From contig MEPU01000008.1 of NCBI GenBank assembly GCA_001771815.1, forward strand, positions 62,001 to 126,000: a stretch of DNA of 64,000 bases. Direction: 5' to 3'. The translations under genes were made by a program, and so were the position numbers. Source of the DNA: Bdellovibrionales bacterium RIFCSPHIGHO2_01_FULL_40_29 (GTDB taxonomy: Bacteria > Bdellovibrionota > Bdellovibrionia > Bdellovibrionales > Bdellovibrionaceae). How positions within the stretch are numbered: position 1 is the stretch's first letter; every line of letters starts with the position of its first letter. Below the pieces are notes generated by a model that saw only the letters and a list, made by a program, of their open reading frames with translations, was not told the origin of the DNA and did no database searches. Below, in pieces: positions 1 through 64,000 of the stretch.

Positions 1-921
1 ATTAAATCGGATAGAAACTTCGGGCTCTCCATACTGACCAAATGTAATCGTTGCATTATCCAAATAATCACCCGTTAAGTCTGTATCTGTTTTTAACAAA
101 TACGGAGTATTTCCGGCTTCCATGGTTTTAGCATTCTGCATTTTCTCAAAAAAGACCGTTGTTTTCGGTGGTAACTTTGTTTGCAAATCAGCATTCAATC
201 GATTGATGTATTCCGTGTATTTAATTGTCCCCATTGTATAACCACCCGCTTTTTCAGCGTCAGCGATCATCTGGCGTAATTCGTCCTGAGATTTCTCATA
301 AGAAACAATCATGAAATCTAATTTTGCAGTGGTATTGATCAACTGCTTCGCCTTTTCAGCATCAGCCATTCCAGGCAACTGCACTAAAATACGGTCCGCA
401 CCTTGCTGAGTGATAGATGGTTCAGCTACACCAAACTCATCAATACGATTACGAAGTGTCTCGATCGCTTGACGAATCACATTCTGCTTTTGCTCCATCA
501 AATACGCGTCGAAATACTTCACTTCGACTTTTTCAGCATCTTTTGAAATAACCTGAAGACTACCTGGATAATTTTTTTGAATTAACGTTTCCACTTTTTT
601 TGCATCATCAGCACTTGATACAAGAATATCAAATTCGCCTGCTTTGGCATTTGCTATACTAAAATCCTTAACAGCAACTGATTCTTTAGCCAATTCAGCT
701 TTGAGTGCCAATGTCTGACGAACAACAGTTGTTGATACAACACTGTCCACGTCCACACCCATCACAAGATGAAGTCCACCTTGAATATCCAAACCATAAT
801 TCAATTTCTTAGATGGCCACCATGTGAGTTTAGAAACATCCATAAAATTAGGGACTATCAAAAATACGGCGAGCAAAACTCCCAGTGCCGCAATCCACGT
901 GCGAGATCGTATTCCTTCCAT
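1..921 (-). CDS. secD: Protein translocase subunit SecD, 5' part (truncated by window edge)
   Basis: 307 codons are visible and the gene continues past base 1. SecD is an inner-membrane partner of SecYEG. With SecF and YajC it uses the proton motive force to pull exported proteins across the membrane. The visible part has an N-terminal membrane helix, then the SecD signature LNYGLDIQGGLHLVMGV and the periplasmic P1 region (RNRIDEFGVAEPSI, RILVQLPG). The ATG at 921 lies two bases after the yajC stop, and its Shine-Dalgarno AGGAAA sits inside the end of yajC, so the two are translationally coupled. The missing C-terminal part should carry the remaining membrane helices, and secF would be expected beyond the window. 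Confidence 0.97.
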   Translation of the reverse strand, partial: MEGIRSRTWIAALGVLLAVFLIVPNFMDVSKLTWWPSKKLNYGLDIQGGLHLVMGVDVDSVVSTTVVRQTLALKAELAKESVAVKDFSIANAKAGEFDILVSSADDAKKVETLIQKNYPGSLQVISKDAEKVEVKYFDAYLMEQKQNVIRQAIETLRNRIDEFGVAEPSITQQGADRILVQLPGMADAEKAKQLINTTAKLDFMIVSYEKSQDELRQMIADAEKAGGYTMGTIKYTEYINRLNADLQTKLPPKTTVFFEKMQNAKTMEAGNTPYLLKTDTDLTGDYLDNATITFGQYGEPEVSIRFN

Positions 922-923
922 GA

Positions 924-1298
924 TTACTTTCCTTCTTTCTTATCTTGAAGAACAGCTTGTGATGTTAAAACTTGAGACCGCATCACTTTGATTTGAACAT
1001 TATTAGCTACTTCTAAAGTTACTAACTTATCTGTGAGTGCAGCAATCCGTCCTAAAATTCCAGATTGAGTGATCACTTGATCTCCGACTTTCAAACCTGA
1101 TAAAAAAGTTTGCGTCTCTTTTTGTTTTTTTGCTTGAGGGCGAATCAAGAAAAAATAAAAGACTCCAATAATAATCACAAACGGGACAAACTGCATGTAA
1201 GCAGGAGGCGCCGGTTGAGCGGCAGTTGCTGTTGCTACCTCGGTGGTTTGAGCCAAAACAGTTTGACCAAATAAAAATAGATTCACAATCAGATCCAT
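924..1298 (-). CDS. yajC: Preprotein translocase subunit YajC
   Basis: 124 residues, close to the usual size of this family. YajC is a small membrane protein that associates with SecD-SecF. A single membrane helix (about residues 36-52, PFVIIIGVFYFFLIRP) is followed by the YajC hallmark RPQAKKQKE and the soluble part with GDQVITQSGILGRI. An extra Ala/Pro-rich stretch of about 30 residues comes before the helix and could be a cleaved or tail segment. The gene lies directly upstream of secD with two bases between them and follows tgt on the same strand, the common tgt-yajC-secD order. Confidence 0.95.
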   Translation of the reverse strand: MDLIVNLFLFGQTVLAQTTEVATATAAQPAPPAYMQFVPFVIIIGVFYFFLIRPQAKKQKETQTFLSGLKVGDQVITQSGILGRIAALTDKLVTLEVANNVQIKVMRSQVLTSQAVLQDKKEGK

Positions 1299-1375
1299 GG
1301 TGTTCCTTCCAAATCGACGTAAAATTTAAAATGTCGAAATAAAATTGAACACTTAAACGGGTTTTTGATCAACTA

Positions 1376-2527
<1,152 letters not shown>

Positions 2528-2534
2528 TTACTGA

Positions 2535-3170
2535 TTAAGTGACCCGGTTGTCATGCAAAATAATCAGGTTAGGAGCCTCGACTTCGACAGTAAATTGAGT
2601 TGAAAAGGTCTTCACCGAATAGAAGCACACATGCGTGCTGTCTCGACGATAGCTCCAATTGATAAAATCAACATCCTGACTCCACAATGACGTCATCACA
2701 AAAAGAGTGCCTCCTGACTTTAATAGAGATTTTAACTTTTCAAACTCTGCACAAGGATCATAAAAATGTTCGGCCACTTCGCACACCACAATATAATCAT
2801 ATTTCTCTGTTTGAAGGCGCTCTGGATGATTCACGAAAAATGGATCATACTTTTCCAACTGATACTGCCTTTGTTTTAAAAGATAATGAATCGCAGAATC
2901 TTTACCAGATCCATAATCTAAACCCAAATGCTGCGAATTGTATTTTTTAAGAATTGCCTTTTCTAAGGGGCGAACAAAATCTTGATAGCCAAGATCGGTG
3001 ACAATGTTTTGATGCTTTTCATAACGAGCTTTTTCTTGAGCTAAATCCAAACGCTGACTGGGATCAAGCCAGATGAATTCACAGCTTTGGCACTGATGAT
3101 ACGGTAAACCAAAAAGAGTCTTGGTTACCAGAGAGCTCGCACACCACAAACATTTTATGGCTTGATCCAT
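2535..3170 (-). CDS. Class I SAM-dependent methyltransferase with N-terminal zinc-ribbon-like motif
   Basis: 211 residues. The N-terminus has two cysteine pairs (CLWC near residues 8-11, CQSC near 27-30) that could bind zinc. A Rossmann methyltransferase domain of the Methyltransf_11/23 type follows: LDYGSGKDSAIHYL as the SAM loop, YDYIVVCEVAEHFYDP as motif II, and a SGGTLFVMTS strand. The substrate is unknown. It starts inside queA (16 bp overlap) and is followed 19 bases later by tgt, so it is co-transcribed with queuosine genes. Similar CxxC-methyltransferases act on small metabolites or sugars, so the operon position may or may not reflect tRNA work. Confidence 0.8.
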   Translation of the reverse strand: MDQAIKCLWCASSLVTKTLFGLPYHQCQSCEFIWLDPSQRLDLAQEKARYEKHQNIVTDLGYQDFVRPLEKAILKKYNSQHLGLDYGSGKDSAIHYLLKQRQYQLEKYDPFFVNHPERLQTEKYDYIVVCEVAEHFYDPCAEFEKLKSLLKSGGTLFVMTSLWSQDVDFINWSYRRDSTHVCFYSVKTFSTQFTVEVEAPNLIILHDNRVT

Positions 3171-4165
3171 ACACTCAAATCACCATAGCTAAAAAGCTTA
3201 AATCCTCGATCCACCGCCCAAGAATAATTATGTTTCACAACCTCAAGCCCTGCAAAACCCGCAACTAACGCCAGCAATGTTGACTCTGGTTGATGAAAGT
3301 TCGTCAGCAGTCGATTAACAATTTTAAAATCACTCCCAACTTGCAAAAGGATATCTGTGCTGCCGGATAATTTTCCGGTTCGAGCCACACTTTCTAATAC
3401 CCGAGTTGTCGTTGTTCCCAAACTCCAAATACCCCGTTTTTCCAAAACGGCTTTTTGAATCTGATTCCAAGCGTCCTCATTCAATTCATAAATCTCTTCA
3501 TGCATCTTATGATCAGATAAATCCTCGGTCAGTACAGGCAAGAATGTCCCTAAGCCCACATGCAAAGTCAGATCAATCACAAGGACACCTTGATTTCGCA
3601 ATGTTTGAATGTCTGTTTCTGAAAAATGCAAACTTGCCGTCGGTGCGGCAAAGCTTCCGGGTTTTACCGCCCATGCTGTTTGGTACCAAGAATCATCGGC
3701 TGTGATATTATGTCTATCACCACGAGCTCGTTGAATATACGGTGGCAATGGCAATTCAGCAATCTGATCAAAATCACTTTGGTTGATGGCTGGCCGAACA
3801 GAAACTTTTTGTGGGCGACCTTTTTCAAGAAGAGTCATCTTGAATCCCTGTGGCAATTCAATTTGATCCCCTATAGAAAATTTCTTCGAGGGAAATAAAA
3901 CACTCCAGGTGTTCGCAGATGGAGTGTTTGATTCCAGTTGATCCAGAAATAAAATTTCAAGCTCCTTCGCAAAAACGCGACGCTTTAAAACTTGCGTGTT
4001 ATTAATAACAAAGACATCTCCCTGAGGTATTTTGGCAATTAATTCTGGAATTGTTAATTGCTCCGCCGGCCGACGACCGTCAACATACATCACGCGAGAC
4101 GGACGCGACGGCTCTGTGGCGATCAAGGATTCAGGATAATCATAATTTAATTCAGAACGTTTCAT
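3155..4165 (-). CDS. queA: S-adenosylmethionine:tRNA ribosyltransferase-isomerase QueA
   Basis: QueA transfers and isomerises the ribosyl group of SAM onto preQ1-34 of tRNA, making epoxyqueuosine. The 336-residue protein is full length and has family motifs: ELNYDYPESLIATEPSRPS at the N-terminus, DVFVINNTQVLKRRVFA, AAPTASLHF, HVGLGTFLPV and LLTNFHQPESTLLALVAGFAG. The start codon follows the stop of the cyclase gene with no gap, and the 3' end overlaps the methyltransferase gene by 16 bp. Confidence 0.96.
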   Translation of the reverse strand: MKRSELNYDYPESLIATEPSRPSRVMYVDGRRPAEQLTIPELIAKIPQGDVFVINNTQVLKRRVFAKELEILFLDQLESNTPSANTWSVLFPSKKFSIGDQIELPQGFKMTLLEKGRPQKVSVRPAINQSDFDQIAELPLPPYIQRARGDRHNITADDSWYQTAWAVKPGSFAAPTASLHFSETDIQTLRNQGVLVIDLTLHVGLGTFLPVLTEDLSDHKMHEEIYELNEDAWNQIQKAVLEKRGIWSLGTTTTRVLESVARTGKLSGSTDILLQVGSDFKIVNRLLTNFHQPESTLLALVAGFAGLEVVKHNYSWAVDRGFKLFSYGDLSVWIKP

Positions 4166-6013
4166 TTAGGACACTCGTTTGATTTTTTCAGAATCTGCCG
4201 CTTCATAATCAGAGTACGGTGTTTTAACCTCAACATTCAACCCATTTTCATTTTTATAACCTCGGACTTTAAACATCGTAATCGGTTCGGCTCGCCCTTT
4301 GACTTCTGCAGCACCAGCACGTTCGACTAAAAATTGATCTGCTAATTTTTCAATAACTTGTTCAGTGATTAATAAATCTGTTCCAAAAGATTTTGTCGAG
4401 GCCTCCACTCGCGAGGCTGTATTGACTGTGTTTCCTATCACTGTGTACTCCATTCGTTCGCTGGAACCAATTGTTCCCGAAATGGCTTCGCCCGCATGCA
4501 GCCCCATACCTATTTGAATCGCGTTCTGCCCCCGCCCCAACCGGATCTGATTAAGCTCATTTAACGCTTCTCGCATTTCAAGACAAGCCCTCACTGCATT
4601 TCGCGCGTCATTCGAACTTGTCTCCGGAGCGCCCCATACCGCCATAATAGCATCACCAATAAACTTGTCGACGACACCACCATTTCTATTTATAATTCCT
4701 ACCATAATTCCAAAATACTCATTCAACATGTCGACAACTTCTTGAGCATCACGACTTTCAGAAAAAGCTGTGAATCCACGGATATCACTAAAAAACACAA
4801 TCACATCTTTGGATTTTCCACCCAGCACCAAATCCGAATTTATTAAACTTTCGGCAATAGATGATCCATGAAACTTACTCAATAGATTTTTCACTTTATC
4901 GCGCTCTTTGAGGCCCACCGTCATTTGATCAAAAGCCACAGCAAGGTCTCCGACCTCATCATTTGAATTCACCAATTCTCTGGCATTCAAATCGAACTGA
5001 CCCTTTGAAACCAGATGAATCAATCCGGCTAATCGTTCAAGGGGCTTCGTTAATGAAATTGAAAAAAGCGAAATCATCACAATCGAAGCAAAAAAAGCAT
5101 ACGCCAAATTTTTAATAAATTCCCGTTTCACGGATTCTGCAGGCGCCAAAACCTCACTCAACGGCGTTTGAAAAACAACGATTGGTCCAAAACCTGTGCG
5201 CGAGTACACACCAATGTTCTCACTTTTATCTTTAAGATCAGCGAACTTGCTCTGAAATTGATTCGTCTTTAAATTTTCAAGGGCATGAACCAACAAAGGC
5301 TCCTTGCTGAAAGACTGTCTTCTGAAAACTAAACTAGCATCCGCGTGGGCCAGCAAAACCCCTTTATCATCCGTCAAATAGGACAAGCTTTCACTGCGTT
5401 GCAAAAATGGTTTTTGTAACGCCGATAAATGAATATCAGCAATCAATATCATGTCGATTTTTCCATTTTGATCTTTAGAAAAAGGCAGTCCAATAGTAAA
5501 CAGACCGAAGTGAGGATCTGAAGTCGCAATATATCCTGTAACATTTCGAAGGACCACTTGTCCTTCGAAAATATCACTTAAATTAAACTGAGAGCGTTCC
5601 CGCAGATATATAAAATACGACGGATGCAGCTTGTATTCTGAAAAAGCTTTTGGCTGAGTCTCTCGAAAAACCACCTCAGGTTTTAAATCTTTCACTTTAA
5701 TCACTTCAATATTCAGTAAGTAAGGATCTGATGTGAACATCGATAGATCTTTCTCGGATGGTTTTTCATTTCGAAGGTGCAATGTTAAAAACTGGGTCGC
5801 AAGAAACTGAGATTTCTCCATTAAATGAGAAATGATCAGACGCGTTTCCTGCGCACGAGATTCTGCCTGCTGCGAGACAATCTGCCACTCGCGGTCAATG
5901 CTCTCACTGCTGATGCGGGCATGATTGGTATAGGCCGTTGGAATCATTGCCGATAACAAAATAATCACCGTCATCAAAAAAAGCTTAATCCAAATGGGTA
6001 TTTTGAAGCTCAT
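4166..6013 (-). CDS. Membrane class III adenylate cyclase with periplasmic sensor and HAMP domain
   Basis: 615 residues. Order: N-terminal membrane helix (about 8-28), a periplasmic Cache-like sensor region of roughly 260 residues, a second helix (about 290-312), a HAMP linker (SLTKPLERLAGLIHLVSKGQF), then a class III cyclase domain. The catalytic domain has both metal aspartates (FFSDIRGFT, FIGDAIMAVWG), the adenine-selecting lysine and threonine (DKFIGDA, YTVIGNTVN) and the transition-state Asn/Arg pair (NTASRVEAS). It is therefore predicted to make cAMP from ATP. It abuts the FN3/beta-barrel gene (one base) and queA (no gap). Its co-occurrence with the FecR protein suggests an envelope-sensing unit; the ligand is unknown. 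Confidence 0.9.
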   Translation of the reverse strand: MSFKIPIWIKLFLMTVIILLSAMIPTAYTNHARISSESIDREWQIVSQQAESRAQETRLIISHLMEKSQFLATQFLTLHLRNEKPSEKDLSMFTSDPYLLNIEVIKVKDLKPEVVFRETQPKAFSEYKLHPSYFIYLRERSQFNLSDIFEGQVVLRNVTGYIATSDPHFGLFTIGLPFSKDQNGKIDMILIADIHLSALQKPFLQRSESLSYLTDDKGVLLAHADASLVFRRQSFSKEPLLVHALENLKTNQFQSKFADLKDKSENIGVYSRTGFGPIVVFQTPLSEVLAPAESVKREFIKNLAYAFFASIVMISLFSISLTKPLERLAGLIHLVSKGQFDLNARELVNSNDEVGDLAVAFDQMTVGLKERDKVKNLLSKFHGSSIAESLINSDLVLGGKSKDVIVFFSDIRGFTAFSESRDAQEVVDMLNEYFGIMVGIINRNGGVVDKFIGDAIMAVWGAPETSSNDARNAVRACLEMREALNELNQIRLGRGQNAIQIGMGLHAGEAISGTIGSSERMEYTVIGNTVNTASRVEASTKSFGTDLLITEQVIEKLADQFLVERAGAAEVKGRAEPITMFKVRGYKNENGLNVEVKTPYSDYEAADSEKIKRVS

Positions 6014-6014
6014 G

Positions 6015-7622
6015 CTACAATCCTATCTCGACCATCAGGCCAATATAATCTGCTTTTAAAAATCCATTATTTAAAGTTCCTGCCACAATGGGATCCGCGC
6101 CAGATCTTTCGGTAGCCTCATACTCATATGATTCTTCTTGATGTGTCACACCGATTAAAGCTGTCACAGTATCATTGAACTTATAACTCATCATCATTCC
6201 AAGTTGAAAGGAAGTCGGAACTTTTACCCGACGACCGTTGGGGGCAGATTGATTCTCAAAAAAACTGTAAAAATTCTGACTGTAATTCATTTGCAACCCC
6301 ACTTGTGGACCTAGTGAATACCAATACTCCATGGCTAAACGAGGGCCAGAAACATTCGCCTTGTGAAATCCTGATTGATTCATCTGCTCATCTCCATAGA
6401 GGACTGGCAATTCTTTGTGACTTAATCCCAGTGATAAACGAAGCTCATCGCGATATGTAAATTTATAGCGATAAAGCGCATTCAAATCCAAACTATTAAA
6501 GGCCTTATTTTGATCATTTAAAATCACATGACTTGAATTTAGAAAGCCACTGAATCCCCAAGAATAGTTCGATTTAAAATACCCAGTGCCTACTCGCAGC
6601 GTCCCACCCAAAGGTTTCACTCGGGTTGTGGTGTGCGATTCATGAACCAACGAACTCATGCTGAACTGAGTGATCAGCCAACTGGCTTGAGCGTAAAATC
6701 CATTGATTCGATCAATGGATTTTGTCACCGAGGCATTGTACTCAGCCGCTGGTGTTCGAACTGATGCCAATTCAAAATTATCCACTTCGAAATCACTTTG
6801 CTTACGAAACGGTGCTTTCGCTCCCACCTTAAGTCTGTACTGACCACCACCCCATTGGGGATTAAATTTCAACTCTGTTCCTTTGAAATCATTTGCAACC
6901 ATCAGCGGACGCCAGCGTTTCTGAACGCGGTCATACCGCTCTAGTAAAACTTGATAACTTTCTGCAAGATTATTTTTTTCCCAACTGATTTTCCGAGAAT
7001 ACTCGGACTTCACAGAAATAATATCTGGCTTTTCTAATGCCTCCGCAATAACAGAAAATTGAACACTCGCTGTTTGTTCCAAATCAGAAGCCACATTTTC
7101 ATCAAGGATTGTTTTCACTGAAACTTTATATTCTGAGGCCACAGGCAATTCCAGCTCAACCTGATTTGTTCGTGAAATCTGTGTCAGGACTTCTTGATTT
7201 GTTCGGATATCCATAGCCGTGATTTGATAGGTTGCAATCCCTGGATTTGGATTCCAATTGATGCTTATTTTTTCAAAATCAAAACTGTCTGTTTCAATTC
7301 TCATTTTTTCTGCAGGATTTGTTATCTTGATCTCGGGAACTGTGACCGTAAATTTTTCCCATGCACTCCATGGCCCAGGCACTTTTCGTTGATCGCGCGT
7401 TCGCTGACGAAATTCATAATGGTTATAAGGTAACTCCATCTCCACCACAGGATTTTTCAAACTCAGCACTTTAATCAGTTTAGACTCACCTTGTATTCTA
7501 AACTCAAACTCATAAAGCGAAGCATCTTCAACCTGATCGAATTCCATTTCCAGAACTCGCGTTTGTGAAAAAACGACTGTTTGAAAAAAAAATACAATCA
7601 CAAAGCCCAGAGTTTTTATCAT
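6015..7622 (-). CDS. Exported protein with fibronectin-III-like repeats and C-terminal beta-barrel-like domain
   Basis: 535 residues with a signal peptide (about 1-19, ending VVFSQ). Residues roughly 20-290 contain repeated beta-sandwich segments in fibronectin-III style, such as SINWNPNPGIATYQITA and ISWEKNNLAESYQVLL. The last 240 residues show alternating aromatic/hydrophobic strands (GLQMNYSQNFYSFF, YIGLMVEIGL) typical of an outer-membrane barrel. It overlaps the FecR gene by 4 bp (ATGA), so the two are likely partners. I infer an outer-membrane protein with a periplasmic FN3 part; no specific function is recognised. Confidence 0.75.
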   Translation of the reverse strand: MIKTLGFVIVFFFQTVVFSQTRVLEMEFDQVEDASLYEFEFRIQGESKLIKVLSLKNPVVEMELPYNHYEFRQRTRDQRKVPGPWSAWEKFTVTVPEIKITNPAEKMRIETDSFDFEKISINWNPNPGIATYQITAMDIRTNQEVLTQISRTNQVELELPVASEYKVSVKTILDENVASDLEQTASVQFSVIAEALEKPDIISVKSEYSRKISWEKNNLAESYQVLLERYDRVQKRWRPLMVANDFKGTELKFNPQWGGGQYRLKVGAKAPFRKQSDFEVDNFELASVRTPAAEYNASVTKSIDRINGFYAQASWLITQFSMSSLVHESHTTTRVKPLGGTLRVGTGYFKSNYSWGFSGFLNSSHVILNDQNKAFNSLDLNALYRYKFTYRDELRLSLGLSHKELPVLYGDEQMNQSGFHKANVSGPRLAMEYWYSLGPQVGLQMNYSQNFYSFFENQSAPNGRRVKVPTSFQLGMMMSYKFNDTVTALIGVTHQEESYEYEATERSGADPIVAGTLNNGFLKADYIGLMVEIGL

Positions 7623-9112
7623 TTAAACCTCAGGGTTTTTAACCGTGGGGCCAAGATCTCACTGGTCTCTGAAACAATCACAGATTTCATAACGCTGTTC
7701 GGGCTGACTCGCTGATACTGATCCACCGCTGAGAGTGATAAAGAATATTCGCCAGGAAGCATTCCATTGAGTTTCATGGAAGTTTTTTGCTGCACCCACT
7801 CTTTGATGACTTTTCCATCTTTATTCCTCAAAATGAGTTTGTACTGGGTAGCACTTTCAACAGGAACCCATTGAGTTTGATAAGATCCATTGGGTGCTGC
7901 CTGATGCGTTGTTGTCTCTAAATCCCAATCTGGTTTTGGTAAAAACGGAAGCTCTTGAGAAATAATTGTTTTTTGAGTGGTTGCCAATTTTTGACTGTAC
8001 TCATCAACAGCTTCGATTGAAGCCAAATAACGACCTGGTTTTTCCACAGGAACTTTAAATTCCGTCTCACTGATTTTAACAAATTCCGTGAGAATGATAC
8101 TTTCACCATCAAAAATTTTGATCACTAAATTTTTAGCTTTCAAAGGATTCTTGACCTGCCACTTCAAATCAAGTTGCGGCTGGGTGGTATAGACTTGCGT
8201 TTCTTCTGTCAGTTTGTTTTCCCAACTGACTTCGACAGATGGCTCTTTTGAAAGGACTTCGACCTGAGCAATTTGTTCAACAATCGGCAGCACTTCAAAA
8301 CGCACGGATGTGACCAGATGTTTTTCTAGGTGCTCGACCTGAACAATATTTTTACCAAATCGAACTGGCAAGATGGCTTCACCGTCTTTCAAGCTCACGG
8401 GATTGACGGGAGTAAGATCATTTCTTTTTTGACCCACTTTAAAAACAAGTTCTTTCCAAGGAATGTTCGGATTTCCAAGCCAGTTGAGTTTAATTTCTGG
8501 AACTTTTGACTTAATGACAGACCAGTTCTTTGGTTCAGCGATCACCATCTGAACAGACGTTCTTTTCAGATCTTTAATAATGCCATCTTTGGTCAGAACA
8601 GAGGCCTTACCACTGATCACATTCACACTCACTGCAGAATCTTTCGTTTTTGAAAAGCTCGCAGAGGCTTTTGTTAAAGTGATCGCCCCCTCGCTTGTTT
8701 CTAGAGTTAATGCGGAACCACTGTCATTGCTCGAAGAATCTACAAAAAGATTTCCTTCCAGCAGATTCAACGAGATCGAATTCTTATTTTTCGAAATGGT
8801 AATGAGCGAATCGGGTTCAAGATTCAAAAGAGCATCCGTTTCCAAAAATCGAATTTGCAAATCACTGTCTGATGATGTTTTAATCGTTTCTCCCGAGTAA
8901 AGTGATTCTCCGAATTCAATCACTTGCCATGTCCGATGTTGGGATAATTTTTTGCGAGAAATATTTTCTAATTTTTCAACCTGAGCCATAGGTTTTTCAT
9001 TGATATGAAATCTCAATGTCGTGTAGTGGTGAGTAAAATAGTACCACGTCGCCACAACTCCGCCGACCGATGCGCAAAATGAAATGAAAATTCGTTTTTT
9101 TATCGAACTCAA
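7619..9112 (-). CDS. FecR-domain membrane-anchored periplasmic protein
   Basis: 497 residues starting at a TTG (9110-9112) preceded by GAGGAG and AAGGG. One membrane helix lies near residues 10-27, then a FecR-type domain (about 55-190: GESLYSGETIKTSSDSDLQI, ALLNLEPDSLITISKN, LLEGNLFVDSS). Ig/FN3-like beta-sandwich repeats run to the C-terminus (LKLNGMLPGEYSLSLSAVD). FecR proteins transmit or scaffold envelope signals. It heads the run with the FN3/beta-barrel protein and the adenylate cyclase, overlapping the former by 4 bp. No sigma factor gene is nearby, so classical FecIR signalling is not supported here. Confidence 0.82.
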   Translation of the reverse strand: MSSIKKRIFISFCASVGGVVATWYYFTHHYTTLRFHINEKPMAQVEKLENISRKKLSQHRTWQVIEFGESLYSGETIKTSSDSDLQIRFLETDALLNLEPDSLITISKNKNSISLNLLEGNLFVDSSSNDSGSALTLETSEGAITLTKASASFSKTKDSAVSVNVISGKASVLTKDGIIKDLKRTSVQMVIAEPKNWSVIKSKVPEIKLNWLGNPNIPWKELVFKVGQKRNDLTPVNPVSLKDGEAILPVRFGKNIVQVEHLEKHLVTSVRFEVLPIVEQIAQVEVLSKEPSVEVSWENKLTEETQVYTTQPQLDLKWQVKNPLKAKNLVIKIFDGESIILTEFVKISETEFKVPVEKPGRYLASIEAVDEYSQKLATTQKTIISQELPFLPKPDWDLETTTHQAAPNGSYQTQWVPVESATQYKLILRNKDGKVIKEWVQQKTSMKLNGMLPGEYSLSLSAVDQYQRVSPNSVMKSVIVSETSEILAPRLKTLRFK

Positions 9113-9258
9113 ACCCTTAAAACTCCTCTGCTTTTTATCGGAATCAATGGCTAGCGTCTTGAAGCTGATTTGAAATGTTCCATGTCTCGTTTTAAGACAT
9201 CCAACGTCAAAAGATCGCAGTAGACACGATTTCCCAGCAGGACTAAATTAATAACCTC

Positions 9259-11031
9259 ATGAAGACTGAAAAACCCCAGACCCAAAGCCCAAAATTGAAT
9301 GAAACCACCTGGAAACGGTTTTACAGCATTGCTCGCCCCGAACAGAAAACTCTGCTTTGGGGACTCTTTTTTTTAGTGCTTTCAAGTGGTGCTGGACTCA
9401 TTTATCCGCAGTTGGTGCGCTGGATGGTCGATCATGTCTTGCAACCAAAAAATTTTGATCTCTTAACAAAAGTGGTCTTGGTGCTTTTGGTTGCTTTTGT
9501 TGTCCAGGCCATCACGGGAAGTTTACGCTATTATTTATTTACGCTTTCTGGTGAGCGCATTGTGCTTCGACTTCGCCAGCGATTGTACGAACATATCTTA
9601 AAACAAGAGATCTCTTTTTTTGATTTCAATCGCACCGGCGAATTGATGTCGCGATTGGCATCCGATTGCACAACCTTACAAAATACAGTCAGCGTAAATG
9701 TCTCACAAGGGCTTCGCAATTTAGGTCAAGTTATCGGCGGTTTTGCTTTTATGTTTTACACCTCATGGAAACTCTCGGCGATGATGCTCATCTTAATTCC
9801 GCCGGTAGCTCTATCAGCGTTTCTTTTTGGAAAACGCATCCGCAAGTATTCTAAAGATTTTCAATCCACTCTGGCTGATGCCAGCATTGTGGCTGAAGAA
9901 ACAATCTCTGGAGTTCGCACCGTTAAGTCCTTTGTTCAAGAAATCACGGAAACACATCGCTATCGAAAATCACTGGATATTGCATTACTGACGGCTCAAA
10001 AAAAGATTCGCTCTATTGGTGAATTCATGACGTTGGCCATGGTGATGGGATTCACCGCTGTTTGCTTTGTCTTATGGTACGGAGGCCGCGAAGTTGTTAT
10101 GGATAAAATGACGATCGGTGATCTGACTCAATTTTTACTCTACCTCATGATCGTCGCTATTGGGGTTGGCAGCTTAGGCAGTCTTTGGGGAGACATCATG
10201 GCTGGGGTGGGCGCCAGTCAGCGTGTTTTTGAAATTTTAGAAAAAGAAACAATTGCAACAGAAACTGGAGCGATTATTCAACCCTTTGCTGGTCAAATAG
10301 AGTTTCGCAATGTGAGCTTTAGCTACCCCACTCGAACAGATACCCCAGTCCTTAAAAACTTAAACTTTAAAATTAAGCCTGGACAAATCATCGCCTTAGT
10401 CGGTAGCTCGGGTGGCGGAAAAACAACCGTATCCAGTCTGATTCCGCGCTTTTATGACCCCACTGATGGTGATATTTTAATTGATGGAATTTCTCTTCAA
10501 AAATTAAAACTCAGTTGGCTCCGAGATCAAATTGGTATTGTTTCTCAAGAGCCCATTCTTATTTCAAGTACCATTGAAGACAATATCAAGTATGCACGAC
10601 CCACCGCCAGTCATGATGATGTTATTGCGGCTGCAAAATCGGCCAACGCATTTGAATTCATTCAAAATTTTCCAGAAGGTTTTCGCACGCAAGTCGGCGA
10701 ACGAGGAATCCAACTCTCTGGTGGACAAAAGCAACGTGTTGCTATCGCCAGAGCCCTGCTTAAAAATCCGAAAATTCTGATTCTTGATGAAGCCACCAGC
10801 AATCTCGACACCGCTAGTGAGCACCTAGTCCAAGAAGCCCTGCAACGCCTGATGCAAGGTCGCACCACACTGGTTATTGCTCACCGTCTAGCCACAATAA
10901 AGGATGCTGACCAAATTTTTGTAATTGATCACGGAGAGCTTGTGCAACAAGGTACCCATGATCAACTGACCAAGATCACGGATGGAATTTATTTTCAATT
11001 GTTACAACGCCAGTTCATTTCACAAACATAA
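9259..11031 (+). CDS. ABC exporter, MsbA/lipid-multidrug type (fused membrane and ATPase domains)
   Basis: 590 residues. The N-terminal half is a six-helix ABC transmembrane domain (about 30-320) with the coupling motif TGELMSRLASD. The C-terminal half is an ATPase with Walker A GSSGGGKTT, Q-loop IGIVSQEP, signature LSGGQKQRVAIARA, Walker B ILILDEATSNLD and H-loop VIAHRLATI. Such half-transporters dimerise and flip lipids, LPS precursors or drugs. It is divergently oriented from the FecR gene and followed by the glutaredoxin-fold gene nine bases later. I leave msbA out as a symbol because substrate cannot be told from sequence. Confidence 0.93.
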   Translation: MKTEKPQTQSPKLNETTWKRFYSIARPEQKTLLWGLFFLVLSSGAGLIYPQLVRWMVDHVLQPKNFDLLTKVVLVLLVAFVVQAITGSLRYYLFTLSGERIVLRLRQRLYEHILKQEISFFDFNRTGELMSRLASDCTTLQNTVSVNVSQGLRNLGQVIGGFAFMFYTSWKLSAMMLILIPPVALSAFLFGKRIRKYSKDFQSTLADASIVAEETISGVRTVKSFVQEITETHRYRKSLDIALLTAQKKIRSIGEFMTLAMVMGFTAVCFVLWYGGREVVMDKMTIGDLTQFLLYLMIVAIGVGSLGSLWGDIMAGVGASQRVFEILEKETIATETGAIIQPFAGQIEFRNVSFSYPTRTDTPVLKNLNFKIKPGQIIALVGSSGGGKTTVSSLIPRFYDPTDGDILIDGISLQKLKLSWLRDQIGIVSQEPILISSTIEDNIKYARPTASHDDVIAAAKSANAFEFIQNFPEGFRTQVGERGIQLSGGQKQRVAIARALLKNPKILILDEATSNLDTASEHLVQEALQRLMQGRTTLVIAHRLATIKDADQIFVIDHGELVQQGTHDQLTKITDGIYFQLLQRQFISQT

Positions 11032-11040
11032 AGGATATCT

Positions 11041-11376
11041 ATGAGAAAAATACTCACGTCTGAAAAAACCCATCAAATTGCCAAAGAAGCCATGGCCTCT
11101 TTTCACAATGAAATTGTTCAAGAGGTCGAGAAAGCCACTCACACTTATGAATGGGTGGTCGTGGGTATGAAACAAAATCCTGTGGTTACCAGTGCAAAAA
11201 AATTTTTAAATGAAAAACAAATTCCTTTTCATTACATCGAATACGGAAGTTACTTCTCAAAATGGAAACAAAGATTAGCCATCAAACTCTGGTCAGGTTG
11301 GCCCACATTCCCACAAATTTTTCACAAAGGTGTCCTGATCGGCGGCTATAGCGATCTTAAAAAATATTTGAAATAG
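11041..11376 (+). CDS. Glutaredoxin-fold protein lacking the active-site cysteine
   Basis: 111 residues resembling monothiol glutaredoxins (Grx4/GrxD): VVVGMKQNP, the TVP-like region WPTFPQIFHKGVLIGGYSDL and the C-terminal helix. The CGFS motif that should follow MKQNP is absent (VVTSAKKF instead), and the whole protein has no cysteine at all. It therefore cannot do dithiol/monothiol redox chemistry or hold a thiolate-bridged Fe-S cluster, and may be a binding or structural module. It is placed nine bases after the ABC exporter and likely co-transcribed with it. Family assignment is by motif only. Confidence 0.75.
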   Translation: MRKILTSEKTHQIAKEAMASFHNEIVQEVEKATHTYEWVVVGMKQNPVVTSAKKFLNEKQIPFHYIEYGSYFSKWKQRLAIKLWSGWPTFPQIFHKGVLIGGYSDLKKYLK

Positions 11377-11377
11377 C

Positions 11378-11408
11378 AAAAAAAAAGCGGAAGCTCATCG
11401 CTTCCGCT
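11378..11408 (-). terminator. Rho-independent terminator for minus-strand transcription
   Basis: A perfect 9-bp stem (AGCGGAAGC at 11386-11394, GCTTCCGCT at 11400-11408) with a 5-base loop is followed, on the minus strand only, by a T-run (complement of the A-run 11378-11385). On the plus strand no T-run follows, so it does not terminate the glutaredoxin-fold gene. It implies a minus-strand transcript arriving from about 11.6 kb, which matches the small ORF at 11462-11566. Confidence 0.75.
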
Positions 11409-11461
11409 GAAAAACGCCCATGGGGAACCACCAAGAACCCAAAGACCGTTTTGCTTAAATC

Positions 11462-11566
11462 CTATAAATCGTTTTCTACCCGGCCAAGAACCGTCATCCA
11501 GAGGGAGTAAATGACAACTCCCGAGTAGAACGCACAAAACATAAAAACCACATTCAGTTCACCCAT
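11462..11566 (-). CDS. Putative 34-residue single-helix membrane microprotein
   Basis: ATG at 11564-11566 is preceded by AAGGA eight bases upstream. The peptide has one hydrophobic segment (VVFMFCAFYSGVVIYSLWM) and a short polar tail ending VENDL, then TAG. A strong terminator for the same strand lies about 55 bases downstream. Just upstream on the same strand there is a 13-codon ORF (11585-11626) whose reading frame contains the run Val-Val-Leu-Leu-Val. The 11-base string CTAAGGATGGT occurs both before the start codon and inside that leader. No family is recognised. A hydrophobic short ORF can arise by chance, but start signal plus terminator make a real gene plausible. Confidence 0.45.
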   Translation of the reverse strand: MGELNVVFMFCAFYSGVVIYSLWMTVLGRVENDL

Positions 11567-11838
11567 AATTACCATCCTTAGTCGTTAGGGGGAGACGAGA
11601 AGAACAACCATCCTTAGCTGCTCCATGTTCTTCGTCCGCTAAGAGCTTCCGTGCTCTTAAAAATAAGACTAAATCTGCTTACAGAATGGTTAAGAAATGT
11701 GAAAAATAACACCCATAACTTAAAATTATGCGCACAAACAGGCAGCCCTAGGTCTGGGTTTGATTTGGTTTGACCCTAAGCCTGCTTCATGACAAAAATT
11801 TAGAACCTCACTGATTTTTTCAGATTTTTTTTCCATGT

Positions 11839-11923
11839 GCGCGGTTGGTGGAACTGGTAGACACGTACGCTTGAGGTGCGTAAGCCGAGAGGTGTAGGGG
11901 TTCAAGTCCCCTATCGCGCACCA
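11839..11923 (+). tRNA. tRNA-Leu (anticodon GAG)
   Basis: 85 bases including an encoded CCA. The acceptor arms pair (GCGCGGT with TATCGCGC region, one G-T). The D-arm is GGTGGAACTGGTAGACACG, the anticodon stem-loop is TACGC-TTGAGGT-GCGTA giving anticodon GAG, a long variable arm is present as in class II tRNAs, and the T-arm is GGGTTCAAGTCCC. A T-run follows directly. The accessory genes begin just downstream, a common integration position, though no duplicated 3' tRNA fragment was seen. Confidence 0.96.
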
Positions 11924-11940
11924 ATTTTTTTTCTTTTACC

Positions 11941-11980
11941 GGAATCCCGGTATACCCGTTAACATGTATACCTGAATTCC
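11941..11980. repeat. Inverted repeat A with GTTAAC loop, at left side of accessory island
   Basis: Arms GGAATCCCGGTATAC (11941-11955) and GTATACCTGAATTCC (11966-11980) pair at 13 of 15 positions around the loop CCGTTAACAT. It starts 17 bases after the tRNA. A second hairpin of the same design is found at 14988-15023, on the other side of the toxin-antitoxin/lipoprotein genes. Confidence 0.7.
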
Positions 11981-12150
11981 GTGGCTCTTCTGGCTCTCCT
12001 CACTTAACCGTAGATAACTTCAACTTTTCCAAAGAAGACAAGTACTAGGGCGTCCCAGATCAAGGGCTGGTCATCCGGAGAACAAACTTCTTTACCACTA
12101 TGAGACGACAATTTCTTACAGAGGAAAAATGCGGTACTGCTCACTGCGAT

Positions 12151-12186
12151 TATGGTTGCCAAATGGCAACCATATGTGTATATAAT
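12151..12186 (+). promoter_or_regulatory. Promoter with palindromic operator, predicted leaderless transcript
   Basis: A perfect 11-bp palindrome with a 2-base centre (TATGGTTGCCA, 12151-12161; TGGCAACCATA, 12164-12174) contains TTGCCA as a candidate -35. The perfect -10 TATAAT at 12181-12186 is 19 bases further. The ATG of the HTH gene is at 12192, where transcription would be expected to start, and there is no Shine-Dalgarno. This suggests a leaderless mRNA autoregulated by the HTH protein binding the palindrome. Confidence 0.65.
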
Positions 12187-12191
12187 AAATT

Positions 12192-12731
12192 ATGCAAAAA
12201 GCCAAGATCCTGAATCGTAAAGTTACACAATTAGGTATCATACCTGTGGCCAAGCAGTCGGGTTTAAACAAAAGTACGATCTTTCGCTATGTCCACGGCG
12301 AGCGCGATTACTCTCTAGAAAATTTTGAGAAAGTCACGACGGCAGTAGAGATCATTGAGAGAAAAAGTTTGAGTGGACTGACCAGTGCACGTGAAGCCAC
12401 CGAAAGAGTGGCTTCGGGAGAAAGCTGGCAGATTGCCTATTTTGATTTTGTGGATTCATTTTTATTTGCAAAAAGTCAGCTTTTGGTCAACCAAAGACCT
12501 GTTGACGGACTGAATTTGAAATCTTTAGCTCTGATCTGTTCGATAGTAATGCAACTTTGTGAAGAAAATAAAGTTCAATCACCAGAGTGGGCAAAGCTTA
12601 GCTTGGAGCTGGATGAACCTTGGTTTATTACAAAGTTTAAAAGCTTGCGAGCCATTTGCCTTGTTCAGAGTCCTGTTTTTTTTAAACGAAATAATATTTT
12701 TGTAGGTGAAGACTTTCTTAAGAGGGCTTAA
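12192..12731 (+). CDS. HTH protein, likely antitoxin partner of the downstream nucleotidyltransferase
   Basis: 179 residues. The N-terminus has a helix-turn-helix (about residues 14-36: IPVAKQSGLNKSTIFRYVHG). The C-terminal segment LDEPWF...LRAICLVQSPVFFKRNNIFVGEDFL has the pattern I associate with HTH proteins encoded before DUF6036 nucleotidyltransferases. The gene stops two bases before the next start. By analogy with toxin-antitoxin operons it is probably both antitoxin and autorepressor, using the palindrome at 12151-12174. Direct evidence for neutralising activity is lacking. Confidence 0.7.
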   Translation: MQKAKILNRKVTQLGIIPVAKQSGLNKSTIFRYVHGERDYSLENFEKVTTAVEIIERKSLSGLTSAREATERVASGESWQIAYFDFVDSFLFAKSQLLVNQRPVDGLNLKSLALICSIVMQLCEENKVQSPEWAKLSLELDEPWFITKFKSLRAICLVQSPVFFKRNNIFVGEDFLKRA

Positions 12732-12733
12732 GT

Positions 12734-13252
12734 ATGAAAAAGAATGAAATTTTATTGGCATTTAAAAAATTGAACGAGCACTTGAAGGCCGATGGTTCAA
12801 GCGCCGAAATCTGCATTGTTGGCGGAGCCGTCATGTGCCTAGTGTTCAATTCTCGTGAGCAAACAAAAGACGTGGATGCTATTTTTCATCCAAAAGCGAA
12901 GGTTTATGATCTGGCAAAAAAAGTGGCTCAGGAACAAAGTCTTCCACCAGATTGGCTCAACGATTCCGCCAAAGGCTATATTAACGAAAAAATTGAACAG
13001 GTCGAAGTCTTAAATATGTCGAATCTTAAAATTTTTGCACCTTCAGCCAAATACATGCTGGCAATGAAGTGTTTGGCTTCCAGAGTAGGAACCAAAGACG
13101 AGGGAGATATTGAATTTTTGATCAAATACCTTCGACTGACAAGTGTTCAAGATGTGCTATCAATTTTGACGTCATTTTATGATCCCAAGCTGATTCAGCC
13201 CAAGACTCAGTATATGATCGAAGAAATTATTGAACTGCTAAAAAGTGTTTGA
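12734..13252 (+). CDS. DUF6036-like nucleotidyltransferase, candidate toxin
   Basis: 172 residues. The core is a minimal nucleotidyltransferase fold: VGGAVMCLVF followed by TKDVDAIF, matching the GG...DxD catalytic pattern of MNT-type enzymes. A later AMKCLASR...DEGDIEFL segment is typical of this family. Related nucleotidyltransferases act as toxins that modify tRNA or other targets. It is coupled to the HTH gene (2-base gap, SD AGAGGG). Function as a toxin is inferred from family and context. Confidence 0.72.
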   Translation: MKKNEILLAFKKLNEHLKADGSSAEICIVGGAVMCLVFNSREQTKDVDAIFHPKAKVYDLAKKVAQEQSLPPDWLNDSAKGYINEKIEQVEVLNMSNLKIFAPSAKYMLAMKCLASRVGTKDEGDIEFLIKYLRLTSVQDVLSILTSFYDPKLIQPKTQYMIEEIIELLKSV

Positions 13253-13297
13253 CGGGCCGCAATGCGAGCTAAAAGCGGAATCGAAGGCACGCATTTA

Positions 13298-13540
13298 TCA
13301 AGCCTTCTTTCGAAAAACAGTATGCTCAAGTTTTTCTAGCCGGTCTTCAAATGACTCATTGTCGTCCATAGACTTTTTTAAAAACCAATTTAAAAAAGTT
13401 TGATATCCCATACCTTGTTTGTCGCCTTCAGACTCAAGCCAAGCGATCACTTCGGGATCAAGCCTGAAAGTCTTGATGACTTTGATATTTTTTGTCTTTT
13501 TGGCTTTTTTTGCTTTTGAAAAATCATATTCACTTTTCAT
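13298..13540 (-). CDS. brnA: BrnA-type antitoxin (ribbon-helix-helix)
   Basis: 80 residues. The central segment KVIKTFRLDPEVIAWLESEG...YQTFLNWFLKKSM is a ribbon-helix-helix DNA-binding fold of the BrnA family. The Lys-rich N-terminus and acidic C-terminus would contact DNA and toxin. The start ATG (13540) has GAGG eight bases upstream, inside the end of brnT. The antitoxin is encoded after its toxin, the usual BrnT-BrnA order, with a 3-base gap. BrnA neutralises BrnT and, with it, represses the operon. Confidence 0.85.
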   Translation of the reverse strand: MKSEYDFSKAKKAKKTKNIKVIKTFRLDPEVIAWLESEGDKQGMGYQTFLNWFLKKSMDDNESFEDRLEKLEHTVFRKKA

Positions 13541-13543
13541 AAA

Positions 13544-13822
13544 TCACCTCGAATTATATTGTTTCGATTCATTTTTAGTTGCAGCCCTTGCGGAAATAAT
13601 TCTAATCCGGCTGTCTTCATTTTTTTCACAATAAACGACGACAAGCAAGTTTGCTTTTCTTGATATTCCTAATCTGATCCAGCGTTCTTCATGCGAAGAG
13701 TGTTCAACGTCAGGTATTTCGACAGAAGAATCATCTAACCAAATAGTTACAGCTTCTGAAAATCTGATGCCGTGCTTTTTAAAGTTGCTCTCAGCTTTGG
13801 AGTCATCCCACTCAAATTCCAT
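13544..13822 (-). CDS. brnT: BrnT-type ribonuclease toxin
   Basis: 92 residues with all family landmarks: FEWDDSKAESNFKKHGIRF at the N-terminus, EERWIRLGIS, LLVVVYCEKNEDSRIRIISAR and the ending ATKNESKQYN. BrnT has a RelE-like fold and cleaves RNA. The first gene of a two-gene unit with brnA. The upstream 270 bases to the next gene contain no other convincing ORF. Its convergent orientation to the HTH/nucleotidyltransferase pair places two toxin-antitoxin modules side by side next to tRNA-Leu. Confidence 0.88.
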   Translation of the reverse strand: MEFEWDDSKAESNFKKHGIRFSEAVTIWLDDSSVEIPDVEHSSHEERWIRLGISRKANLLVVVYCEKNEDSRIRIISARAATKNESKQYNSR

Positions 13823-14093
13823 AGCTCACAGTACAACATTGTTATTACGATGTAAATACTTATTTTAGGCTATTTTATTGAAGCTTAAGGATCTTTTGTC
13901 AAAAAAAATGCTTCAGAATCACGAATTCACCAAGCAACGTCACGATGGGACCCATACTTATTAACCAGCTGAATCAAATTTACAAGATTACTTAAGATAC
14001 CCCTGTTATTGATGGAGAACTGGATCGACTAGACCCGCCTTGAACTGAATACTCTTATATAATAAATTCTCTTTTTTATATAAGGAGCTATTT

Positions 14094-14454
14094 ATTTTCT
14101 ACAAATTCCATAATTTAATTATTTATTTATTAGTTATTACTCAAATCAGCAGTTGTAAAAATCTTTCTTCCGTTAATTCAGTTAATAAAAAAGAAGCTAT
14201 TAAAGTTCTTATTCAAAAAACACTCCCGCAAATTAACGAAATTTATTCATCGAATGAGCCCATTTACCCGCCTAGTCAAAGCGAATTTCCCCTTGTAGAC
14301 AAACTTCCTGGTTAAAACACGCCCTAATGGGACACGCATAATAAACCGTCCACCAACTAAAAAAAGTCCAACTCCAACTTTGGAAGCACAGCCACCTAAA
14401 AATGAACTTATTAATAGAACTCCTAATGAACGAGTAAAGGTGAGGTATCCTTAA
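14094..14454 (+). pseudogene. Frameshifted small lipoprotein gene with ATT at the expected start position
   Basis: AAGGAG (14083-14088 region) is followed six bases later by ATT instead of ATG, opening a frame of 73 codons. It encodes a signal peptide (FYKFHNLIIYLLVITQ) with a lipobox ISSC and a mature part ending PLVDKLPG at TAA (14313). A one-base shift at about 14307 continues as LVKTRPNGTRIINRPPTKK to a TAA at 14452 whose last base is the A of the next ATG. This suggests a single original gene coupled to the downstream ORF. It may be a true pseudogene, a rare ATT start with programmed frameshift, or an assembly error. Confidence 0.5.
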
Positions 14455-14981
14455 TGAAAATTAAATCAAATGCTGGAAAATCAGTTTACTTCGAGCAATG
14501 GTCAACCCCCTTAGATCAAGTACAATCCCTTTGGTTAAGCAAAGCGGTTATGTCAGCAAGCTGTCTGCATCTTATTTTTGAACAAGGAAAAGGCACTCCT
14601 AATGTAAAGTATGTCTTAACCCTCAATCGTCGCTGGCCCATCAGGTTTACTGAAGAAGCTCATGCTGTAGGTTGCATTGGTAAATATTTTGAAACAGACT
14701 CAAAGAATAATAAATTTCCACATAATAAAAAAGGATACCCCATCAGAACATGGAAACTATGGTCCACAAAATATATTAAAGAGATTAATACAAATCATTC
14801 GCTATCAGATTATAAGCGCCCGAAGTATAAAGATATTCCCCAGTATTTAATTATAACTGGCGACGAGTGGATTGAATTTATTGCTGATTGCGAACCTGAT
14901 TGGACTATTCACAAACACACATCAATTCAAAAGTTGATTGATTCTTATTCGAAAAAAAATTACAAGCCCAGGACATTCTAA
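14454..14981 (+). CDS. Protein of unknown function coupled to a lipoprotein remnant
   Basis: 175 residues with no recognised domain. It is soluble, with a beta-rich centre (HLIFEQ, VKYVLTLNRRWPI), many Lys/His/Trp residues and no signal peptide or membrane helix. Translation should be coupled to the upstream lipoprotein frame through TAATG, with AGGTGAGG as Shine-Dalgarno. A lipoprotein followed by a coupled cytosolic protein in a toxin-antitoxin island is the layout of contact-toxin/immunity pairs, but I cannot demonstrate homology. Base composition is AT-rich like its neighbours on the island. Confidence 0.6.
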   Translation: MKIKSNAGKSVYFEQWSTPLDQVQSLWLSKAVMSASCLHLIFEQGKGTPNVKYVLTLNRRWPIRFTEEAHAVGCIGKYFETDSKNNKFPHNKKGYPIRTWKLWSTKYIKEINTNHSLSDYKRPKYKDIPQYLIITGDEWIEFIADCEPDWTIHKHTSIQKLIDSYSKKNYKPRTF

Positions 14982-14987
14982 AATTCA

Positions 14988-15023
14988 AGAATTCAGAATA
15001 CGGTTAACTGTATTCTGAATTCT
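14988..15023. repeat. Inverted repeat B with GTTAAC loop, at right side of accessory island
   Basis: Perfect 14-bp arms (AGAATTCAGAATAC, 14988-15001; GTATTCTGAATTCT, 15010-15023) surround the loop GGTTAACT. It lies between two convergent genes and could act as a bidirectional terminator, though neither side has a proper T-run. Its right arm and loop resemble hairpin A (11941-11980). Confidence 0.75.
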
Positions 15024-15044
15024 GTACTGTATTCGGAACAAAAA

Positions 15045-15398
15045 TTACTTAATATCACAAGTCCAAGTTACTGATGCCGGAACAGCATGTTTAGATTGCG
15101 TCACCTTTGCTGTAACAATTAGAGTTGCTACTGTTTCAGCTGGGGGGCCACCGAATGATCCACCCGTTTGACTGGTGAACGTATATGTTTTTTGATCAAC
15201 ACCGTCTGAAATATTTTGATGTTCACCGACGACACTTGAAATGTATTGATCGCGAATTCGGTCAAGCTCCCCTGCGGCTCCACGGCATTTTAAAAGCGCC
15301 TGAGAAGCTTCAACCACTGTCACTTCGTTATCAAATAGATTTGCTTGTGCGAATGATCCCATTAAAACTAAACCTATTAAAACTGCTAACTTTTTCAT
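15045..15398 (-). CDS. Small exported protein of unknown function
   Basis: 117 residues from the ATG at 15398, chosen because AAAGGA precedes it and it starts a clean signal peptide (KKLAVLIGLVLMGSFAQA). A longer frame upstream adds only unconvincing residues. The mature protein of about 98 residues has two cysteines (LLKCRG and TWTCDIK) that may form a disulfide, and a beta-rich C-terminal half (TVATLIVTAKVTQSKHA). No family recognised. It is divergent from the DUF4423 regulator. Confidence 0.75.
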   Translation of the reverse strand: MKKLAVLIGLVLMGSFAQANLFDNEVTVVEASQALLKCRGAAGELDRIRDQYISSVVGEHQNISDGVDQKTYTFTSQTGGSFGGPPAETVATLIVTAKVTQSKHAVPASVTWTCDIK

Positions 15399-15557
15399 AT
15401 TTTTTCCTTTGTTTGGTTTATCAGTAGTATTTAATGCAAGCCGTGCCAAGTTTTTAAAATAGTTCAGAAACACTTATATTGAACCTAGTAGAATTTGGAC
15501 TGTAAATCAGTGTCATTTTGCCGACAAAAAAAGTCATAACCCCTTGATTTTTCTCTG

Positions 15558-15585
15558 GAAAATGCGGCAAAATTGCCGCATTTTC
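15558..15585. promoter_or_regulatory. Perfect 13-bp palindrome between divergent genes
   Basis: GAAAATGCGGCAA (15558-15570) and TTGCCGCATTTTC (15573-15585) are exact complements separated by two bases. The position, between the exported protein and the DUF4423 gene 60 bases downstream, fits an operator more than a terminator, since both flanking genes point away. The near-absent loop also argues for a protein-binding site. Confidence 0.5.
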
Positions 15586-15644
15586 TTTCGATTTTAACAT
15601 CAATTTCCTACAGATTTTTATGAAACTGTGTTTTCATAAAAGAA

Positions 15645-16391
15645 ATGCTAAAAAATTTTCTGATCACTGAATTTGAAAAACGTAAGCTAAAAAAACAAAA
15701 ATACTCTATAAGAAAGTTTGCCCAAGATTTAAAAATTGAATCGTCGACTTTGTCTAAAATTTTAAGTGGCACTCGTCCCATTAAGCCCACAACTGCGGTG
15801 AAAATTTTAGAACAGCTTCAAATAGACTGGGCTATGAAAAACACCTTGCTGCTTTCTATTTTCAATCCTCGCTCTATCCTTCCCACAGATACTGATTTCG
15901 ATGTTCTTGAAGATTCTGCGGGTAGCTCTTCATCGTACTGGGAATTTTATACTGTTTTAAGCTTAGCTGAATTTAAGACCTTTGAAGATGATCCCATCTG
16001 GATTGCGAAAAAAATTGGGACCTCTGTCGAAAATGCAACTTATATACTTGGAGTCTTAAAGAAATTAAATCTGATCACCTTAAAAAATAATCGCTACACA
16101 GCCACCGGCGTACAGATCACAACTAGTCCTGGAAAGTTTGTGGAGATCGTTCGTGAAGCCCACAAACAAACTCTTTCAAAATCAATCGAAGTTCTTTTGA
16201 CTCAAGAAGATCATGATATATCTGATTTTACTGGCGTCACCATTGCCACCAGTAAAGAAAAAATCACTGAAGCTATTCGACGTATCAAAGAGTTTCGAAG
16301 ATCCCTGGCCTCATTTCTACATGAACCCGAGAATCCCGATGCCGTGTATCGTTTAGGAATTCAGCTTTTTCCTTTTACAAATAAAGAGTGA
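15645..16391 (+). CDS. DUF4423/TIGR02147-family regulator-like protein
   Basis: 248 residues. An XRE-like N-terminal helix-turn-helix (YSIRKFAQDLKIESSTLSKILSG, about 21-43) precedes the family core: SSYWEFYTVLSLAEFKTFEDDPIWIAKKI, VENATYILGVLKKLNLI and a C-terminal RRIKEFRRSLASFL helix. This family is abundant in Bdellovibrio-like and Fibrobacter genomes and is thought to regulate transcription, but no targets are known. A perfect palindrome lies 60 bases upstream and may be its own site. Start ATG has only a weak purine-rich upstream stretch. Confidence 0.82.
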   Translation: MLKNFLITEFEKRKLKKQKYSIRKFAQDLKIESSTLSKILSGTRPIKPTTAVKILEQLQIDWAMKNTLLLSIFNPRSILPTDTDFDVLEDSAGSSSSYWEFYTVLSLAEFKTFEDDPIWIAKKIGTSVENATYILGVLKKLNLITLKNNRYTATGVQITTSPGKFVEIVREAHKQTLSKSIEVLLTQEDHDISDFTGVTIATSKEKITEAIRRIKEFRRSLASFLHEPENPDAVYRLGIQLFPFTNKE

Positions 16392-16507
16392 TTTAGAAAT
16401 ACGGTACAACTGCATCAAGGTCCAGTCAGTCTAGTGTAAAAAAACACCCCCTATCTCTTATTAAACATCACTGCCCTGCCGATAAGAGCTCCACAAGGAG
16501 CATCATC

Positions 16508-16921
16508 ATGGCTGAAAATTTTTTAAAATGGGATCCTAATTTATACGGCGTTAATATCGCAACGATGGACGCAGAACATAAACAGTTGGTTGAATATATG
16601 AATCAACTCCACACTAACGTCGAGAACAAGGCCAGCAAGGCTATCCTACAAAAATCACTGACTGATTTGTTTAACTACACCCTCAAACATTTTAAAGATG
16701 AAGAAGAACTTTTTAAAAAAATCCCGAACTATTCTTTTAAAAATGCGCATGTCAAAATTCATGAAGATCTTATTGCAAAATTAAAAACATACGCAGCTAC
16801 ATTCGAGAAAACAGGAACATTCCCTCCGGATTTCTTTGTCTTTCTAAAAGTCTGGCTGACCGCGCATATTGCCGGAATTGATATGAAGTATAGTAATGCC
16901 CTTTACAACAAGGCCGCTTAA
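16508..16921 (+). CDS. Bacteriohemerythrin
   Basis: 137 residues, the usual size for a single-domain oxygen-binding diiron protein. All expected ligands are in place: H24 (DAEHKQL), H61 and E65 (KHFKDEE), H81 and H85 (HVKIHED), H120 and D125 (HIAGID), plus the N-terminal W8 that starts the family motif. It binds O2 and may serve oxygen storage or sensing. A good SD (AAGGAG) lies before the ATG. The barrel protein gene follows after 17 bases, so the two may share a transcript. Confidence 0.93.
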   Translation: MAENFLKWDPNLYGVNIATMDAEHKQLVEYMNQLHTNVENKASKAILQKSLTDLFNYTLKHFKDEEELFKKIPNYSFKNAHVKIHEDLIAKLKTYAATFEKTGTFPPDFFVFLKVWLTAHIAGIDMKYSNALYNKAA

Positions 16922-16938
16922 TCTGTAGTATATTCTCT

Positions 16939-17454
16939 ATGAAGAAAATATTATTGATTACCTTTTTTGCCGTCACGTCCATTTTAACCTCAACGGCTGC
17001 TGCAAAATCTCGGGCGGCTTCTGATTTTGGATTAGGAATTATCCTAGGGGCCCCGACTGGGATCACCGCAAAGTATTGGCTTGATTCCCAGAATGCAATC
17101 GATGGAGGCCTCTCATTTTCCCTGAGTGACTATGTCTTAGTTTATGGTGATTACTTGATTCATAAATCGCGTCTGTTTGGCAATCAAAACCAATTCACTT
17201 CAGAATTAGATTTTTACTATGGACTTGGCGCAAACATTGTCGTAACCACAAAAGATCGCGATACCAATGACTATTATCTTGGTAAAAAATCAGGTTCCGC
17301 TGGATTTTCAGTACGTGTTCCTTTTGGCGTCGAGTGGAAACCCGCAGAACCTTCAATTGGCATATTTGCAGAACTGGTCCCAGGGATGAGCATTATCCCC
17401 TCAACAGCAGTTGTTTTCCAAGGTGGCCTTGGAGCTCGTTACTACTTTCCGTAG
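16939..17454 (+). CDS. Exported small beta-barrel-like protein
   Basis: 171 residues with a signal peptide (about 1-23, ending STAAAKS). The mature part has amphipathic strands: DFGLGIILGAPTGITAKYWL, IDGGLSFSLSDYVLVYGDYL, LDFYYGLGANIVV and FQGGLGARYYF, the last ending in an aromatic as in outer-membrane proteins. Likely an eight-stranded outer-membrane or periplasmic barrel. No Shine-Dalgarno is obvious at the ATG 17 bases after the hemerythrin stop. Confidence 0.75.
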   Translation: MKKILLITFFAVTSILTSTAAAKSRAASDFGLGIILGAPTGITAKYWLDSQNAIDGGLSFSLSDYVLVYGDYLIHKSRLFGNQNQFTSELDFYYGLGANIVVTTKDRDTNDYYLGKKSGSAGFSVRVPFGVEWKPAEPSIGIFAELVPGMSIIPSTAVVFQGGLGARYYFP

Positions 17455-17536
17455 GTTCTGTTAATCAACATCATTGCCGTTGGCCCTTTTTTTGATACAC
17501 CTCAGGTGGACAACAAAACAAAAAAAGGAGTTTTTT

Positions 17537-17863
17537 ATGTCACCAATCAAACCAACGCGATTAGGTACTGCATTAGCACTGACAATGGGTCTTATTTATT
17601 CTTTAAGCGCCTTAATACTTGCTGTATGGCCTCAAAGTGGTTTGGGCGGAATTAGCGCTCTATTTTCTTCGGTGACTGTGCCAGCCACTGAAATAATGAG
17701 GTTTACTGTTGGGGCATTTTTCACTGGACTCATTGGCTCAATGATCATGTCATTTATCACCGGTGCGCTTTTTGGGTCCTTATACAACTGGGTGAATCGA
17801 AACGAAAGCGCCTTCTCAGCCTCGCGCCGCTCAGCTAGTTCGACACGACCTTTAGCCACTTAA
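17537..17863 (+). CDS. DUF5676-like small membrane protein
   Basis: 108 residues from the ATG at 17537, which has a strong SD (AAAAGGAG). Two membrane helices (about 9-31, LGTALALTMGLIYSLSALILAV, and 55-82) and the ending FGSLYNWVN match the DUF5676 pattern. Function unknown. A Ser/Arg-rich tail follows (SASRRSASSTRP). A terminator follows 40 bases later, so the gene ends this transcription unit. Confidence 0.72.
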   Translation: MSPIKPTRLGTALALTMGLIYSLSALILAVWPQSGLGGISALFSSVTVPATEIMRFTVGAFFTGLIGSMIMSFITGALFGSLYNWVNRNESAFSASRRSASSTRPLAT

Positions 17864-17902
17864 TTATTTTTTTACTTTTTTTTCTCAGACTAAGAAAATT
17901 TC

Positions 17903-17948
17903 GGAATCTTGAAAGCGCACGCATCCGTTTTCAAGGTTCCTTTTTTTT
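17903..17948 (+). terminator. Rho-independent terminator between convergent genes
   Basis: GGAATCTTGAAA (17903-17914) pairs with TTTCAAGGTTCC (17929-17940) with one G-T pair, then a T-run of eight. On the opposite strand the same stem ends with a weaker TTTTC, so it may work in both directions; the stop codon of the minus-strand gene at 17947 lies within the T-run. Confidence 0.75.
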
Positions 17949-19626
17949 ACTTTAAACTTTGCTGATGACTCAGAACGAGTGAATCCACCTGTTCTGGAGA
18001 CATCAAGGGTTTATAAATTCCCTGAGAAATATTTCTTCGCAAAAGCCCTGGTGATGTAAAATAGCGATTCATCACATGAGGTACAACCCGGCCAACCATG
18101 ATATCCGAGCTAGCCAATCTGTACTTTGTTGTGAAATTTTTCAATAATGTTGTTAGCCCCTTTACCGAGCTGAGTGTCGTGTTATACACATTATTTAATT
18201 GCTGCAACATGGTCCGCTGCTCTGGTGGAAGCAGTCTAATTTTAACAATTAGCTGAGCCATCTCGGCTATCTGCTTAAAATCACCATTGAGATAATGCGA
18301 CAACTGCGGAAACATAAACTCAAATATCATCTGATTGAATTTATATTTTTCCTGTAGCGAGTAGGTCACAAACTCGCGACCATCTGTTGATTTTGGAATT
18401 TGAGGTTGAGCACTCTGATGCCGGGACATTTCTAATAAGTAACCGCGCTCATCACCAGTTGAACTGGCAATGAACTGAATGTTCTTCCCATAAAGATCAT
18501 AAATCAAGGCCCGCATATTAGCGATGCGCAAATCCATTTCTTTGATCCAAACCGGCCCGTCTTCTTCTTTTTCAAAGCGGTGATAAACGGTCAATGGACG
18601 CGGCACGATGTCTGTCACTAAATCTCGAATCACTTTAGAAATTAATGTCGCCTCTCCGCCCATGGACACAATATAGTCTCGACTCATATCGGGTCGGCCT
18701 TGATCCTTCATAATATCTTTCAAGTTGATCAGCTCCATTGGCATTTTTGCTGCGATCGTAGCTGCCGCTTCATAGGAATCTTGTCCAGGCTCAAATTGGT
18801 CAATAAATTTTTGATAGCCATCCCGGAGATACTTCACTGAAAATGCTTTCTTAAAAACATAGTCAATAGCAAATCGCACATAGCCAGGATCGTTTAATAT
18901 TTTACGACTGATTGCCGCTCGGACCTGCGGAAGACTCACATACAATTTTCCCAATGCCTCGCCATTCATTTGATAGTTCGGCTTATCACCAACCTGAAGA
19001 TCTGTATCCAGCGCCGACATAGGAAGCAAGGACCTCATAGCAACCAAGGCTTTAATCACAGACTGGCTCATGCGAAGATATTTTTCAATGCTGGGTTCAT
19101 CAATATAAGGACGATCCGGATGATGCCAGAAGTGAGAATGTCCAATTTCAACAATTGTTCCAGCATGAGCAAACGAATCTTCAAGCGTGTGTAAACCTGC
19201 GGCGGCCATCATCAAATCGCCCCGCATAAGCCCTTCATTAAAAAGTTCTGTTCCAAATTCGTGGTCCGCTTCGGTTTCTGTAAAGCTACGTAACTTTTCA
19301 CCCGTTGATGGATCTAAAAATGTCGGAAGTGTATTAACAGTCACCTTATTGGCAACTCGAGATCCTGGAAAATGCAACAAACGACGTTTTTTAACACCTG
19401 TATTTGCAAAAATAATCATGGTCAAAGGATCTGAAATATAGGACTCATCAACCCATTGGGCCGCTGTCGCAATCTTTAAAGACACTTCATGGCGAATCCC
19501 CGTAAATCGGGCCATCGCATAAGTTCCATAAAAATGAGTATCCATATCATAGGCTTGAGAAACGATTGAAAAAGTAAGAGTAAAAATCAAAATCACATTC
19601 CGCATAAGCGAAGTCAGTGCAATCAC
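17947..19626 (-). CDS. Exported DUF6765/zinc phospholipase C-like protein
   Basis: 559 residues starting at GTG (GAAGG four bases before); an alternative ATG is seven codons in. A signal peptide ends near residue 25 (SIVSQA). The first 200 residues carry a histidine/aspartate pattern of the zinc-dependent phospholipase C/S1-nuclease fold: D29-T-H31-F, WVDES near 58-62, GLHTLEDSFAHAG and a later HSHFWHHPD. The long C-terminal part has no assignment. Metal-dependent lipase or nuclease activity is inferred only. It faces a shared terminator at its 3' end. Confidence 0.65.
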   Translation of the reverse strand: MIALTSLMRNVILIFTLTFSIVSQAYDMDTHFYGTYAMARFTGIRHEVSLKIATAAQWVDESYISDPLTMIIFANTGVKKRRLLHFPGSRVANKVTVNTLPTFLDPSTGEKLRSFTETEADHEFGTELFNEGLMRGDLMMAAAGLHTLEDSFAHAGTIVEIGHSHFWHHPDRPYIDEPSIEKYLRMSQSVIKALVAMRSLLPMSALDTDLQVGDKPNYQMNGEALGKLYVSLPQVRAAISRKILNDPGYVRFAIDYVFKKAFSVKYLRDGYQKFIDQFEPGQDSYEAAATIAAKMPMELINLKDIMKDQGRPDMSRDYIVSMGGEATLISKVIRDLVTDIVPRPLTVYHRFEKEEDGPVWIKEMDLRIANMRALIYDLYGKNIQFIASSTGDERGYLLEMSRHQSAQPQIPKSTDGREFVTYSLQEKYKFNQMIFEFMFPQLSHYLNGDFKQIAEMAQLIVKIRLLPPEQRTMLQQLNNVYNTTLSSVKGLTTLLKNFTTKYRLASSDIMVGRVVPHVMNRYFTSPGLLRRNISQGIYKPLMSPEQVDSLVLSHQQSLK

Positions 19627-19738
19627 CTAGCCTTCGCCAGAGCAAATCCAGCCCACTTTCTTTATTGATGTGGTGTCTAATTATGAGACACGTGACAAAG
19701 ATGAGCTAATTTTTATTGGCATGAATGGTCTGAAATAT

Positions 19739-20113
19739 CTAAAGCAGCTGCTCGCGACGAGACAAGGCCTCGTGAATGGTTTTTTTCATTGTATCCAGTT
19801 CAAATGGTTTTGCCAGAACTCGATACTGTCCGACAAATTTGGTGGCTTCGTCAAAATCCCCGCTCATAATAATTATTCCAGGCGGCTTCTTTAATTTTTC
19901 AATTGCATTGATCTCTTTAGCAAAATTGAATCCGGGCAAAATAAGATCGCAAATCAGCAAATCAAACGAGGATTGCAATACTGTTGGCACAAACTGAGCT
20001 CCCTCGCTCAATGGGGTTACATGAAAACCAATTCCCGATAAATAATCAGAGAAAATTTCTAGCAAATTCAAATCATCCTCTAAAACCAAAATACGCACCA
20101 AGCTAAACCCCAC
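19739..20113 (-). CDS. Stand-alone response-regulator receiver domain
   Basis: 124 residues, one CheY-like receiver without output domain. The acidic pair D13-D14 (VLEDD), phosphoacceptor D56 (LLICDLILPG), a hydroxyl residue in IIIMSGDFD and the lysine in VLAKPFELD are all present. The first start is GTG at 20113; an equally likely GTG at 20098 gives the typical RILVLEDD beginning. No histidine kinase is nearby, so its partner is unknown. It is divergent from the acyltransferase/diiron operon. Confidence 0.88.
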   Translation of the reverse strand: MGFSLVRILVLEDDLNLLEIFSDYLSGIGFHVTPLSEGAQFVPTVLQSSFDLLICDLILPGFNFAKEINAIEKLKKPPGIIIMSGDFDEATKFVGQYRVLAKPFELDTMKKTIHEALSRREQLL

Positions 20114-20313
20114 TCTCTAACTAAAGCGTATTACTTTAGTTGAAGCGACATGACAAGCGTTTTTTTCATCTGATAAGCGATTTAAAGCTAAAGCAAAACA
20201 TGTCGCAAATTAAAACGTATCAGATTGATTAAATGAAGTACATCTGTTTAGCATTCTAAAAATATTCCGATAACATCCTACGCGATCCAACAACCTCAAG
20301 GAGGGTGATTCGT

Positions 20314-20964
20314 ATGTATGCTATTATAGATTTAGCTCGTTTGAACCCAGAATCCCTTGCTATTGCTAACCGTGCCTACGAAATGTGGCATTCCCGTTTT
20401 GTCAGCATTCTTGATGAGGCCGGAGAAAAGCTTACTCCAGATTATTTTTATCGCTCTAAATACATCTCGGTATTATATGATGACACAAAGGTCATTGCCA
20501 TGTGTCTACACAATGTTCTGGATTTGCAAGCAAAAGGAGTCTCAGAACTCTCCTATCTAGATCCCGTTAATCAAATCCTCAAAGCACAGCTCAAAAAAAG
20601 ATCAGAGCGAATCTTAACTGTTGAGTGGGTTGCTGTTCATCCTGATTCGGTCCGTCAAAAATGCGCTGATATTATAATGGGATTAGCTTTTTCATTTTTA
20701 AGCGATTCAGAATGTACTGCCGCAATGGGCTTCTCACGCACGGATTATAAGGCTGATAAAGTGGCTGAAAAATTCGGAACGCAAAAACTAGATTTAATTA
20801 TACGGCATGGAATTGAATGCGGAGTCATGCTTCTCAAAAAAGAAAATCTCAAGCCCCATCCAGACAAAAGTATTCAAGAAACAATTGATGATCTTTATGG
20901 TGAGCGCTTGGACTTCACCTATACAGGACTTACTTCTCAAAACACAAGGAGATTGGCAGCATGA
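20314..20964 (+). CDS. GNAT-like acyltransferase (related to acyl-homoserine/acyl-amino acid synthases by pattern)
   Basis: 216 residues from the ATG at 20314, preceded by GGAGGG. A GNAT-like core is visible: ISVLYDDTKVIAMCLHNVLDL, then ILTVEWVAVHPDSVRQK (acyl-CoA/ACP-binding strand and loop), and AAMGFSRTDYKADKVAEKFGTQKL with GVMLLKK. The layout recalls long-chain N-acyl amino acid and autoinducer synthases. Its stop overlaps the ATG of the diiron gene (ATGA), so the two are made together. Substrate unknown; assignment is by pattern only. Confidence 0.65.
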   Translation: MYAIIDLARLNPESLAIANRAYEMWHSRFVSILDEAGEKLTPDYFYRSKYISVLYDDTKVIAMCLHNVLDLQAKGVSELSYLDPVNQILKAQLKKRSERILTVEWVAVHPDSVRQKCADIIMGLAFSFLSDSECTAAMGFSRTDYKADKVAEKFGTQKLDLIIRHGIECGVMLLKKENLKPHPDKSIQETIDDLYGERLDFTYTGLTSQNTRRLAA

Positions 20965-21584
20965 TACAAACCATGGACAAAGCTATCAAAGAGTTACATC
21001 CACTTATCAGACAAATGGAGTGGGAAAATCCTTCCGTCTACGCCACATGGCTTTCACAAATTCATCATATTGTTAAAACAAGCGTTCCCTACCTAGGCCT
21101 GACTGTTTATCATTCGGTGAATTATCCTGATTTTCAGAAAAGATGTTATGAACATATCCGCGAAGAACTGAACCATGAAAAGCTCATCGAGGCTGATCTG
21201 AAAAACCTTGGAATTCCAATGTCCCGAGAACTGCCTTCAACAATGCTGATCTATCAACCCCAACACTATCAAATCACCATGAAAAACCCGCTTAATTTTC
21301 TTGGGTACATTTTTTTCTTAGAATTGTTGGCACCAGCATATTGCCCAGAAATAATGGAACGAGTTCCTAATAAAAAAGCAATTTCATTTCTCAAACTTCA
21401 TGGCAATGAAGATGAAGGCCATATTAAATCTGCCCAGCAAGTCCTCGCGACATTACCCACTGAAATCCAACAAATGGTGCTGAGTAATTTTCATATGACA
21501 CAAATCGCATATCGAGAGATGCTCCAAGAAATACTTATTGCAAGCCGTTGTCAAATTGAAGCGCCCCACAAAGCTGCAGCTTAA
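20961..21584 (+). CDS. Haem-oxygenase-like diiron oxygenase/oxidase (HDO type)
   Basis: 207 residues, all-alpha. Candidate iron ligands are E69 and H72 (HIREELNHEKLIEADL), E121 (FFLELLAPAY), and H147, D151/E152 and H154 (KLHGNEDEGHIKSA). This spacing matches the haem-oxygenase-like diiron family, whose members carry out N-oxygenation, decarboxylation or C-C cleavage in small-molecule synthesis. It is coupled by ATGA to the acyltransferase gene, suggesting it oxidises that enzyme's product. No cytochrome or ferredoxin is adjacent. It could alternatively be an unrelated iron-redox protein. Confidence 0.72.
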   Translation: MIQTMDKAIKELHPLIRQMEWENPSVYATWLSQIHHIVKTSVPYLGLTVYHSVNYPDFQKRCYEHIREELNHEKLIEADLKNLGIPMSRELPSTMLIYQPQHYQITMKNPLNFLGYIFFLELLAPAYCPEIMERVPNKKAISFLKLHGNEDEGHIKSAQQVLATLPTEIQQMVLSNFHMTQIAYREMLQEILIASRCQIEAPHKAAA

Positions 21585-21585
21585 T

Positions 21586-22215
21586 TTATAGCGATTGATC
21601 TAAAGTCTTTTTAAGAGCACGAGCACTTTTAGTGGTCTTGATTGAATTTGCAAAGCGGATTAACTTCTGCCTGATTCCTGGAACTTCTTTGCTTTTAACA
21701 ATGGCTATAACTCCAGAAATATTTTCGCCATGAAATGGCGCAAGCATTTTAATTTTAATATAACAACTGGCTCGCTCTTCAGTTTTCATTTCAGATACTA
21801 AATGCCAATCAGCAATATTTTCTTGAATCTTATTAGTTGCAATACACGTCTGCAAACTGCGTAAGATACGTTTTTGAATCAACTCATCACGGTGAAATAG
21901 CTCAGCCCAGTCATTTGTGGCCAAATCATGGTACGAGTAATTTGTTCTATGAATAAAATCACCCATAGCAAATAAAAATCGAGGATCTGAGGTCCAAGCT
22001 TCTATAGAATCGCCGTCTTCAAGCTTCTCAAAAACCTCTGAATCCAGATGCAAACCGCACTGACTCATGATGTTCATAAGACTTTGCTTATTACGAAATG
22101 GCTTATCTGACTCTAGGGCAGAAATAAGGGTGGCTAGTTTAATTAAGATCTCTTGTCGATTCTGAGGCAACAAAAGAAGTGATTCTGGTGTATGTGAGAT
22201 GATTTCTAAATTCAT
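21586..22215 (-). CDS. Hypothetical protein, possible PAS-like sensor
   Basis: 209 residues, soluble, no recognised family. The segment NYSYHDLATNDWAELFHRDEL followed by a beta-rich stretch (WHLVSEMKTEERASCYIKIKML, GVIAIVKSK) recalls a PAS-like fold and may bind a small ligand. Basic C-terminal end (KTTKSARALKKTL). AAGG seven bases before the ATG. Convergent with the diiron gene (1-base gap). The XRE regulator is the next gene upstream on the same strand, but a terminator lies between them. Confidence 0.6.
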   Translation of the reverse strand: MNLEIISHTPESLLLLPQNRQEILIKLATLISALESDKPFRNKQSLMNIMSQCGLHLDSEVFEKLEDGDSIEAWTSDPRFLFAMGDFIHRTNYSYHDLATNDWAELFHRDELIQKRILRSLQTCIATNKIQENIADWHLVSEMKTEERASCYIKIKMLAPFHGENISGVIAIVKSKEVPGIRQKLIRFANSIKTTKSARALKKTLDQSL

Positions 22216-22260
22216 AGACCTTGTTTATATACGAATTCCAAAAAAATATAAACAATTTAA

Positions 22261-22289
22261 ACAAAAACCCCTGCTTCTGAGGGGATTTT
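22261..22289 (-). terminator. Rho-independent terminator of the XRE regulator gene
   Basis: On the minus strand CCCCT (22284-22280) pairs with AGGGG (22272-22268) across a 7-base loop, then TTTTTGT. AT pairs extend the stem outward. It sits 35 bases past the stop of the XRE gene. Confidence 0.65.
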
Positions 22290-22323
22290 GTTGTAAAATT
22301 TTTATTGATTTCATGACTGTTTC

Positions 22324-22599
22324 TTAAGAAACGCTGCGCTTACCTTCGTCAATTTGTTCAGTTAAATCATTAACATACACTTCAACTAAGGTTTTCGTGA
22401 TCTTCTTTTCAGGAATCCCTAAAATAATAACCAGCTTACCAATGACTTTTAAAGGAATTTTAGAAAGGCCGCGTTCAAATAATGAAACGAATTGCATTGA
22501 TTCATAGCCTAACTTATTTGCCAACTCAAGCTGGGTCATATTGGCTTTGGTTCTGTACTCACGAACAAGTTGTCCTAGATCTTTATTAATATTGCTCAT
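22324..22599 (-). CDS. XRE-family transcriptional regulator
   Basis: 91 residues from the ATG at 22599 (AGAAGG six bases upstream; a GTG one codon earlier is too close). The N-terminal helix-turn-helix is clear: LGQLVREYRTKANMTQLELANKLGYESMQFVSLFERG. A C-terminal helical region (IGKLVIILGIPEKKITKTLVEVYV) may dimerise. Its targets are unknown, and no toxin partner is adjacent. It lies beside a 460-base gene-free stretch. Confidence 0.85.
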   Translation of the reverse strand: MSNINKDLGQLVREYRTKANMTQLELANKLGYESMQFVSLFERGLSKIPLKVIGKLVIILGIPEKKITKTLVEVYVNDLTEQIDEGKRSVS

Positions 22600-23064
22600 C
22601 ACATGCCTTCTCTTCTATTTTATTATATATCGACTTCTTTAATATATACCGCATCGCTTTATCACGCAATACTAATTAAAAAATCAATTCCAAGACCTTG
22701 GGCTTGTTAAGAAACAAATATCTTCGTACTAAATTAAAACGCTTTACCTGCTCTAAGGACTCAATATGGTGCGTAAAGACGTGGCAAAAAGCCCTGTCTA
22801 GAAATTTTTCCACTTTCAAATGACAGAAGCTATGCTCATCTCAAAGGTACCCGCAATCCCTTGTTGGCCATGTGATTGCAATATCAGATTGTATGATTAA
22901 CATGCGGTTGACGCCCTCAACCGCAGAGTTAATTGACTGAATCTGACTTATTTGGAACTCGAATGGCGAATAAAAAGTTGTGTTATTGAATGTCAAAGTT
23001 CATCGATGAAACTTAAAATTTGCTGTTCGAGTTCTTTCTTTTTTTTAATAAAAAAATAAACTTA
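22600..23064. other. Gene-free stretch with one GC-rich hairpin
   Basis: No ORF with start signal or recognised protein in either strand. The only structure is an 8-bp hairpin, GCGGTTGA (22904-22911) with TCAACCGC (22917-22924) and a 5-base loop, without a T-run. Short AT-rich blocks at both ends probably hold the promoters of the XRE gene and the 3' region of the stress protein. Confidence 0.5.
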
Positions 23065-23574
23065 TTAAACCTGAAGGCCTAATTCCCAAACTTGAGCATC
23101 ATACAAGTCGCTTACATCCTGAGCTCCATTGGTATTCAATACTTGGATTGCCTTTTGTCTTTCATCGGGATTCTCTGTGTGAACAGCCAACAATAGCCCA
23201 CCCTCGCGAAGATAAAAACCATATCGGCGCTTAGCCAACATCGGAATTCCAATTCCGCACAAAGCTCCCGCAACCAACCCCAAGAAAGCTCCCATCACAG
23301 CACCACTCAATGCCGTTGCTGTTGAGCCAGATGAATTCGCACCTGAAAAGAACATGAAAAATCCCACCAAAAGACTTCCCACCAAAGCCCCAATCAGCGC
23401 TCCCTTACGAATACTGCTGGGTTGCGCATGCACAAAATCATGGGGTGAGTTATTTTTCTTTCCCAAAATGACAATATCTTTAGCCTGAAATCCTTCAGCA
23501 CGCAGCTGATCCACAGCTTTTTGCGCATCAACTCGAGTGGAATACATTCCGCACGCAGCTGTTTTGTAATTCAT
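23065..23574 (-). CDS. General-stress-17M-like protein with glycine-rich membrane segment
   Basis: 169 residues from the ATG at 23574, preceded by GGTGGGGGG. The N-terminus (CGMYSTRVDAQKAVDQLRAEGFQAKDIVIL) is the YflT/general-stress domain. A central glycine-zipper region with two helices (GALIGALVGSLLVGFFMFF, GAVMGAFLGLVAGALCGIGI) and a C-terminal HTENPDERQKAIQVLNTNGAQDV segment follow. The overall layout resembles stress-induced membrane-associated proteins. Function uncertain. Confidence 0.75.
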   Translation of the reverse strand: MNYKTAACGMYSTRVDAQKAVDQLRAEGFQAKDIVILGKKNNSPHDFVHAQPSSIRKGALIGALVGSLLVGFFMFFSGANSSGSTATALSGAVMGAFLGLVAGALCGIGIPMLAKRRYGFYLREGGLLLAVHTENPDERQKAIQVLNTNGAQDVSDLYDAQVWELGLQV

Positions 23575-23705
23575 AGTGTTTCCCCCCACCTTTGTTTAAG
23601 CAATGATTGGGCCACCCATGAATTGTAACTTGTCAATTTCATCAACAGTCAGAGGCGTTCTTATCAGATCTAAACTGGAACTTTTTGTGCAGTTGGATTT
23701 ACTCT

Positions 23706-24245
23706 ATGCGCTTATTTATCTTGATCACTCTTTTTTTCGCATCCCATGCAGGACTCGCAATGCCGAGCCAGATCATTCTTTTACGTCATGCCGAAGAACC
23801 CTCCAAAGCAGAAGGCCAATTTCTTTCTGAAAAAGGATTCCGCCGAGCTTTAGCTCTACCTTCGCTTTTTGAAAATAAAAAGCCTGATATTCTTATTGCA
23901 CTAAAACCACATAAGAAAAATGGCTCTATTCGATCGATTCAAACTCTGCAGCCCCTTTCGCAAAAACTAGGCATCAAGCTCTATTCACCATTTACCCGTG
24001 ATGAAATTTCTGAACTCATTCAGTTTTTGGCTCACGCCCCCTCAGTTCAGGGAAAAAAAGTGGTGATTGCTTGGCAGCATCTAACACTGGCTGAAATTGC
24101 TGAACGCCTAGGAGCCTCTATGGCTCCTCGCCACTGGGGTGGTGATATTTTTGATCGCTACTGGGTTTTGGATTTTGAAAATGGCCAACTGGTTCGCTTT
24201 CAAAATTTGCCACAAAAACTTCTCCGCAGTGACAGCACAAAGTAG
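23706..24245 (+). CDS. Exported histidine phosphatase family protein
   Basis: 179 residues from the ATG at 23706, which gives a proper signal peptide (RLFILITLFFASHAGLA). The catalytic motif LLRHAEEP follows straight after. A second conserved segment, WQHLTLAEIAERLG near residue 113, may contribute the other histidine. The domain is compact compared with most phosphoglycerate-mutase-like enzymes. A periplasmic phosphatase is likely, substrate unknown. A weak GGA is the only Shine-Dalgarno seen. Confidence 0.78.
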   Translation: MRLFILITLFFASHAGLAMPSQIILLRHAEEPSKAEGQFLSEKGFRRALALPSLFENKKPDILIALKPHKKNGSIRSIQTLQPLSQKLGIKLYSPFTRDEISELIQFLAHAPSVQGKKVVIAWQHLTLAEIAERLGASMAPRHWGGDIFDRYWVLDFENGQLVRFQNLPQKLLRSDSTK

Positions 24246-24287
24246 TTCCTGATTGCTTCTGATTTCGCAGTCCACTATTCTTCATTT

Positions 24288-24905
24288 ATGTACAAAGGCG
24301 AACGCTTTAACAGCATCACCCATCTTATTGGTTTTTTATTAGCCACCATCGGCGCTTTTTATTTAGTGGGAGTCTCCATCACCAAAGGGGACATTTGGAA
24401 AATTGTTGGTTTTTCCATTTATGGCCTTATGCTCATTTTGCTTTATACTGTTTCAACTGTTTATCATAGCACTCGCGGACGACTTAAAGAAATTTTTAGA
24501 CAATTGGATTATATCTCGATCTATTTGATGATTGCGGGAACTTATACTCCATTCACGTTGGTCACCTTAAACGGACCATGGGGCTGGAGTCTTTTTGGAA
24601 TTATTTGGGGCCTTGCTGTGATCGGTATTATTCAAGAAATTTATATTGGAAAAAAAACCAGGCTCTATTCTTTGATTATTTATCCTGCGATGGGCTGGAT
24701 GATTGTGATTGCCATACAGCCACTTTTAAAAAGTCTTTCAGCCGCAGGAATGTGGTGGTTAGCTGCCGGTGGACTATCTTACACTATTGGAATTATTTTT
24801 TTCTTGCTGGATGAAAAATTCAAACACTTCCACGGTATTTGGCATTTATTTGTTTTAGCGGGAAGCATTTGTCAATTTGTCTGTCTGGCCCTTTACGTCG
24901 TCTAA
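24288..24905 (+). CDS. trhA: Hemolysin III / TrhA family membrane protein
   Basis: 205 residues, seven membrane helices. The family's conserved residues are visible: ERFNSITHLIGF at the start, STVYHSTRG, LDYISIYLMIAGTYTPF and the C-terminal HFHGIWHLFVL with metal-binding histidines. Bacterial members influence membrane fluidity or lipid homeostasis; haemolysis is rarely the native role. It lies 42 bases after the phosphatase gene on the same strand, possibly co-transcribed. Confidence 0.92.
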   Translation: MYKGERFNSITHLIGFLLATIGAFYLVGVSITKGDIWKIVGFSIYGLMLILLYTVSTVYHSTRGRLKEIFRQLDYISIYLMIAGTYTPFTLVTLNGPWGWSLFGIIWGLAVIGIIQEIYIGKKTRLYSLIIYPAMGWMIVIAIQPLLKSLSAAGMWWLAAGGLSYTIGIIFFLLDEKFKHFHGIWHLFVLAGSICQFVCLALYVV

Positions 24906-24916
24906 AGAAATTTAAA

Positions 24917-25780
24917 CTACTCGAGCCAAAGACGCTGCATAACCCGAGCATCACATCGTCCCGTAAAAGTATGGTTGGCCACTCGCGCCTGCGGGGACAC
25001 AGTTAAGAATCGACGTATTCCAGGAATGTTCACATCAACCATGTTCTTAATTGCTGTCTGATCCGGATTGTGTGAAAAACCCAATTCAAATAATAGCGAC
25101 CAGATTCCATGCTTCCAGTAGGCATAATCTTCAAATGTTCCGTCGGCTGCATAAAGGACTTCGGTATTATTTCCGATTTGATAACGGCTTTCTTCTGTCG
25201 CGGCTTTAACTATTTCAATATACTTTGAATCATAAGGTGTCGATAATTCTCGAGTTGAAATACCCCACGGGTAAACTACGGCCGGCCAAAATGTATGAAG
25301 TGTTGCCGAGATTTGAATATCTTTTTCCACCAAAAAATCAGCCAAAGCTTTAGTTGATTTTAAGTTGAATGTCTTTCCCGTTCGACAAGGTCCGGGATAA
25401 TCACGATTGGCATCATAAGAACCATTCACTCCAGACTCATAACGATTTCCAGAATTGTAGCCAGCAATATTCAGAACTGGAACAATAAACACTGTTTGCC
25501 CTGGGATCGGATTCTTTGCCAAATTCTCAGCAACTCCAAGAGCCACTGCTGTGGATCCATATTCATTTCCATGATGGGTTGCCACAATCAATGAATGAAC
25601 CTGCCCGGATCCAACTTGCAAAGCATAAATAGGGACACCTTTGTCAGAAGTTCCAATATTTATAACCTGGCTTGTTCCAGGATTAGATTGCTGAATCTGT
25701 GTCAGAGTCGCTGTCACTTTGTCGTAATTATTAGCGCTTGGTACAACGGTTAAAAATAAAGAGAGTATTGAATTTATCAT
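24917..25780 (-). CDS. M14-family zinc carboxypeptidase, exported
   Basis: 287 residues with a short signal peptide. Zinc ligands are H70 and E73 (ATHHGNEYG) and H162 (ATLHTF). Substrate-binding N125-R126 (DANRDYPG) and catalytic E232 (LLFELGFSHN) are in place. Such enzymes trim peptides or peptidoglycan stems in the envelope or outside the cell. At about 30 kDa it is a compact single-domain member. Convergent with trhA; the FecR-like gene is next upstream on the same strand. Confidence 0.88.
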   Translation of the reverse strand: MINSILSLFLTVVPSANNYDKVTATLTQIQQSNPGTSQVINIGTSDKGVPIYALQVGSGQVHSLIVATHHGNEYGSTAVALGVAENLAKNPIPGQTVFIVPVLNIAGYNSGNRYESGVNGSYDANRDYPGPCRTGKTFNLKSTKALADFLVEKDIQISATLHTFWPAVVYPWGISTRELSTPYDSKYIEIVKAATEESRYQIGNNTEVLYAADGTFEDYAYWKHGIWSLLFELGFSHNPDQTAIKNMVDVNIPGIRRFLTVSPQARVANHTFTGRCDARVMQRLWLE

Positions 25781-25811
25781 TCCTTAATCAGATAACTCAG
25801 TTTCATTATTG

Positions 25812-26720
25812 TCAATAGTCACACTCTCCAACATGTGGCTCAGGGTGGCATTGGCTCTTGTCCATTGGGCGCTCTGTTTTTGCTCCCCATTGTCCGCTGA
25901 CATTACATCGAAAACGAAAACACTGTTCTTTTTCAATTTGCCAGTAACATTGATCTCTTTGACCAAATGGCTCTCGGCACAAAAAAGAATCTTCATAGGC
26001 TTTCTGTTTTTTTTGCCTTATTAACTCCGCTTTTTTCTTGGCTTCCAGCTTTTTCTTAACCTCATCATGCTTTATTTTTTCAGCCCTAGTGAAACTTTCA
26101 AAATCAAATTTTTCCAGAGGTCCTAATACACCGTGTGGCGCTTTTCTTGAATTCAACAAAAAATCATACTTGATATTTTCACCATCAAACTCACCGACAA
26201 ACAAGACCCCATCGCCGGCTTTCAGTTTTTGAGTCTTCTCAAAATCCAAAAACTGAGCCGTCATTTCACCCGAGATCACTTGCAATTTAGTCGAAGGTTG
26301 CTTCTTGATGACCGCCAAAAACAGGTCAACTCCCGCGGGAATTTTCAAATCAAAAAAAGCACTTTTCACTCGCAGTTTAGAGCTTTCGAGACCGGCCTTA
26401 TAGCGAATTGTTCCATCATGGATAAATAATTCTCCAACATCACCTGACTCTGGACTGACCTGAGGAACCTGAACCTTCGAGCGCGGCATGATTGTGACCA
26501 CTTCGCCACCTGAAAATTTTAAAATCACCTCATCCTCATTAGCTGTCACCACGACAAAAGCATTTTTCAATTGTCCGTTCTTTTTCAATACAGCCACTTT
26601 TTGATTTTCAAGTTCAATAATTGGTGATTTTTTCCATTCAAGAATCTCTGGAAATGTTGTCGGAAGACCTAATACAGACAGAGAAAAAAAGAATCCCATC
26701 GATAAAATAATGAATCTCAT
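25812..26720 (-). CDS. Exported FecR-like protein with cysteine-rich tail
   Basis: 302 residues from the ATG at 26720, with GGAG and a signal peptide (RFIILSMGFFFSLSVLG). The middle has the FecR-type pattern (GELFIHDGTIRYKAG, VKSAFFDLKIPAGVDLFLAV, STKLQVISGEMTAQF). A Lys-rich coiled stretch (HDEVKKKLEAKKKAELIRQKK) precedes a tail of about 60 residues with six cysteines, likely three disulfides. It overlaps the upstream glycosyltransferase by ATGA, so both are translated together. The role is unknown; surface or periplasmic anchoring is inferred. Confidence 0.78.
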   Translation of the reverse strand: MRFIILSMGFFFSLSVLGLPTTFPEILEWKKSPIIELENQKVAVLKKNGQLKNAFVVVTANEDEVILKFSGGEVVTIMPRSKVQVPQVSPESGDVGELFIHDGTIRYKAGLESSKLRVKSAFFDLKIPAGVDLFLAVIKKQPSTKLQVISGEMTAQFLDFEKTQKLKAGDGVLFVGEFDGENIKYDFLLNSRKAPHGVLGPLEKFDFESFTRAEKIKHDEVKKKLEAKKKAELIRQKKQKAYEDSFLCREPFGQRDQCYWQIEKEQCFRFRCNVSGQWGAKTERPMDKSQCHPEPHVGECDY

Positions 26721-27451
26721 CCCAACTCCAATTCTCGTAATTTGGCCCATTTCAATAAAACGGAGTAAGCCGCACCACAGGCAATAAAAAAGCCCACCCA
26801 ACCATCTAAAAAGCCCAACTTAATAAAATAACACTCGATGAACTTAACCCATGGTTTTACAAAAAAATGAAACCATGAAAATCTTTTTCCCTGTTCAAAA
26901 AGTTTTTGGGCTAATAAACCAGAATAACGATTATTCGTTTGAATATGATGCTCAATGTTTTTAAATACATAATGATTTAAATGATTTGCGAGCTTTACAT
27001 AGAACTTGGCTTTGACGCTTTCGTGCACCAAATCCAAACTCCAATGACTGAACCCGCGATGAAAAAGTCGAACTTGATAATCGGGATACCAGCCGCCATG
27101 ACGAACCCAATGCTTTAAATAAAATGAAAGTCTTGGAATTTGATAGGCGACATTTTCGTTGAGATCTATCTTTACAATTTCGTTTGCCAATTTCGGCGAG
27201 ACCTCTTCGTCGGCATCAAGAGATAAAATCCAATCATAAGTCGCCATGTTGGCAGCTTCATTCTTAGTTGGTCCAAATCCGAGCCAGGGTCCCGTGATCA
27301 CTTTGGCGCCTAGTTTTTGCGCAATGGCAACTGTGCTGTCCTTTGAACCCGAATCATAAACTAAAATCTCACTCGCCCACTGAACAGACTTTATACATCT
27401 CTCGATATTGCTTTCTTCATTCAATGCAACGATAACAACGCTCAGATTCAT
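26717..27451 (-). CDS. Family 2 glycosyltransferase, WaaE/KdtX-like
   Basis: 244 residues from the ATG at 27451, chosen because NLSVVIVALNEESNIERC is the true start of a GT2 domain; an upstream extension adds unrelated residues. DSGSKDSTV and the DADEEVSP metal motif are visible, with NEAANMATYDWILS and a C-terminal membrane-associated helix (VGFFIACGAAYSVLL). The family adds glucose to LPS inner core. Its gene runs into the FecR-like gene with a 4-bp overlap and is divergent from the exported barrel gene. Confidence 0.87.
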   Translation of the reverse strand: MNLSVVIVALNEESNIERCIKSVQWASEILVYDSGSKDSTVAIAQKLGAKVITGPWLGFGPTKNEAANMATYDWILSLDADEEVSPKLANEIVKIDLNENVAYQIPRLSFYLKHWVRHGGWYPDYQVRLFHRGFSHWSLDLVHESVKAKFYVKLANHLNHYVFKNIEHHIQTNNRYSGLLAQKLFEQGKRFSWFHFFVKPWVKFIECYFIKLGFLDGWVGFFIACGAAYSVLLKWAKLRELELG

Positions 27452-27527
27452 TTTTTTCACAAAAATAGTGTCACAACCTTTCATCTTTCTTGTCAAACTA
27501 AAGTCTAGACCGCTACCATGAGGATCT

Positions 27528-28166
27528 ATGAAAAAAAACAACATGATCAAAATAATTAAAGTCAGCTTTGTCTTTCTAACCGCTCTTATTTTAAGTCGCA
27601 CATCAATGGCGTACTTAACTGTTGGCGAAACCGCAGAAGTCCTTCCAGAAGGATATTATAAATTGGGATTGCAACCTCAGGCCGTTATTTCTGATGGCAG
27701 CGGTTTCAATATGGGCGTCTACCTCGATACTTATCTGGAGGATGGCATTAATGGTCGAATCGAAATCGGTGGCGGTGAAACAGAATTCTGGACAGCAGGA
27801 ACTGTGAAATGGGTTCCGATTCCAGATGTCGATAAGCAACCTGCTGTTGGTATTCGCGGAGGCTTCAGTTACGCTCGTGATAGCGGAGCTGATTTGTACC
27901 ATTTACTGATTGCTCCTATCATCAGTAAAAAAGCCGATACGCGCTATGGAGAAATGATTCCCTTTATCGCACTTCCGATCTCGATCCCTGTTATTGACAC
28001 CAAAGTCAATAACACAACAGGCACACAACTTGCCATCGGTGCCGAGTGGTTTTATGCCGATGTCAATTATGGTCTTGAATTGGATCTGAATTTGGGACGA
28101 TCGTTCTCTGCAATTTCAGCATTCATCAGTTTTCCATTTGATAGCGCCACCGGATATAAGAAATAA
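27528..28166 (+). CDS. Exported beta-barrel-like protein upstream of mreB
   Basis: 212 residues, signal peptide about 1-28 (VFLTALILSRTSMA). The mature protein has repeated amphipathic strands (YKLGLQPQAVISDGSGFNMGVYL, INGRIEIGGGETEFWTAGTV, GIRGGFSYARDSGADLYHLL) and many glycines, fitting an outer-membrane or periplasmic barrel. GAGG precedes the ATG. mreB starts three bases after its stop, so the two are co-transcribed. No family name recognised. Confidence 0.75.
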   Translation: MKKNNMIKIIKVSFVFLTALILSRTSMAYLTVGETAEVLPEGYYKLGLQPQAVISDGSGFNMGVYLDTYLEDGINGRIEIGGGETEFWTAGTVKWVPIPDVDKQPAVGIRGGFSYARDSGADLYHLLIAPIISKKADTRYGEMIPFIALPISIPVIDTKVNNTTGTQLAIGAEWFYADVNYGLELDLNLGRSFSAISAFISFPFDSATGYKK

Positions 28167-28169
28167 TAT

Positions 28170-29213
28170 ATGTTCAACTGGCTGTTCGGATCATCTTCAG
28201 GTGCTGGTGCAGATTTATATGTCGATCTTGGCACTGCAAATACATTAATTGCCGTTCGTGGAAAAGGGATCATTCTGAATGAACCCAGCCAGGTTATGGT
28301 CTCAGAAACCAATCCCAAAAAACGAAAAGTTTTAGGAATTGGTTTAGAAGGCGTTGAAGTCTTTAAAAGAAATCCTGGCCACATTCTGACAATTAAACCT
28401 GTCAAAGATGGAGTTATTGCCGATTTTGATGCCACCAAGATGATGATGAAATATTTCATCGCTAAAGTATTAAAGTCTGTCCCCATATCACGACCACGAA
28501 TTGTGGTCTCGCTTCCCTATGGTGTAACCGAAGTCGAAAAAAAAGCAGTCATCGAAGCCTGTCGCTCCGCAGGTGCTAGCAAAACTTATTTGATTGATGA
28601 GCCCATGGCTGCAGCTATTGGTGCGGGACTACCGATCAAAGAAGCTTCCGGTCAAATGATTATTGATATCGGCGGTGGCACCACCGAGATTGCTGTTATT
28701 GCCCTTTCAGATATTGTTTATTGCGAGCCACTTAAAATGGGTGGACATAAATTTGATGAAGCTATCATTCGCTATTTAAAAGAGACTAAAAATATTGTTA
28801 TCACAGATGAATTAGCTGAAAAAATAAAATTGGACCTGGGTACAGCATTACCAAAAAAGAATATTCGATCGGTGGAAATTGAAGCGCGTGATTTAGAATC
28901 TGGCTTCCCGCGCAAACAAGTCATCACGTCTGAAGAAATTGGTCTGGCCTTATCAGATTCTATCCAAGTGATTGTGCATGGAATCCTGAATGCAATCGAA
29001 AAAACACCTCCTGAATTGGTTTCAGATATTATTGATAATGGAATTGTTTTAGCCGGCGGCGGTGCTTTGATCACTGAAATTTGTGCTAAAATTGAAATGG
29101 AAGTTCGCATCCCCGTTCGCATTGCTGAGAATCCTCTGACAACAATTGCTCTGGGCGGTGAAATTGTACTGTCCGATCCGGATCTGTTGGATAAAATTCA
29201 GCTCGAAGTTTAA
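28170..29213 (+). CDS. mreB: Rod-shape determining actin homologue MreB
   Basis: 347 residues, full length. Actin-fold motifs are present: phosphate-1 DLGTANTLIAV, connect-1 region EPMAAAIGAG, phosphate-2 IDIGGGTTEIAVIA and adenosine motif LAGGGALI. MreB filaments organise cell-wall elongation under the inner membrane. There is no mreC or mreD next to it; instead metG follows 13 bases later. Many relatives carry more than one mreB, so this may be one of several copies. Confidence 0.96.
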   Translation: MFNWLFGSSSGAGADLYVDLGTANTLIAVRGKGIILNEPSQVMVSETNPKKRKVLGIGLEGVEVFKRNPGHILTIKPVKDGVIADFDATKMMMKYFIAKVLKSVPISRPRIVVSLPYGVTEVEKKAVIEACRSAGASKTYLIDEPMAAAIGAGLPIKEASGQMIIDIGGGTTEIAVIALSDIVYCEPLKMGGHKFDEAIIRYLKETKNIVITDELAEKIKLDLGTALPKKNIRSVEIEARDLESGFPRKQVITSEEIGLALSDSIQVIVHGILNAIEKTPPELVSDIIDNGIVLAGGGALITEICAKIEMEVRIPVRIAENPLTTIALGGEIVLSDPDLLDKIQLEV

Positions 29214-29226
29214 AGGAAGATGACCC

Positions 29227-31257
29227 ATGAAAAGACAAATACTAATGACTTGTGCACTCCCCTATGCCAATGGCCCCATTCACTTGGGACACATGTTGGA
29301 ACATATCGAAGCCGATGTGTTCTCGCGTTTTCAAAAAATGCGGGGCCATGAATGCATTTTTATTTGCGCCGATGACACTCATGGCACTCCGATTATGATC
29401 AAAGCCCGAGAACAAGGTATTACTCCCGAAGCGCTCATTGCTCAATCTTTCCAAGATCATACCGCAGATTTTAAAGATTTTTCGATTGGCTTTGATCACT
29501 ATGGATCTACTAACTCGGAAGAAAATAAAAAGCTTTGCGAACTTTTTTATGAGCGTATGAAAGCTAAAAATCACATTCACAAAAAGCCTATCCAGCAACT
29601 GTATTGTGAACATGATAAAATGTTTCTTCCTGACCGCTTTGTCAAAGGAACGTGTCCGAAATGCAAATCACCAGATCAATATGGTGATTCCTGTGATGTG
29701 TGCAGCGCGACCTATACCCCTGAAGACCTGATCGATGCGGGTTGCTCGCTCTGTGGCACAAAGCCTATCAAAAAAGCTTCGGATCATATTTTCTTTCGCC
29801 TCAATCATTTCAAATCTTATCTTGCGGAATGGCTTCCAAAACACACCAGTCCTGAAGTTTCTAAAAAAATGATGGAATGGTTTAATGAAGATCTTAGAGA
29901 TTGGGATATTTCTCGGGATGACCCCTATTTTGGATTTGGCATTCCTGGTGAACCCGGAAAATACTTTTATGTCTGGGTTGATGCCCCGATGGGATATGTT
30001 TCTGCAACAGATCAGTGGGCTAAAAAGAACAATCGAAAACTGGAAGAATTTTGGTCTGAAAATTCTTCCACTGAAATCTATCATTTCATCGGAAAAGATA
30101 TCGTCTATTTTCACACGCTATTTTGGCCAGCTTTACTAAAAAGTGCTGATTTCAAAACACCCAACAAAGTATTGGTGCATGGCCATGTTATGGTCAATGG
30201 CGAGCGCATGAGTAAATCACGTGGAACTTTCATTTCGACACGCGTTTATTTGAATCACTTAGATCCACAATTTCTACGGTACTATTATGCAACTAAAATC
30301 AATGGCACTGTGAATGATCTGGATTTGAATTTTGCAGATTTTGCATCACGAGTGAATTCAGATCTGGTTGGAAAAATTGTGAATTTAGCATCTCGGGGTG
30401 CCCAGATGTTATCGAAAAAAATGGATGGCGTATTATCTGATCTTGATCCCGCAGGGCAACAGATCCTAGAAAATATTCGCGCCCAGAACGAAACCATTGC
30501 CAACCACTATGATCAGCGGGATTTCTCTAAGGCGACAACGCTTATTCGTGAACTAGCAGATGAAGTGAATCGGTATTTTGATGAAAAGGCTCCTTGGAAA
30601 ACATTAGAACCCAATCCAGTTGAAACCAAGAAAGTTTTGACGACAACTTTGAATGCTTTTCGATTGCTGGCGATTTATCTGAAACCCATCCTTCCTAAAA
30701 TGGCAGAACAAGTGGCACAGCTTTTAAATGAGCAACCTTATCAATGGTCTGATCTTTCTCGAACACTCAAAAATCATAAAATAAATGACTACGTTCATTT
30801 AGCCAATCGTGTTGAAATGGATAAAATCAATGCCATGGTCGAAGAGCAAAAACAAATCTATGCATCCCTTGCAAAACCCAAAGTCTCGCAATCAGTGAAA
30901 CAAGCCCAAGTGGCCGAGCAAAAGCCACTGGAAATTGAATTCGAAGATTTTATGAAAGTGGATTTGCGAATAGCTCGCATCATTGAAGCCGAAGAAATCA
31001 AAGAGGCCGACAAATTATTACGAGTTAAAGTCGAGCTCGCCAGTGGCGAAACCAAACAAATCATTGCTGGAATCAAATCGGCCTATGCTGCGGAAAAACT
31101 TTTAGGACGTCATGTGCTGATTTGTGCCAACCTAAAACCTCGCAAGATGAAATTTGGTATGAGCGAGGGCATGATCCTGGCTGCAGGAGATGGCGGACAA
31201 GATCTGTTCGTCTTGTCGCCTGACCCTGGTGCCAAAGCTGGAAGCCGAGTGAAGTGA
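29227..31257 (+). CDS. metG: Methionyl-tRNA synthetase
   Basis: 676 residues, close to the E. coli length. Charges tRNA-Met. The HIGH motif is HLGH in PIHLGHMLEHIEADV, and the KMSKS loop is RMSKS. Zinc-binding cysteine pairs appear in CPKCKSPDQYGDSCDVC and CSLCG. The C-terminal EMAP-like tRNA-binding domain (DFMKVDLRIARIIEAEEI) is fused, so no separate subunit is needed. AAGGAAG lies before the ATG, and its last codon overlaps the next start (TGATG). Confidence 0.97.
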   Translation: MKRQILMTCALPYANGPIHLGHMLEHIEADVFSRFQKMRGHECIFICADDTHGTPIMIKAREQGITPEALIAQSFQDHTADFKDFSIGFDHYGSTNSEENKKLCELFYERMKAKNHIHKKPIQQLYCEHDKMFLPDRFVKGTCPKCKSPDQYGDSCDVCSATYTPEDLIDAGCSLCGTKPIKKASDHIFFRLNHFKSYLAEWLPKHTSPEVSKKMMEWFNEDLRDWDISRDDPYFGFGIPGEPGKYFYVWVDAPMGYVSATDQWAKKNNRKLEEFWSENSSTEIYHFIGKDIVYFHTLFWPALLKSADFKTPNKVLVHGHVMVNGERMSKSRGTFISTRVYLNHLDPQFLRYYYATKINGTVNDLDLNFADFASRVNSDLVGKIVNLASRGAQMLSKKMDGVLSDLDPAGQQILENIRAQNETIANHYDQRDFSKATTLIRELADEVNRYFDEKAPWKTLEPNPVETKKVLTTTLNAFRLLAIYLKPILPKMAEQVAQLLNEQPYQWSDLSRTLKNHKINDYVHLANRVEMDKINAMVEEQKQIYASLAKPKVSQSVKQAQVAEQKPLEIEFEDFMKVDLRIARIIEAEEIKEADKLLRVKVELASGETKQIIAGIKSAYAAEKLLGRHVLICANLKPRKMKFGMSEGMILAAGDGGQDLFVLSPDPGAKAGSRVK

Positions 31258-32045
31258 TGGATGCCTCCGAGAAAAAAAAACTTGAAGAAATCTATCAACT
31301 TTTTAGTGGACTTGAAAAAGACTCTGCCGATGCTTTTTTTGATCAGCAACTCTTAGAGCAATTGATATTTTTCATATCTGATCTCAGCACTTCTACGGAT
31401 CCGATTTTAAAAAAATTATCGACTTATAAAATGCATCTCAATCCACAAATGACTTTGAAGCATTTTTCAACAATTGCTGTCCCTTTTGAACGAGCTCTTA
31501 AAAAATCCATTCAAGATGATGATTTTTTGATTTCATCCACAGATCGCGATCACTTGGTCACGCCTCGAGTTCCCTTGCATTTCATTATAGATAACATGCG
31601 TTCCGCATTTAATGTGGGTTCGGTTTTCCGAACAGCTGACACGCTTGGTGCTCAAAAAATTTGGCTTTGTGGATACACTCCGACGCCCCACCAATTGCAG
31701 GTTGAAAAAGCAGCTCTTGGTGCCACACTTGTTCTGGAATGGGAAATGATCCCCTTTGCGGAAGCCATTAAAAAATTAAAATCACAGGGTTTCCGAATTA
31801 TTGGACTTGAAACATCCTCTAAATCCATCGTTTTGTCGGCTCCATTTGCAGAACAAACTCCGACCGCCTTTTTAATTGGAAATGAACGCTTCGGTCTGGA
31901 TGCCGATCAACTCGAGCTTTGTGATGAGGTTCGAAAAATTGAAATGTATGGAATTAAAAACTCTTTGAACGCAGCCGTTGCTGCAGCCATTGCCGGATAT
32001 GAATGGCGAAGGCAGTGGAATGAATCCCTTGGAATTAGTTCTTAA
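31257..32045 (+). CDS. TrmH/SpoU-family RNA methyltransferase
   Basis: 262 residues from the ATG at 31257, which shares a base with the metG stop. The SPOUT knot motifs are visible: FIIDNMRSAFNVGSVFRTAD (motif 1), FLIGNERFGL (motif 2) and IKNSLNAAVAAAIAGYEW (motif 3). It is a 2'-O-ribose methyltransferase on tRNA or rRNA. An N-terminal extension of about 100 residues precedes the core and is helical. Its 3' end overlaps trmO by 26 bp. The exact target nucleotide cannot be told. Confidence 0.9.
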   Translation: MDASEKKKLEEIYQLFSGLEKDSADAFFDQQLLEQLIFFISDLSTSTDPILKKLSTYKMHLNPQMTLKHFSTIAVPFERALKKSIQDDDFLISSTDRDHLVTPRVPLHFIIDNMRSAFNVGSVFRTADTLGAQKIWLCGYTPTPHQLQVEKAALGATLVLEWEMIPFAEAIKKLKSQGFRIIGLETSSKSIVLSAPFAEQTPTAFLIGNERFGLDADQLELCDEVRKIEMYGIKNSLNAAVAAAIAGYEWRRQWNESLGISS

Positions 32046-32793
32046 ACCTATTGGATTTATTAAATCATCTCAAATCGAGCCCTATCAAGCGGCCAGGCAA
32101 CCTGATGAACTCAGCGAATCTGCAACTCTTATGTTACAAGGACCAAACTTTATTCAAGCCGTTCAAGACTTGTCCGGCTGTTCTCACGTTTGGTTGATTT
32201 TTGGATTCCACCATAATCAAAACTGGAAACCTCTTGTCCAAACTCCACGTTCAGATCGAAAGATCGGCGTTTTTGCCACCCGTGCTCCATACAGACCCAA
32301 TCCATTGGGATTGACCTGTGTTCAACTACTTTCAGTTCATGGTACCGAATTGCAATTAGGGCCAAATGATTTATTGGATGGCACGCCCATCTACGATATC
32401 AAACCCTATTTGGCAGAATCTGATCGTCTAGAAAATACATCCGTTGCCTGGCTTGGAGAATCAATTCATCCCCGAATGAATATTAGTTTTTCTCCGTCAG
32501 TGACCGAAGAATTGGATTTTCTTGAAATCAATGGTCTTAAAGAGCTGCGCCCTTTTATTTTAAGGCAGCTTGAATTTGATCCTATAAATTCAAACAAAAA
32601 ACGAGTCGCCTTAAATTCGCATTTTTGGACTCTTTCGTATCGCACGTGGCGCATTGATTTTTTGATCACTGAGGATACCGTCGGAGTTGTTGGCATTCGC
32701 TCTGGCTATAGCGAACAGGATTTACAATCAGCTGAAGATACCTATCAGGATAAAGAACTGCATCGAAAATTTAATAGGCAATGGGGATTATAA
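32020..32793 (+). CDS. trmO: tRNA t6A37 N6-methyltransferase TrmO
   Basis: 257 residues from the ATG at 32020 (GAAGG upstream). The TsaA/TrmO beta-barrel is clear: VLKPIGFIKSSQ at the start, SHVWLIFGFH, IGVFATRAPYRPNPLGLTCVQ and LDGTPIYDIKPYL. It methylates t6A37 in tRNA-Thr using SAM. A C-terminal half beyond the core is seen as in the longer members. It overlaps the MFS gene tail-to-tail by 6 bp. With metG and a TrmH-type enzyme it makes a tRNA-maturation operon. Confidence 0.93.
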   Translation: MNPLELVLKPIGFIKSSQIEPYQAARQPDELSESATLMLQGPNFIQAVQDLSGCSHVWLIFGFHHNQNWKPLVQTPRSDRKIGVFATRAPYRPNPLGLTCVQLLSVHGTELQLGPNDLLDGTPIYDIKPYLAESDRLENTSVAWLGESIHPRMNISFSPSVTEELDFLEINGLKELRPFILRQLEFDPINSNKKRVALNSHFWTLSYRTWRIDFLITEDTVGVVGIRSGYSEQDLQSAEDTYQDKELHRKFNRQWGL

Positions 32794-33975
32794 AACACCG
32801 AACGTTTTTTTTCGAAGTTGCAAAACACAAAGCAAACGAATCACTCCGGACATCACAAATAAAATTTCATAATTTTCACCGATGATATACTTTAATAAAA
32901 AAGCCCCCACCAAAGTCCCAACCACTTGTGTGGATATTCCCACCATATTGTAAATCGATATCATTTCCATTTTTTCATGACTCGGCAGATTTTTAAAAAA
33001 ACAAAGCGATAGTCCGACCTCCCAGGCGCCCCAAGCTAGGCCTGAAAAAACATGAACAACAAAAAGCATCCAAACTTCGTTGCAAAATGGCCATAAAATC
33101 GGAAGTGGTGCCGCAAAAAGACCACCATAATAAAGCAACTTATACGGAGATATATTGGATTCAATGCGCGGAATGATGATCGTCATCGCAATTTTTCCAA
33201 AAAATAAGCCCGCCATAACCCACATAAATTGCTCATAGGTCAAATGACGTTCCACCAGTAAAAATGAAACAACATAAGATGCCGACAAAAATACAGATAA
33301 ATTAAAAAAACTAAAACTGCTCAAAAATGGTTTGTACTTCAGAAGCAAGTGTCTGGCGTGCACAATATCAAGTCGAATGGGTGTTGAAACTTGCGGATGC
33401 TGCGAGAATAGTTTGTAGGAAAAAAATTTTAACAGCGCACTGATCAGAAACATCGCGAAAAAGAGATCCGCAATAGGCCAATGCAGAATATTCAAGTGCA
33501 ATCCATAACCGCCCAGAATAAGACCCGTCACAATACCCATTTGAACAATACGAGTTCTTAATGAGAAATATCTCTGACTTTGCTCCATGGATATCAGATC
33601 AAACACCCAACGATTCCAGGCAGGGAGCGATGCAAAATGACCCAACCAATAAACAGAATACACCAGAAGCAAAACAATAAATATTCCCGGAATTGCAAAA
33701 TGACTGCTGAACGCCAAGAAAACCAAAGCCAACAACTGGATCACTGCTAAAGCAGGCACCCAAACTGAAACGGTGACACTCTTAAATTTTTTAAGAAGCA
33801 CCCACTTCATCAATAAGGCAATGATCAACGGTGCTGAAACCAACACACCGGCCTCGATACTGGATGCGCCCTTAGATAAAGAGAATGCCGGAAAATAGGT
33901 TTCTGCAAGCCCTACAACAAAACTTGTGAAGAAGGCTTCCAGTAGACTTAATCGGAAAAATGCTTTTTTATCCAA
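32788..33975 (-). CDS. Major facilitator superfamily transporter
   Basis: 395 residues, about 12 membrane helices with a central loop near 195. The first helix begins LLEAFFTSFVVGLAETYF. Conserved acidic or signature A-motif residues are weak, so the substrate is unclear. The frame opens at a TTG (33973-33975) without Shine-Dalgarno, 15 bases past the dps stop; no in-frame ATG fits better, so translation may be coupled to dps. It ends inside trmO on the other strand. Confidence 0.8.
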   Translation of the reverse strand: MDKKAFFRLSLLEAFFTSFVVGLAETYFPAFSLSKGASSIEAGVLVSAPLIIALLMKWVLLKKFKSVTVSVWVPALAVIQLLALVFLAFSSHFAIPGIFIVLLLVYSVYWLGHFASLPAWNRWVFDLISMEQSQRYFSLRTRIVQMGIVTGLILGGYGLHLNILHWPIADLFFAMFLISALLKFFSYKLFSQHPQVSTPIRLDIVHARHLLLKYKPFLSSFSFFNLSVFLSASYVVSFLLVERHLTYEQFMWVMAGLFFGKIAMTIIIPRIESNISPYKLLYYGGLFAAPLPILWPFCNEVWMLFVVHVFSGLAWGAWEVGLSLCFFKNLPSHEKMEMISIYNMVGISTQVVGTLVGAFLLKYIIGENYEILFVMSGVIRLLCVLQLRKKTFGVL

Positions 33976-33990
33976 GGGATGAGATGATTA

Positions 33991-34497
33991 TTATGACAAT
34001 AGAGATCTCAACATCCACGCCGTTTTCTCATGAAGCTGTAATCGTTGAGTCAGCAAATCCATGGTGGCTTGATCTTCACCGTCTTCGGCAATGGGAAACA
34101 AACGACGTACAGTTTGTGCCACGGTCTCATGACCTTTCAGAAGTTCTAAAATCATATGATCTGCTTTTGGAATCTTGTCTGATTCTTCGATGGATGTCAG
34201 TTTTGCAAATTGTTTATAAGTCCCTGGAGCGTACTCTCCTAATGCTCGAATGCGCTCTGCAATCAGATCTAAAGAATTCCAAAGTTCTGTGTACTGAACC
34301 ATAAACAAGTTATGAAGAGTCGAAAACATTGGACCTTCAACATTCCAATGAAAATTATGGGTTTTAATATAAAGCATGTAACTATCCGCAAGAACCATCG
34401 ATAAGCCGGATGCAATATTTTTTCGTTGCTTATCCGGAATTCCAAGTTCAATGGCACTGTGTTTTTTGACTTCTTTAATGCGCGCTACTTTTTTCAT
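33991..34497 (-). CDS. dps: Dps-family DNA-protection ferritin-like protein
   Basis: 168 residues from the ATG at 34497 (GAGGTG five bases before). The ferroxidase signature [20 protein letters not shown] is followed by [19 protein letters not shown], giving His/Asp/Glu ligands at the dimer interface. The protein forms 12-mer cages that oxidise iron with H2O2 and shield DNA. The Lys-rich N-terminus ([11 protein letters not shown]) could bind DNA. A hppA terminator lies upstream. Confidence 0.93.
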
Positions 34498-34598
34498 AAT
34501 CACCTCGGATAGTTACTATACTAAAACGAAAAATTCAGAAATCCAGTATCTCTTGAAAAAATAGATTATGTTATAGTTAATGCTTATGGTTTAAAGAA

Positions 34599-34628
34599 AT
34601 AAAAAAACCCGGTTTTTAGGCCGGGTTT
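34599..34628 (-). terminator. Rho-independent terminator of hppA
   Basis: The stem AAACCCGG (34605-34612) pairs with CCGGGTTT (34621-34628) across an 8-base loop, and on the minus strand a T-run follows (complement of 34599-34607). It begins 29 bases past the hppA stop. Confidence 0.85.
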
Positions 34629-34656
34629 AATTAATAAAACTATGCGTTAAGATTTC

Positions 34657-36714
34657 TTATCGAAGTGCAATCAACTGAGCAATCAACAAAGAAACAACCG
34701 ACATCACTTTAATCAAAATGGCGATGCCTGGACCTGAAGTGTCTTTGAATGGGTCACCAACAGTGTCACCAACAACGGCAGCTTTATGAGCGTCTGAACC
34801 TTTTTTGTGTCCAACCAATCCGCCTTTTTCAATATACTTTTTGGCATTATCCCAAGCGCCACCAGCATTTGCCATGAATAAACTCATCGAAGCACCTACT
34901 GCTAAACCACCTGCTAATAATCCCGCAAGTGCTTGAGGTCCCATCATAAATCCAACAGCAACCGGTGCAACCACAGCAATACATCCTGGTAAAATCATTT
35001 CCCACAATGCTGCTGTCGTTGCGATATCAACGATCTTTGCTGGCTGCGGTTCTGCTTTACCTTGCAATAATCCTGGGATCTCTTTGAATTGACGAGCAAT
35101 TTCTTCTACAATTTTTCCTGCTGCACGACCAACGGCTGTCATCGTCGTTGCTCCTACTAGGAAAGGCAAAATGGATCCTAATAAAATACCAATCAAAACA
35201 CCTGAAGATGTTAAATCCAACTGCATTGCTGCCATATTTGCAGCTTTGCGAACATGATTCACTTCCATATTGAATGCACTGAATAACGCCAGAACTGTCA
35301 AGATGGCAGAACCAATCGCAAAACCTTTTCCGATGGCTGCAGTTGTATTTCCAACAGCATCTAATTCATCTGTGATTTCACGAACATTTGCAGGTAACCC
35401 AGACATTTCAGAAATTCCACCCGCGTTATCGGCAATCGGTCCGTACGCATCAACTGTCATCACGATAGCCGTTCCAGCCAACATACCAACAGCCGCCATC
35501 GCAATACCATAAAGACCTAACATTTGATCCGCAACGTAAGCTGCGACCACAACAATCAATGTGGGAATAGCTACTGATTCCATACCAACTGCTAAACCTC
35601 GAATCACAACTGTTCCCGCTCCGGTCTTTGCTGATTCAGCAATTAAACGAATTGGTTTCATTGCTGTGTAGTATTCAGTAATCAAACCAATCAATGCTCC
35701 ACCAAATGCGCCGGCAGCTAATGCCCAAGTTACATTTTGAGTCACACCAAAGCCTGGTAAAATAAAATAACAAACAGCCGTTAACAAAACGGGAGGCAAC
35801 ATCAATGAACTGCGAAGCACTGTCGCTGGACGTTGATTTTTTAAAAGTCGCGCAACAAAAATCACTGCAATTGAAATAATAAGGCCCAATGCTGAAAGCA
35901 ACAATGGCAAAGCAACAGCCATAAAACGACTTTCAACAGGCTCAGCAGAAGATAAAATTGAAGGCAATTGTTCAGCATCAATCGTTAATGCTATCGCCAT
36001 TGCTGAAACAATTGCTGCAACCATGGATTCATAAATATCTGCGCCCATACCCGCAACGTCGCCCACATTGTCACCCACGTTATCCGCAATAACACCTGGG
36101 TTACGTGGATCATCTTCGGGAATATTTTCAATTACTTTACCGGCGATATCCGCACCAACGTCAGCGGCTTTTGTGTAAATACCACCACCGATTCGTGCGA
36201 AGAGTGCAATCGAAGAAGCACCCACTGCAAATGAATGCAGAATTGTGCCCAGATCCGAAGAGTTTTGATAAACTGTGTATAAAACGCCAAGCCCCAATAA
36301 GCCCAGACCAGCAACACAAAGACCCATGACGGCTCCGCCATCAAGAGCAACTAATAAGGCATTTCCTTTAGTCGAGGTTGCAGCCGCTTGAGTTGTTCGA
36401 ACATTGGCAAATGTAGCAGCCTTCATTCCGATGAATCCTGCTAACAAAGAAAGAAAAGCACCCAGAATAAACCAAAGTGCGGCTTGGGATCCAAGCGCAA
36501 AAAATAAAAGAATTCCAACAATTGCACAATAAACTGCAAGCACTTTGTATTCGCGAAATAAAAATGCCATCGCACCTTCACGAATATAACCGGCAATACG
36601 GTTCATAGTTTCATTTCCTGCTGGCTGAGCCTTAACTCGGAAATACAGACCGATCGCGATAACCAGACCAACTAAGCCAGCTATCGATGGCGCATACAAA
36701 TACGTCAAATTCAT
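34657..36714 (-). CDS. hppA: Membrane-bound proton/sodium-translocating pyrophosphatase
   Basis: 685 residues, about 16 membrane helices. It hydrolyses pyrophosphate and pumps cations outward. The PPi-binding site is clear: [21 protein letters not shown] and [20 protein letters not shown], plus [13 protein letters not shown] near the C-terminus. The [10 protein letters not shown] segment has Ala where K+-independent enzymes have Lys, indicating the K+-dependent class; H+ versus Na+ cannot be told. AAGGAG precedes the ATG. A promoter is seen upstream and a strong terminator downstream, so this is a single-gene unit. Confidence 0.96.
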
Positions 36715-36747
36715 ACAGTGATTCTCCTTGTGGTTTTGAACACCAAA

Positions 36748-36776
36748 AATCTAGAGTTATCACTGAGTTAAGTCAA
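36748..36776 (-). promoter_or_regulatory. Predicted sigma-70-type promoter of hppA
   Basis: On the minus strand TTGACT (36776-36771), a 17-base spacer, and TAGATT (36753-36748). The start site would lie near 36741, leaving a leader of about 27 bases that contains AAGGAG before the ATG. Confidence 0.5.
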
Positions 36777-36816
36777 TTTGTAGAAATTGTTTGCCAAAAG
36801 ATAATGCATGCGCAGA

Positions 36817-37824
36817 TTAAATACCGGGATAGACTTGATCAATCTTTTTCAACCACTCCTCACTGACTGATTGAACCGTTAAAGCCGCTGCTTTATCACG
36901 CTCTTCTTGCGCTAAAAGAGTCGATAAATAACGTTCGGTGTTGCTTGGAACAATCACGACAATAATTTTTCCTTTGTTTTCAGGTAAGGCCGCCAAACGC
37001 AGCCCCACACCAATCGCAGCTCCCGATGAAATCCCTACAGGAATGCCCTCTTTTTTAATCACTTCACGGGCTATTTTTAAGGAATCTTCAAAGCTAATCT
37101 GTTCCACTTGATCCATAACTGTTCGGTCTAAAACAGTTGGAATAAATCCAGCACCTAGACCTTGAATTTTATGTGGCCCAGGTTTTCCTCCACTCAATAC
37201 GGGTGATTCGCTGGGCTCAACGGCAACCATTTTCACGCTGGGCTTTCTCTGTTTTAAAATTTGCCCGACACCAGTTATTGTCCCAGCTGTACCAACCCCA
37301 CTGACCACGATGTCCACAGTTCCATCTGTATCACGCCAAATTTCCTCAGCCGTGGTTCTTCTGTGAATTTCGGGATTATTCGGATTCATAAACTGAGACG
37401 GATAAAATGCATTTTTATTTATGGACACCAATTCCATAGCTTTCGCCACAGCCCCACGCATTCCATTTGCACCAGGAGTCAAAATCAATTCTGCCCCGAG
37501 TAAAAGTAGGAGTGTTTTACGTTCAGAAGACACAGTCTCTGGCATCACGAGGGTTATTTTATATCCTTTTGCAGCAGCTACAAATGCCAGGGCTATTCCC
37601 GTATTTCCAGATGTCGGTTCGATGATTTCCATACCGGACTTCAAAGCACCCGCCGCTTCACCGGCTTCAATCATATTCAGGCCAATGCGATCTTTGACCG
37701 AGCTCAATGGATTAAAAAATTCAAGTTTCAAATAAATTTCTGCGGCCAAGCCCTTCGAAAGTTTTTGCATTTTTACCAGCGGAGTGTTGCCAACTGTCTT
37801 TGTGATATCTGAGTATATTTTCAT
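36817..37824 (-). CDS. cysK: Cysteine synthase (O-acetylserine sulfhydrylase)
   Basis: 335 residues from the ATG at 37824, with GAGG six bases upstream; a longer frame adds a Arg/Cys-rich stretch that is not family-like. PLP lysine in LSSVKDRIG, TSGNTGIAL, the GVGTAGTITGVG phosphate loop and GISSGAAIGV are present. It makes cysteine from O-acetylserine and sulfide. IKTVGNTPLVKM is replaced by the typical DITKTVGNTPLVKM start. It stands alone, divergent from ugd. Confidence 0.94.
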   Translation of the reverse strand: MKIYSDITKTVGNTPLVKMQKLSKGLAAEIYLKLEFFNPLSSVKDRIGLNMIEAGEAAGALKSGMEIIEPTSGNTGIALAFVAAAKGYKITLVMPETVSSERKTLLLLLGAELILTPGANGMRGAVAKAMELVSINKNAFYPSQFMNPNNPEIHRRTTAEEIWRDTDGTVDIVVSGVGTAGTITGVGQILKQRKPSVKMVAVEPSESPVLSGGKPGPHKIQGLGAGFIPTVLDRTVMDQVEQISFEDSLKIAREVIKKEGIPVGISSGAAIGVGLRLAALPENKGKIIVVIVPSNTERYLSTLLAQEERDKAAALTVQSVSEEWLKKIDQVYPGI

Positions 37825-37888
37825 CTGAAACCTCGCATTTCTTCTTTTCCAGCATGACATAAAGGTGCAATTTCAGTAAATACTAAGT

Positions 37889-39172
37889 ATGAAAATAACT
37901 GTGATTGGTACAGGTTATGTGGGGCTAGTTACAGGGCTTGGTTTTGCCGAGCTGGGTCACCATGTCTTGTGTTATGATCATGACAATCTCAAGATTGAAT
38001 CCTTAAAGAACGGTATTGTGCCCTTTTATGAAGCACAGACTGAAAAAGTTCTTTTAAAGCATCTCAACAAAAGAATTCATTTCACATCAAACCTCGCGAC
38101 AGCGATCACTCATGCAAATATTTTATTTTTTTGCATTGGCTTAACAGAAGAAAAAACACTGCGCGCCCAAACGGCTGGATTAATGACCCTGATCAAGTCC
38201 ATCTCTGAGGCATCAAAGAACAAACTCATCGTTTTAAAATCCACCGCTCCTATTGGCACTCATCAGTTGATCCAGAAAAAATTTCCAAACTTGCGATTGG
38301 TTACAAATCCAGAATTTCTCAGCGAAGGTCAAGCTATCAAAGATTTTATGAAGCCCCATCGTGTTATCATTGGGACATCACAAAAAAAAGATGCCTCTAT
38401 TCTGACTCGAATCTATTCACCATTAGTTAAATCGACTTCACAAATTATCATCATGGACGCCGTCAGTGCCGAACTGACGAAGCATTCCGCAAATGCGATG
38501 CTGGCGACTCGAGTTTCTTTTATCAATGAAATTTCTAGACTGTGTGAATTAACTGGCGGCAATATTGATTTGATCAAAAGGGGTATTGGCACAGATCCCC
38601 GAATCGGTTTACAGTTTTTAAATGCTGGAATTGGCTATGGGGGCAGCTGTTTACCAAAAGATATTTTAGCACTTGATCATGCAGCCAAAGCATCCGGCGA
38701 AACGCTTCATCTGATTCGTGCCGTAAAAAAAACAAATCAGATTCAATTGAAGAACTCATTCCAAAAAATTAAGACCATCGTTCAAAAAAATAAGATCAAA
38801 TCCGTAACTGTATGGGGTCTGTCATTCAAACCCAAAACAGATGATCTTCGCGAATCCCCGGCTTTGGCATTACTTCAAAAAATAATGAGTTTAGATTTGA
38901 ATATCAAGGTCTGCGATTCTGTGGCCAAAAAGCCCTTTGAAAAATTAAAATGGTCACGTGGGATTGAATTCCACCACGACATCTATACCAGCCTTAAAGG
39001 CTCTGAACTTTTATTGATACTGACGGAGTGGCCCCAATTCACTTCAGCAAATCTTAAAAAAATAAAATCCACGATGAAAAAGCCGATCCTCTTTGATGGG
39101 CGCAATATTTTTGATCCCTTGAAAATGAAAAAAATGGGATTCGAATACCATTCGGTTGGTCGCCCATTATGA
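37889..39172 (+). CDS. ugd: UDP-glucose 6-dehydrogenase
   Basis: 427 residues. Oxidises UDP-glucose to UDP-glucuronate. N-terminal NAD fold TVIGTGYVGLVTGLGFAELG; catalytic C254 in GYGGSCLPKD; substrate-binding region TNPEFLSEGQAI; C-terminal FKPKTDDLRESPAL. Its stop overlaps the start of the next gene by 4 bp. The following epimerase/decarboxylase and isomerase turn this into a sugar-precursor operon at the edge of the polysaccharide locus. Confidence 0.95.
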   Translation: MKITVIGTGYVGLVTGLGFAELGHHVLCYDHDNLKIESLKNGIVPFYEAQTEKVLLKHLNKRIHFTSNLATAITHANILFFCIGLTEEKTLRAQTAGLMTLIKSISEASKNKLIVLKSTAPIGTHQLIQKKFPNLRLVTNPEFLSEGQAIKDFMKPHRVIIGTSQKKDASILTRIYSPLVKSTSQIIIMDAVSAELTKHSANAMLATRVSFINEISRLCELTGGNIDLIKRGIGTDPRIGLQFLNAGIGYGGSCLPKDILALDHAAKASGETLHLIRAVKKTNQIQLKNSFQKIKTIVQKNKIKSVTVWGLSFKPKTDDLRESPALALLQKIMSLDLNIKVCDSVAKKPFEKLKWSRGIEFHHDIYTSLKGSELLLILTEWPQFTSANLKKIKSTMKKPILFDGRNIFDPLKMKKMGFEYHSVGRPL

Positions 39173-40155
39173 AGTCGGCCCTTGTCACTGGTGCCGCTGG
39201 ATTTTTGGGCTATCATATTTGCGCTCAGTTATTAAAAGAACACTATTATGTCATCGGTCTAGATAATTTTATAACTGGGTCACCCCAAAATATTTCTGAT
39301 TTAAAAAATGCCTATCCCGAAAAGTTTTATTTCGCCAATCACGATGTCAGCACACCCTGGGAAGTATGGCAGAATTGGCAGAATTCTATCCCAACGGAAT
39401 GCTTCACCTCGTTGGTCTCTGTTTTTCATTTTGCTTCGGTGGCTTCGCCCCATTTATTTGATAAATGCAGTTTAGAAATTTTAGCGGCCAATTCACAGGG
39501 TTTAAAAAATGCCATTGCCTTTGCTGACCAGCATAAGGCTCAGGTTATTTTTGCATCTACAAGCGAGATCTACGGAAGTTCCACCCAACCCCTGAACGAG
39601 AACAATTGGGGCTATGTGAATTCATTTGGACCGCGAAGCTGTTACGATGAGGCCAAACGTTTTGGCGAAGCTTTGATCTACTCTTCAAATCTTGTCAACA
39701 ACACCCAGCACGGCGTGGTTCGCATTTTTAATACATACGGCCCCCGCATGAATCCAACGGACGAACGCGTCGTGCAGCAGTTCATCAAGAATGCGCTGGA
39801 AAACAAAGATTTCTTAATCTACGGAGACGGCACTCAAACACGCAGCTTTTGCTATGTGGATGATTTGATTTCCGGGATAATAATGTACGCACAAAGTAAA
39901 ATTTCAGATCCGCTAAATCTGGGAAATGATCACGAGATAACCATTGTGGCTCTGGCTGAATTAATTCAACAGTTGATTCCGTGCTCGTCAAAAATTCAGT
40001 TTTCAAATAAAAGAAGAGATGACCCGATCAAACGACAGCCTGAGCTGAAAAAAGCTTACCAGATGCTAATGCCCTGGAAGCCAACGGTTCCCCTTCAAGA
40101 GGGAGTTCTTCGGACCATTCAACACATCAAAGGAGTTTCATCTTATGCAACTTAA
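39169..40155 (+). CDS. UDP-glucuronate decarboxylase-like NAD-dependent epimerase/dehydratase
   Basis: 328 residues, extended SDR. NAD motif VTGAAGFLGYHICAQLL, ASTSEIYG, catalytic YDEAKRFGE (Tyr-Lys) and NTYGPRMNPTDERVVQQFI followed by YGDGTQTRSFCYVDDLI, the pattern of UDP-glucuronate decarboxylases (UDP-xylose synthases). Being downstream of ugd (4-bp overlap) supports UDP-glucuronate as substrate. It runs into the phosphoglucose isomerase gene by 11 bp. Confidence 0.85.
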   Translation: MKSALVTGAAGFLGYHICAQLLKEHYYVIGLDNFITGSPQNISDLKNAYPEKFYFANHDVSTPWEVWQNWQNSIPTECFTSLVSVFHFASVASPHLFDKCSLEILAANSQGLKNAIAFADQHKAQVIFASTSEIYGSSTQPLNENNWGYVNSFGPRSCYDEAKRFGEALIYSSNLVNNTQHGVVRIFNTYGPRMNPTDERVVQQFIKNALENKDFLIYGDGTQTRSFCYVDDLISGIIMYAQSKISDPLNLGNDHEITIVALAELIQQLIPCSSKIQFSNKRRDDPIKRQPELKKAYQMLMPWKPTVPLQEGVLRTIQHIKGVSSYAT

Positions 40156-41353
40156 ACTTAATATTTTAGCACCAAAAACTGCACCTACTCGATTGCTTCC
40201 TATTTTAGCGGATCTTGAACATGAAAAAAAACCTGGCTTCATTCGGATTTTACAGGATGATGAAAATTGGACACTTTCAGAAAAATGGGGCCAGCAGCTT
40301 AAGGCCAAGTTTAAGCAACTGGTTGTTATTGGTATCGGCGGAAGCTCTATGGGTGGTCGCGCTTTAGCGAACTATCGCTACTCTGAGACAGTCCATTTTT
40401 TAGATAATATTGACCCCAGCGAAATTCAGAATATCTGGGATCGTGTCAAACACGACCTACCTCAGACGGGATGGATTATCATTTCAAAAAGTGGTGAATC
40501 CCTCGAGATCACGGCATTAATTGAAATGATTTCAGAACTATCAACCCAGGCCCATTTTGATTTTTTTAAAAATGCCTTTATTATTACTGAAAACAAAAAA
40601 AGCATCCTGACCGATCTTGCCACTCAAAAGAATATTCCCCTTATTCCGATGCCAACAGATGTGGGTGGACGCTTTTCAGTGCTGACTCCGGTTGGAATGG
40701 TACTAGCTAGTTTTATGGGTTTTGATCTGAAACAAATCCGAGCTGGCGGCCAGGATGTATTCAACCAAAAAGATAAGCTCTTGGCCTTGGCTTCAGATCT
40801 CATTCAATACACGGACAAGCAAACGGATTTATTTATATTTTGGTCCTACTCATCCCAACTGCGTTGGTTCAATCAATGGCTGAATCAGCTGTGGGCCGAA
40901 TCCTTGGGTAAAAAGCAAACCCATTCCGGAAAAAAAGCTCCACGAATACCCTGGATTTTCTCGGCAACTGGCTGTTCAGATCAGCATTCCGTGTATCAGC
41001 ACATTCTAGAAGGTGAACAAAAGAAATATATTTTAATGACTCAGTCTTTGGAATCTTATTCTTCATTAAGCTTTACCAAACCAGGCTTAGCTTTTTTTAA
41101 GGACAAAGGTTTCCCCATTTCAGAAATTCTGGGTGCCGAGCGCATGGCTACCGCGCAAGCCCTGAAACAATATCAAATCCCGGTATCCGAAATGCTTTTT
41201 GAAAAATATGACGATCAAGCCATTGGGTTTCTATTTGTTTGGTTCGAGGTTTTAACAGCAGCCTTGGGACACTATTACGAGATCAACCCCTATGACCAAC
41301 CGGCTGTTGCGCTGGGTAAAAAACTGGCGTTGGAAAAATTAGAGCTTCTCTAA
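40145..41353 (+). CDS. pgi: Glucose-6-phosphate isomerase-like protein (short form)
   Basis: 402 residues, shorter than most phosphoglucose isomerases. The sugar-isomerase core shows VVIGIGGSSMGGRAL, IISKSGESLEITAL in the phosphate loop, PTDVGGRFSVLTPVGM, ATGCSDQHSVYQHILEG with the catalytic His, and a C-terminal YDQPAVALGKKLA with the catalytic Lys region. It interconverts glucose-6-P and fructose-6-P, feeding UDP-glucose. AAGGAG lies before the ATG, inside the previous gene. Confidence 0.9.
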   Translation: MQLKLNILAPKTAPTRLLPILADLEHEKKPGFIRILQDDENWTLSEKWGQQLKAKFKQLVVIGIGGSSMGGRALANYRYSETVHFLDNIDPSEIQNIWDRVKHDLPQTGWIIISKSGESLEITALIEMISELSTQAHFDFFKNAFIITENKKSILTDLATQKNIPLIPMPTDVGGRFSVLTPVGMVLASFMGFDLKQIRAGGQDVFNQKDKLLALASDLIQYTDKQTDLFIFWSYSSQLRWFNQWLNQLWAESLGKKQTHSGKKAPRIPWIFSATGCSDQHSVYQHILEGEQKKYILMTQSLESYSSLSFTKPGLAFFKDKGFPISEILGAERMATAQALKQYQIPVSEMLFEKYDDQAIGFLFVWFEVLTAALGHYYEINPYDQPAVALGKKLALEKLELL

Positions 41354-41460
41354 AAAGAGTTCTACAGATACTACATCCACAACGAGTCATCTAAATAGTT
41401 GGTTAAATCCTTATTTCACAGCAGACTTCTTTTAAGAAAAATAACTTTATTTTTCCGCAC

Positions 41461-42075
41461 TTAATCAATGACATCTGCACAGTTTGAAAAACTCTCAAAT
41501 TTATCAATCAAATTATTTGCAAATTGTGTGATTTCTGCGACAGCAGTTCCTGAACAATAATCATAGTACTCCTGCAAGCATTTTGGATCACGCTTATATG
41601 AGCTCATGGAAAGTTGAATCGCTGGATGAACTTGATTTTCCGAAATCATGATTGAATAATATAGTGTTTCCGAGTTAGCTGGGACTGCGAAAGAACATTT
41701 CTCAGGCTCAAATCCATTAGAAACATAACGACAGATGTGGATTGAAAATAATGCATTTTTAAAAATAGAAAAAGTTTCTTCTCCAGCAATGTTACAAACT
41801 CTGTTAGCCTTTCTCTGCCTGCCTTCTGTATCAATGAAATATTCAAATCTAGTAAATTTTCCTTCAGAAACAGCTAGGCTATAATGATAGGATTTATACA
41901 AAGGGGCGACTGTTGTTCCAATATTCATCTCTTTAGATGCATAAAAAACTAAATCTGAATTTGGAACAAACTCTTCAGCAAGATTAAAGCTGACAGATTT
42001 TTTTGGAGAGCAATTTTGAAAAGTAAAAACAATTACTAAAGCAGTAAACACTCCCCAAATAAGCATCTTCTTCAT
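41461..42075 (-). CDS. Lipoprotein of unknown function
   Basis: 204 residues from the ATG at 42075 (GGAG six bases before). A signal peptide ends at the lipobox FQNC (about residue 22), and PKKSVSFNLAEEF follows. The mature part is beta-rich with six or more cysteines (RVCNIAG, HICRY, EKCSF, KCLQEYYDYC, SNCADV), likely disulfide-linked. No family recognised. It sits alone between the pgi operon and galE. Confidence 0.75.
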   Translation of the reverse strand: MKKMLIWGVFTALVIVFTFQNCSPKKSVSFNLAEEFVPNSDLVFYASKEMNIGTTVAPLYKSYHYSLAVSEGKFTRFEYFIDTEGRQRKANRVCNIAGEETFSIFKNALFSIHICRYVSNGFEPEKCSFAVPANSETLYYSIMISENQVHPAIQLSMSSYKRDPKCLQEYYDYCSGTAVAEITQFANNLIDKFESFSNCADVID

Positions 42076-42177
42076 GACAGTCTCCATAAATCATGTAAAT
42101 CTATTTAATTATATACTACCATATTAAACATTAATTTTAATGACTTTTAATACAGGATTACCCACATACCACGTGAG

Positions 42178-43176
42178 CTAGACCTTTGTATTTAGCTTAG
42201 CTTCCCAGTCTATGGCGGATTGGCAAATTTTAGAAATCTCCGAAAATTGCGGAGACCACTTTAAAGTGGATATTATTTTTTCATTACTAGAGATAAGATA
42301 AGCTGGATCGCCTGGTCGCCTCTCTTTAATTTGCACATCAAAAGCAGATAACGAATTAACCATAACCTGTGAAATGACCTGCTGAACAGATGTCCCAATA
42401 CCACTTCCGCAATTCAAAATGGTCGCAGAATTATTGTTTAACAAGTACTCAATCCCCTGTATATTCGCTTGGATCACATCATCAATATGAATATAATCAC
42501 GTACACAGGTGCCATCAACCGTCGGATAATCTTTCCCATAAATTGAAACTTCACGTGTTTTACCAAAAGCTGCCTGTGACACCACATGAACTAAATGGTA
42601 TGGAAAAGCGGTTCGCTGCCCGCACACCAAATTTTCCATGGCTCCTGCAACATTGAAATAGCGAAAGCAAATTGAACTTAGACCATATTCTACGAATGCT
42701 GTTGCGAAAAGCTCTTCACATAGTCTCTTACTCGCACCATAAGGACTTATCGGCTGAACAATCTCATTTTCAAAACAGAATTGACCATTCCTTAAATCAC
42801 CATAAATTGTCGAAGATGACGAAAAAATAATTTTAGCAATATCATTATCTAAACAGCACTGAATAACATTCTTTGTACCCTGAACATTAATCTGGTGATA
42901 AGTAGCTTCTTGGTTAAATGATTCGGCAACATTAAGTTTAGCGGCAAGATGAATCACAAAGTTAATTTGGTATTTATTCAATGTCTGACTAAGCGACTCA
43001 GGTTCACAGATGGTACCATGAACAAACTGTGCATTTTCATGGACAGCATCCTTAAAGCCTGTTGATAAATCATCAAACACTGTAACTGAATACCCCTGGT
43101 TGCAAAGAAAATGAGTTAAGCAGGAGCCAATATAACCTGCCCCACCAGTAATCAAAATTCTAACTGCATCCACCAT
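42178..43176 (-). CDS. galE: UDP-glucose 4-epimerase
   Basis: 332 residues from the ATG at 43176 (AAAGG immediately before; the exact start is uncertain). Converts UDP-Glc/UDP-GlcNAc to the galacto forms. RILITGGAGYIGSCLTHFL binds NAD, FSSSSTIYG and YGASKRLCEEL carry the catalytic Ser/Tyr/Lys, and GKDYPTVDGTCVRDYIHIDD plus KERRPGDPAYLIS are the usual galE sequences. Divergent from the O-antigen ligase gene. Confidence 0.94.
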   Translation of the reverse strand: MVDAVRILITGGAGYIGSCLTHFLCNQGYSVTVFDDLSTGFKDAVHENAQFVHGTICEPESLSQTLNKYQINFVIHLAAKLNVAESFNQEATYHQINVQGTKNVIQCCLDNDIAKIIFSSSSTIYGDLRNGQFCFENEIVQPISPYGASKRLCEELFATAFVEYGLSSICFRYFNVAGAMENLVCGQRTAFPYHLVHVVSQAAFGKTREVSIYGKDYPTVDGTCVRDYIHIDDVIQANIQGIEYLLNNNSATILNCGSGIGTSVQQVISQVMVNSLSAFDVQIKERRPGDPAYLISSNEKIISTLKWSPQFSEISKICQSAIDWEAKLNTKV

Positions 43177-43204
43177 CCTTTGAACTATTACATAAGCGGA
43201 CAAC

Positions 43205-43283
43205 TTGAACAAATATTAATGAAGTGGCAAATCATGCCTAATCAATTAGACATTGCAAATAAGTCTATTTTGAACAAATATTA
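43205..43283. repeat. 14-bp direct repeat in the galE-wzy divergent region
   Basis: TTGAACAAATATTA occurs at 43205-43218 and again at 43270-43283, 65 bases apart, followed in both cases by a GTGG shortly after. It lies in the only gap between two divergent sugar genes, so it may be a regulator-binding pair or a small duplication that produced the GTG start of the next gene. Confidence 0.55.
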
Positions 43284-43287
43284 GCTA

Positions 43288-44535
43288 GTGGAACCACTTT
43301 CTAAATTTAAAATAAATCGGCTTCAAATTTGGCTTTCATTTGTTTTTTTATTTGGTTTGTCATTACTAACTTCTAAAAGCGCCTTAACATTTACAAGCAC
43401 TATACTCATTCTGTGGGCATTTTTTGACCCCACCCAACGCGCTGTATGGACAAAAGATAAAAAAATACTTTTTTTAGTTTCATTATTTCCAATAGCAATA
43501 ATTTTAAATTTATTCTCTGTGATGGGCTATTCAAGCTCACTGAAGGTGATCACATCTTGGTCTTGGCCATTATTTGCGGCACCTACTTTAATAATATTTA
43601 ACGATTTAAGAGCGCGTAAAATATTGGCGTTTGCTTTAGCTGCTGGATTACTTCTTTCTAATGTTTATTCACTTTATCTTTTGTACGAAAATCTGATCCA
43701 TAATTCAGCCAATTCATTTATGACAGAAAATTTTCGAATTGGTAGTTTTTGGAACATTGGGCGTTGGGGAGTCTTTTCTGGTTTTTCTGTACTCACGTTA
43801 TTTTTAATTCTTCATGAAAATGTAAAACCCAAGCTTAAGAATTATTTAACAGTCTTACTCGGTATGACCTCGTTTTCATTTTTACTATCCAACACGCGCG
43901 GCCCCCTTGCTGCCTTGATAATTATTTTATCCCTTCTGTCTTTTACAGATAAAAGAATCCTTAAGAATGCACTAATCATGTTTTCTATTTTATTTACTTT
44001 TTTTATCGCCAATGATTCCTTTAGTGAACGCATTCGAAGTATTTTCTCAGTCAATCTGAATACAGAAAAACTAACTTCCACCAATCAATCGAATGCGAGT
44101 CGACTAGATATGTGGAAAGTGGCTTTTGACTTTTACAAAGAACAGCCTCTATTTGGAACAGGATTTGAAAATACAAAAGTTCCATTAGAAAATTTTCTAG
44201 AAAAAATGGGTCCTGAATATACAGAAAAATACACGAAGGCAGAATTTAGCTATAATGATCAACATTCCAGCTATTTAAATATCTTAATTCAAATGGGGAT
44301 CTTTTTCTTTATTTATTGTTGGGGAGGAATTTTAATAATTTTCCTAACTCAACTAAAGAAGTATTTTTCAACAAAAGACACCTACAGCCGCCTTTTCTTA
44401 GCTGGAATTATATATAACTTAATTGTATCAATTTTCTATTCCTCATTCAGCAGTTACGAATCAATTCTTTTAATTATACCACTTGCCTTAGTTGGGAAAA
44501 AAAATGCTACATCATCAGTCACATCAAATTTATAA
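43288..44535 (+). CDS. O-antigen ligase/polymerase family membrane protein (Wzy_C)
   Basis: 415 residues beginning at GTG. About ten membrane helices with the periplasmic Wzy_C loop: MWKVAFDFYKEQPLFGTGFENTK, then DQHSSYLNILIQMGIF with the conserved histidine. Proteins of this type either polymerise O-units (Wzy) or join O-antigen to lipid A core (WaaL). No Shine-Dalgarno is visible before the GTG. The unusually AT-rich sequence is shared with the whole following locus. Confidence 0.85.
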   Translation: MEPLSKFKINRLQIWLSFVFLFGLSLLTSKSALTFTSTILILWAFFDPTQRAVWTKDKKILFLVSLFPIAIILNLFSVMGYSSSLKVITSWSWPLFAAPTLIIFNDLRARKILAFALAAGLLLSNVYSLYLLYENLIHNSANSFMTENFRIGSFWNIGRWGVFSGFSVLTLFLILHENVKPKLKNYLTVLLGMTSFSFLLSNTRGPLAALIIILSLLSFTDKRILKNALIMFSILFTFFIANDSFSERIRSIFSVNLNTEKLTSTNQSNASRLDMWKVAFDFYKEQPLFGTGFENTKVPLENFLEKMGPEYTEKYTKAEFSYNDQHSSYLNILIQMGIFFFIYCWGGILIIFLTQLKKYFSTKDTYSRLFLAGIIYNLIVSIFYSSFSSYESILLIIPLALVGKKNATSSVTSNL

Positions 44536-44543
44536 ATCTCCAT

Positions 44544-46370
44544 TTAGGCAAAATACTTCGAATTAATAAAAGACTTTAGCTTAACTACAGATTTAGCATC
44601 CGATTGCTGCGCTAACGAAATGATTTCATTAATCCATTCATCAGGATTCAACGCCTGGGCGTCAGTAGCTAAAACATCACCTTTTGGCATAACTAAAATA
44701 TCGGGATGAGATGTATTTAGTTCATTTCCAGAAATATAAAGTTCTTCAAACATTTTTTCACCAGGACGAAGCCCAGTAAATTTTATATCGACCGTTTGAG
44801 GATCCCGGCCCATTAACTTAATTAAGCTTTCTGCGATATCAATAATTCTTACTGGTTCACCCATCTTTAAAACATTGATATCACCAGGTGAAGAAATTGA
44901 AGCCGCTTTAAGAACCAAGGAAACGGCCTCTTCAATCAACATAAAATACCTAGTTATATCTTTATGGGTGATCGTTAAGGATTGATTGGATTCAATTTGC
45001 TTTTTTAAAAGTGGAATTAGACTTCCGCTACTTCCAAGTACATTTCCAAATCGCACAGAGCAATAAGCCCGTTTGGTTTTAAAACCCATTTGAGACGTTA
45101 GAATTTCACAAACTCGCTTGGTAGCACCCATTATACCAGCCGGATTTACAGCCTTATCCGAAGAAACTAAAACAAAATTCGTTACTTCAAATTCCTCACA
45201 CAGTTGCAATAAATTCTTAGTGCCTTCAATATTATTTATAATTGAAGAATACGGATTTGATTCAACCAAATGCACATGCTTATAAGCAGCTGCATGAATT
45301 ACAATTTCTGGCCGGTATTTATCAAAGACATCTTTTAAACAATTTTTATCACGAACATCAACCAATGCCGGGACAATAATTTCGTGATAGCTACTAAATT
45401 CTCTTAATTCTTGATCAATAGAATAAAGATTAAATTCCGAATGATCCAAAATAATCAATCTCGACGGCGAAAATTGCAAAGTCTGCCTCACAATTTCACT
45501 ACCTATAGACCCACCACATCCTGTAACCAGAACCCGCCGTCCCTTAATCATTTGTATGGTAGACTTGATATCGATTTCATGTGGAGCCCGGGTTAGTAAA
45601 TCTTTTAATTCAATTTCACGAAGCTCAGGTTGCTGTTGGCCACCTTTATCAGAGGTTCCAAATAGAAGTGGTTTAATTCCAAAAGGTGAAGTTATCGACA
45701 ACACCCGAGTCAAAAAAGCAGAGCTTGGATGTGGAATTCCGATAACAACCCGTTTTATATTATAATTAACAATAATATTTTCTAAGTTTTCTACACTACT
45801 AAAAACCCGATAACCGGAAATATTTTTACCAATTTTATGCTTATCATCGTCCACAAAACCAATAACATTTAATTTTAATTCCTTATCGGCCAACAAGCGT
45901 TTCAAAATACCCTGACCAGTGGCACCGGCACCAATGATCAAAGTTCGTTCACCGAATTTTTTCAAAATCTTAGCATCTTTGTGCTCATGAAATAATCGCC
46001 GCGACAAACGAACACCCGTCAGCAAAGACAGTAATAAAAAACTATCAATAAAGAATAATGACCGAGGCACGACACCAAGTTGGAACAGATACGTAGCTGA
46101 AACGATGACCAAAGAGGACGTCGCGATTGCTTTACCCAATCGAAATGCATCTACAGCACTAACATAACGCCAAATAATGTTATAGGTTTCAAAATATATA
46201 AAGGCTAATGCCCTGGCACAGATGATAATGGGTAATATCCGATGCACATCATTTATAAAATAATTTATTTCAAAAAGATTAACCCGTAAGAAAAGACTTA
46301 AATAGACTGATACAATACTTAGAATAATGTCAGTCAACAAATGCTGGAAATTAATTTTTTTAAAGCTCAT
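44544..46370 (-). CDS. Nucleotide-sugar 4,6-dehydratase with membrane anchor (CapD/PglF/WbpM type)
   Basis: 608 residues. Four N-terminal membrane helices, a CoA-binding-like domain (ERTLIIGAGATGQGILKRLL) and a C-terminal SDR dehydratase: VLVTGCGGSIGSEIVRQ, HAAAYKHVHLVE, VSSDKAVNPAGIMGATKRVCE and RFGNVLGSSGSLIPL. It removes water from UDP-GlcNAc to make 4-keto-6-deoxy sugars for D-FucNAc, D-QuiNAc or bacillosamine. Shares one base with the next gene. Convergent with the O-antigen ligase gene. Confidence 0.94.
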   Translation of the reverse strand: MSFKKINFQHLLTDIILSIVSVYLSLFLRVNLFEINYFINDVHRILPIIICARALAFIYFETYNIIWRYVSAVDAFRLGKAIATSSLVIVSATYLFQLGVVPRSLFFIDSFLLLSLLTGVRLSRRLFHEHKDAKILKKFGERTLIIGAGATGQGILKRLLADKELKLNVIGFVDDDKHKIGKNISGYRVFSSVENLENIIVNYNIKRVVIGIPHPSSAFLTRVLSITSPFGIKPLLFGTSDKGGQQQPELREIELKDLLTRAPHEIDIKSTIQMIKGRRVLVTGCGGSIGSEIVRQTLQFSPSRLIILDHSEFNLYSIDQELREFSSYHEIIVPALVDVRDKNCLKDVFDKYRPEIVIHAAAYKHVHLVESNPYSSIINNIEGTKNLLQLCEEFEVTNFVLVSSDKAVNPAGIMGATKRVCEILTSQMGFKTKRAYCSVRFGNVLGSSGSLIPLLKKQIESNQSLTITHKDITRYFMLIEEAVSLVLKAASISSPGDINVLKMGEPVRIIDIAESLIKLMGRDPQTVDIKFTGLRPGEKMFEELYISGNELNTSHPDILVMPKGDVLATDAQALNPDEWINEIISLAQQSDAKSVVKLKSFINSKYFA

Positions 46371-46933
46371 TAGTGTTGCACACCTTCCGATTTTAGCACC
46401 TTAAAAACAGTCAAAAATAATATTTTAATATCAAAAACTACCGATTGTTTTTGCAAGTATTCCAGATCGAATTTAACTTTTACCGGAATTGGCAAGTCAT
46501 CACGACCATTGATTTGCGCCCAGCCCGTTACTCCCGGCCTCAAAGTATGAACATTAAATTCAGTACGTAATGAACGCAGGTCATCTTGATTAAATAATGC
46601 TGGTCTTGGACCAACTAAGCTCATATCGCCACAAATAACTGACCATAGCTGCGGAAGTTCATCTAAACTTGTTGCTCGAATAAATTTTCCTACCGGGGTT
46701 ATATAGCTTTTAGTTTCTTTAAGTAAATGGGTGGCGACCTGGGGCGTTTCTACATACATAGAACGAAACTTTGGCATCAAAAAGATTTTATTATTCTTTC
46801 CAATACGCTTTGACCAATACACCGCAGGTCCTGGCGAAGTGATGCGAATAATGATAGAAATAATTAGCATTGGAACGAGTAAAATTATAAAAAGTATTAA
46901 ACTCAAAACAATATCTAATACTCTTTTAATCAT
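46370..46933 (-). CDS. Initiating phosphoglycosyltransferase (PglC/CapM type)
   Basis: 187 residues, small monotopic transferase. Single N-terminal hydrophobic re-entrant helix (VLDIVLSLILFIILLVPM), PGPAVYWSKRIGKNNKIF, catalytic Asp-Glu in SLDELPQL, MSLVGPRPAL and TLRPGVTGWAQINGRDD. It moves a sugar-1-phosphate to undecaprenyl phosphate to start the O-unit. With the upstream CapD-type dehydratase, D-FucNAc or QuiNAc is a likely first sugar. Overlaps the fnlC gene by 4 bp. Confidence 0.93.
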   Translation of the reverse strand: MIKRVLDIVLSLILFIILLVPMLIISIIIRITSPGPAVYWSKRIGKNNKIFLMPKFRSMYVETPQVATHLLKETKSYITPVGKFIRATSLDELPQLWSVICGDMSLVGPRPALFNQDDLRSLRTEFNVHTLRPGVTGWAQINGRDDLPIPVKVKFDLEYLQKQSVVFDIKILFLTVFKVLKSEGVQH

Positions 46934-48042
46934 AGGTTTTTATACCAGGTTGTTCTGTTGATATAATGAACATAACTTAAAATAATTTTAACAATTTTTT
47001 CAGACACATTATCGACGTTGAAATCATGAATCAATTCTGGCCGTTTCATTTTTGTAGCAACATCAACAGCTTGTAAGACATCAGCTGATGTCAAACCCGA
47101 CATGATAACCACGCCTTGATCCATACCTTCTGGTCGCTCGTGAGCTTGGCGAATCATAACAGCAGGAATAGCCAGTAAAGAACCTTCTTCAGTGATTGTT
47201 CCACTGTCGGATATAACACAAAAGGCCGCTTTTTGCAGACGGATGAAATCACTAAAGCCAAAAGGCTTCATAAATTCAATCAGAGGATTAAAATCTTGAT
47301 TTCCTAATTGTTCCAATTTTTTACGAGTCCTAGGATGAGTTGATATCAAAATGCGATATTTATATTTATCTGCCAAGGTATTTAAAGTGTGCAAAAGATC
47401 TTTAAAATTCTTTTCAGAATCGATATTTTCTTCTCGGTGAGCCGAAACTATAAAGAATTGACCTTCTTTTAATTTTAGTTCTTCCAACACTTTAGAATTA
47501 TTTATTTTAGGGGCATAATACTCTAAAACTTCTTTCATACATGACCCTGATTTAATAACTTGCTCAGAAGGGATACCCTCTGCAATCAAATAGCGGCGTG
47601 CGTGTTCAGTAAGTGGTAAATTAATATCACTTAAATGATCTACAATTTTACGATTGATCTCTTCTGGAACACGCTGATCAAAACAACGATTTCCGGCTTC
47701 CATATGAAAAATAGGGATTTTTCTTTTTTTAGCAGGAATGACTGATAAACATGAATTTGTGTCACCATACAGCAAAAGCGCATCTGGTTGAACCTTTTCA
47801 AAAAGCTGATCTGCTTTAACTAAAACATTAGCAATGGTCTCAATCGCTGTATTACCCGCAGATTCTAAATAATAGTCTGGTTTTCTAATTTCTAAATCTT
47901 TGAAAAAAACTTCATTCAATTCGTAATCATAATTCTGACCCGTATGAACCAATGTATGCTCCGTGTACTTATCTAAAGCAGACATCACGCGGCTTAATTT
48001 TATAATTTCAGGTCTAGTCCCTACAATTGTCATAACTTTCAT
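46930..48042 (-). CDS. fnlC: UDP-2-acetamido-2,6-dideoxy-hexose 2-epimerase (FnlC/CapG/WbjD type)
   Basis: 370 residues of the WecB non-hydrolysing epimerase fold: MTIVGTRPEIIKLSRVM, LLLYGDTNSCLS, FHMEAGNRCFDQRVPEEINR (the NRCF form typical of the FucNAc enzymes rather than plain WecB) and SDSGTITEEGS. Completes UDP-L-FucNAc by inverting C2. It follows fnlA and fnlB on the same strand. A 9-base gap to fnlA. Confidence 0.88.
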   Translation of the reverse strand: MKVMTIVGTRPEIIKLSRVMSALDKYTEHTLVHTGQNYDYELNEVFFKDLEIRKPDYYLESAGNTAIETIANVLVKADQLFEKVQPDALLLYGDTNSCLSVIPAKKRKIPIFHMEAGNRCFDQRVPEEINRKIVDHLSDINLPLTEHARRYLIAEGIPSEQVIKSGSCMKEVLEYYAPKINNSKVLEELKLKEGQFFIVSAHREENIDSEKNFKDLLHTLNTLADKYKYRILISTHPRTRKKLEQLGNQDFNPLIEFMKPFGFSDFIRLQKAAFCVISDSGTITEEGSLLAIPAVMIRQAHERPEGMDQGVVIMSGLTSADVLQAVDVATKMKRPELIHDFNVDNVSEKIVKIILSYVHYINRTTWYKNL

Positions 48043-48051
48043 GAAAAAATC

Positions 48052-49125
48052 CTATCGTAATAATTCTTCAGCAGAAGAATTGGCAGTGGATTGAATATCT
48101 AATAAATTATTCTTCTTTAATAACTGAAGAGTCCCTTGATAGTCTAAAACTTCATCTGCCGAAGAATACTCTTTCTGCAGAAGTGGCTTAGGTACGAATT
48201 CACGATGAGTCGCAAGCTCCGGCAACATAGATTGAATAACATAATATCCAGCCCGAGCGACCACATGCGGTGCTTCTTCATCTGAAACCATAATTTCGTA
48301 CATCTTCTCACCGGGACGGATTCCCGTATTCTTGATTTCAATTTTCTTATCTCCGATTAAAGCTTTAGCAACATCTGTCATAAAGCTTGCTGGGGCACGC
48401 GGGATAAATATTTCTCCAGCCTTACCATGCTGAAGTGCCGTAAAAACTGTATCGACAGCTTGATTCAACGTAAGTAAAAATCGGGTCATTAATGGATCTG
48501 TAATTGTTACCGGACCACCACTTTTAATTTGTTCATGAAATAATGGAATAACAGATCCACGAGATGCCAAAACATTCCCATAACGAACACATAAAAAGCG
48601 AGTCTTAGGCGTTAATACATTTGCGGAAATAAAAATCCGCTCCTGAAGAGCCTTCGTCATACCCATTGCATTCACAGGTTTACAAGCTTTATCCGTACTG
48701 ATTCCAATAACTGTGTGCACACTGGAGCCATGCTCTTGCACTGCGCGCACTATATTTGCGGCACCCATACAGTTTGTCATCACAGCTTGTGCTGGAAAAT
48801 ATTCACATACTGGAACTTGTTTTAAAGCAGCGGCATTAACAATAATATCCACACCGCGAATGGCAGAAACCACATCTGCGTAATCACGTACGTCACCAAT
48901 GCGAAATTCTAATGTGTTTAAAAAATTACGATAAATTATCTCGTCGGTTGAATGACCTGCATGCAAATAAGAAACACGCATCTCGTGTTGCTTGCCTTCA
49001 TCACGAGACATAACAATCAATTTTTTAGGAATCCCCAATTCACCGCTTAATACGCGACGAACAAAAGTTTTCCCCATGGAACCCGTTCCACCAGTCACTA
49101 AAATGACTTTGTCTTGAAAATACAT
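48052..49125 (-). CDS. fnlA: UDP-GlcNAc 4,6-dehydratase/5-epimerase (FnlA/CapE/WbjB type)
   Basis: 357 residues, single SDR domain without the membrane part of CapD enzymes. Motifs: VILVTGGTGSMGKTFVRRVL, NAAALKQVPVCEYFP, GISTDKACKPVNAMGMTKAL and RYGNVLASRGSVIPLFHEQI. First enzyme of the L-FucNAc branch, doing dehydration with C5 inversion. The start codon follows the fnlB stop with no gap. Confidence 0.92.
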   Translation of the reverse strand: MYFQDKVILVTGGTGSMGKTFVRRVLSGELGIPKKLIVMSRDEGKQHEMRVSYLHAGHSTDEIIYRNFLNTLEFRIGDVRDYADVVSAIRGVDIIVNAAALKQVPVCEYFPAQAVMTNCMGAANIVRAVQEHGSSVHTVIGISTDKACKPVNAMGMTKALQERIFISANVLTPKTRFLCVRYGNVLASRGSVIPLFHEQIKSGGPVTITDPLMTRFLLTLNQAVDTVFTALQHGKAGEIFIPRAPASFMTDVAKALIGDKKIEIKNTGIRPGEKMYEIMVSDEEAPHVVARAGYYVIQSMLPELATHREFVPKPLLQKEYSSADEVLDYQGTLQLLKKNNLLDIQSTANSSAEELLR

Positions 49126-50010
49126 TTATCCTCCGTAAAGGTCGGTATTTTTTTGTCGATCTGAAAGTAATTGGTTTATCATGGCATCCCAGGAAAGACA
49201 ATAAAACCCAGTTTCAGCAGCTATTTTTTGACTTCGTAAAACTTTACGAGTGTGGTAACCATCATCCGGCAAAACGGTCATTTCTAACTTAAAAATCAAA
49301 TTGATTTTCTTTAAAAGTTCTAACTTAGAGATTGGTTCAGAACTGACATGATAAAGCCCTGTTATTTTTTTTGTAGAAGCTATTGTTTTTGCCACTAATT
49401 CAGCCATGACGTTAGTAGTCACGCCCGAGTAGATAGCATTTGCATAACCTTTGATGGTTTTTCCTTTTTGCGCCAAGGCCCATTCAAAAAGTTCGGACTT
49501 TCCAAACACTTCAGATCCCAATTGGCTTCCGCGGAATGTGATGACATTTTCACCAAAAACTTCACCCAAAGCCTTTGTACGTCCATAAATATCGTCAGCG
49601 TCAGGCTTTGATTCTTCAGTATAAAATTCTTTAGAGCCATTAAAAACACAATCTGTGCTAAAATGAACCATGTAGGAATCATTTTGAATGGCCCAATTTT
49701 TTAAAAAGTGTGGAAACTCAGAATTCACATTGGTGCAATATTCTAAATTTTTTATTTCAGGTTTTCTTAAAGTTATACCCACACAGTTAAGAATAACATC
49801 AGGTTTTAAGCCTTCTAAAACATCAGTTACTTTTTGTCGGTCAGTAACATCAACGTGGGGAAACATGGTATGGGTTTTAAAAAAAGAGCAGGCCTGGTAA
49901 TTCTTAAGGTCATGATGAAGAGTTCCGTAAACATCATGCCCACACTCTTGCAGATGCAAATACATTTTATGACCAATCATACCGCTTGCACCAAAAATTA
50001 AAATTTTCAT
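49126..50010 (-). CDS. fnlB: UDP-sugar 4-reductase/3-epimerase (FnlB/RmlD-like)
   Basis: 294 residues from the ATG at 50010 with TAGGAG in front. RmlD-type SDR: KILIFGASGMIGHKMYLHL, LNCVGITLRKPE, STDCVFNGSKEFYTE and DIYGRTKALGEV with catalytic Tyr-Lys. It lacks the cupin tail of CapF/WbjC and so matches the shorter FnlB. Reduces the 4-keto intermediate between FnlA and FnlC. Embedded between WbuB-like transferase and fnlA. Confidence 0.86.
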   Translation of the reverse strand: MKILIFGASGMIGHKMYLHLQECGHDVYGTLHHDLKNYQACSFFKTHTMFPHVDVTDRQKVTDVLEGLKPDVILNCVGITLRKPEIKNLEYCTNVNSEFPHFLKNWAIQNDSYMVHFSTDCVFNGSKEFYTEESKPDADDIYGRTKALGEVFGENVITFRGSQLGSEVFGKSELFEWALAQKGKTIKGYANAIYSGVTTNVMAELVAKTIASTKKITGLYHVSSEPISKLELLKKINLIFKLEMTVLPDDGYHTRKVLRSQKIAAETGFYCLSWDAMINQLLSDRQKNTDLYGG

Positions 50011-50037
50011 TTCACTCCTAGGGTCCAATAAAGAACT

Positions 50038-51255
50038 TTAAGTTAATGTTTTAAAAAGATGAATGATTTTATCGACAACCAATTCTTGGTCATAATTTTT
50101 TTCAAAATAAGCTTTACCCGCATTTCCCATTTTAACTTTATCTTCGGGACTCATTCGATATAGTTTTAAAATGGCATTGGCTAAGGCCACAGGATCTTCG
50201 GCGGGACAAGATAGGCCGACACCGGCCTCTGCAACAATTCGCGCACCCTCTCCATTAACAGATGCTAGTATAGGGCGCCCGCCAGACATATAACTTTGGA
50301 TTTTAGAAGGAACTGTTAATGAAAAAATGGGCTCATTTTTTAATATTACTAATAAAACGTCTGCCTCCGAAAACAGAAAAGGCATATCTGCATTAGGCTT
50401 TTGCCCATATGTATGAATCCTATTTAAAGACCTTTTTTTAGCCTCATTTTCAAGGAACAACCGCTCACTGCCCTCGCCTACTATTATCCAGTGAATATCA
50501 GTGATTTCAGGAAAATTTCTTTGCAAATACGATGCGGCTTCTAAAAGAGTTGGCATATCTTGGGCTTTACCAATATTGCCAGCAAATATAACTCGAAATC
50601 CTTTTGGTAAGTCGCTTAGCCATTTAGGCTCTTGCGTAACCATAGATAATTTAGCCGCCCAGTTCGGTACATAATGCAATTGAGATTCTCGGGCACCCCA
50701 ACACAAAACACTTTCTTTAAATGCTTGTGATTGAATAAGAATATGATCGCACTGTGAATATATAAACCGGACAATTACCCCAACCATGTTCAGAATAATT
50801 TTTGACTGTGTCACACCGACAGCAGCTAAAGATTCAGGCCATAAATCTTGCACCCAAAAAGACAATGGTTTTCTATAAAACCATTTAAAAAAAATAGCTG
50901 GCAAACACGAAGTCACTGGAGATAATCCAAAACAAAAAATGACATCTGGTTTATTCTTAATTCTGAAGAGCCCTAGAAATGTAGCAAAAAATACAAATGA
51001 TACATAGTTTATAAATAAGTTAACAAATCCTTTTTTTCTGGGTAGCAGCGGAACTCGAGCTACTCGAACGCCATGATAGTCCTCAGTCCAAGGCCCCTTA
51101 AAAAAACTATACTTAGGGTAAATTTCACCTTTTGGATAGTTAGGCAAACCAGTAAGCACTTCAACTTGGTGACCTTTTTTATGAAGTTCTTCAGCGAAAC
51201 TATTCACAATAAAAAATTCGGGATAAAAATACTGTGTTACAATTAAAATTTTCAT
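50038..51255 (-). CDS. Family 4 glycosyltransferase, WbuB-like (FucNAc transferase candidate)
   Basis: 405 residues. Starts KILIVTQYFYPEFFIVNSFAEELHKKGH and continues LTGLPNYPKGEIYPKYSFFKGP, the pattern of WbuB-like transferases paired with fnlABC. Typical GT4 C-terminal half: VIFAGNIGKAQDMPTLLEA and PSKIQSYMSGGRPILASVNGEGA. Likely places L-FucNAc. Overlaps the next upstream gene by 4 bp. Confidence 0.87.
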   Translation of the reverse strand: MKILIVTQYFYPEFFIVNSFAEELHKKGHQVEVLTGLPNYPKGEIYPKYSFFKGPWTEDYHGVRVARVPLLPRKKGFVNLFINYVSFVFFATFLGLFRIKNKPDVIFCFGLSPVTSCLPAIFFKWFYRKPLSFWVQDLWPESLAAVGVTQSKIILNMVGVIVRFIYSQCDHILIQSQAFKESVLCWGARESQLHYVPNWAAKLSMVTQEPKWLSDLPKGFRVIFAGNIGKAQDMPTLLEAASYLQRNFPEITDIHWIIVGEGSERLFLENEAKKRSLNRIHTYGQKPNADMPFLFSEADVLLVILKNEPIFSLTVPSKIQSYMSGGRPILASVNGEGARIVAEAGVGLSCPAEDPVALANAILKLYRMSPEDKVKMGNAGKAYFEKNYDQELVVDKIIHLFKTLT

Positions 51256-52247
51256 TTATTCAACGCAATTTCTAAAAAATCTTTTGGTGAGTATATTTTT
51301 TGTGGCTTATCCTGAATTTTCATAAAACGTTTTACAGCCCTAGCAATCGATTTTGCTGAATTCGGATCAAAACTTTCAGCTGGCGTGACACATTCGCGCA
51401 CATAGTCTAACTCCGAAGCTACAATTGGAATTCCAGCGTGATCGGCTTCGATTAATGGCAATCCGAAAGATTCAGTTAAAGAAGGGAAAATTAAAGCTTT
51501 TGCGTGCCCATACAAGGACAACACTTGAGAATGGCTTAAGCCAGGTTTATTATGCAGTTTAATATTTTGAGTTTGTAAAACTCTAACTTGTTCGAGTACC
51601 TGCGGATGACAATCATTAACGGTAACGACCAAAGATGGAAATATATTTTGGCTCGCTAAAATCTGCCACGCTTCAAATAACCGTTTATGATTCTTATGAG
51701 GATCACCCGACGAAACATAAACAAAATCAAATTCTTTCGACTCTATTTTAGGAATCGGTGGCAATTCTTCCACAAATGGCACCACGCTGACTTTTGCAAA
51801 AGGAAACTCACAAAGAAATTCCTGACGAACAGTTTCTGATTGAACCAAAACTTTTTCTACAGCTGAAATCCCAAGATGCAACCAAAACCGTTCTATCTGA
51901 TGTTTTAACTTTTCTTTCCAGGGAAACTTAAGATAAGCATTTTTTTTCAATAAGACCATATTTTGAAAAAATAAATAACTTTTACCTCGGCATGGAAACA
52001 GCAAAGGTAAATTTCCAAAACAAATAATCTGATCGTCAGTTTTTGAACTTCTACAAAGCTTAAATTCAGCAAAAATACGACGAAAAATCGTAGGAGGAAC
52101 TGACACTTGGGTTATATGTGAATTCGTAGCAATATTAAGCCTGGTATCGCAATATAATAGGCATTTACTATCGATTGCCTTGAGCAACGCTTCTAGAAGA
52201 ACTTTACCACCGCCAGAATGTACATTATATGCATTTATTATTATCAT
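51252..52247 (-). CDS. Glycosyltransferase family 4-like protein
   Basis: 331 residues from the ATG at 52247; an upstream frame extension overlaps the flippase end and is unlikely. N-terminal IIINAYNVHSGGGKVLLEALL, middle SSGDPHKNHKRLFEAWQIL and the C-terminal E-x7-E motif FPSLTESFGLPLIEADHAGIPIV. Donor and acceptor unknown. Begins two bases after the wzx stop. Confidence 0.88.
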   Translation of the reverse strand: MIIINAYNVHSGGGKVLLEALLKAIDSKCLLYCDTRLNIATNSHITQVSVPPTIFRRIFAEFKLCRSSKTDDQIICFGNLPLLFPCRGKSYLFFQNMVLLKKNAYLKFPWKEKLKHQIERFWLHLGISAVEKVLVQSETVRQEFLCEFPFAKVSVVPFVEELPPIPKIESKEFDFVYVSSGDPHKNHKRLFEAWQILASQNIFPSLVVTVNDCHPQVLEQVRVLQTQNIKLHNKPGLSHSQVLSLYGHAKALIFPSLTESFGLPLIEADHAGIPIVASELDYVRECVTPAESFDPNSAKSIARAVKRFMKIQDKPQKIYSPKDFLEIALNK

Positions 52248-52248
52248 T

Positions 52249-53475
52249 TTACTTTTTTCCATTTCGAATAAAAGTAAAATACATATACAGATTGCCACAC
52301 AAAACTAAAAAGTAAAAAATTGAAAAAATACACATAAGCCCAACAACGCCGTCTAAATGTTTAATGAACAATGGATACAATGCAAAGCTGATAACTGCCG
52401 AGCCTAGATTGAGTAATGCAGTGGATTTCAATTGGCGAATCTCAATCCAGATGGGATTTAAAAATTGATAAGATAAATACCCAGGAATTGCAAATGCTGC
52501 TATTAAAAATAACGATGACGCCCCAGCGAACGAGGCAAATTCAGGTCTCGAGGTTGCTTCAGTCAGCACAGCAAAAACGATAACCACAGCGGCAATAGAT
52601 GCTACAGTGGTGAACCAAAATAAATTCCTAAGCTGAGCTAATCTTTGCATAAAACCAACACTAGAAACATAATTTGCAATTCGCATATTAGCTGTTGTCG
52701 ACAGTAGGAAAATAAGATTTACAATTTGAATGGCGAAATTGAAACGTCCTAAGTCTGTTTTAGTCAAATAGCCAGCTGACAAAACTGTAAGTATCAGTGG
52801 GAATATGTTAAAAATGACATAATCTATATGTGGCCACCACGAACTAGCTAGGATGGATTTCCACTCACTTAATCGAATGGTTTTTCGAAATGAAATCTGA
52901 CTCATTCGCATTAAGAAAAATAGTTCGACCAATGAAGCTGTAAATAAAATAAATGCGTAGCCCCAAATGAAAAATGTTATATTGTGAACATCTAACAACC
53001 AAATAGACAGAAGAAAAACTAATAACAAAAATCGGGCTCCAAAAATAATCGTATCTTGTAACTTCGTCTGAGAGAAAGAAGAAAAAAATGGATGTCCATT
53101 ATGAAACCAAACATAGAAAAAACTTAAAAAAGAAAATCCAACTATTTGTGGAAACGTTAGCATCGCTTGTGCCGAGCTTGATAAACTCCAGTAAATAATT
53201 CCTGCGATCATTGTAATTAGGCTAAGTATGAAATTAAAAAACAGGAATGTGGGTAGTATTTCTTTTTTGCGGTTTTCGTCTTTCAGGGTGTTTCCCAAAA
53301 AAACGCGACCTAAATTAAATGATAGTAAAATACCGATCGATGCAAAAAGTGAACTTCCGAAGGCAATAGTACCACGCCCTTCAGCGCCAAAAAAACGAGC
53401 TGTCACAATAAAAACAAGAAAACCACTAAATGCGATGAAGCCACGAATACAAATTGAAAAAAGATACGCTTTCAC
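52249..53475 (-). CDS. Polysaccharide flippase (Wzx-type, MATE-like)
   Basis: 408 residues, about 12 helices. Starts KAYLFSICIRGFIAFSGFLVFIVTARFFGAEGRGTIAFG, the conserved beginning of O-unit flippases. Moves undecaprenyl-linked units to the periplasm. First gene of the run wzx - GT - WbuB - fnlB - fnlA - fnlC - PGT - CapD. Divergent from the first polymerase-like gene. Confidence 0.88.
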   Translation of the reverse strand: MKAYLFSICIRGFIAFSGFLVFIVTARFFGAEGRGTIAFGSSLFASIGILLSFNLGRVFLGNTLKDENRKKEILPTFLFFNFILSLITMIAGIIYWSLSSSAQAMLTFPQIVGFSFLSFFYVWFHNGHPFFSSFSQTKLQDTIIFGARFLLLVFLLSIWLLDVHNITFFIWGYAFILFTASLVELFFLMRMSQISFRKTIRLSEWKSILASSWWPHIDYVIFNIFPLILTVLSAGYLTKTDLGRFNFAIQIVNLIFLLSTTANMRIANYVSSVGFMQRLAQLRNLFWFTTVASIAAVVIVFAVLTEATSRPEFASFAGASSLFLIAAFAIPGYLSYQFLNPIWIEIRQLKSTALLNLGSAVISFALYPLFIKHLDGVVGLMCIFSIFYFLVLCGNLYMYFTFIRNGKK

Positions 53476-53614
53476 AGCTGGCTTTCCTTATTGATCATAT
53501 AAAGTAAAGAGATCCATTTTTATACCACGCCCCCTAACTTGTGGAGCCCTATTGTTAACGCCTTGCGCAAGCTTGTCTGATAGACAGATCGTACATTAAT
53601 TGCGATTTTTTCAT

Positions 53615-55150
53615 ATGACTTCAAAATTCATAAAATTAGCACTGGCTGTTTTTCTATTAACTGTTTCAATTTTTACTTACTTTACATTACAAAAGTACCC
53701 TGGAAATGGGTTCGTTTATCTTGCTTTCACAGTCATGCTGAATGCACTTTTTCTTGCGGGCTTTAGAACGAATCGTATCTTCTTTGACACCTTCATTGGA
53801 ATTTTCTTTTGGGTGGGCTTTTGGTTAAAGCTGTCAATTCGTGTTACTTTTTTTGATGGAGTCTTTGTTGATCCAGTTGGAACTTTTAACCGCTCAGCCG
53901 GTCATTATGACACAGCCTTATTAGTGGTGACCTGTGGGGTTGCTGGATTACTAGTTGCCAGTTATTTGCGACAAAAATTTATTTTTTCATACTCAAATGC
54001 ACCCATAGTCAAAAATCATACTGCCACAGAATCTACGTATTCGAAATACAGGGTCTTATTTTTGAGCATTTTCCTGATACTTGTGATTGGGTTTGCGGTC
54101 TCAAATGCTTACTATGGCATTTACCAGCGTGGCCAAGCGCCTCGCACACAACTTCCATTTGGTTTGGGCGGAATTTATACATGGCTTTTATTTTTTGGAT
54201 TTTCCTCATTATCAGCCGTGATGCTAAATATCGAAATAAAAACAAATAGGTCTCCTTATATCGTTACCTTTTTGGCTATTTTTGAAACCTTCCTATCAAA
54301 TGTTTCTATGCTTAGCCGTGGGATGATAATTAATGGCGCGACTCTAATCCATGGTTTAAACGAAGCTTCGAAAAAAAAGCCACTGAAGCTAACTTGGACA
54401 TATAAAATTATCACTATAGCCTTATTTGGCGGTTTATTTGTATGTTCTGCTTTAGGTGTCAATTACGTGCGGACACTGTTGTATTTGCCTGCTGCCGTTG
54501 CCAATCCCATTTCTGCACTAACACACAATTCTGAACCAAAAAATGCTCCTACAGCACCTATCGTTGTAGACCCTGTGCAAGCTGCAAAAATAAAAGCATC
54601 TCAAGAAATATTAGACCAAAAAGACATAAAAAAAAATATGACCCACAACATGGCTGTGCTTTTTATTGACCGCATTGTGGGTATCGAGGGAGTGCTGGCA
54701 ATTAGCAATCATCCTGGATTAGGGTGGGATTTATTTAAAACTGCAATCGGTGAAAAATATTACCTTTCAGGAACAAGTTTTTACGATATGAAAATTGCAG
54801 TCAATTCTCCGTACCGAACAACAACTAACGAATTAAACCACTTTGTTTCTTTACCTGGAATTCTAGCCTTTATGTTTTATCCAGGATCCTATGCATTTTT
54901 ATTTTTAGCTTTAATGCTAATCGGACTCTTTGCTGCGGCGATCGAATTATTAACTTATCGCCTTAGTGGTGCAAACTTAATTTTATGTGCGGTCATGGCG
55001 CAAATGGTAGCTTATCGCTATGTGCATTTTGGTTATGTTCCATCCCAAAGCTACCTGCTTTTTGGAACTATAATTGGCAATGTGATCATCATTTATTTAA
55101 TGGATAAAGTTTTCCAATTTTTAAACTTAAGAAGACTAAAAATTAAATAG
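53615..55150 (+). CDS. Large membrane protein, O-antigen polymerase-like (paralogue 1)
   Basis: 511 residues from the ATG at 53615 (no clear Shine-Dalgarno; a TTG five codons upstream is also possible). About 12 membrane helices with a periplasmic segment near the middle (residues 300-420) that carries FIDRIVGIEGVLAISNHPG and LNHFVSLPGILAFMFYPGSYAFL. These segments recur in the next gene, so both belong to one family of Wzy-like polymerases. Tail overlaps the paralogue by 58 bp. Confidence 0.7.
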   Translation: MTSKFIKLALAVFLLTVSIFTYFTLQKYPGNGFVYLAFTVMLNALFLAGFRTNRIFFDTFIGIFFWVGFWLKLSIRVTFFDGVFVDPVGTFNRSAGHYDTALLVVTCGVAGLLVASYLRQKFIFSYSNAPIVKNHTATESTYSKYRVLFLSIFLILVIGFAVSNAYYGIYQRGQAPRTQLPFGLGGIYTWLLFFGFSSLSAVMLNIEIKTNRSPYIVTFLAIFETFLSNVSMLSRGMIINGATLIHGLNEASKKKPLKLTWTYKIITIALFGGLFVCSALGVNYVRTLLYLPAAVANPISALTHNSEPKNAPTAPIVVDPVQAAKIKASQEILDQKDIKKNMTHNMAVLFIDRIVGIEGVLAISNHPGLGWDLFKTAIGEKYYLSGTSFYDMKIAVNSPYRTTTNELNHFVSLPGILAFMFYPGSYAFLFLALMLIGLFAAAIELLTYRLSGANLILCAVMAQMVAYRYVHFGYVPSQSYLLFGTIIGNVIIIYLMDKVFQFLNLRRLKIK

Positions 55151-56577
55151 ATAATAAAAAGCCCTACAAAAGTCATAAACATAGATATGAATAAAGGACG
55201 CGGGCTAATACCAAATTGTGCAATACTGATCGCTAAGTAAAATCCTATTAGTGCCGACAAAAAAGAGTTGTTAAAGCTCTTCCACACTAAGTAATCAAAA
55301 AAATGTAATAGCGCTGAAAAAAAGACAAATCCAAGGAATACAAAAACAAAAGATCCTGAGTAAAACAAAAATGCCGCTGGACCTGGAATATTAGCAAAAC
55401 TAAATTTTTGACTAGGTGTATATTGGGTATTGATTATTTTTTCATAAAGATCAAATTCACCGACGGCAGGTTTTCGCAAAAGCGTCTGCACCACCAAATG
55501 AAATCCTTTTTCAGGGTAAGACACAACTGCCATTACACCCTCGGCGCCTATCCAGCGATTAACCACTAATCCTGCAACTTGACTTAGTGCGGGTTTATTT
55601 TCAAACACTGAAAATAGCTTAGTCACTTGATTACTTGATGTGCGAACAGTAGGTTTTTGTCCTTGTAAAATAACTTCTTTTTCAATCCACTCATTTCTTG
55701 AAAAATCATTATCATAGAAATAATTCCTCAATATTGTTACAGCCGATGTGTTTACCAAAAATAGCAAAAGAACTATTGTTGATGCCATTGTCAGAACTGA
55801 TCTTGGAATTTGATATTGTTTTTGGTTGCGGTACAAAAGGTATAAAATGGGAGCTATATGGAAAACAAACAGACCCCGACTAATTATTGAAACTGAGCAA
55901 AAGAAAGCACCTACTGCAAAAAATAAAAATGAATAGGTAATTTTTTTATTTACTGAAATTTCCCAGTCCACTAAGAAAACAAATACAATAGCAAACCCTA
56001 AATACAGTAGCCATCCAATAACTGCATTCAAAGGCCAAACTAAAACAGTCATAGCTACTATTCCGCTTAAATTAATTCCAAGCATAACATTCAAAACACC
56101 AATCCCCAAAACCAGTAAACAAACTGCGGCTGCAAACCATGGTATAAATCGGCTCACAGTATTCTTTGGATAACGACCTAAAACCAATGAAAAATAATTT
56201 TCTCTGGACTTGAAATGATCTATTGCAATGGATGTTAGCGTTACTCCAAGGGCAGCAAGAATCGCAACGAGTAAAACTTGATCCCATTGTTCATTGGTTC
56301 CACTAAAACGACCAATAAGTTCGGTTATAAATTGAAATTTTGTAAACAAATGAAAGACTATTTTTTGAAAAAAACCAAGCCACAACATCCAACTTAAAAA
56401 TACAATCGATGGTGAACTCGTTTTCTTGTTATTAAGAATGATAAGACCAAACATCGAAAGAGAAAAAATCCCAAAAAGAATATTTGATCCAGGATAGTAC
56501 GCAAAACCTAATAGTGATAACAACACGTGATAACTACTGAACAATATTAATAATATATTTGGCTTTATTTTTTTCAA
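55093..56577 (-). CDS. Large membrane protein, O-antigen polymerase-like (paralogue 2)
   Basis: About 494 residues if translation starts at the TTG at 56577 (LKKIKPNILLILF); upstream residues are Pro/Trp-rich and unlike the paralogue. Many helices; the periplasmic part VVNRWIGAEGVMAVVSYPEKGFH and FANIPGPAAFLFYSGSFVFVFL matches paralogue 1 closely. No Shine-Dalgarno seen. The two genes meet head-on at their 3' ends with a 58-bp overlap where both still code. Confidence 0.68.
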   Translation of the reverse strand: MKKIKPNILLILFSSYHVLLSLLGFAYYPGSNILFGIFSLSMFGLIILNNKKTSSPSIVFLSWMLWLGFFQKIVFHLFTKFQFITELIGRFSGTNEQWDQVLLVAILAALGVTLTSIAIDHFKSRENYFSLVLGRYPKNTVSRFIPWFAAAVCLLVLGIGVLNVMLGINLSGIVAMTVLVWPLNAVIGWLLYLGFAIVFVFLVDWEISVNKKITYSFLFFAVGAFFCSVSIISRGLFVFHIAPILYLLYRNQKQYQIPRSVLTMASTIVLLLFLVNTSAVTILRNYFYDNDFSRNEWIEKEVILQGQKPTVRTSSNQVTKLFSVFENKPALSQVAGLVVNRWIGAEGVMAVVSYPEKGFHLVVQTLLRKPAVGEFDLYEKIINTQYTPSQKFSFANIPGPAAFLFYSGSFVFVFLGFVFFSALLHFFDYLVWKSFNNSFLSALIGFYLAISIAQFGISPRPLFISMFMTFVGLFIIYLIFSLLKFKNWKTLSIK

Positions 56578-56748
56578 CGTACCATATTCGCATATCGGAG
56601 GCCATGGTGGCAAGCAGCCGAAAGAAAACTTGATTGGCTAAATAATTAGCAAAATAGCCACCTAACTTATGAAACCTTGAAAACGCCTTACACCACACCT
56701 TAGAATATGGCATATTTTCCAATTGCTAATTACTAAAGTAGGATTCGC

Positions 56749-57744
56749 GTGTCATCAATACCAACTGCATATATAGACCAACTGAAAACATACTTTCATA
56801 CAGATACTTTTTTTATCACTGGTGCCACGGGCTTTTTTGGTCGCTCACTTTTAGATTTTTTAATAGCAAATGGTATTTTAGACGCTGACATTACAGTTTT
56901 AGCTCGGAATCCAAATTTATTTCTATCAAAATATGGTCATTTTAAAAAAATGAAGAATCTTCACTTCATAACTGGAGACATACAAGATTTCAAGTTTCCT
57001 CAAGAAAAATTCGATCATATCATCCATTTTGCAACACCCGCCAGTGCATCTTTGAATCTTACCGATCCTTTATATATGATCGATGTTATTATCAATGGCA
57101 CAAGGCGAATTCTTGAGTTTGCAAGATCTAGTGGAGCAAAAAATGTCTTATTTGCAAGTTCAGGTGCTGTTTATGGTCGCCAACCCACCTACTTAACCCA
57201 TATTCCTGAAACCTATAATGGCGCGCCCTTAACACATAGAGCTGGTTCAGCTTATGGAGAAGCCAAACGGATGGCTGAATTGATGGGATGTGAGTACTCC
57301 AAAAAGTATGAATTTCAATTCAAAATAGCACGCTGCTTTGCTTTTGTTGGCCCCCACCTGGATCAAACGGGATCTTTTGCTATTGGTAATTTTATCAATG
57401 ATGCCTGCAAAAATGAGCCAATTACAATATCTGGAGATGGTACACCTAAGCGCTCTTATCTCTATAGCGATGACTTGATTGTTTGGTTATTAAAAATACT
57501 ATTCTCTGGAAAAAATATGGAACCTTACAATGTGGGATCAGATCAAAGTATATCTATATTAGAGTTGGCAAATCTAATCGCATTGAACTTAAATTCTAAT
57601 CTAGAAATAAAAGTCTTAAAAAAGCACGATCCATCAACACCTATTGAACAGTATGTACCAAATATTGAAAAAGCTAAAAGCGATTTAAATCTTGATGTTT
57701 GGACAGACTTACAATCTGCTATCATATTAAGTGCGAAAAAATAA
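56749..57744 (+). CDS. NAD-dependent epimerase/dehydratase (sugar nucleotide type)
   Basis: 331 residues starting at GTG with TAGGA five bases upstream. Extended SDR: FFITGATGFFGRSLLDFLI, FASSGAVYGRQP, SAYGEAKRMAEL with Tyr/Lys, FVGPHLDQTGSFAIGNFI and SGDGTPKRSYLYSDDLI. Closest in pattern to the truncated epimerase at the right window edge (GPHQTLTSPWALNNFI, GTGKTVRSFLYGADV), so the two probably are paralogues acting on related nucleotide sugars. Convergent with the YfhO-like gene. Confidence 0.88.
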   Translation: MSSIPTAYIDQLKTYFHTDTFFITGATGFFGRSLLDFLIANGILDADITVLARNPNLFLSKYGHFKKMKNLHFITGDIQDFKFPQEKFDHIIHFATPASASLNLTDPLYMIDVIINGTRRILEFARSSGAKNVLFASSGAVYGRQPTYLTHIPETYNGAPLTHRAGSAYGEAKRMAELMGCEYSKKYEFQFKIARCFAFVGPHLDQTGSFAIGNFINDACKNEPITISGDGTPKRSYLYSDDLIVWLLKILFSGKNMEPYNVGSDQSISILELANLIALNLNSNLEIKVLKKHDPSTPIEQYVPNIEKAKSDLNLDVWTDLQSAIILSAKK

Positions 57745-57748
57745 TGGT

Positions 57749-59776
57749 CTACGATTCAATGTACCGGTTTAACAAAAGTCGCTTGCAGCAAGTATGCAGA
57801 CAAAATAGCACAAAAAACAATAGCCCAATATAATAACAAACTAACAACATCAGTGATATGGGCCATCTATACTGGAATACAATTTTATTTTCGCCTGGAT
57901 TTAAAACAACGCCTGTAAATAATAGATTTACTTTGATTAAGTCAGCTCTTTCATCATTTACAGTTACGGTCCAATTTTTATTCCATTGATTGAGAAATGT
58001 AAAAACCCCCTGAGAATCATTCGTTACTTTAAAAAGGGCTTCATTTGGATTAACGAGAATATGGTCTATCGCAAAGCTACCACCAACTTTTCTCGAAGGA
58101 AACGGAAGACTCTTATTAGTTAGAATGTACTTTGACCCCGTAAAATCAACTTCTGCTAGTTGGTTTTTTACAAAGTCATTATCACTTGCGAACATTTTTA
58201 TATCATGCACAGACTCAATTCGATAGTCTGTATCGAATCGTGCAATTTTTTTTAAAAAATCGGCATCTTTCATATACCAATAGAGAAAATGTACCGAGTT
58301 TAAGTAACCATGACTAAATGGAACTTTTGTCGTAAGCCATGAAATATCATCGAACTTAAAATCATGAGCAAGACCTAAAGTACGAATATTTTTAGTAATC
58401 GAAATATTTTGGGTTCGTTTTGAAAAATTTGATTTTTCTTCTAAACTGATATAAGTCGTAGCGATTTTTGTATTCAAAAATCCAAATTTTTGATTTGGAT
58501 CTCCCGAGTTCCCATAATTTATATAATATCGCATGACATAAAAATTACCAAAGATAATTAAAAGACATGCAAAATACTTTATTGCTTTGGAAAATTTGTT
58601 TTTTGCGAATGCAAACTGGGATTTCAATAGCTCTGTTATTATAAGAAAGGCGCCGGCTTCGGAAAAATATAAGTTTATGAAGGACCAGCGATTTGATTTC
58701 AAAATAGGAACATACTTGTTTACAAATTGAGAAAACGGATTTTCATAAGACGAAAATATCCCAAAGAAAAGTAACATTATCCCAAGTAAGAAAAGTGGTC
58801 TCCTCAAGGATTTTATACGTACAAAAACAACTGAAAGTACCAACAATGGAAATAAATGTATTATTCCGGTTAGCCACGTGATATTCTTAATTAAATCCTT
58901 CCAAACAAACAATGTGAATGTCTCTTTGAAATTAGAATAATAGTAATGAATACCGGACGCTAACTGCCGAATTCGTGGTTCAGGCACCACCAAATCGCCC
59001 CGCAATCCTGAATAAATAGCCGCGAGATCTAAGCTAGCTTCAAAAAACAATACTAAGTATAAAAAGAGTATTGGTAATAAAAAAAATGTCACTTGCATTA
59101 TGGTTTTTTGACATTCTTTTCGGCGCTGAAAAAGTATCAAAACAACCCAAGAGGCAAAGCAAAGGCAGCTTATAACATTGAGATAAAAGTAGCCTTTCGC
59201 AAAAACAAATGACACCAGAACTCCAAATATAAATGAATTTCTTAAGCTATAATTGGGGTCTTTTAACAGCGTATTTACAAAAACAAAAAACCAGGGCAGC
59301 ACTGCAAAGGAATAAATAAATGCGATTTGCCCCATAATCTGTGGAAACATTACTGCTGCATAACACGTAGACATTGCGAAGTAGAAAAAATTTCCCGTTT
59401 CAGAATTTTTAGAACTTTCAGAATGAAATATTAGAAAAAATCCGAAAGATCCAATAAAAACGCCGAACAAAAGCGACAATTCAACAGCATAAATTGGATG
59501 GATAAACAGACTTAGCAACAAAAAGAAAATATCAATCGGCGAAAATAACGTAGCTGTAAATAAATTAGGAAAAGTTGGAGTTCCCGATAGCACAAAATGA
59601 TTCCACAGTGGAAAGGTTCCTGACTTAAGCGCATCTGAAAAATAAACAAAATTAACGGCATAGGCGTCGAAACTATCCCAACCTGTATAGTACTCCCTCA
59701 AGAAACTTTTGTGAAAGAATACTGCCACAAATAAAAAACACAATGTTGCATAAAACAAAGTAAAACTTTTTTTCAA
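57749..59776 (-). CDS. YfhO-like polytopic membrane protein (GT-C glycosyltransferase candidate)
   Basis: 675 residues, about 12 helices, then a periplasmic beta-rich C-terminal part (EVDFTGSKYILTN, VNDERADLIKVNLLFTGVVLNPGE) and a final helix. SFLREYYTGWDSFDAYAVNF and SGTFPLWNHFVLSGTP near the N-terminus match YfhO-family proteins. Those use polyprenyl-phosphate sugars to decorate envelope polymers. Overlaps the upstream GtrB-like gene by ATGA, so they form a pair. Confidence 0.82.
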   Translation of the reverse strand: MKKSFTLFYATLCFLFVAVFFHKSFLREYYTGWDSFDAYAVNFVYFSDALKSGTFPLWNHFVLSGTPTFPNLFTATLFSPIDIFFLLLSLFIHPIYAVELSLLFGVFIGSFGFFLIFHSESSKNSETGNFFYFAMSTCYAAVMFPQIMGQIAFIYSFAVLPWFFVFVNTLLKDPNYSLRNSFIFGVLVSFVFAKGYFYLNVISCLCFASWVVLILFQRRKECQKTIMQVTFFLLPILFLYLVLFFEASLDLAAIYSGLRGDLVVPEPRIRQLASGIHYYYSNFKETFTLFVWKDLIKNITWLTGIIHLFPLLVLSVVFVRIKSLRRPLFLLGIMLLFFGIFSSYENPFSQFVNKYVPILKSNRWSFINLYFSEAGAFLIITELLKSQFAFAKNKFSKAIKYFACLLIIFGNFYVMRYYINYGNSGDPNQKFGFLNTKIATTYISLEEKSNFSKRTQNISITKNIRTLGLAHDFKFDDISWLTTKVPFSHGYLNSVHFLYWYMKDADFLKKIARFDTDYRIESVHDIKMFASDNDFVKNQLAEVDFTGSKYILTNKSLPFPSRKVGGSFAIDHILVNPNEALFKVTNDSQGVFTFLNQWNKNWTVTVNDERADLIKVNLLFTGVVLNPGENKIVFQYRWPISLMLLVCYYIGLLFFVLFCLHTCCKRLLLNRYIES

Positions 59777-60705
59777 AAATTTACTCTTTCTCGCTCTACA
59801 ACAATTGGCCTATTCATAATTTTAGTATAGATATTTCCGATATATTCGCCAATAATTCCTAGAAAGAATAGTTGAACCGAAGAAAAAAAGAAAAGACCGA
59901 ATACTACCGGAGCTATGCCTATTGTAAAGCTATCCCAATATATCAACTTGTAAGAAAAATAAAAAATTGAAACAAGTAAACTTATGGTTCCAAGCATAAA
60001 TCCAGTTAAAGTAACAAGTCGAAGTAGTTTTTTTGAATGGCTAGTCAACCCCAGTATTCCTATGTCATAAAGCGTGTATAGATTGTTTTTAGTAAATCCA
60101 CGCTTTCTAATCGGTTGAATATAACTAATCGTTGCTTTATCAAAACCAAATTCGCAAATCAATCCACGAAAAAAAGGATAGGGATCATCCAACGATTTTA
60201 ATAGTTCTATAATACTTCTGTCATAAATCCCAAAACCGGTATAATTTCGAATCATCCGTACTTCCGACAAACTATCCAACAATTTATAATATAGTCTTCG
60301 AATAAAAAAGAACAAACGCGATTCTTCTGATTGGTTTTTAACACCAGCGACGATCTTATACCCCTGCTCCCATTTTTTAACAAATTCTGGTATCAACTCA
60401 GGTGGATCCTGAAGATCTGAAACTAACAACATGGTGGCATCTCCCGTTGCCTGCAACAAACCGTAGAAAGGAGACCTGATATGTCCAAAATTACGGGAAT
60501 TAAATATAACCTTTACGTTTTTATCTTTTGATGCAATTTTTCTTAAAATTGACGGAGTTTCGTCATCCGAAAAATTATCGATAAAAATGTGCTCGTACTC
60601 ATAATTTTTCAAATTAACTGCAAACTGCTGTTTAACCTTTTCATAAAGTAATTCGACATTTTGTTCTTCATTATAACATGGGCTGACTATGCTAATTTTT
60701 TTCAT
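59773..60705 (-). CDS. Polyprenyl-phosphate sugar synthase, GtrB/DPM1-like GT2
   Basis: 310 residues. GT2 domain (SIVSPCYNEEQNVELLYEKV, DNFSDDETPSILR, LLVSDLQDPPELIPEF) followed by two C-terminal membrane helices (LVTLTGFMLGTISLLVSIFYF, FFFSSVQLFFLGIIGEYIG). Makes undecaprenyl-phosphate-sugar that the YfhO-type protein can use on the periplasmic side. The ATG is followed by KKISIVSPCYNEEQ with no better start. Preceded by 130 bases without a gene. Confidence 0.92.
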   Translation of the reverse strand: MKKISIVSPCYNEEQNVELLYEKVKQQFAVNLKNYEYEHIFIDNFSDDETPSILRKIASKDKNVKVIFNSRNFGHIRSPFYGLLQATGDATMLLVSDLQDPPELIPEFVKKWEQGYKIVAGVKNQSEESRLFFFIRRLYYKLLDSLSEVRMIRNYTGFGIYDRSIIELLKSLDDPYPFFRGLICEFGFDKATISYIQPIRKRGFTKNNLYTLYDIGILGLTSHSKKLLRLVTLTGFMLGTISLLVSIFYFSYKLIYWDSFTIGIAPVVFGLFFFSSVQLFFLGIIGEYIGNIYTKIMNRPIVVERERVNF

Positions 60706-60836
60706 TGTTTAAACCACAGCTCTGAAAAGAGATCTTTTAAAAAGAGTTATTTGGACATACCAGTTTGCATAAGACCACTTTTTATAGACAAAGTATAAGT
60801 TTTTTTTTAAAACTCCACAAAATAGACGGAGAAATC

Positions 60837-62636
60837 TTACTGTTCAAAAATTAAAGTTTTACTAGCCTCTTCTTCGCTCATAAACGGAAACATTTCATGC
60901 AATGGTTTTGATTTCATCGAACCATTCGGCAACCTGACTGATGACACCGTCGGAATAATTTCTTGAGTATTCGGTGTGATGATTTCACAAAACACAGGGC
61001 CTGGTGTTGCAAATACTTTTTCAATGGTTAGCGCTAAATCTGTATTATTATCCACAGTGAAAAATGGCAGTTCAAAGGCGTCAGCAGTTTTTTTCAAGTT
61101 TGGAATCCAAACACCAGACGATTCGCTCGTTCCAGCTAAATGACCGCTAAAAAAAGACGTTTGAGTATTCCGAATACAAACATAACCATCGTTGTTAATA
61201 ACAAATAATTTAATATTCAATTTATTTTTCTTATATACAGCCAGTTCATGCAAGTTTGTCTGCAATGAACCATCACCTGTCACACATAAAATACGTCTAT
61301 TGGGATCACCCAGAGCTGCACCAGTAGCTGCCGGTAATGCAAACCCCATGGCTCCTAATGAGCCTGAATTGATTAGTCGTTGACCTTGTTTGTATCGAAA
61401 TGCTTGACCAAATATATAAAATGCAGATCCCGCATCTGTGACAATAATGTCATTAGCATCGGCGGCTTGATCTAATTTTTCCGAAAAATCATAAAAATTA
61501 ATTTTATCATCTTCGTGTTTATGCGGTTCTTTGTAAGTGCTATAGTTATTTTTCCATTCTCGGCATTTATCAATCCACGCTTCACTTGTCTTAGAAATTT
61601 TCAAAGTTTCTGAAATTGACTCCAACTTATTTAAAAATAATTTTACATCCATTTGAACTTTTTCATTCACATTAACTTGCTCGCGCTTCAATACAAATGG
61701 ATCTGGATCGACTAAAATTTTATAAGCATCTGGAGCAAACTTATCTAACTCATACCCCGTTGTTGTCACATGCAAACTGCAACCAACAGATAAAATAACA
61801 TCGGCTGTTTGAATTGCAAAATTACCAGGACGATCTCCTTTTAATCCCGGATGTCCAACAAATAACGGATTATCATAAGCTACAACGTCTGAACCAAAAC
61901 TTGTTGTTACGACTGGAATGTTTAACATTCGCACAATATTCAGCAACTGATTAACACTATTCGAGGCGCGCACTCCGTATCCGGCCAAAATCAAAGGCTT
62001 TTTTGCAGTTGTTAATCTCTGAACAATTTTTTTGATTTGATCAGATGAGATTTCAACAGAAGCTTTTTTTATCTCTGCTGGATCAAATCCACGCAATTTT
62101 TCAACCTCTATCGGAGCTCCTTGTATATCTAATGGAATATCCAAAAAGACAGGTCCCGGACGACCTTCCATTGCAAGATAGATAGCTTTTTCTAAATGAT
62201 AGCGAATATCAGTTGCTGAAGTTACCATCTCGGCATACTTGGTAACTGATTTCATTGTTGGAATCACATCAACTTCAAAAGTTCCGAACTGACGCAAGCC
62301 TTGCGAACCTGTGCCTTCAATTGTTTGGGATAATTTACTTTGTCCTGAAATAAAAAGTACTGGTGACGAATCTTGATACGCGCCAACAACTGCTGTCAGA
62401 GTATTTGTTCCGCCAGGCCCACTAGTCGCATAACACACTCCCAGTTGAGAAGTTACGCGGGCATAGGCGTCTGCAGCCATACCGCTGCACTGTTCATGAT
62501 GATTGCAAATATATTTTAAAGTATCTTTTCGGCTGGCAGCATCCAACAAATGCATCATTCCGCCACCTGATAAAAGGAAAACAGCGCGAACGCCAATTTT
62601 TTCTAAATGCTCAGCTATGTAATCGGCTACTCTCAT
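60837..62636 (-). CDS. TPP-dependent acetolactate-synthase-like enzyme in a polysaccharide locus
   Basis: 599 residues with three domains. PYR domain: YIAEHLEKIGVRAVFLLSGGG, catalytic E48 in NHHEQCSGMAADAYAR, ATSGPGGTN. Central Rossmann domain: PLILAGYGVRAS. PP domain: TGDGSLQTNLHEL with NNDGY binding Mg/TPP, AMGFALPAATGAAL. A housekeeping ilvB is unlikely: no small subunit gene is near, and it lies between an HpcH/HpaI aldolase and glycan genes. A carboligase adding a two-carbon unit to a sugar or keto acid is inferred. Confidence 0.88.
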   Translation of the reverse strand: MRVADYIAEHLEKIGVRAVFLLSGGGMMHLLDAASRKDTLKYICNHHEQCSGMAADAYARVTSQLGVCYATSGPGGTNTLTAVVGAYQDSSPVLFISGQSKLSQTIEGTGSQGLRQFGTFEVDVIPTMKSVTKYAEMVTSATDIRYHLEKAIYLAMEGRPGPVFLDIPLDIQGAPIEVEKLRGFDPAEIKKASVEISSDQIKKIVQRLTTAKKPLILAGYGVRASNSVNQLLNIVRMLNIPVVTTSFGSDVVAYDNPLFVGHPGLKGDRPGNFAIQTADVILSVGCSLHVTTTGYELDKFAPDAYKILVDPDPFVLKREQVNVNEKVQMDVKLFLNKLESISETLKISKTSEAWIDKCREWKNNYSTYKEPHKHEDDKINFYDFSEKLDQAADANDIIVTDAGSAFYIFGQAFRYKQGQRLINSGSLGAMGFALPAATGAALGDPNRRILCVTGDGSLQTNLHELAVYKKNKLNIKLFVINNDGYVCIRNTQTSFFSGHLAGTSESSGVWIPNLKKTADAFELPFFTVDNNTDLALTIEKVFATPGPVFCEIITPNTQEIIPTVSSVRLPNGSMKSKPLHEMFPFMSEEEASKTLIFEQ

Positions 62637-62644
62637 GGGGATTC

Positions 62645-63418
62645 CTATCGCTGTACTGAAGAAGATAATTCTTTCAATACGTTTTTCATGCCGTTTCCAA
62701 TTAGAAAACTGTCAACGCCTACTACTAATAAATTAGCTCCAAGTTTTGAATACTGACTTACTTCGGCAGAACTTCTTGCCATAACACCAGCCGCTTTACC
62801 ATTGTCTCTGATTTTTTTAACACTGGATTCTAAAAAATCAACAAGCTCGGGGTTTTCCATATCGCCTGGTTTACCTAATGCCACCGACATATCGTAAGCA
62901 CCCAAATAAACAATATCTAAATTTTCTGTTTTTAATATTTCATCCAAATTTTTCTGTGCAGAAAGGTTTTCAATAATAACACTAGTTAGTGCGAAATCGC
63001 TAGTATTCCTTTTTACTGCTGCTTGGTCTTGAAAACCGAAAGCATTCGCTCTGGTAAATGGATTATAGCCACGACATCCGTTAGGCGGATAATTACAAAG
63101 ATGTACGGCTCGCTCACTATCACTTGCATTTTGAATTTGCGGAAATATCAAACCATGAGCTCCCATATCTAAGGCGCGCTGACTGCTAACCGAGTTTAGC
63201 TCGCCGATGCGAACTAAGGCAGAACAGCCAGCAGTTTCACTAGTTCGGATAGCATTTTCTAACGACTCAAAATCAAAAAGTCCGTGTTCCAAATCAAAGA
63301 TCTGAAAATCAAATCCAGCAGCAGCGATAATTTCTACTACAGTTGCAGACGGAATAATATTCCAAATTCCAAAAGTAGGCTTTCCTGAATTGATTTTTTC
63401 CTTCAAATAATTTTTCAA
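62645..63418 (-). CDS. HpcH/HpaI-family aldolase
   Basis: 257 residues, complete. TIM-barrel class II aldolase: FGIWNIIPSATVVEIIAAAGFDF, FDLEHGLFDFE (catalytic His), ALVRIGE, MGAHGLIFPQI, IENL and YLGAYDMSVALG (metal Glu/Asp). Family members condense pyruvate with aldehydes. It lies eight bases before the TPP enzyme and 18 after the epimerase, so the three are one operon. Likely makes or degrades a keto-acid building block for a glycan decoration. Confidence 0.88.
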   Translation of the reverse strand: MKNYLKEKINSGKPTFGIWNIIPSATVVEIIAAAGFDFQIFDLEHGLFDFESLENAIRTSETAGCSALVRIGELNSVSSQRALDMGAHGLIFPQIQNASDSERAVHLCNYPPNGCRGYNPFTRANAFGFQDQAAVKRNTSDFALTSVIIENLSAQKNLDEILKTENLDIVYLGAYDMSVALGKPGDMENPELVDFLESSVKKIRDNGKAAGVMARSSAEVSQYSKLGANLLVVGVDSFLIGNGMKNVLKELSSSVQR

Positions 63419-63436
63419 AAATAAATCCTTACTGAA

Positions 63437-64000
63437 TTAAAGCGTGTACCACTCTATACTTCGCTTGATTGCTTCGGCTGTTGAAAAAACTGGTTTTAAC
63501 GAAAATTTAGATTCTACAAACGATGTGTCTGGGACCATAAAGTTAACCTTATCCGCATTAGCATGACCGCCTACATATAAAATTTCTTTAGGTGACACAA
63601 ATGATTCCGTTACCATTTTAGCAACATCTGCTAATTCGAAAGCTTCTGAATTGCCTAAATTATAAGTCGCTCCGCTTTCGCCATTTAAAACCAATGTTAA
63701 AACTTGGTAAGCCACATCAGCTCCATAAAGAAAACTTCGCACTGTTTTACCAGTTCCAAGAACTTTAATCGTAGTCCCTTTGATAGCATCATGAATAAAA
63801 TTATTCAAAGCCCATGGGCTTGTTAACGTTTGATGGGGGCCAATAAAAGTAAAAGGCCTAATCACAATGCTTGGAGTTCGGTACTGCTGACGGTATGCCG
63901 AAGTCAATACTTCAGAATAGATTTTTCCCGCAATGTAAGGACTTAATTCATTATTAACTAATAACAAATCACTTTCTTTGACGGGTTTAGAAATTGTATT
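63437..64000 (-). CDS. NAD-dependent epimerase/dehydratase, C-terminal part (gene continues beyond window)
   Basis: 188 codons are visible to the window edge. The YxxxK motif YIAGKIYSEVL, VIRPFTFIGPHQTLTSPWALNNFI, GTGKTVRSFLYGADVA and the ending AIKRSIEWYTL show an extended SDR. The upstream residues NTISKPVKESDLL read on without a start, so the true N-terminus with the NAD motif lies outside. First or middle gene of the operon with the aldolase and TPP enzyme. Confidence 0.88.
   Translation of the reverse strand, partial: NTISKPVKESDLLLVNNELSPYIAGKIYSEVLTSAYRQQYRTPSIVIRPFTFIGPHQTLTSPWALNNFIHDAIKGTTIKVLGTGKTVRSFLYGADVAYQVLTLVLNGESGATYNLGNSEAFELADVAKMVTESFVSPKEILYVGGHANADKVNFMVPDTSFVESKFSLKPVFSTAEAIKRSIEWYTL

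Follow-up and report, generated by a model that had tools for sequence, protein, structure and literature searches.

In the window (the whole 64,000-nucleotide stretch of DNA analyzed here), two genes of the forward strand were found exactly where the initial annotation had placed them, each running from an ATG to a stop codon at the limits given in Table 1, and they overlap through an ATGA as it had noted. The first, immediately preceded by AAGGAGG, encodes a GNAT-like protein and the second encodes a predicted haem-oxygenase-like diiron enzyme (HDO) of 207 aa. The pair had been described as standing alone, which does not hold, as it sits in a four-gene cassette with the genes for a putative sensor of predicted PAS fold (F3) and a putative regulator of XRE-type HTH fold. 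Between the latter two genes lies a terminator-like hairpin, recognized only by consensus match, and such terminator-like sites were found 4 times against the 2.4 expected from shuffling. The orphan receiver domain noted next to the pair has no recurrent counterpart beside it in 20 mapped loci and is not a meaningful neighbor. Sensor kinases or response regulators adjoin some other cassettes (e.g., L139). Farther upstream, the window carries a single-domain bacteriohemerythrin and a secreted-looking protein.

Table 1. Features of the cassette and its surroundings, in positions of the window.
Feature	Position	Strand	Basis
Single-domain bacteriohemerythrin	16508..16921		PF01814, 7e-13
Secreted-looking protein	17947..19626	-	559 aa; DUF6765 match restricted to the N-terminus
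Orphan receiver domain	19739..20113	-
GNAT-like acyl synthase, probable autoinducer-synthase/FeeM-like fold	20314..20964	+	216-aa ORF with RBS; AF2 model; VIA
Predicted haem-oxygenase-like diiron enzyme (HDO), ligands E69, H72, E121, H147, D151, H154	20961..21584	+	PF14518; invariant ligands
Predicted PAS-fold protein F3, putative sensor, convergent with HDO	21586..22215	-	209 aa; recurrent neighbor; AF2
Weak terminator-like hairpin, intergenic (HTH/PAS)	22268..22284	-	Consensus match only
XRE-type HTH DNA-binding protein, putative regulator	22324..22602	-	92 aa; PF01381, 1.8e-8

The AlphaFold (AF2) model of the GNAT-like protein, made from a 34-row alignment, has a mean pLDDT of 92.9, and the predicted GNAT fold is firm. 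In VIA comparisons with this model, the best row was RpaI (Z 15.6, 190 residues aligned, 3.1 A), followed by BjaI (Z 15.1, 188 aligned), FeeM (2g0b, Z 15.0, 168 aligned), and LasI (Z 14.7, 169 aligned). These AHL synthases and FeeM match the model along its full length and are its nearest structures, in line with the resemblance to acyl-amino-acid or autoinducer synthases that had been proposed from the sequence. Other GNATs come within about 1-2 Z units, mostly over shorter alignments of about 137-166 residues, and a Foldseek search puts general GNATs in its top rows, BjaI and FeeM ranking inside the top ten. Because general GNATs reach similar Z, membership of the window protein in the AHL synthase/FeeM-like branch is only likely on the strength of the model. 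Among 39 GNAT members, Pfam and NCBIfam models gave no meaningful match (a single match, to a viral model, is spurious), and the curated autoinducer-synthase model of these collections matched none of the 39. The FeeM model PF21926 matched neither the window protein at E up to 1 nor any of the 39 members at 0.001, and a profile search of the PDB returned chance-level matches only. None of the 39 members has the canonical Q/RxxGxG/A pyrophosphate loop. The GNAT represents, in effect, an undescribed acyltransferase family for which Pfam and NCBIfam hold no model.

The window HDO matches PF14518 with 37.4 bits (gathering cut-off 28.9; 3e-9), a model that all 33 relatives searched also match. Of its metal ligands, E69, H72, E121, H147, and H154 had been named in the initial annotation and are borne out, while D151 had been missed; none of the six varies among 33 non-redundant homologues that are 25-39% identical to the window protein, and in a set of 69 homologues the six columns are without exception in the rows having letters there. 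In a search of the PDB with the family profile, the HDO-type matches were 3dde (9.5e-20), a structural-genomics protein with HDO fold, and MboA (9ypi, 7.9e-7), and the ligands align with both. The ligands of MboA, an enzyme of mangotoxin biosynthesis, are Glu86, His89, Glu143, His172, Asp176, and His181 (PMC13185094), and the general HDO metal-ligand motif is E-H-E-H-(D/E)-H (PMC11363339). On the evidence of its sequence and of the alignment with HDOs of solved structure, the window protein has a complete predicted ligand set, E-H-E-H-D-H, for the diiron pocket presumed at the outset. In this six-ligand motif and the Pfam match it resembles MboA, UndA, SznF, BesC, and CADD, but its partner is an autoinducer-synthase-like GNAT, and for the cassette HDOs, as a group of diiron enzymes, the genomic surroundings are informative.

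The AF2 model of F3 (pLDDT 82.4) aligns with many PAS domains at Z 9-10.4 over about 100 residues in the region ~65-178, by which the protein is predicted to contain a PAS fold. The F3 family has no clear match in Pfam (PAS_9 is weak and under the cut-off), and the weak Pfam matches of PAS members were never relied on by themselves. In the 20 mapped loci, the F3 family is present in 14 and the small HTH family in about half, and 63 of the 114 HDO matches in the order described below have a PAS gene no more than 3 kb away, against 0.40 expected. Far from both GNAT and HDO lie 73 of the 150 listed PAS matches. Bdellovibrio genomes (G004, G007, G010, G014, G017, and others) carry up to 6-8 F3 paralogues each, many of them unlinked to GNAT or HDO and reminiscent of solo receptors. 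At one locus (L061 in genome G026), two different PAS-fold genes (5227-5907 and 7298-7915) stand one on each side of the GNAT-HDO pair.

The window's own 2.9-Mb genome has one HDO of the cassette kind. Single-sequence searches of 141 genomes of the window's order gave 114 HDO and 90 GNAT matches, and 66 of the 90 GNAT genes lie directly upstream of an HDO match on the same strand. With a GNAT profile, a GNAT was found within 3 kb of 91 of the 114 HDO matches in the order against 0.34 expected, so that chance adjacency is rejected and the conserved pairing asked about initially is evident from the neighborhoods themselves. The two enzymes are moreover fused in one ORF at two loci (473 aa in L021 of genome G088; 458 aa in L139), which supports the notion, put forward with the initial annotation, of enzymes that make and then oxidize an acyl product. 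In a scan of named genomes, the finds came mostly from Bdellovibrionota, with additional ones in Methylosinus sporium, Methylocystis, and one Myxococcales MAG, and the GNAT gene was directly 5' of the HDO gene in all of them. Across the phylum, GNAT profile matches were present in 136 of 369 genomes, G004 included; at the high-GC loci L128, L131, and L136, the GNAT or HDO was recovered through a six-frame profile search. Genomes can hold several divergent HDO/GNAT copies, and the distances of the two families correlate modestly (Mantel r 0.26 against a permutation maximum of 0.17, species phylogeny not being corrected for). Plasmid pBdHM1 of Bdellovibrio sp. HM001 also bears the whole module (HTH, GNAT-HDO, and PAS), each of the four genes carrying the annotation 'hypothetical protein'. 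A role in anti-phage defence was considered and rejected: PADLOC gave no match for the GNAT, the HDO, or the PAS protein, and the HTH protein matches a generic HTH.

We tallied the neighbors of the GNAT in 91 de-duplicated loci with flanks of at least 6 kb, a set deliberately enriched for HDO-less GNATs, so that its proportions are not population frequencies. Near the GNAT, an HDO was found in 67 loci, a desaturase in 15, an FAD oxidase in 4, a PAS gene in 58, and an HTH gene in 37; a desaturase or FAD oxidase is present in 13 of the 24 HDO-less loci of this enriched set. In the order as a whole, PF00487 lies within 3 kb of 16 GNATs against roughly 0.7 expected, the latter being an estimate from match numbers. 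Locus L167 (genome G054), from the window's own genus, has two tandem cassettes of GNAT, PF00487 fatty-acid desaturase, PAS, and HTH genes without an HDO, locus L170 combines a GNAT with PAS, a methyltransferase, and an FAD-linked oxidase, and in L174 (G184) the GNAT is fused to an FAD_binding_4 oxidase in a protein of 770 aa. On a quick GNAT tree with long branches, 16 changes of the tailoring label are required; counting only well-supported branches, the HDO-only label must have changed at least 8 times. Linkage to PAS and HTH genes is frequent also where other oxidases replace the HDO. The HDO is, in essence, one of several interchangeable oxidases in the cassette. Eleven loci have no tailoring gene and belong mostly to one Bdellovibrio paralogue clade. 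The tandem arrangement of L167 is a duplication of the GNAT-desaturase-PAS-HTH cassette spanning 3808-7741. The Bdellovibrio-type loci L079, L080, L175, L186, and L191-L194 have a second GNAT paralogue that stands alone, with no HDO nearby and in most cases no PAS or HTH gene either, and these paralogues form one well-supported clade.

This exchange of enzymes bears on the reading of the HDO as a p-aminobenzoate synthase of the self-sacrificing CADD-like kind, or as some other cofactor enzyme, with the GNAT modifying a protein. CADD-type HDOs exist (PMC11965152), and in the HDO family Y27 is invariant and Y184 nearly so; nevertheless, the linkage and fusion of the HDO to an autoinducer-synthase-like GNAT, its replacement by a desaturase or FAD oxidase, and the divergent copies within single genomes make this reading very improbable.

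Among known systems, the acyl-oxazolone pathways Tyz and Oxz (TyzA-TyzB-TyzC of M. tuberculosis and OxzAB of Pseudoalteromonas) are of particular relevance: TyzA is an acyltransferase whose closest structures are FeeM and BjaI, and TyzC is an O2-dependent oxidase acting on the TyzA product (PMC10404671). In those pathways the oxidase is of flavin nitroreductase type and is accompanied by a ThiF cyclase, whereas the window has a predicted diiron HDO with PAS and HTH genes added, and in sibling cassettes a desaturase or FAD_binding_4 oxidase takes the oxidase role. Neither a ThiF cyclase nor a nitroreductase-family oxidase was found beside the window pair or among the annotated neighbors at sibling loci. 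The likeness to LuxI/LuxR lies in a predicted synthase fold (that of RpaI, BjaI, and LasI) linked to a sensor or regulator. The window differs in having no match to an autoinducer-synthase or LuxR-type family; a LuxR-type receptor (autoinducer-binding plus GerE) is absent from its cassette, whose candidate sensor is a PAS-fold protein distinct from the XRE-type HTH protein beside it, and the operon has an extra oxygenase. To FeeM the window GNAT is akin in predicted fold (2g0b, Z 15.0) but not by match to PF21926. A true FeeM takes the position of the GNAT in a zetaproteobacterial MAG (L120), where this N-acyl amino acid synthase, a FeeM by its match to PF21926 (1.3e-29), is followed by a related HDO (PF14518, 6e-12) and preceded by a divergent LuxR-type regulator (GerE). 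A FeeM-HDO pairing as a rule in Zetaproteobacteria was rejected, because FeeM exceeds the cut-off in just 2 of 78 genomes, and the pair remains a single case. Since the LuxI and FeeM sequence tests fail and LuxR and ThiF partners are missing beside the window pair, the cassette is set apart from these systems, and by comparison with them it is analogous to LuxI/LuxR signalling and to the Tyz/Oxz pathways and a member of neither.

From the genes, the predicted folds of the GNAT and PAS proteins, the HDO ligand set, the linkage, the fusions, and the swapping of enzymes, we infer the substrate, the acyl product, the reaction order, and a role in sensing or signalling. Our best reading, for which we consider the chances about even, is of a cassette that synthesizes a small fatty-acyl molecule, modifies it, and probably also responds to it. 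Like FeeM, TyzA, and AHL synthases, its GNAT-like enzyme would take the acyl moiety of acyl-ACP or acyl-CoA and attach it to an amino acid or amine. With its diiron(II) site and O2, the HDO would then oxidize the acyl conjugate (e.g., by desaturation, hydroxylation, or C-C cleavage), a tailoring step that in sibling cassettes would be performed by the membrane fatty-acid desaturase or the FAD-linked oxidase. Making and then oxidizing an acyl product finds support not only in the GNAT-HDO fusions but also in the fusion of GNAT to an FAD oxidase, and TyzA/TyzC offers an established precedent by which, on analogy, acyltransferase first and oxidase second is the most economical reading. The cognate sensing and transcription arm would probably consist of the PAS protein together with its XRE-type HTH neighbor, and the whole would act as an autoinducer-like circuit. 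That the PAS/HTH linkage is kept from one oxidase to another suggests local sensing of the product or of its synthesis, in a manner similar to quorum sensing, and since the oxidase is exchanged among sibling cassettes, related strains would make different molecules. Against this reading count the commonness of the GNAT fold among acetyltransferases (with Z tied within about 1) and the missing pyrophosphate loop; the PAS genes that are so often unlinked and the lack of a LuxR-type receptor in the window; and the single FeeM-HDO pair and the modest Mantel correlation.

Also counted against it are the 23 of 91 loci in which the HDO has no PAS or HTH gene within 3.5 kb, those of Methylosinus and Methylocystis among them. 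Such loci favor an alternative in which the same enzymes make a specialized acyl metabolite that is not a signal (antibiotic-like, a surfactant, a membrane aminolipid, or metal-binding) and PAS/HTH only control expression by redox, oxygen, or another cue. Oxygen or redox sensing is common for PAS domains. Moreover, natural-product pathways are the source of most known HDOs and FeeM-like synthases (PMC11363339, PMC13185094, PMC10404671). The small size of the cassette (1-3 enzymes) and its frequent PAS and HTH linkage even with other oxidases suit a signal circuit better, however, and no exporter is recurrent among the neighbors; we consider the non-signal product rather unlikely. A reversed order of reactions, in which the HDO would first oxidize a free amino acid or fatty acid and the GNAT would then acylate or use the product, appears distinctly less probable still. 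The characterized HDOs UndA and BesC do use free amino acids or fatty acids (PMC11363339), distant gammaproteobacterial HDO genes adjoin an AMP-binding enzyme and an SDR, and the order of reactions is not deducible from the order of genes. Nevertheless, GNATs occur with a desaturase or FAD oxidase in place of the HDO, and alone in Bdellovibrio, so that the GNAT reaction would be independent of an HDO product, and in the TyzA precedent the acyltransferase comes first.

The preferred reading of a tailored and sensed acyl product can be extended, tentatively and with less confidence than the reading itself, to signalling cassettes throughout the phylum of the predatory Bdellovibrionota, in which the acyltransferase product would be diversified by exchange of HDO, desaturase, and FAD oxidase and read by PAS together with a separate XRE-type regulator, the unlinked PAS paralogues being solo receptors. 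The cassette is real, widespread, and apparently undescribed; in the open-access literature, we found no paper that describes, for Bdellovibrio, an autoinducer-like synthase together with an oxygenase. Division of Bdellovibrio inside the prey is synchronous and its controls are still being elucidated (PMC7186360), and the cassette provides a defined gene set for testing chemical communication in predators. Outside the cassette, a distant HDO is found in a conserved operon on plasmids of Citrobacter, Vibrio, and Pantoea (L239-L242), which by annotation alone comprises a 'thermostable hemolysin', an AMP-binding protein, the HDO, and an SDR.
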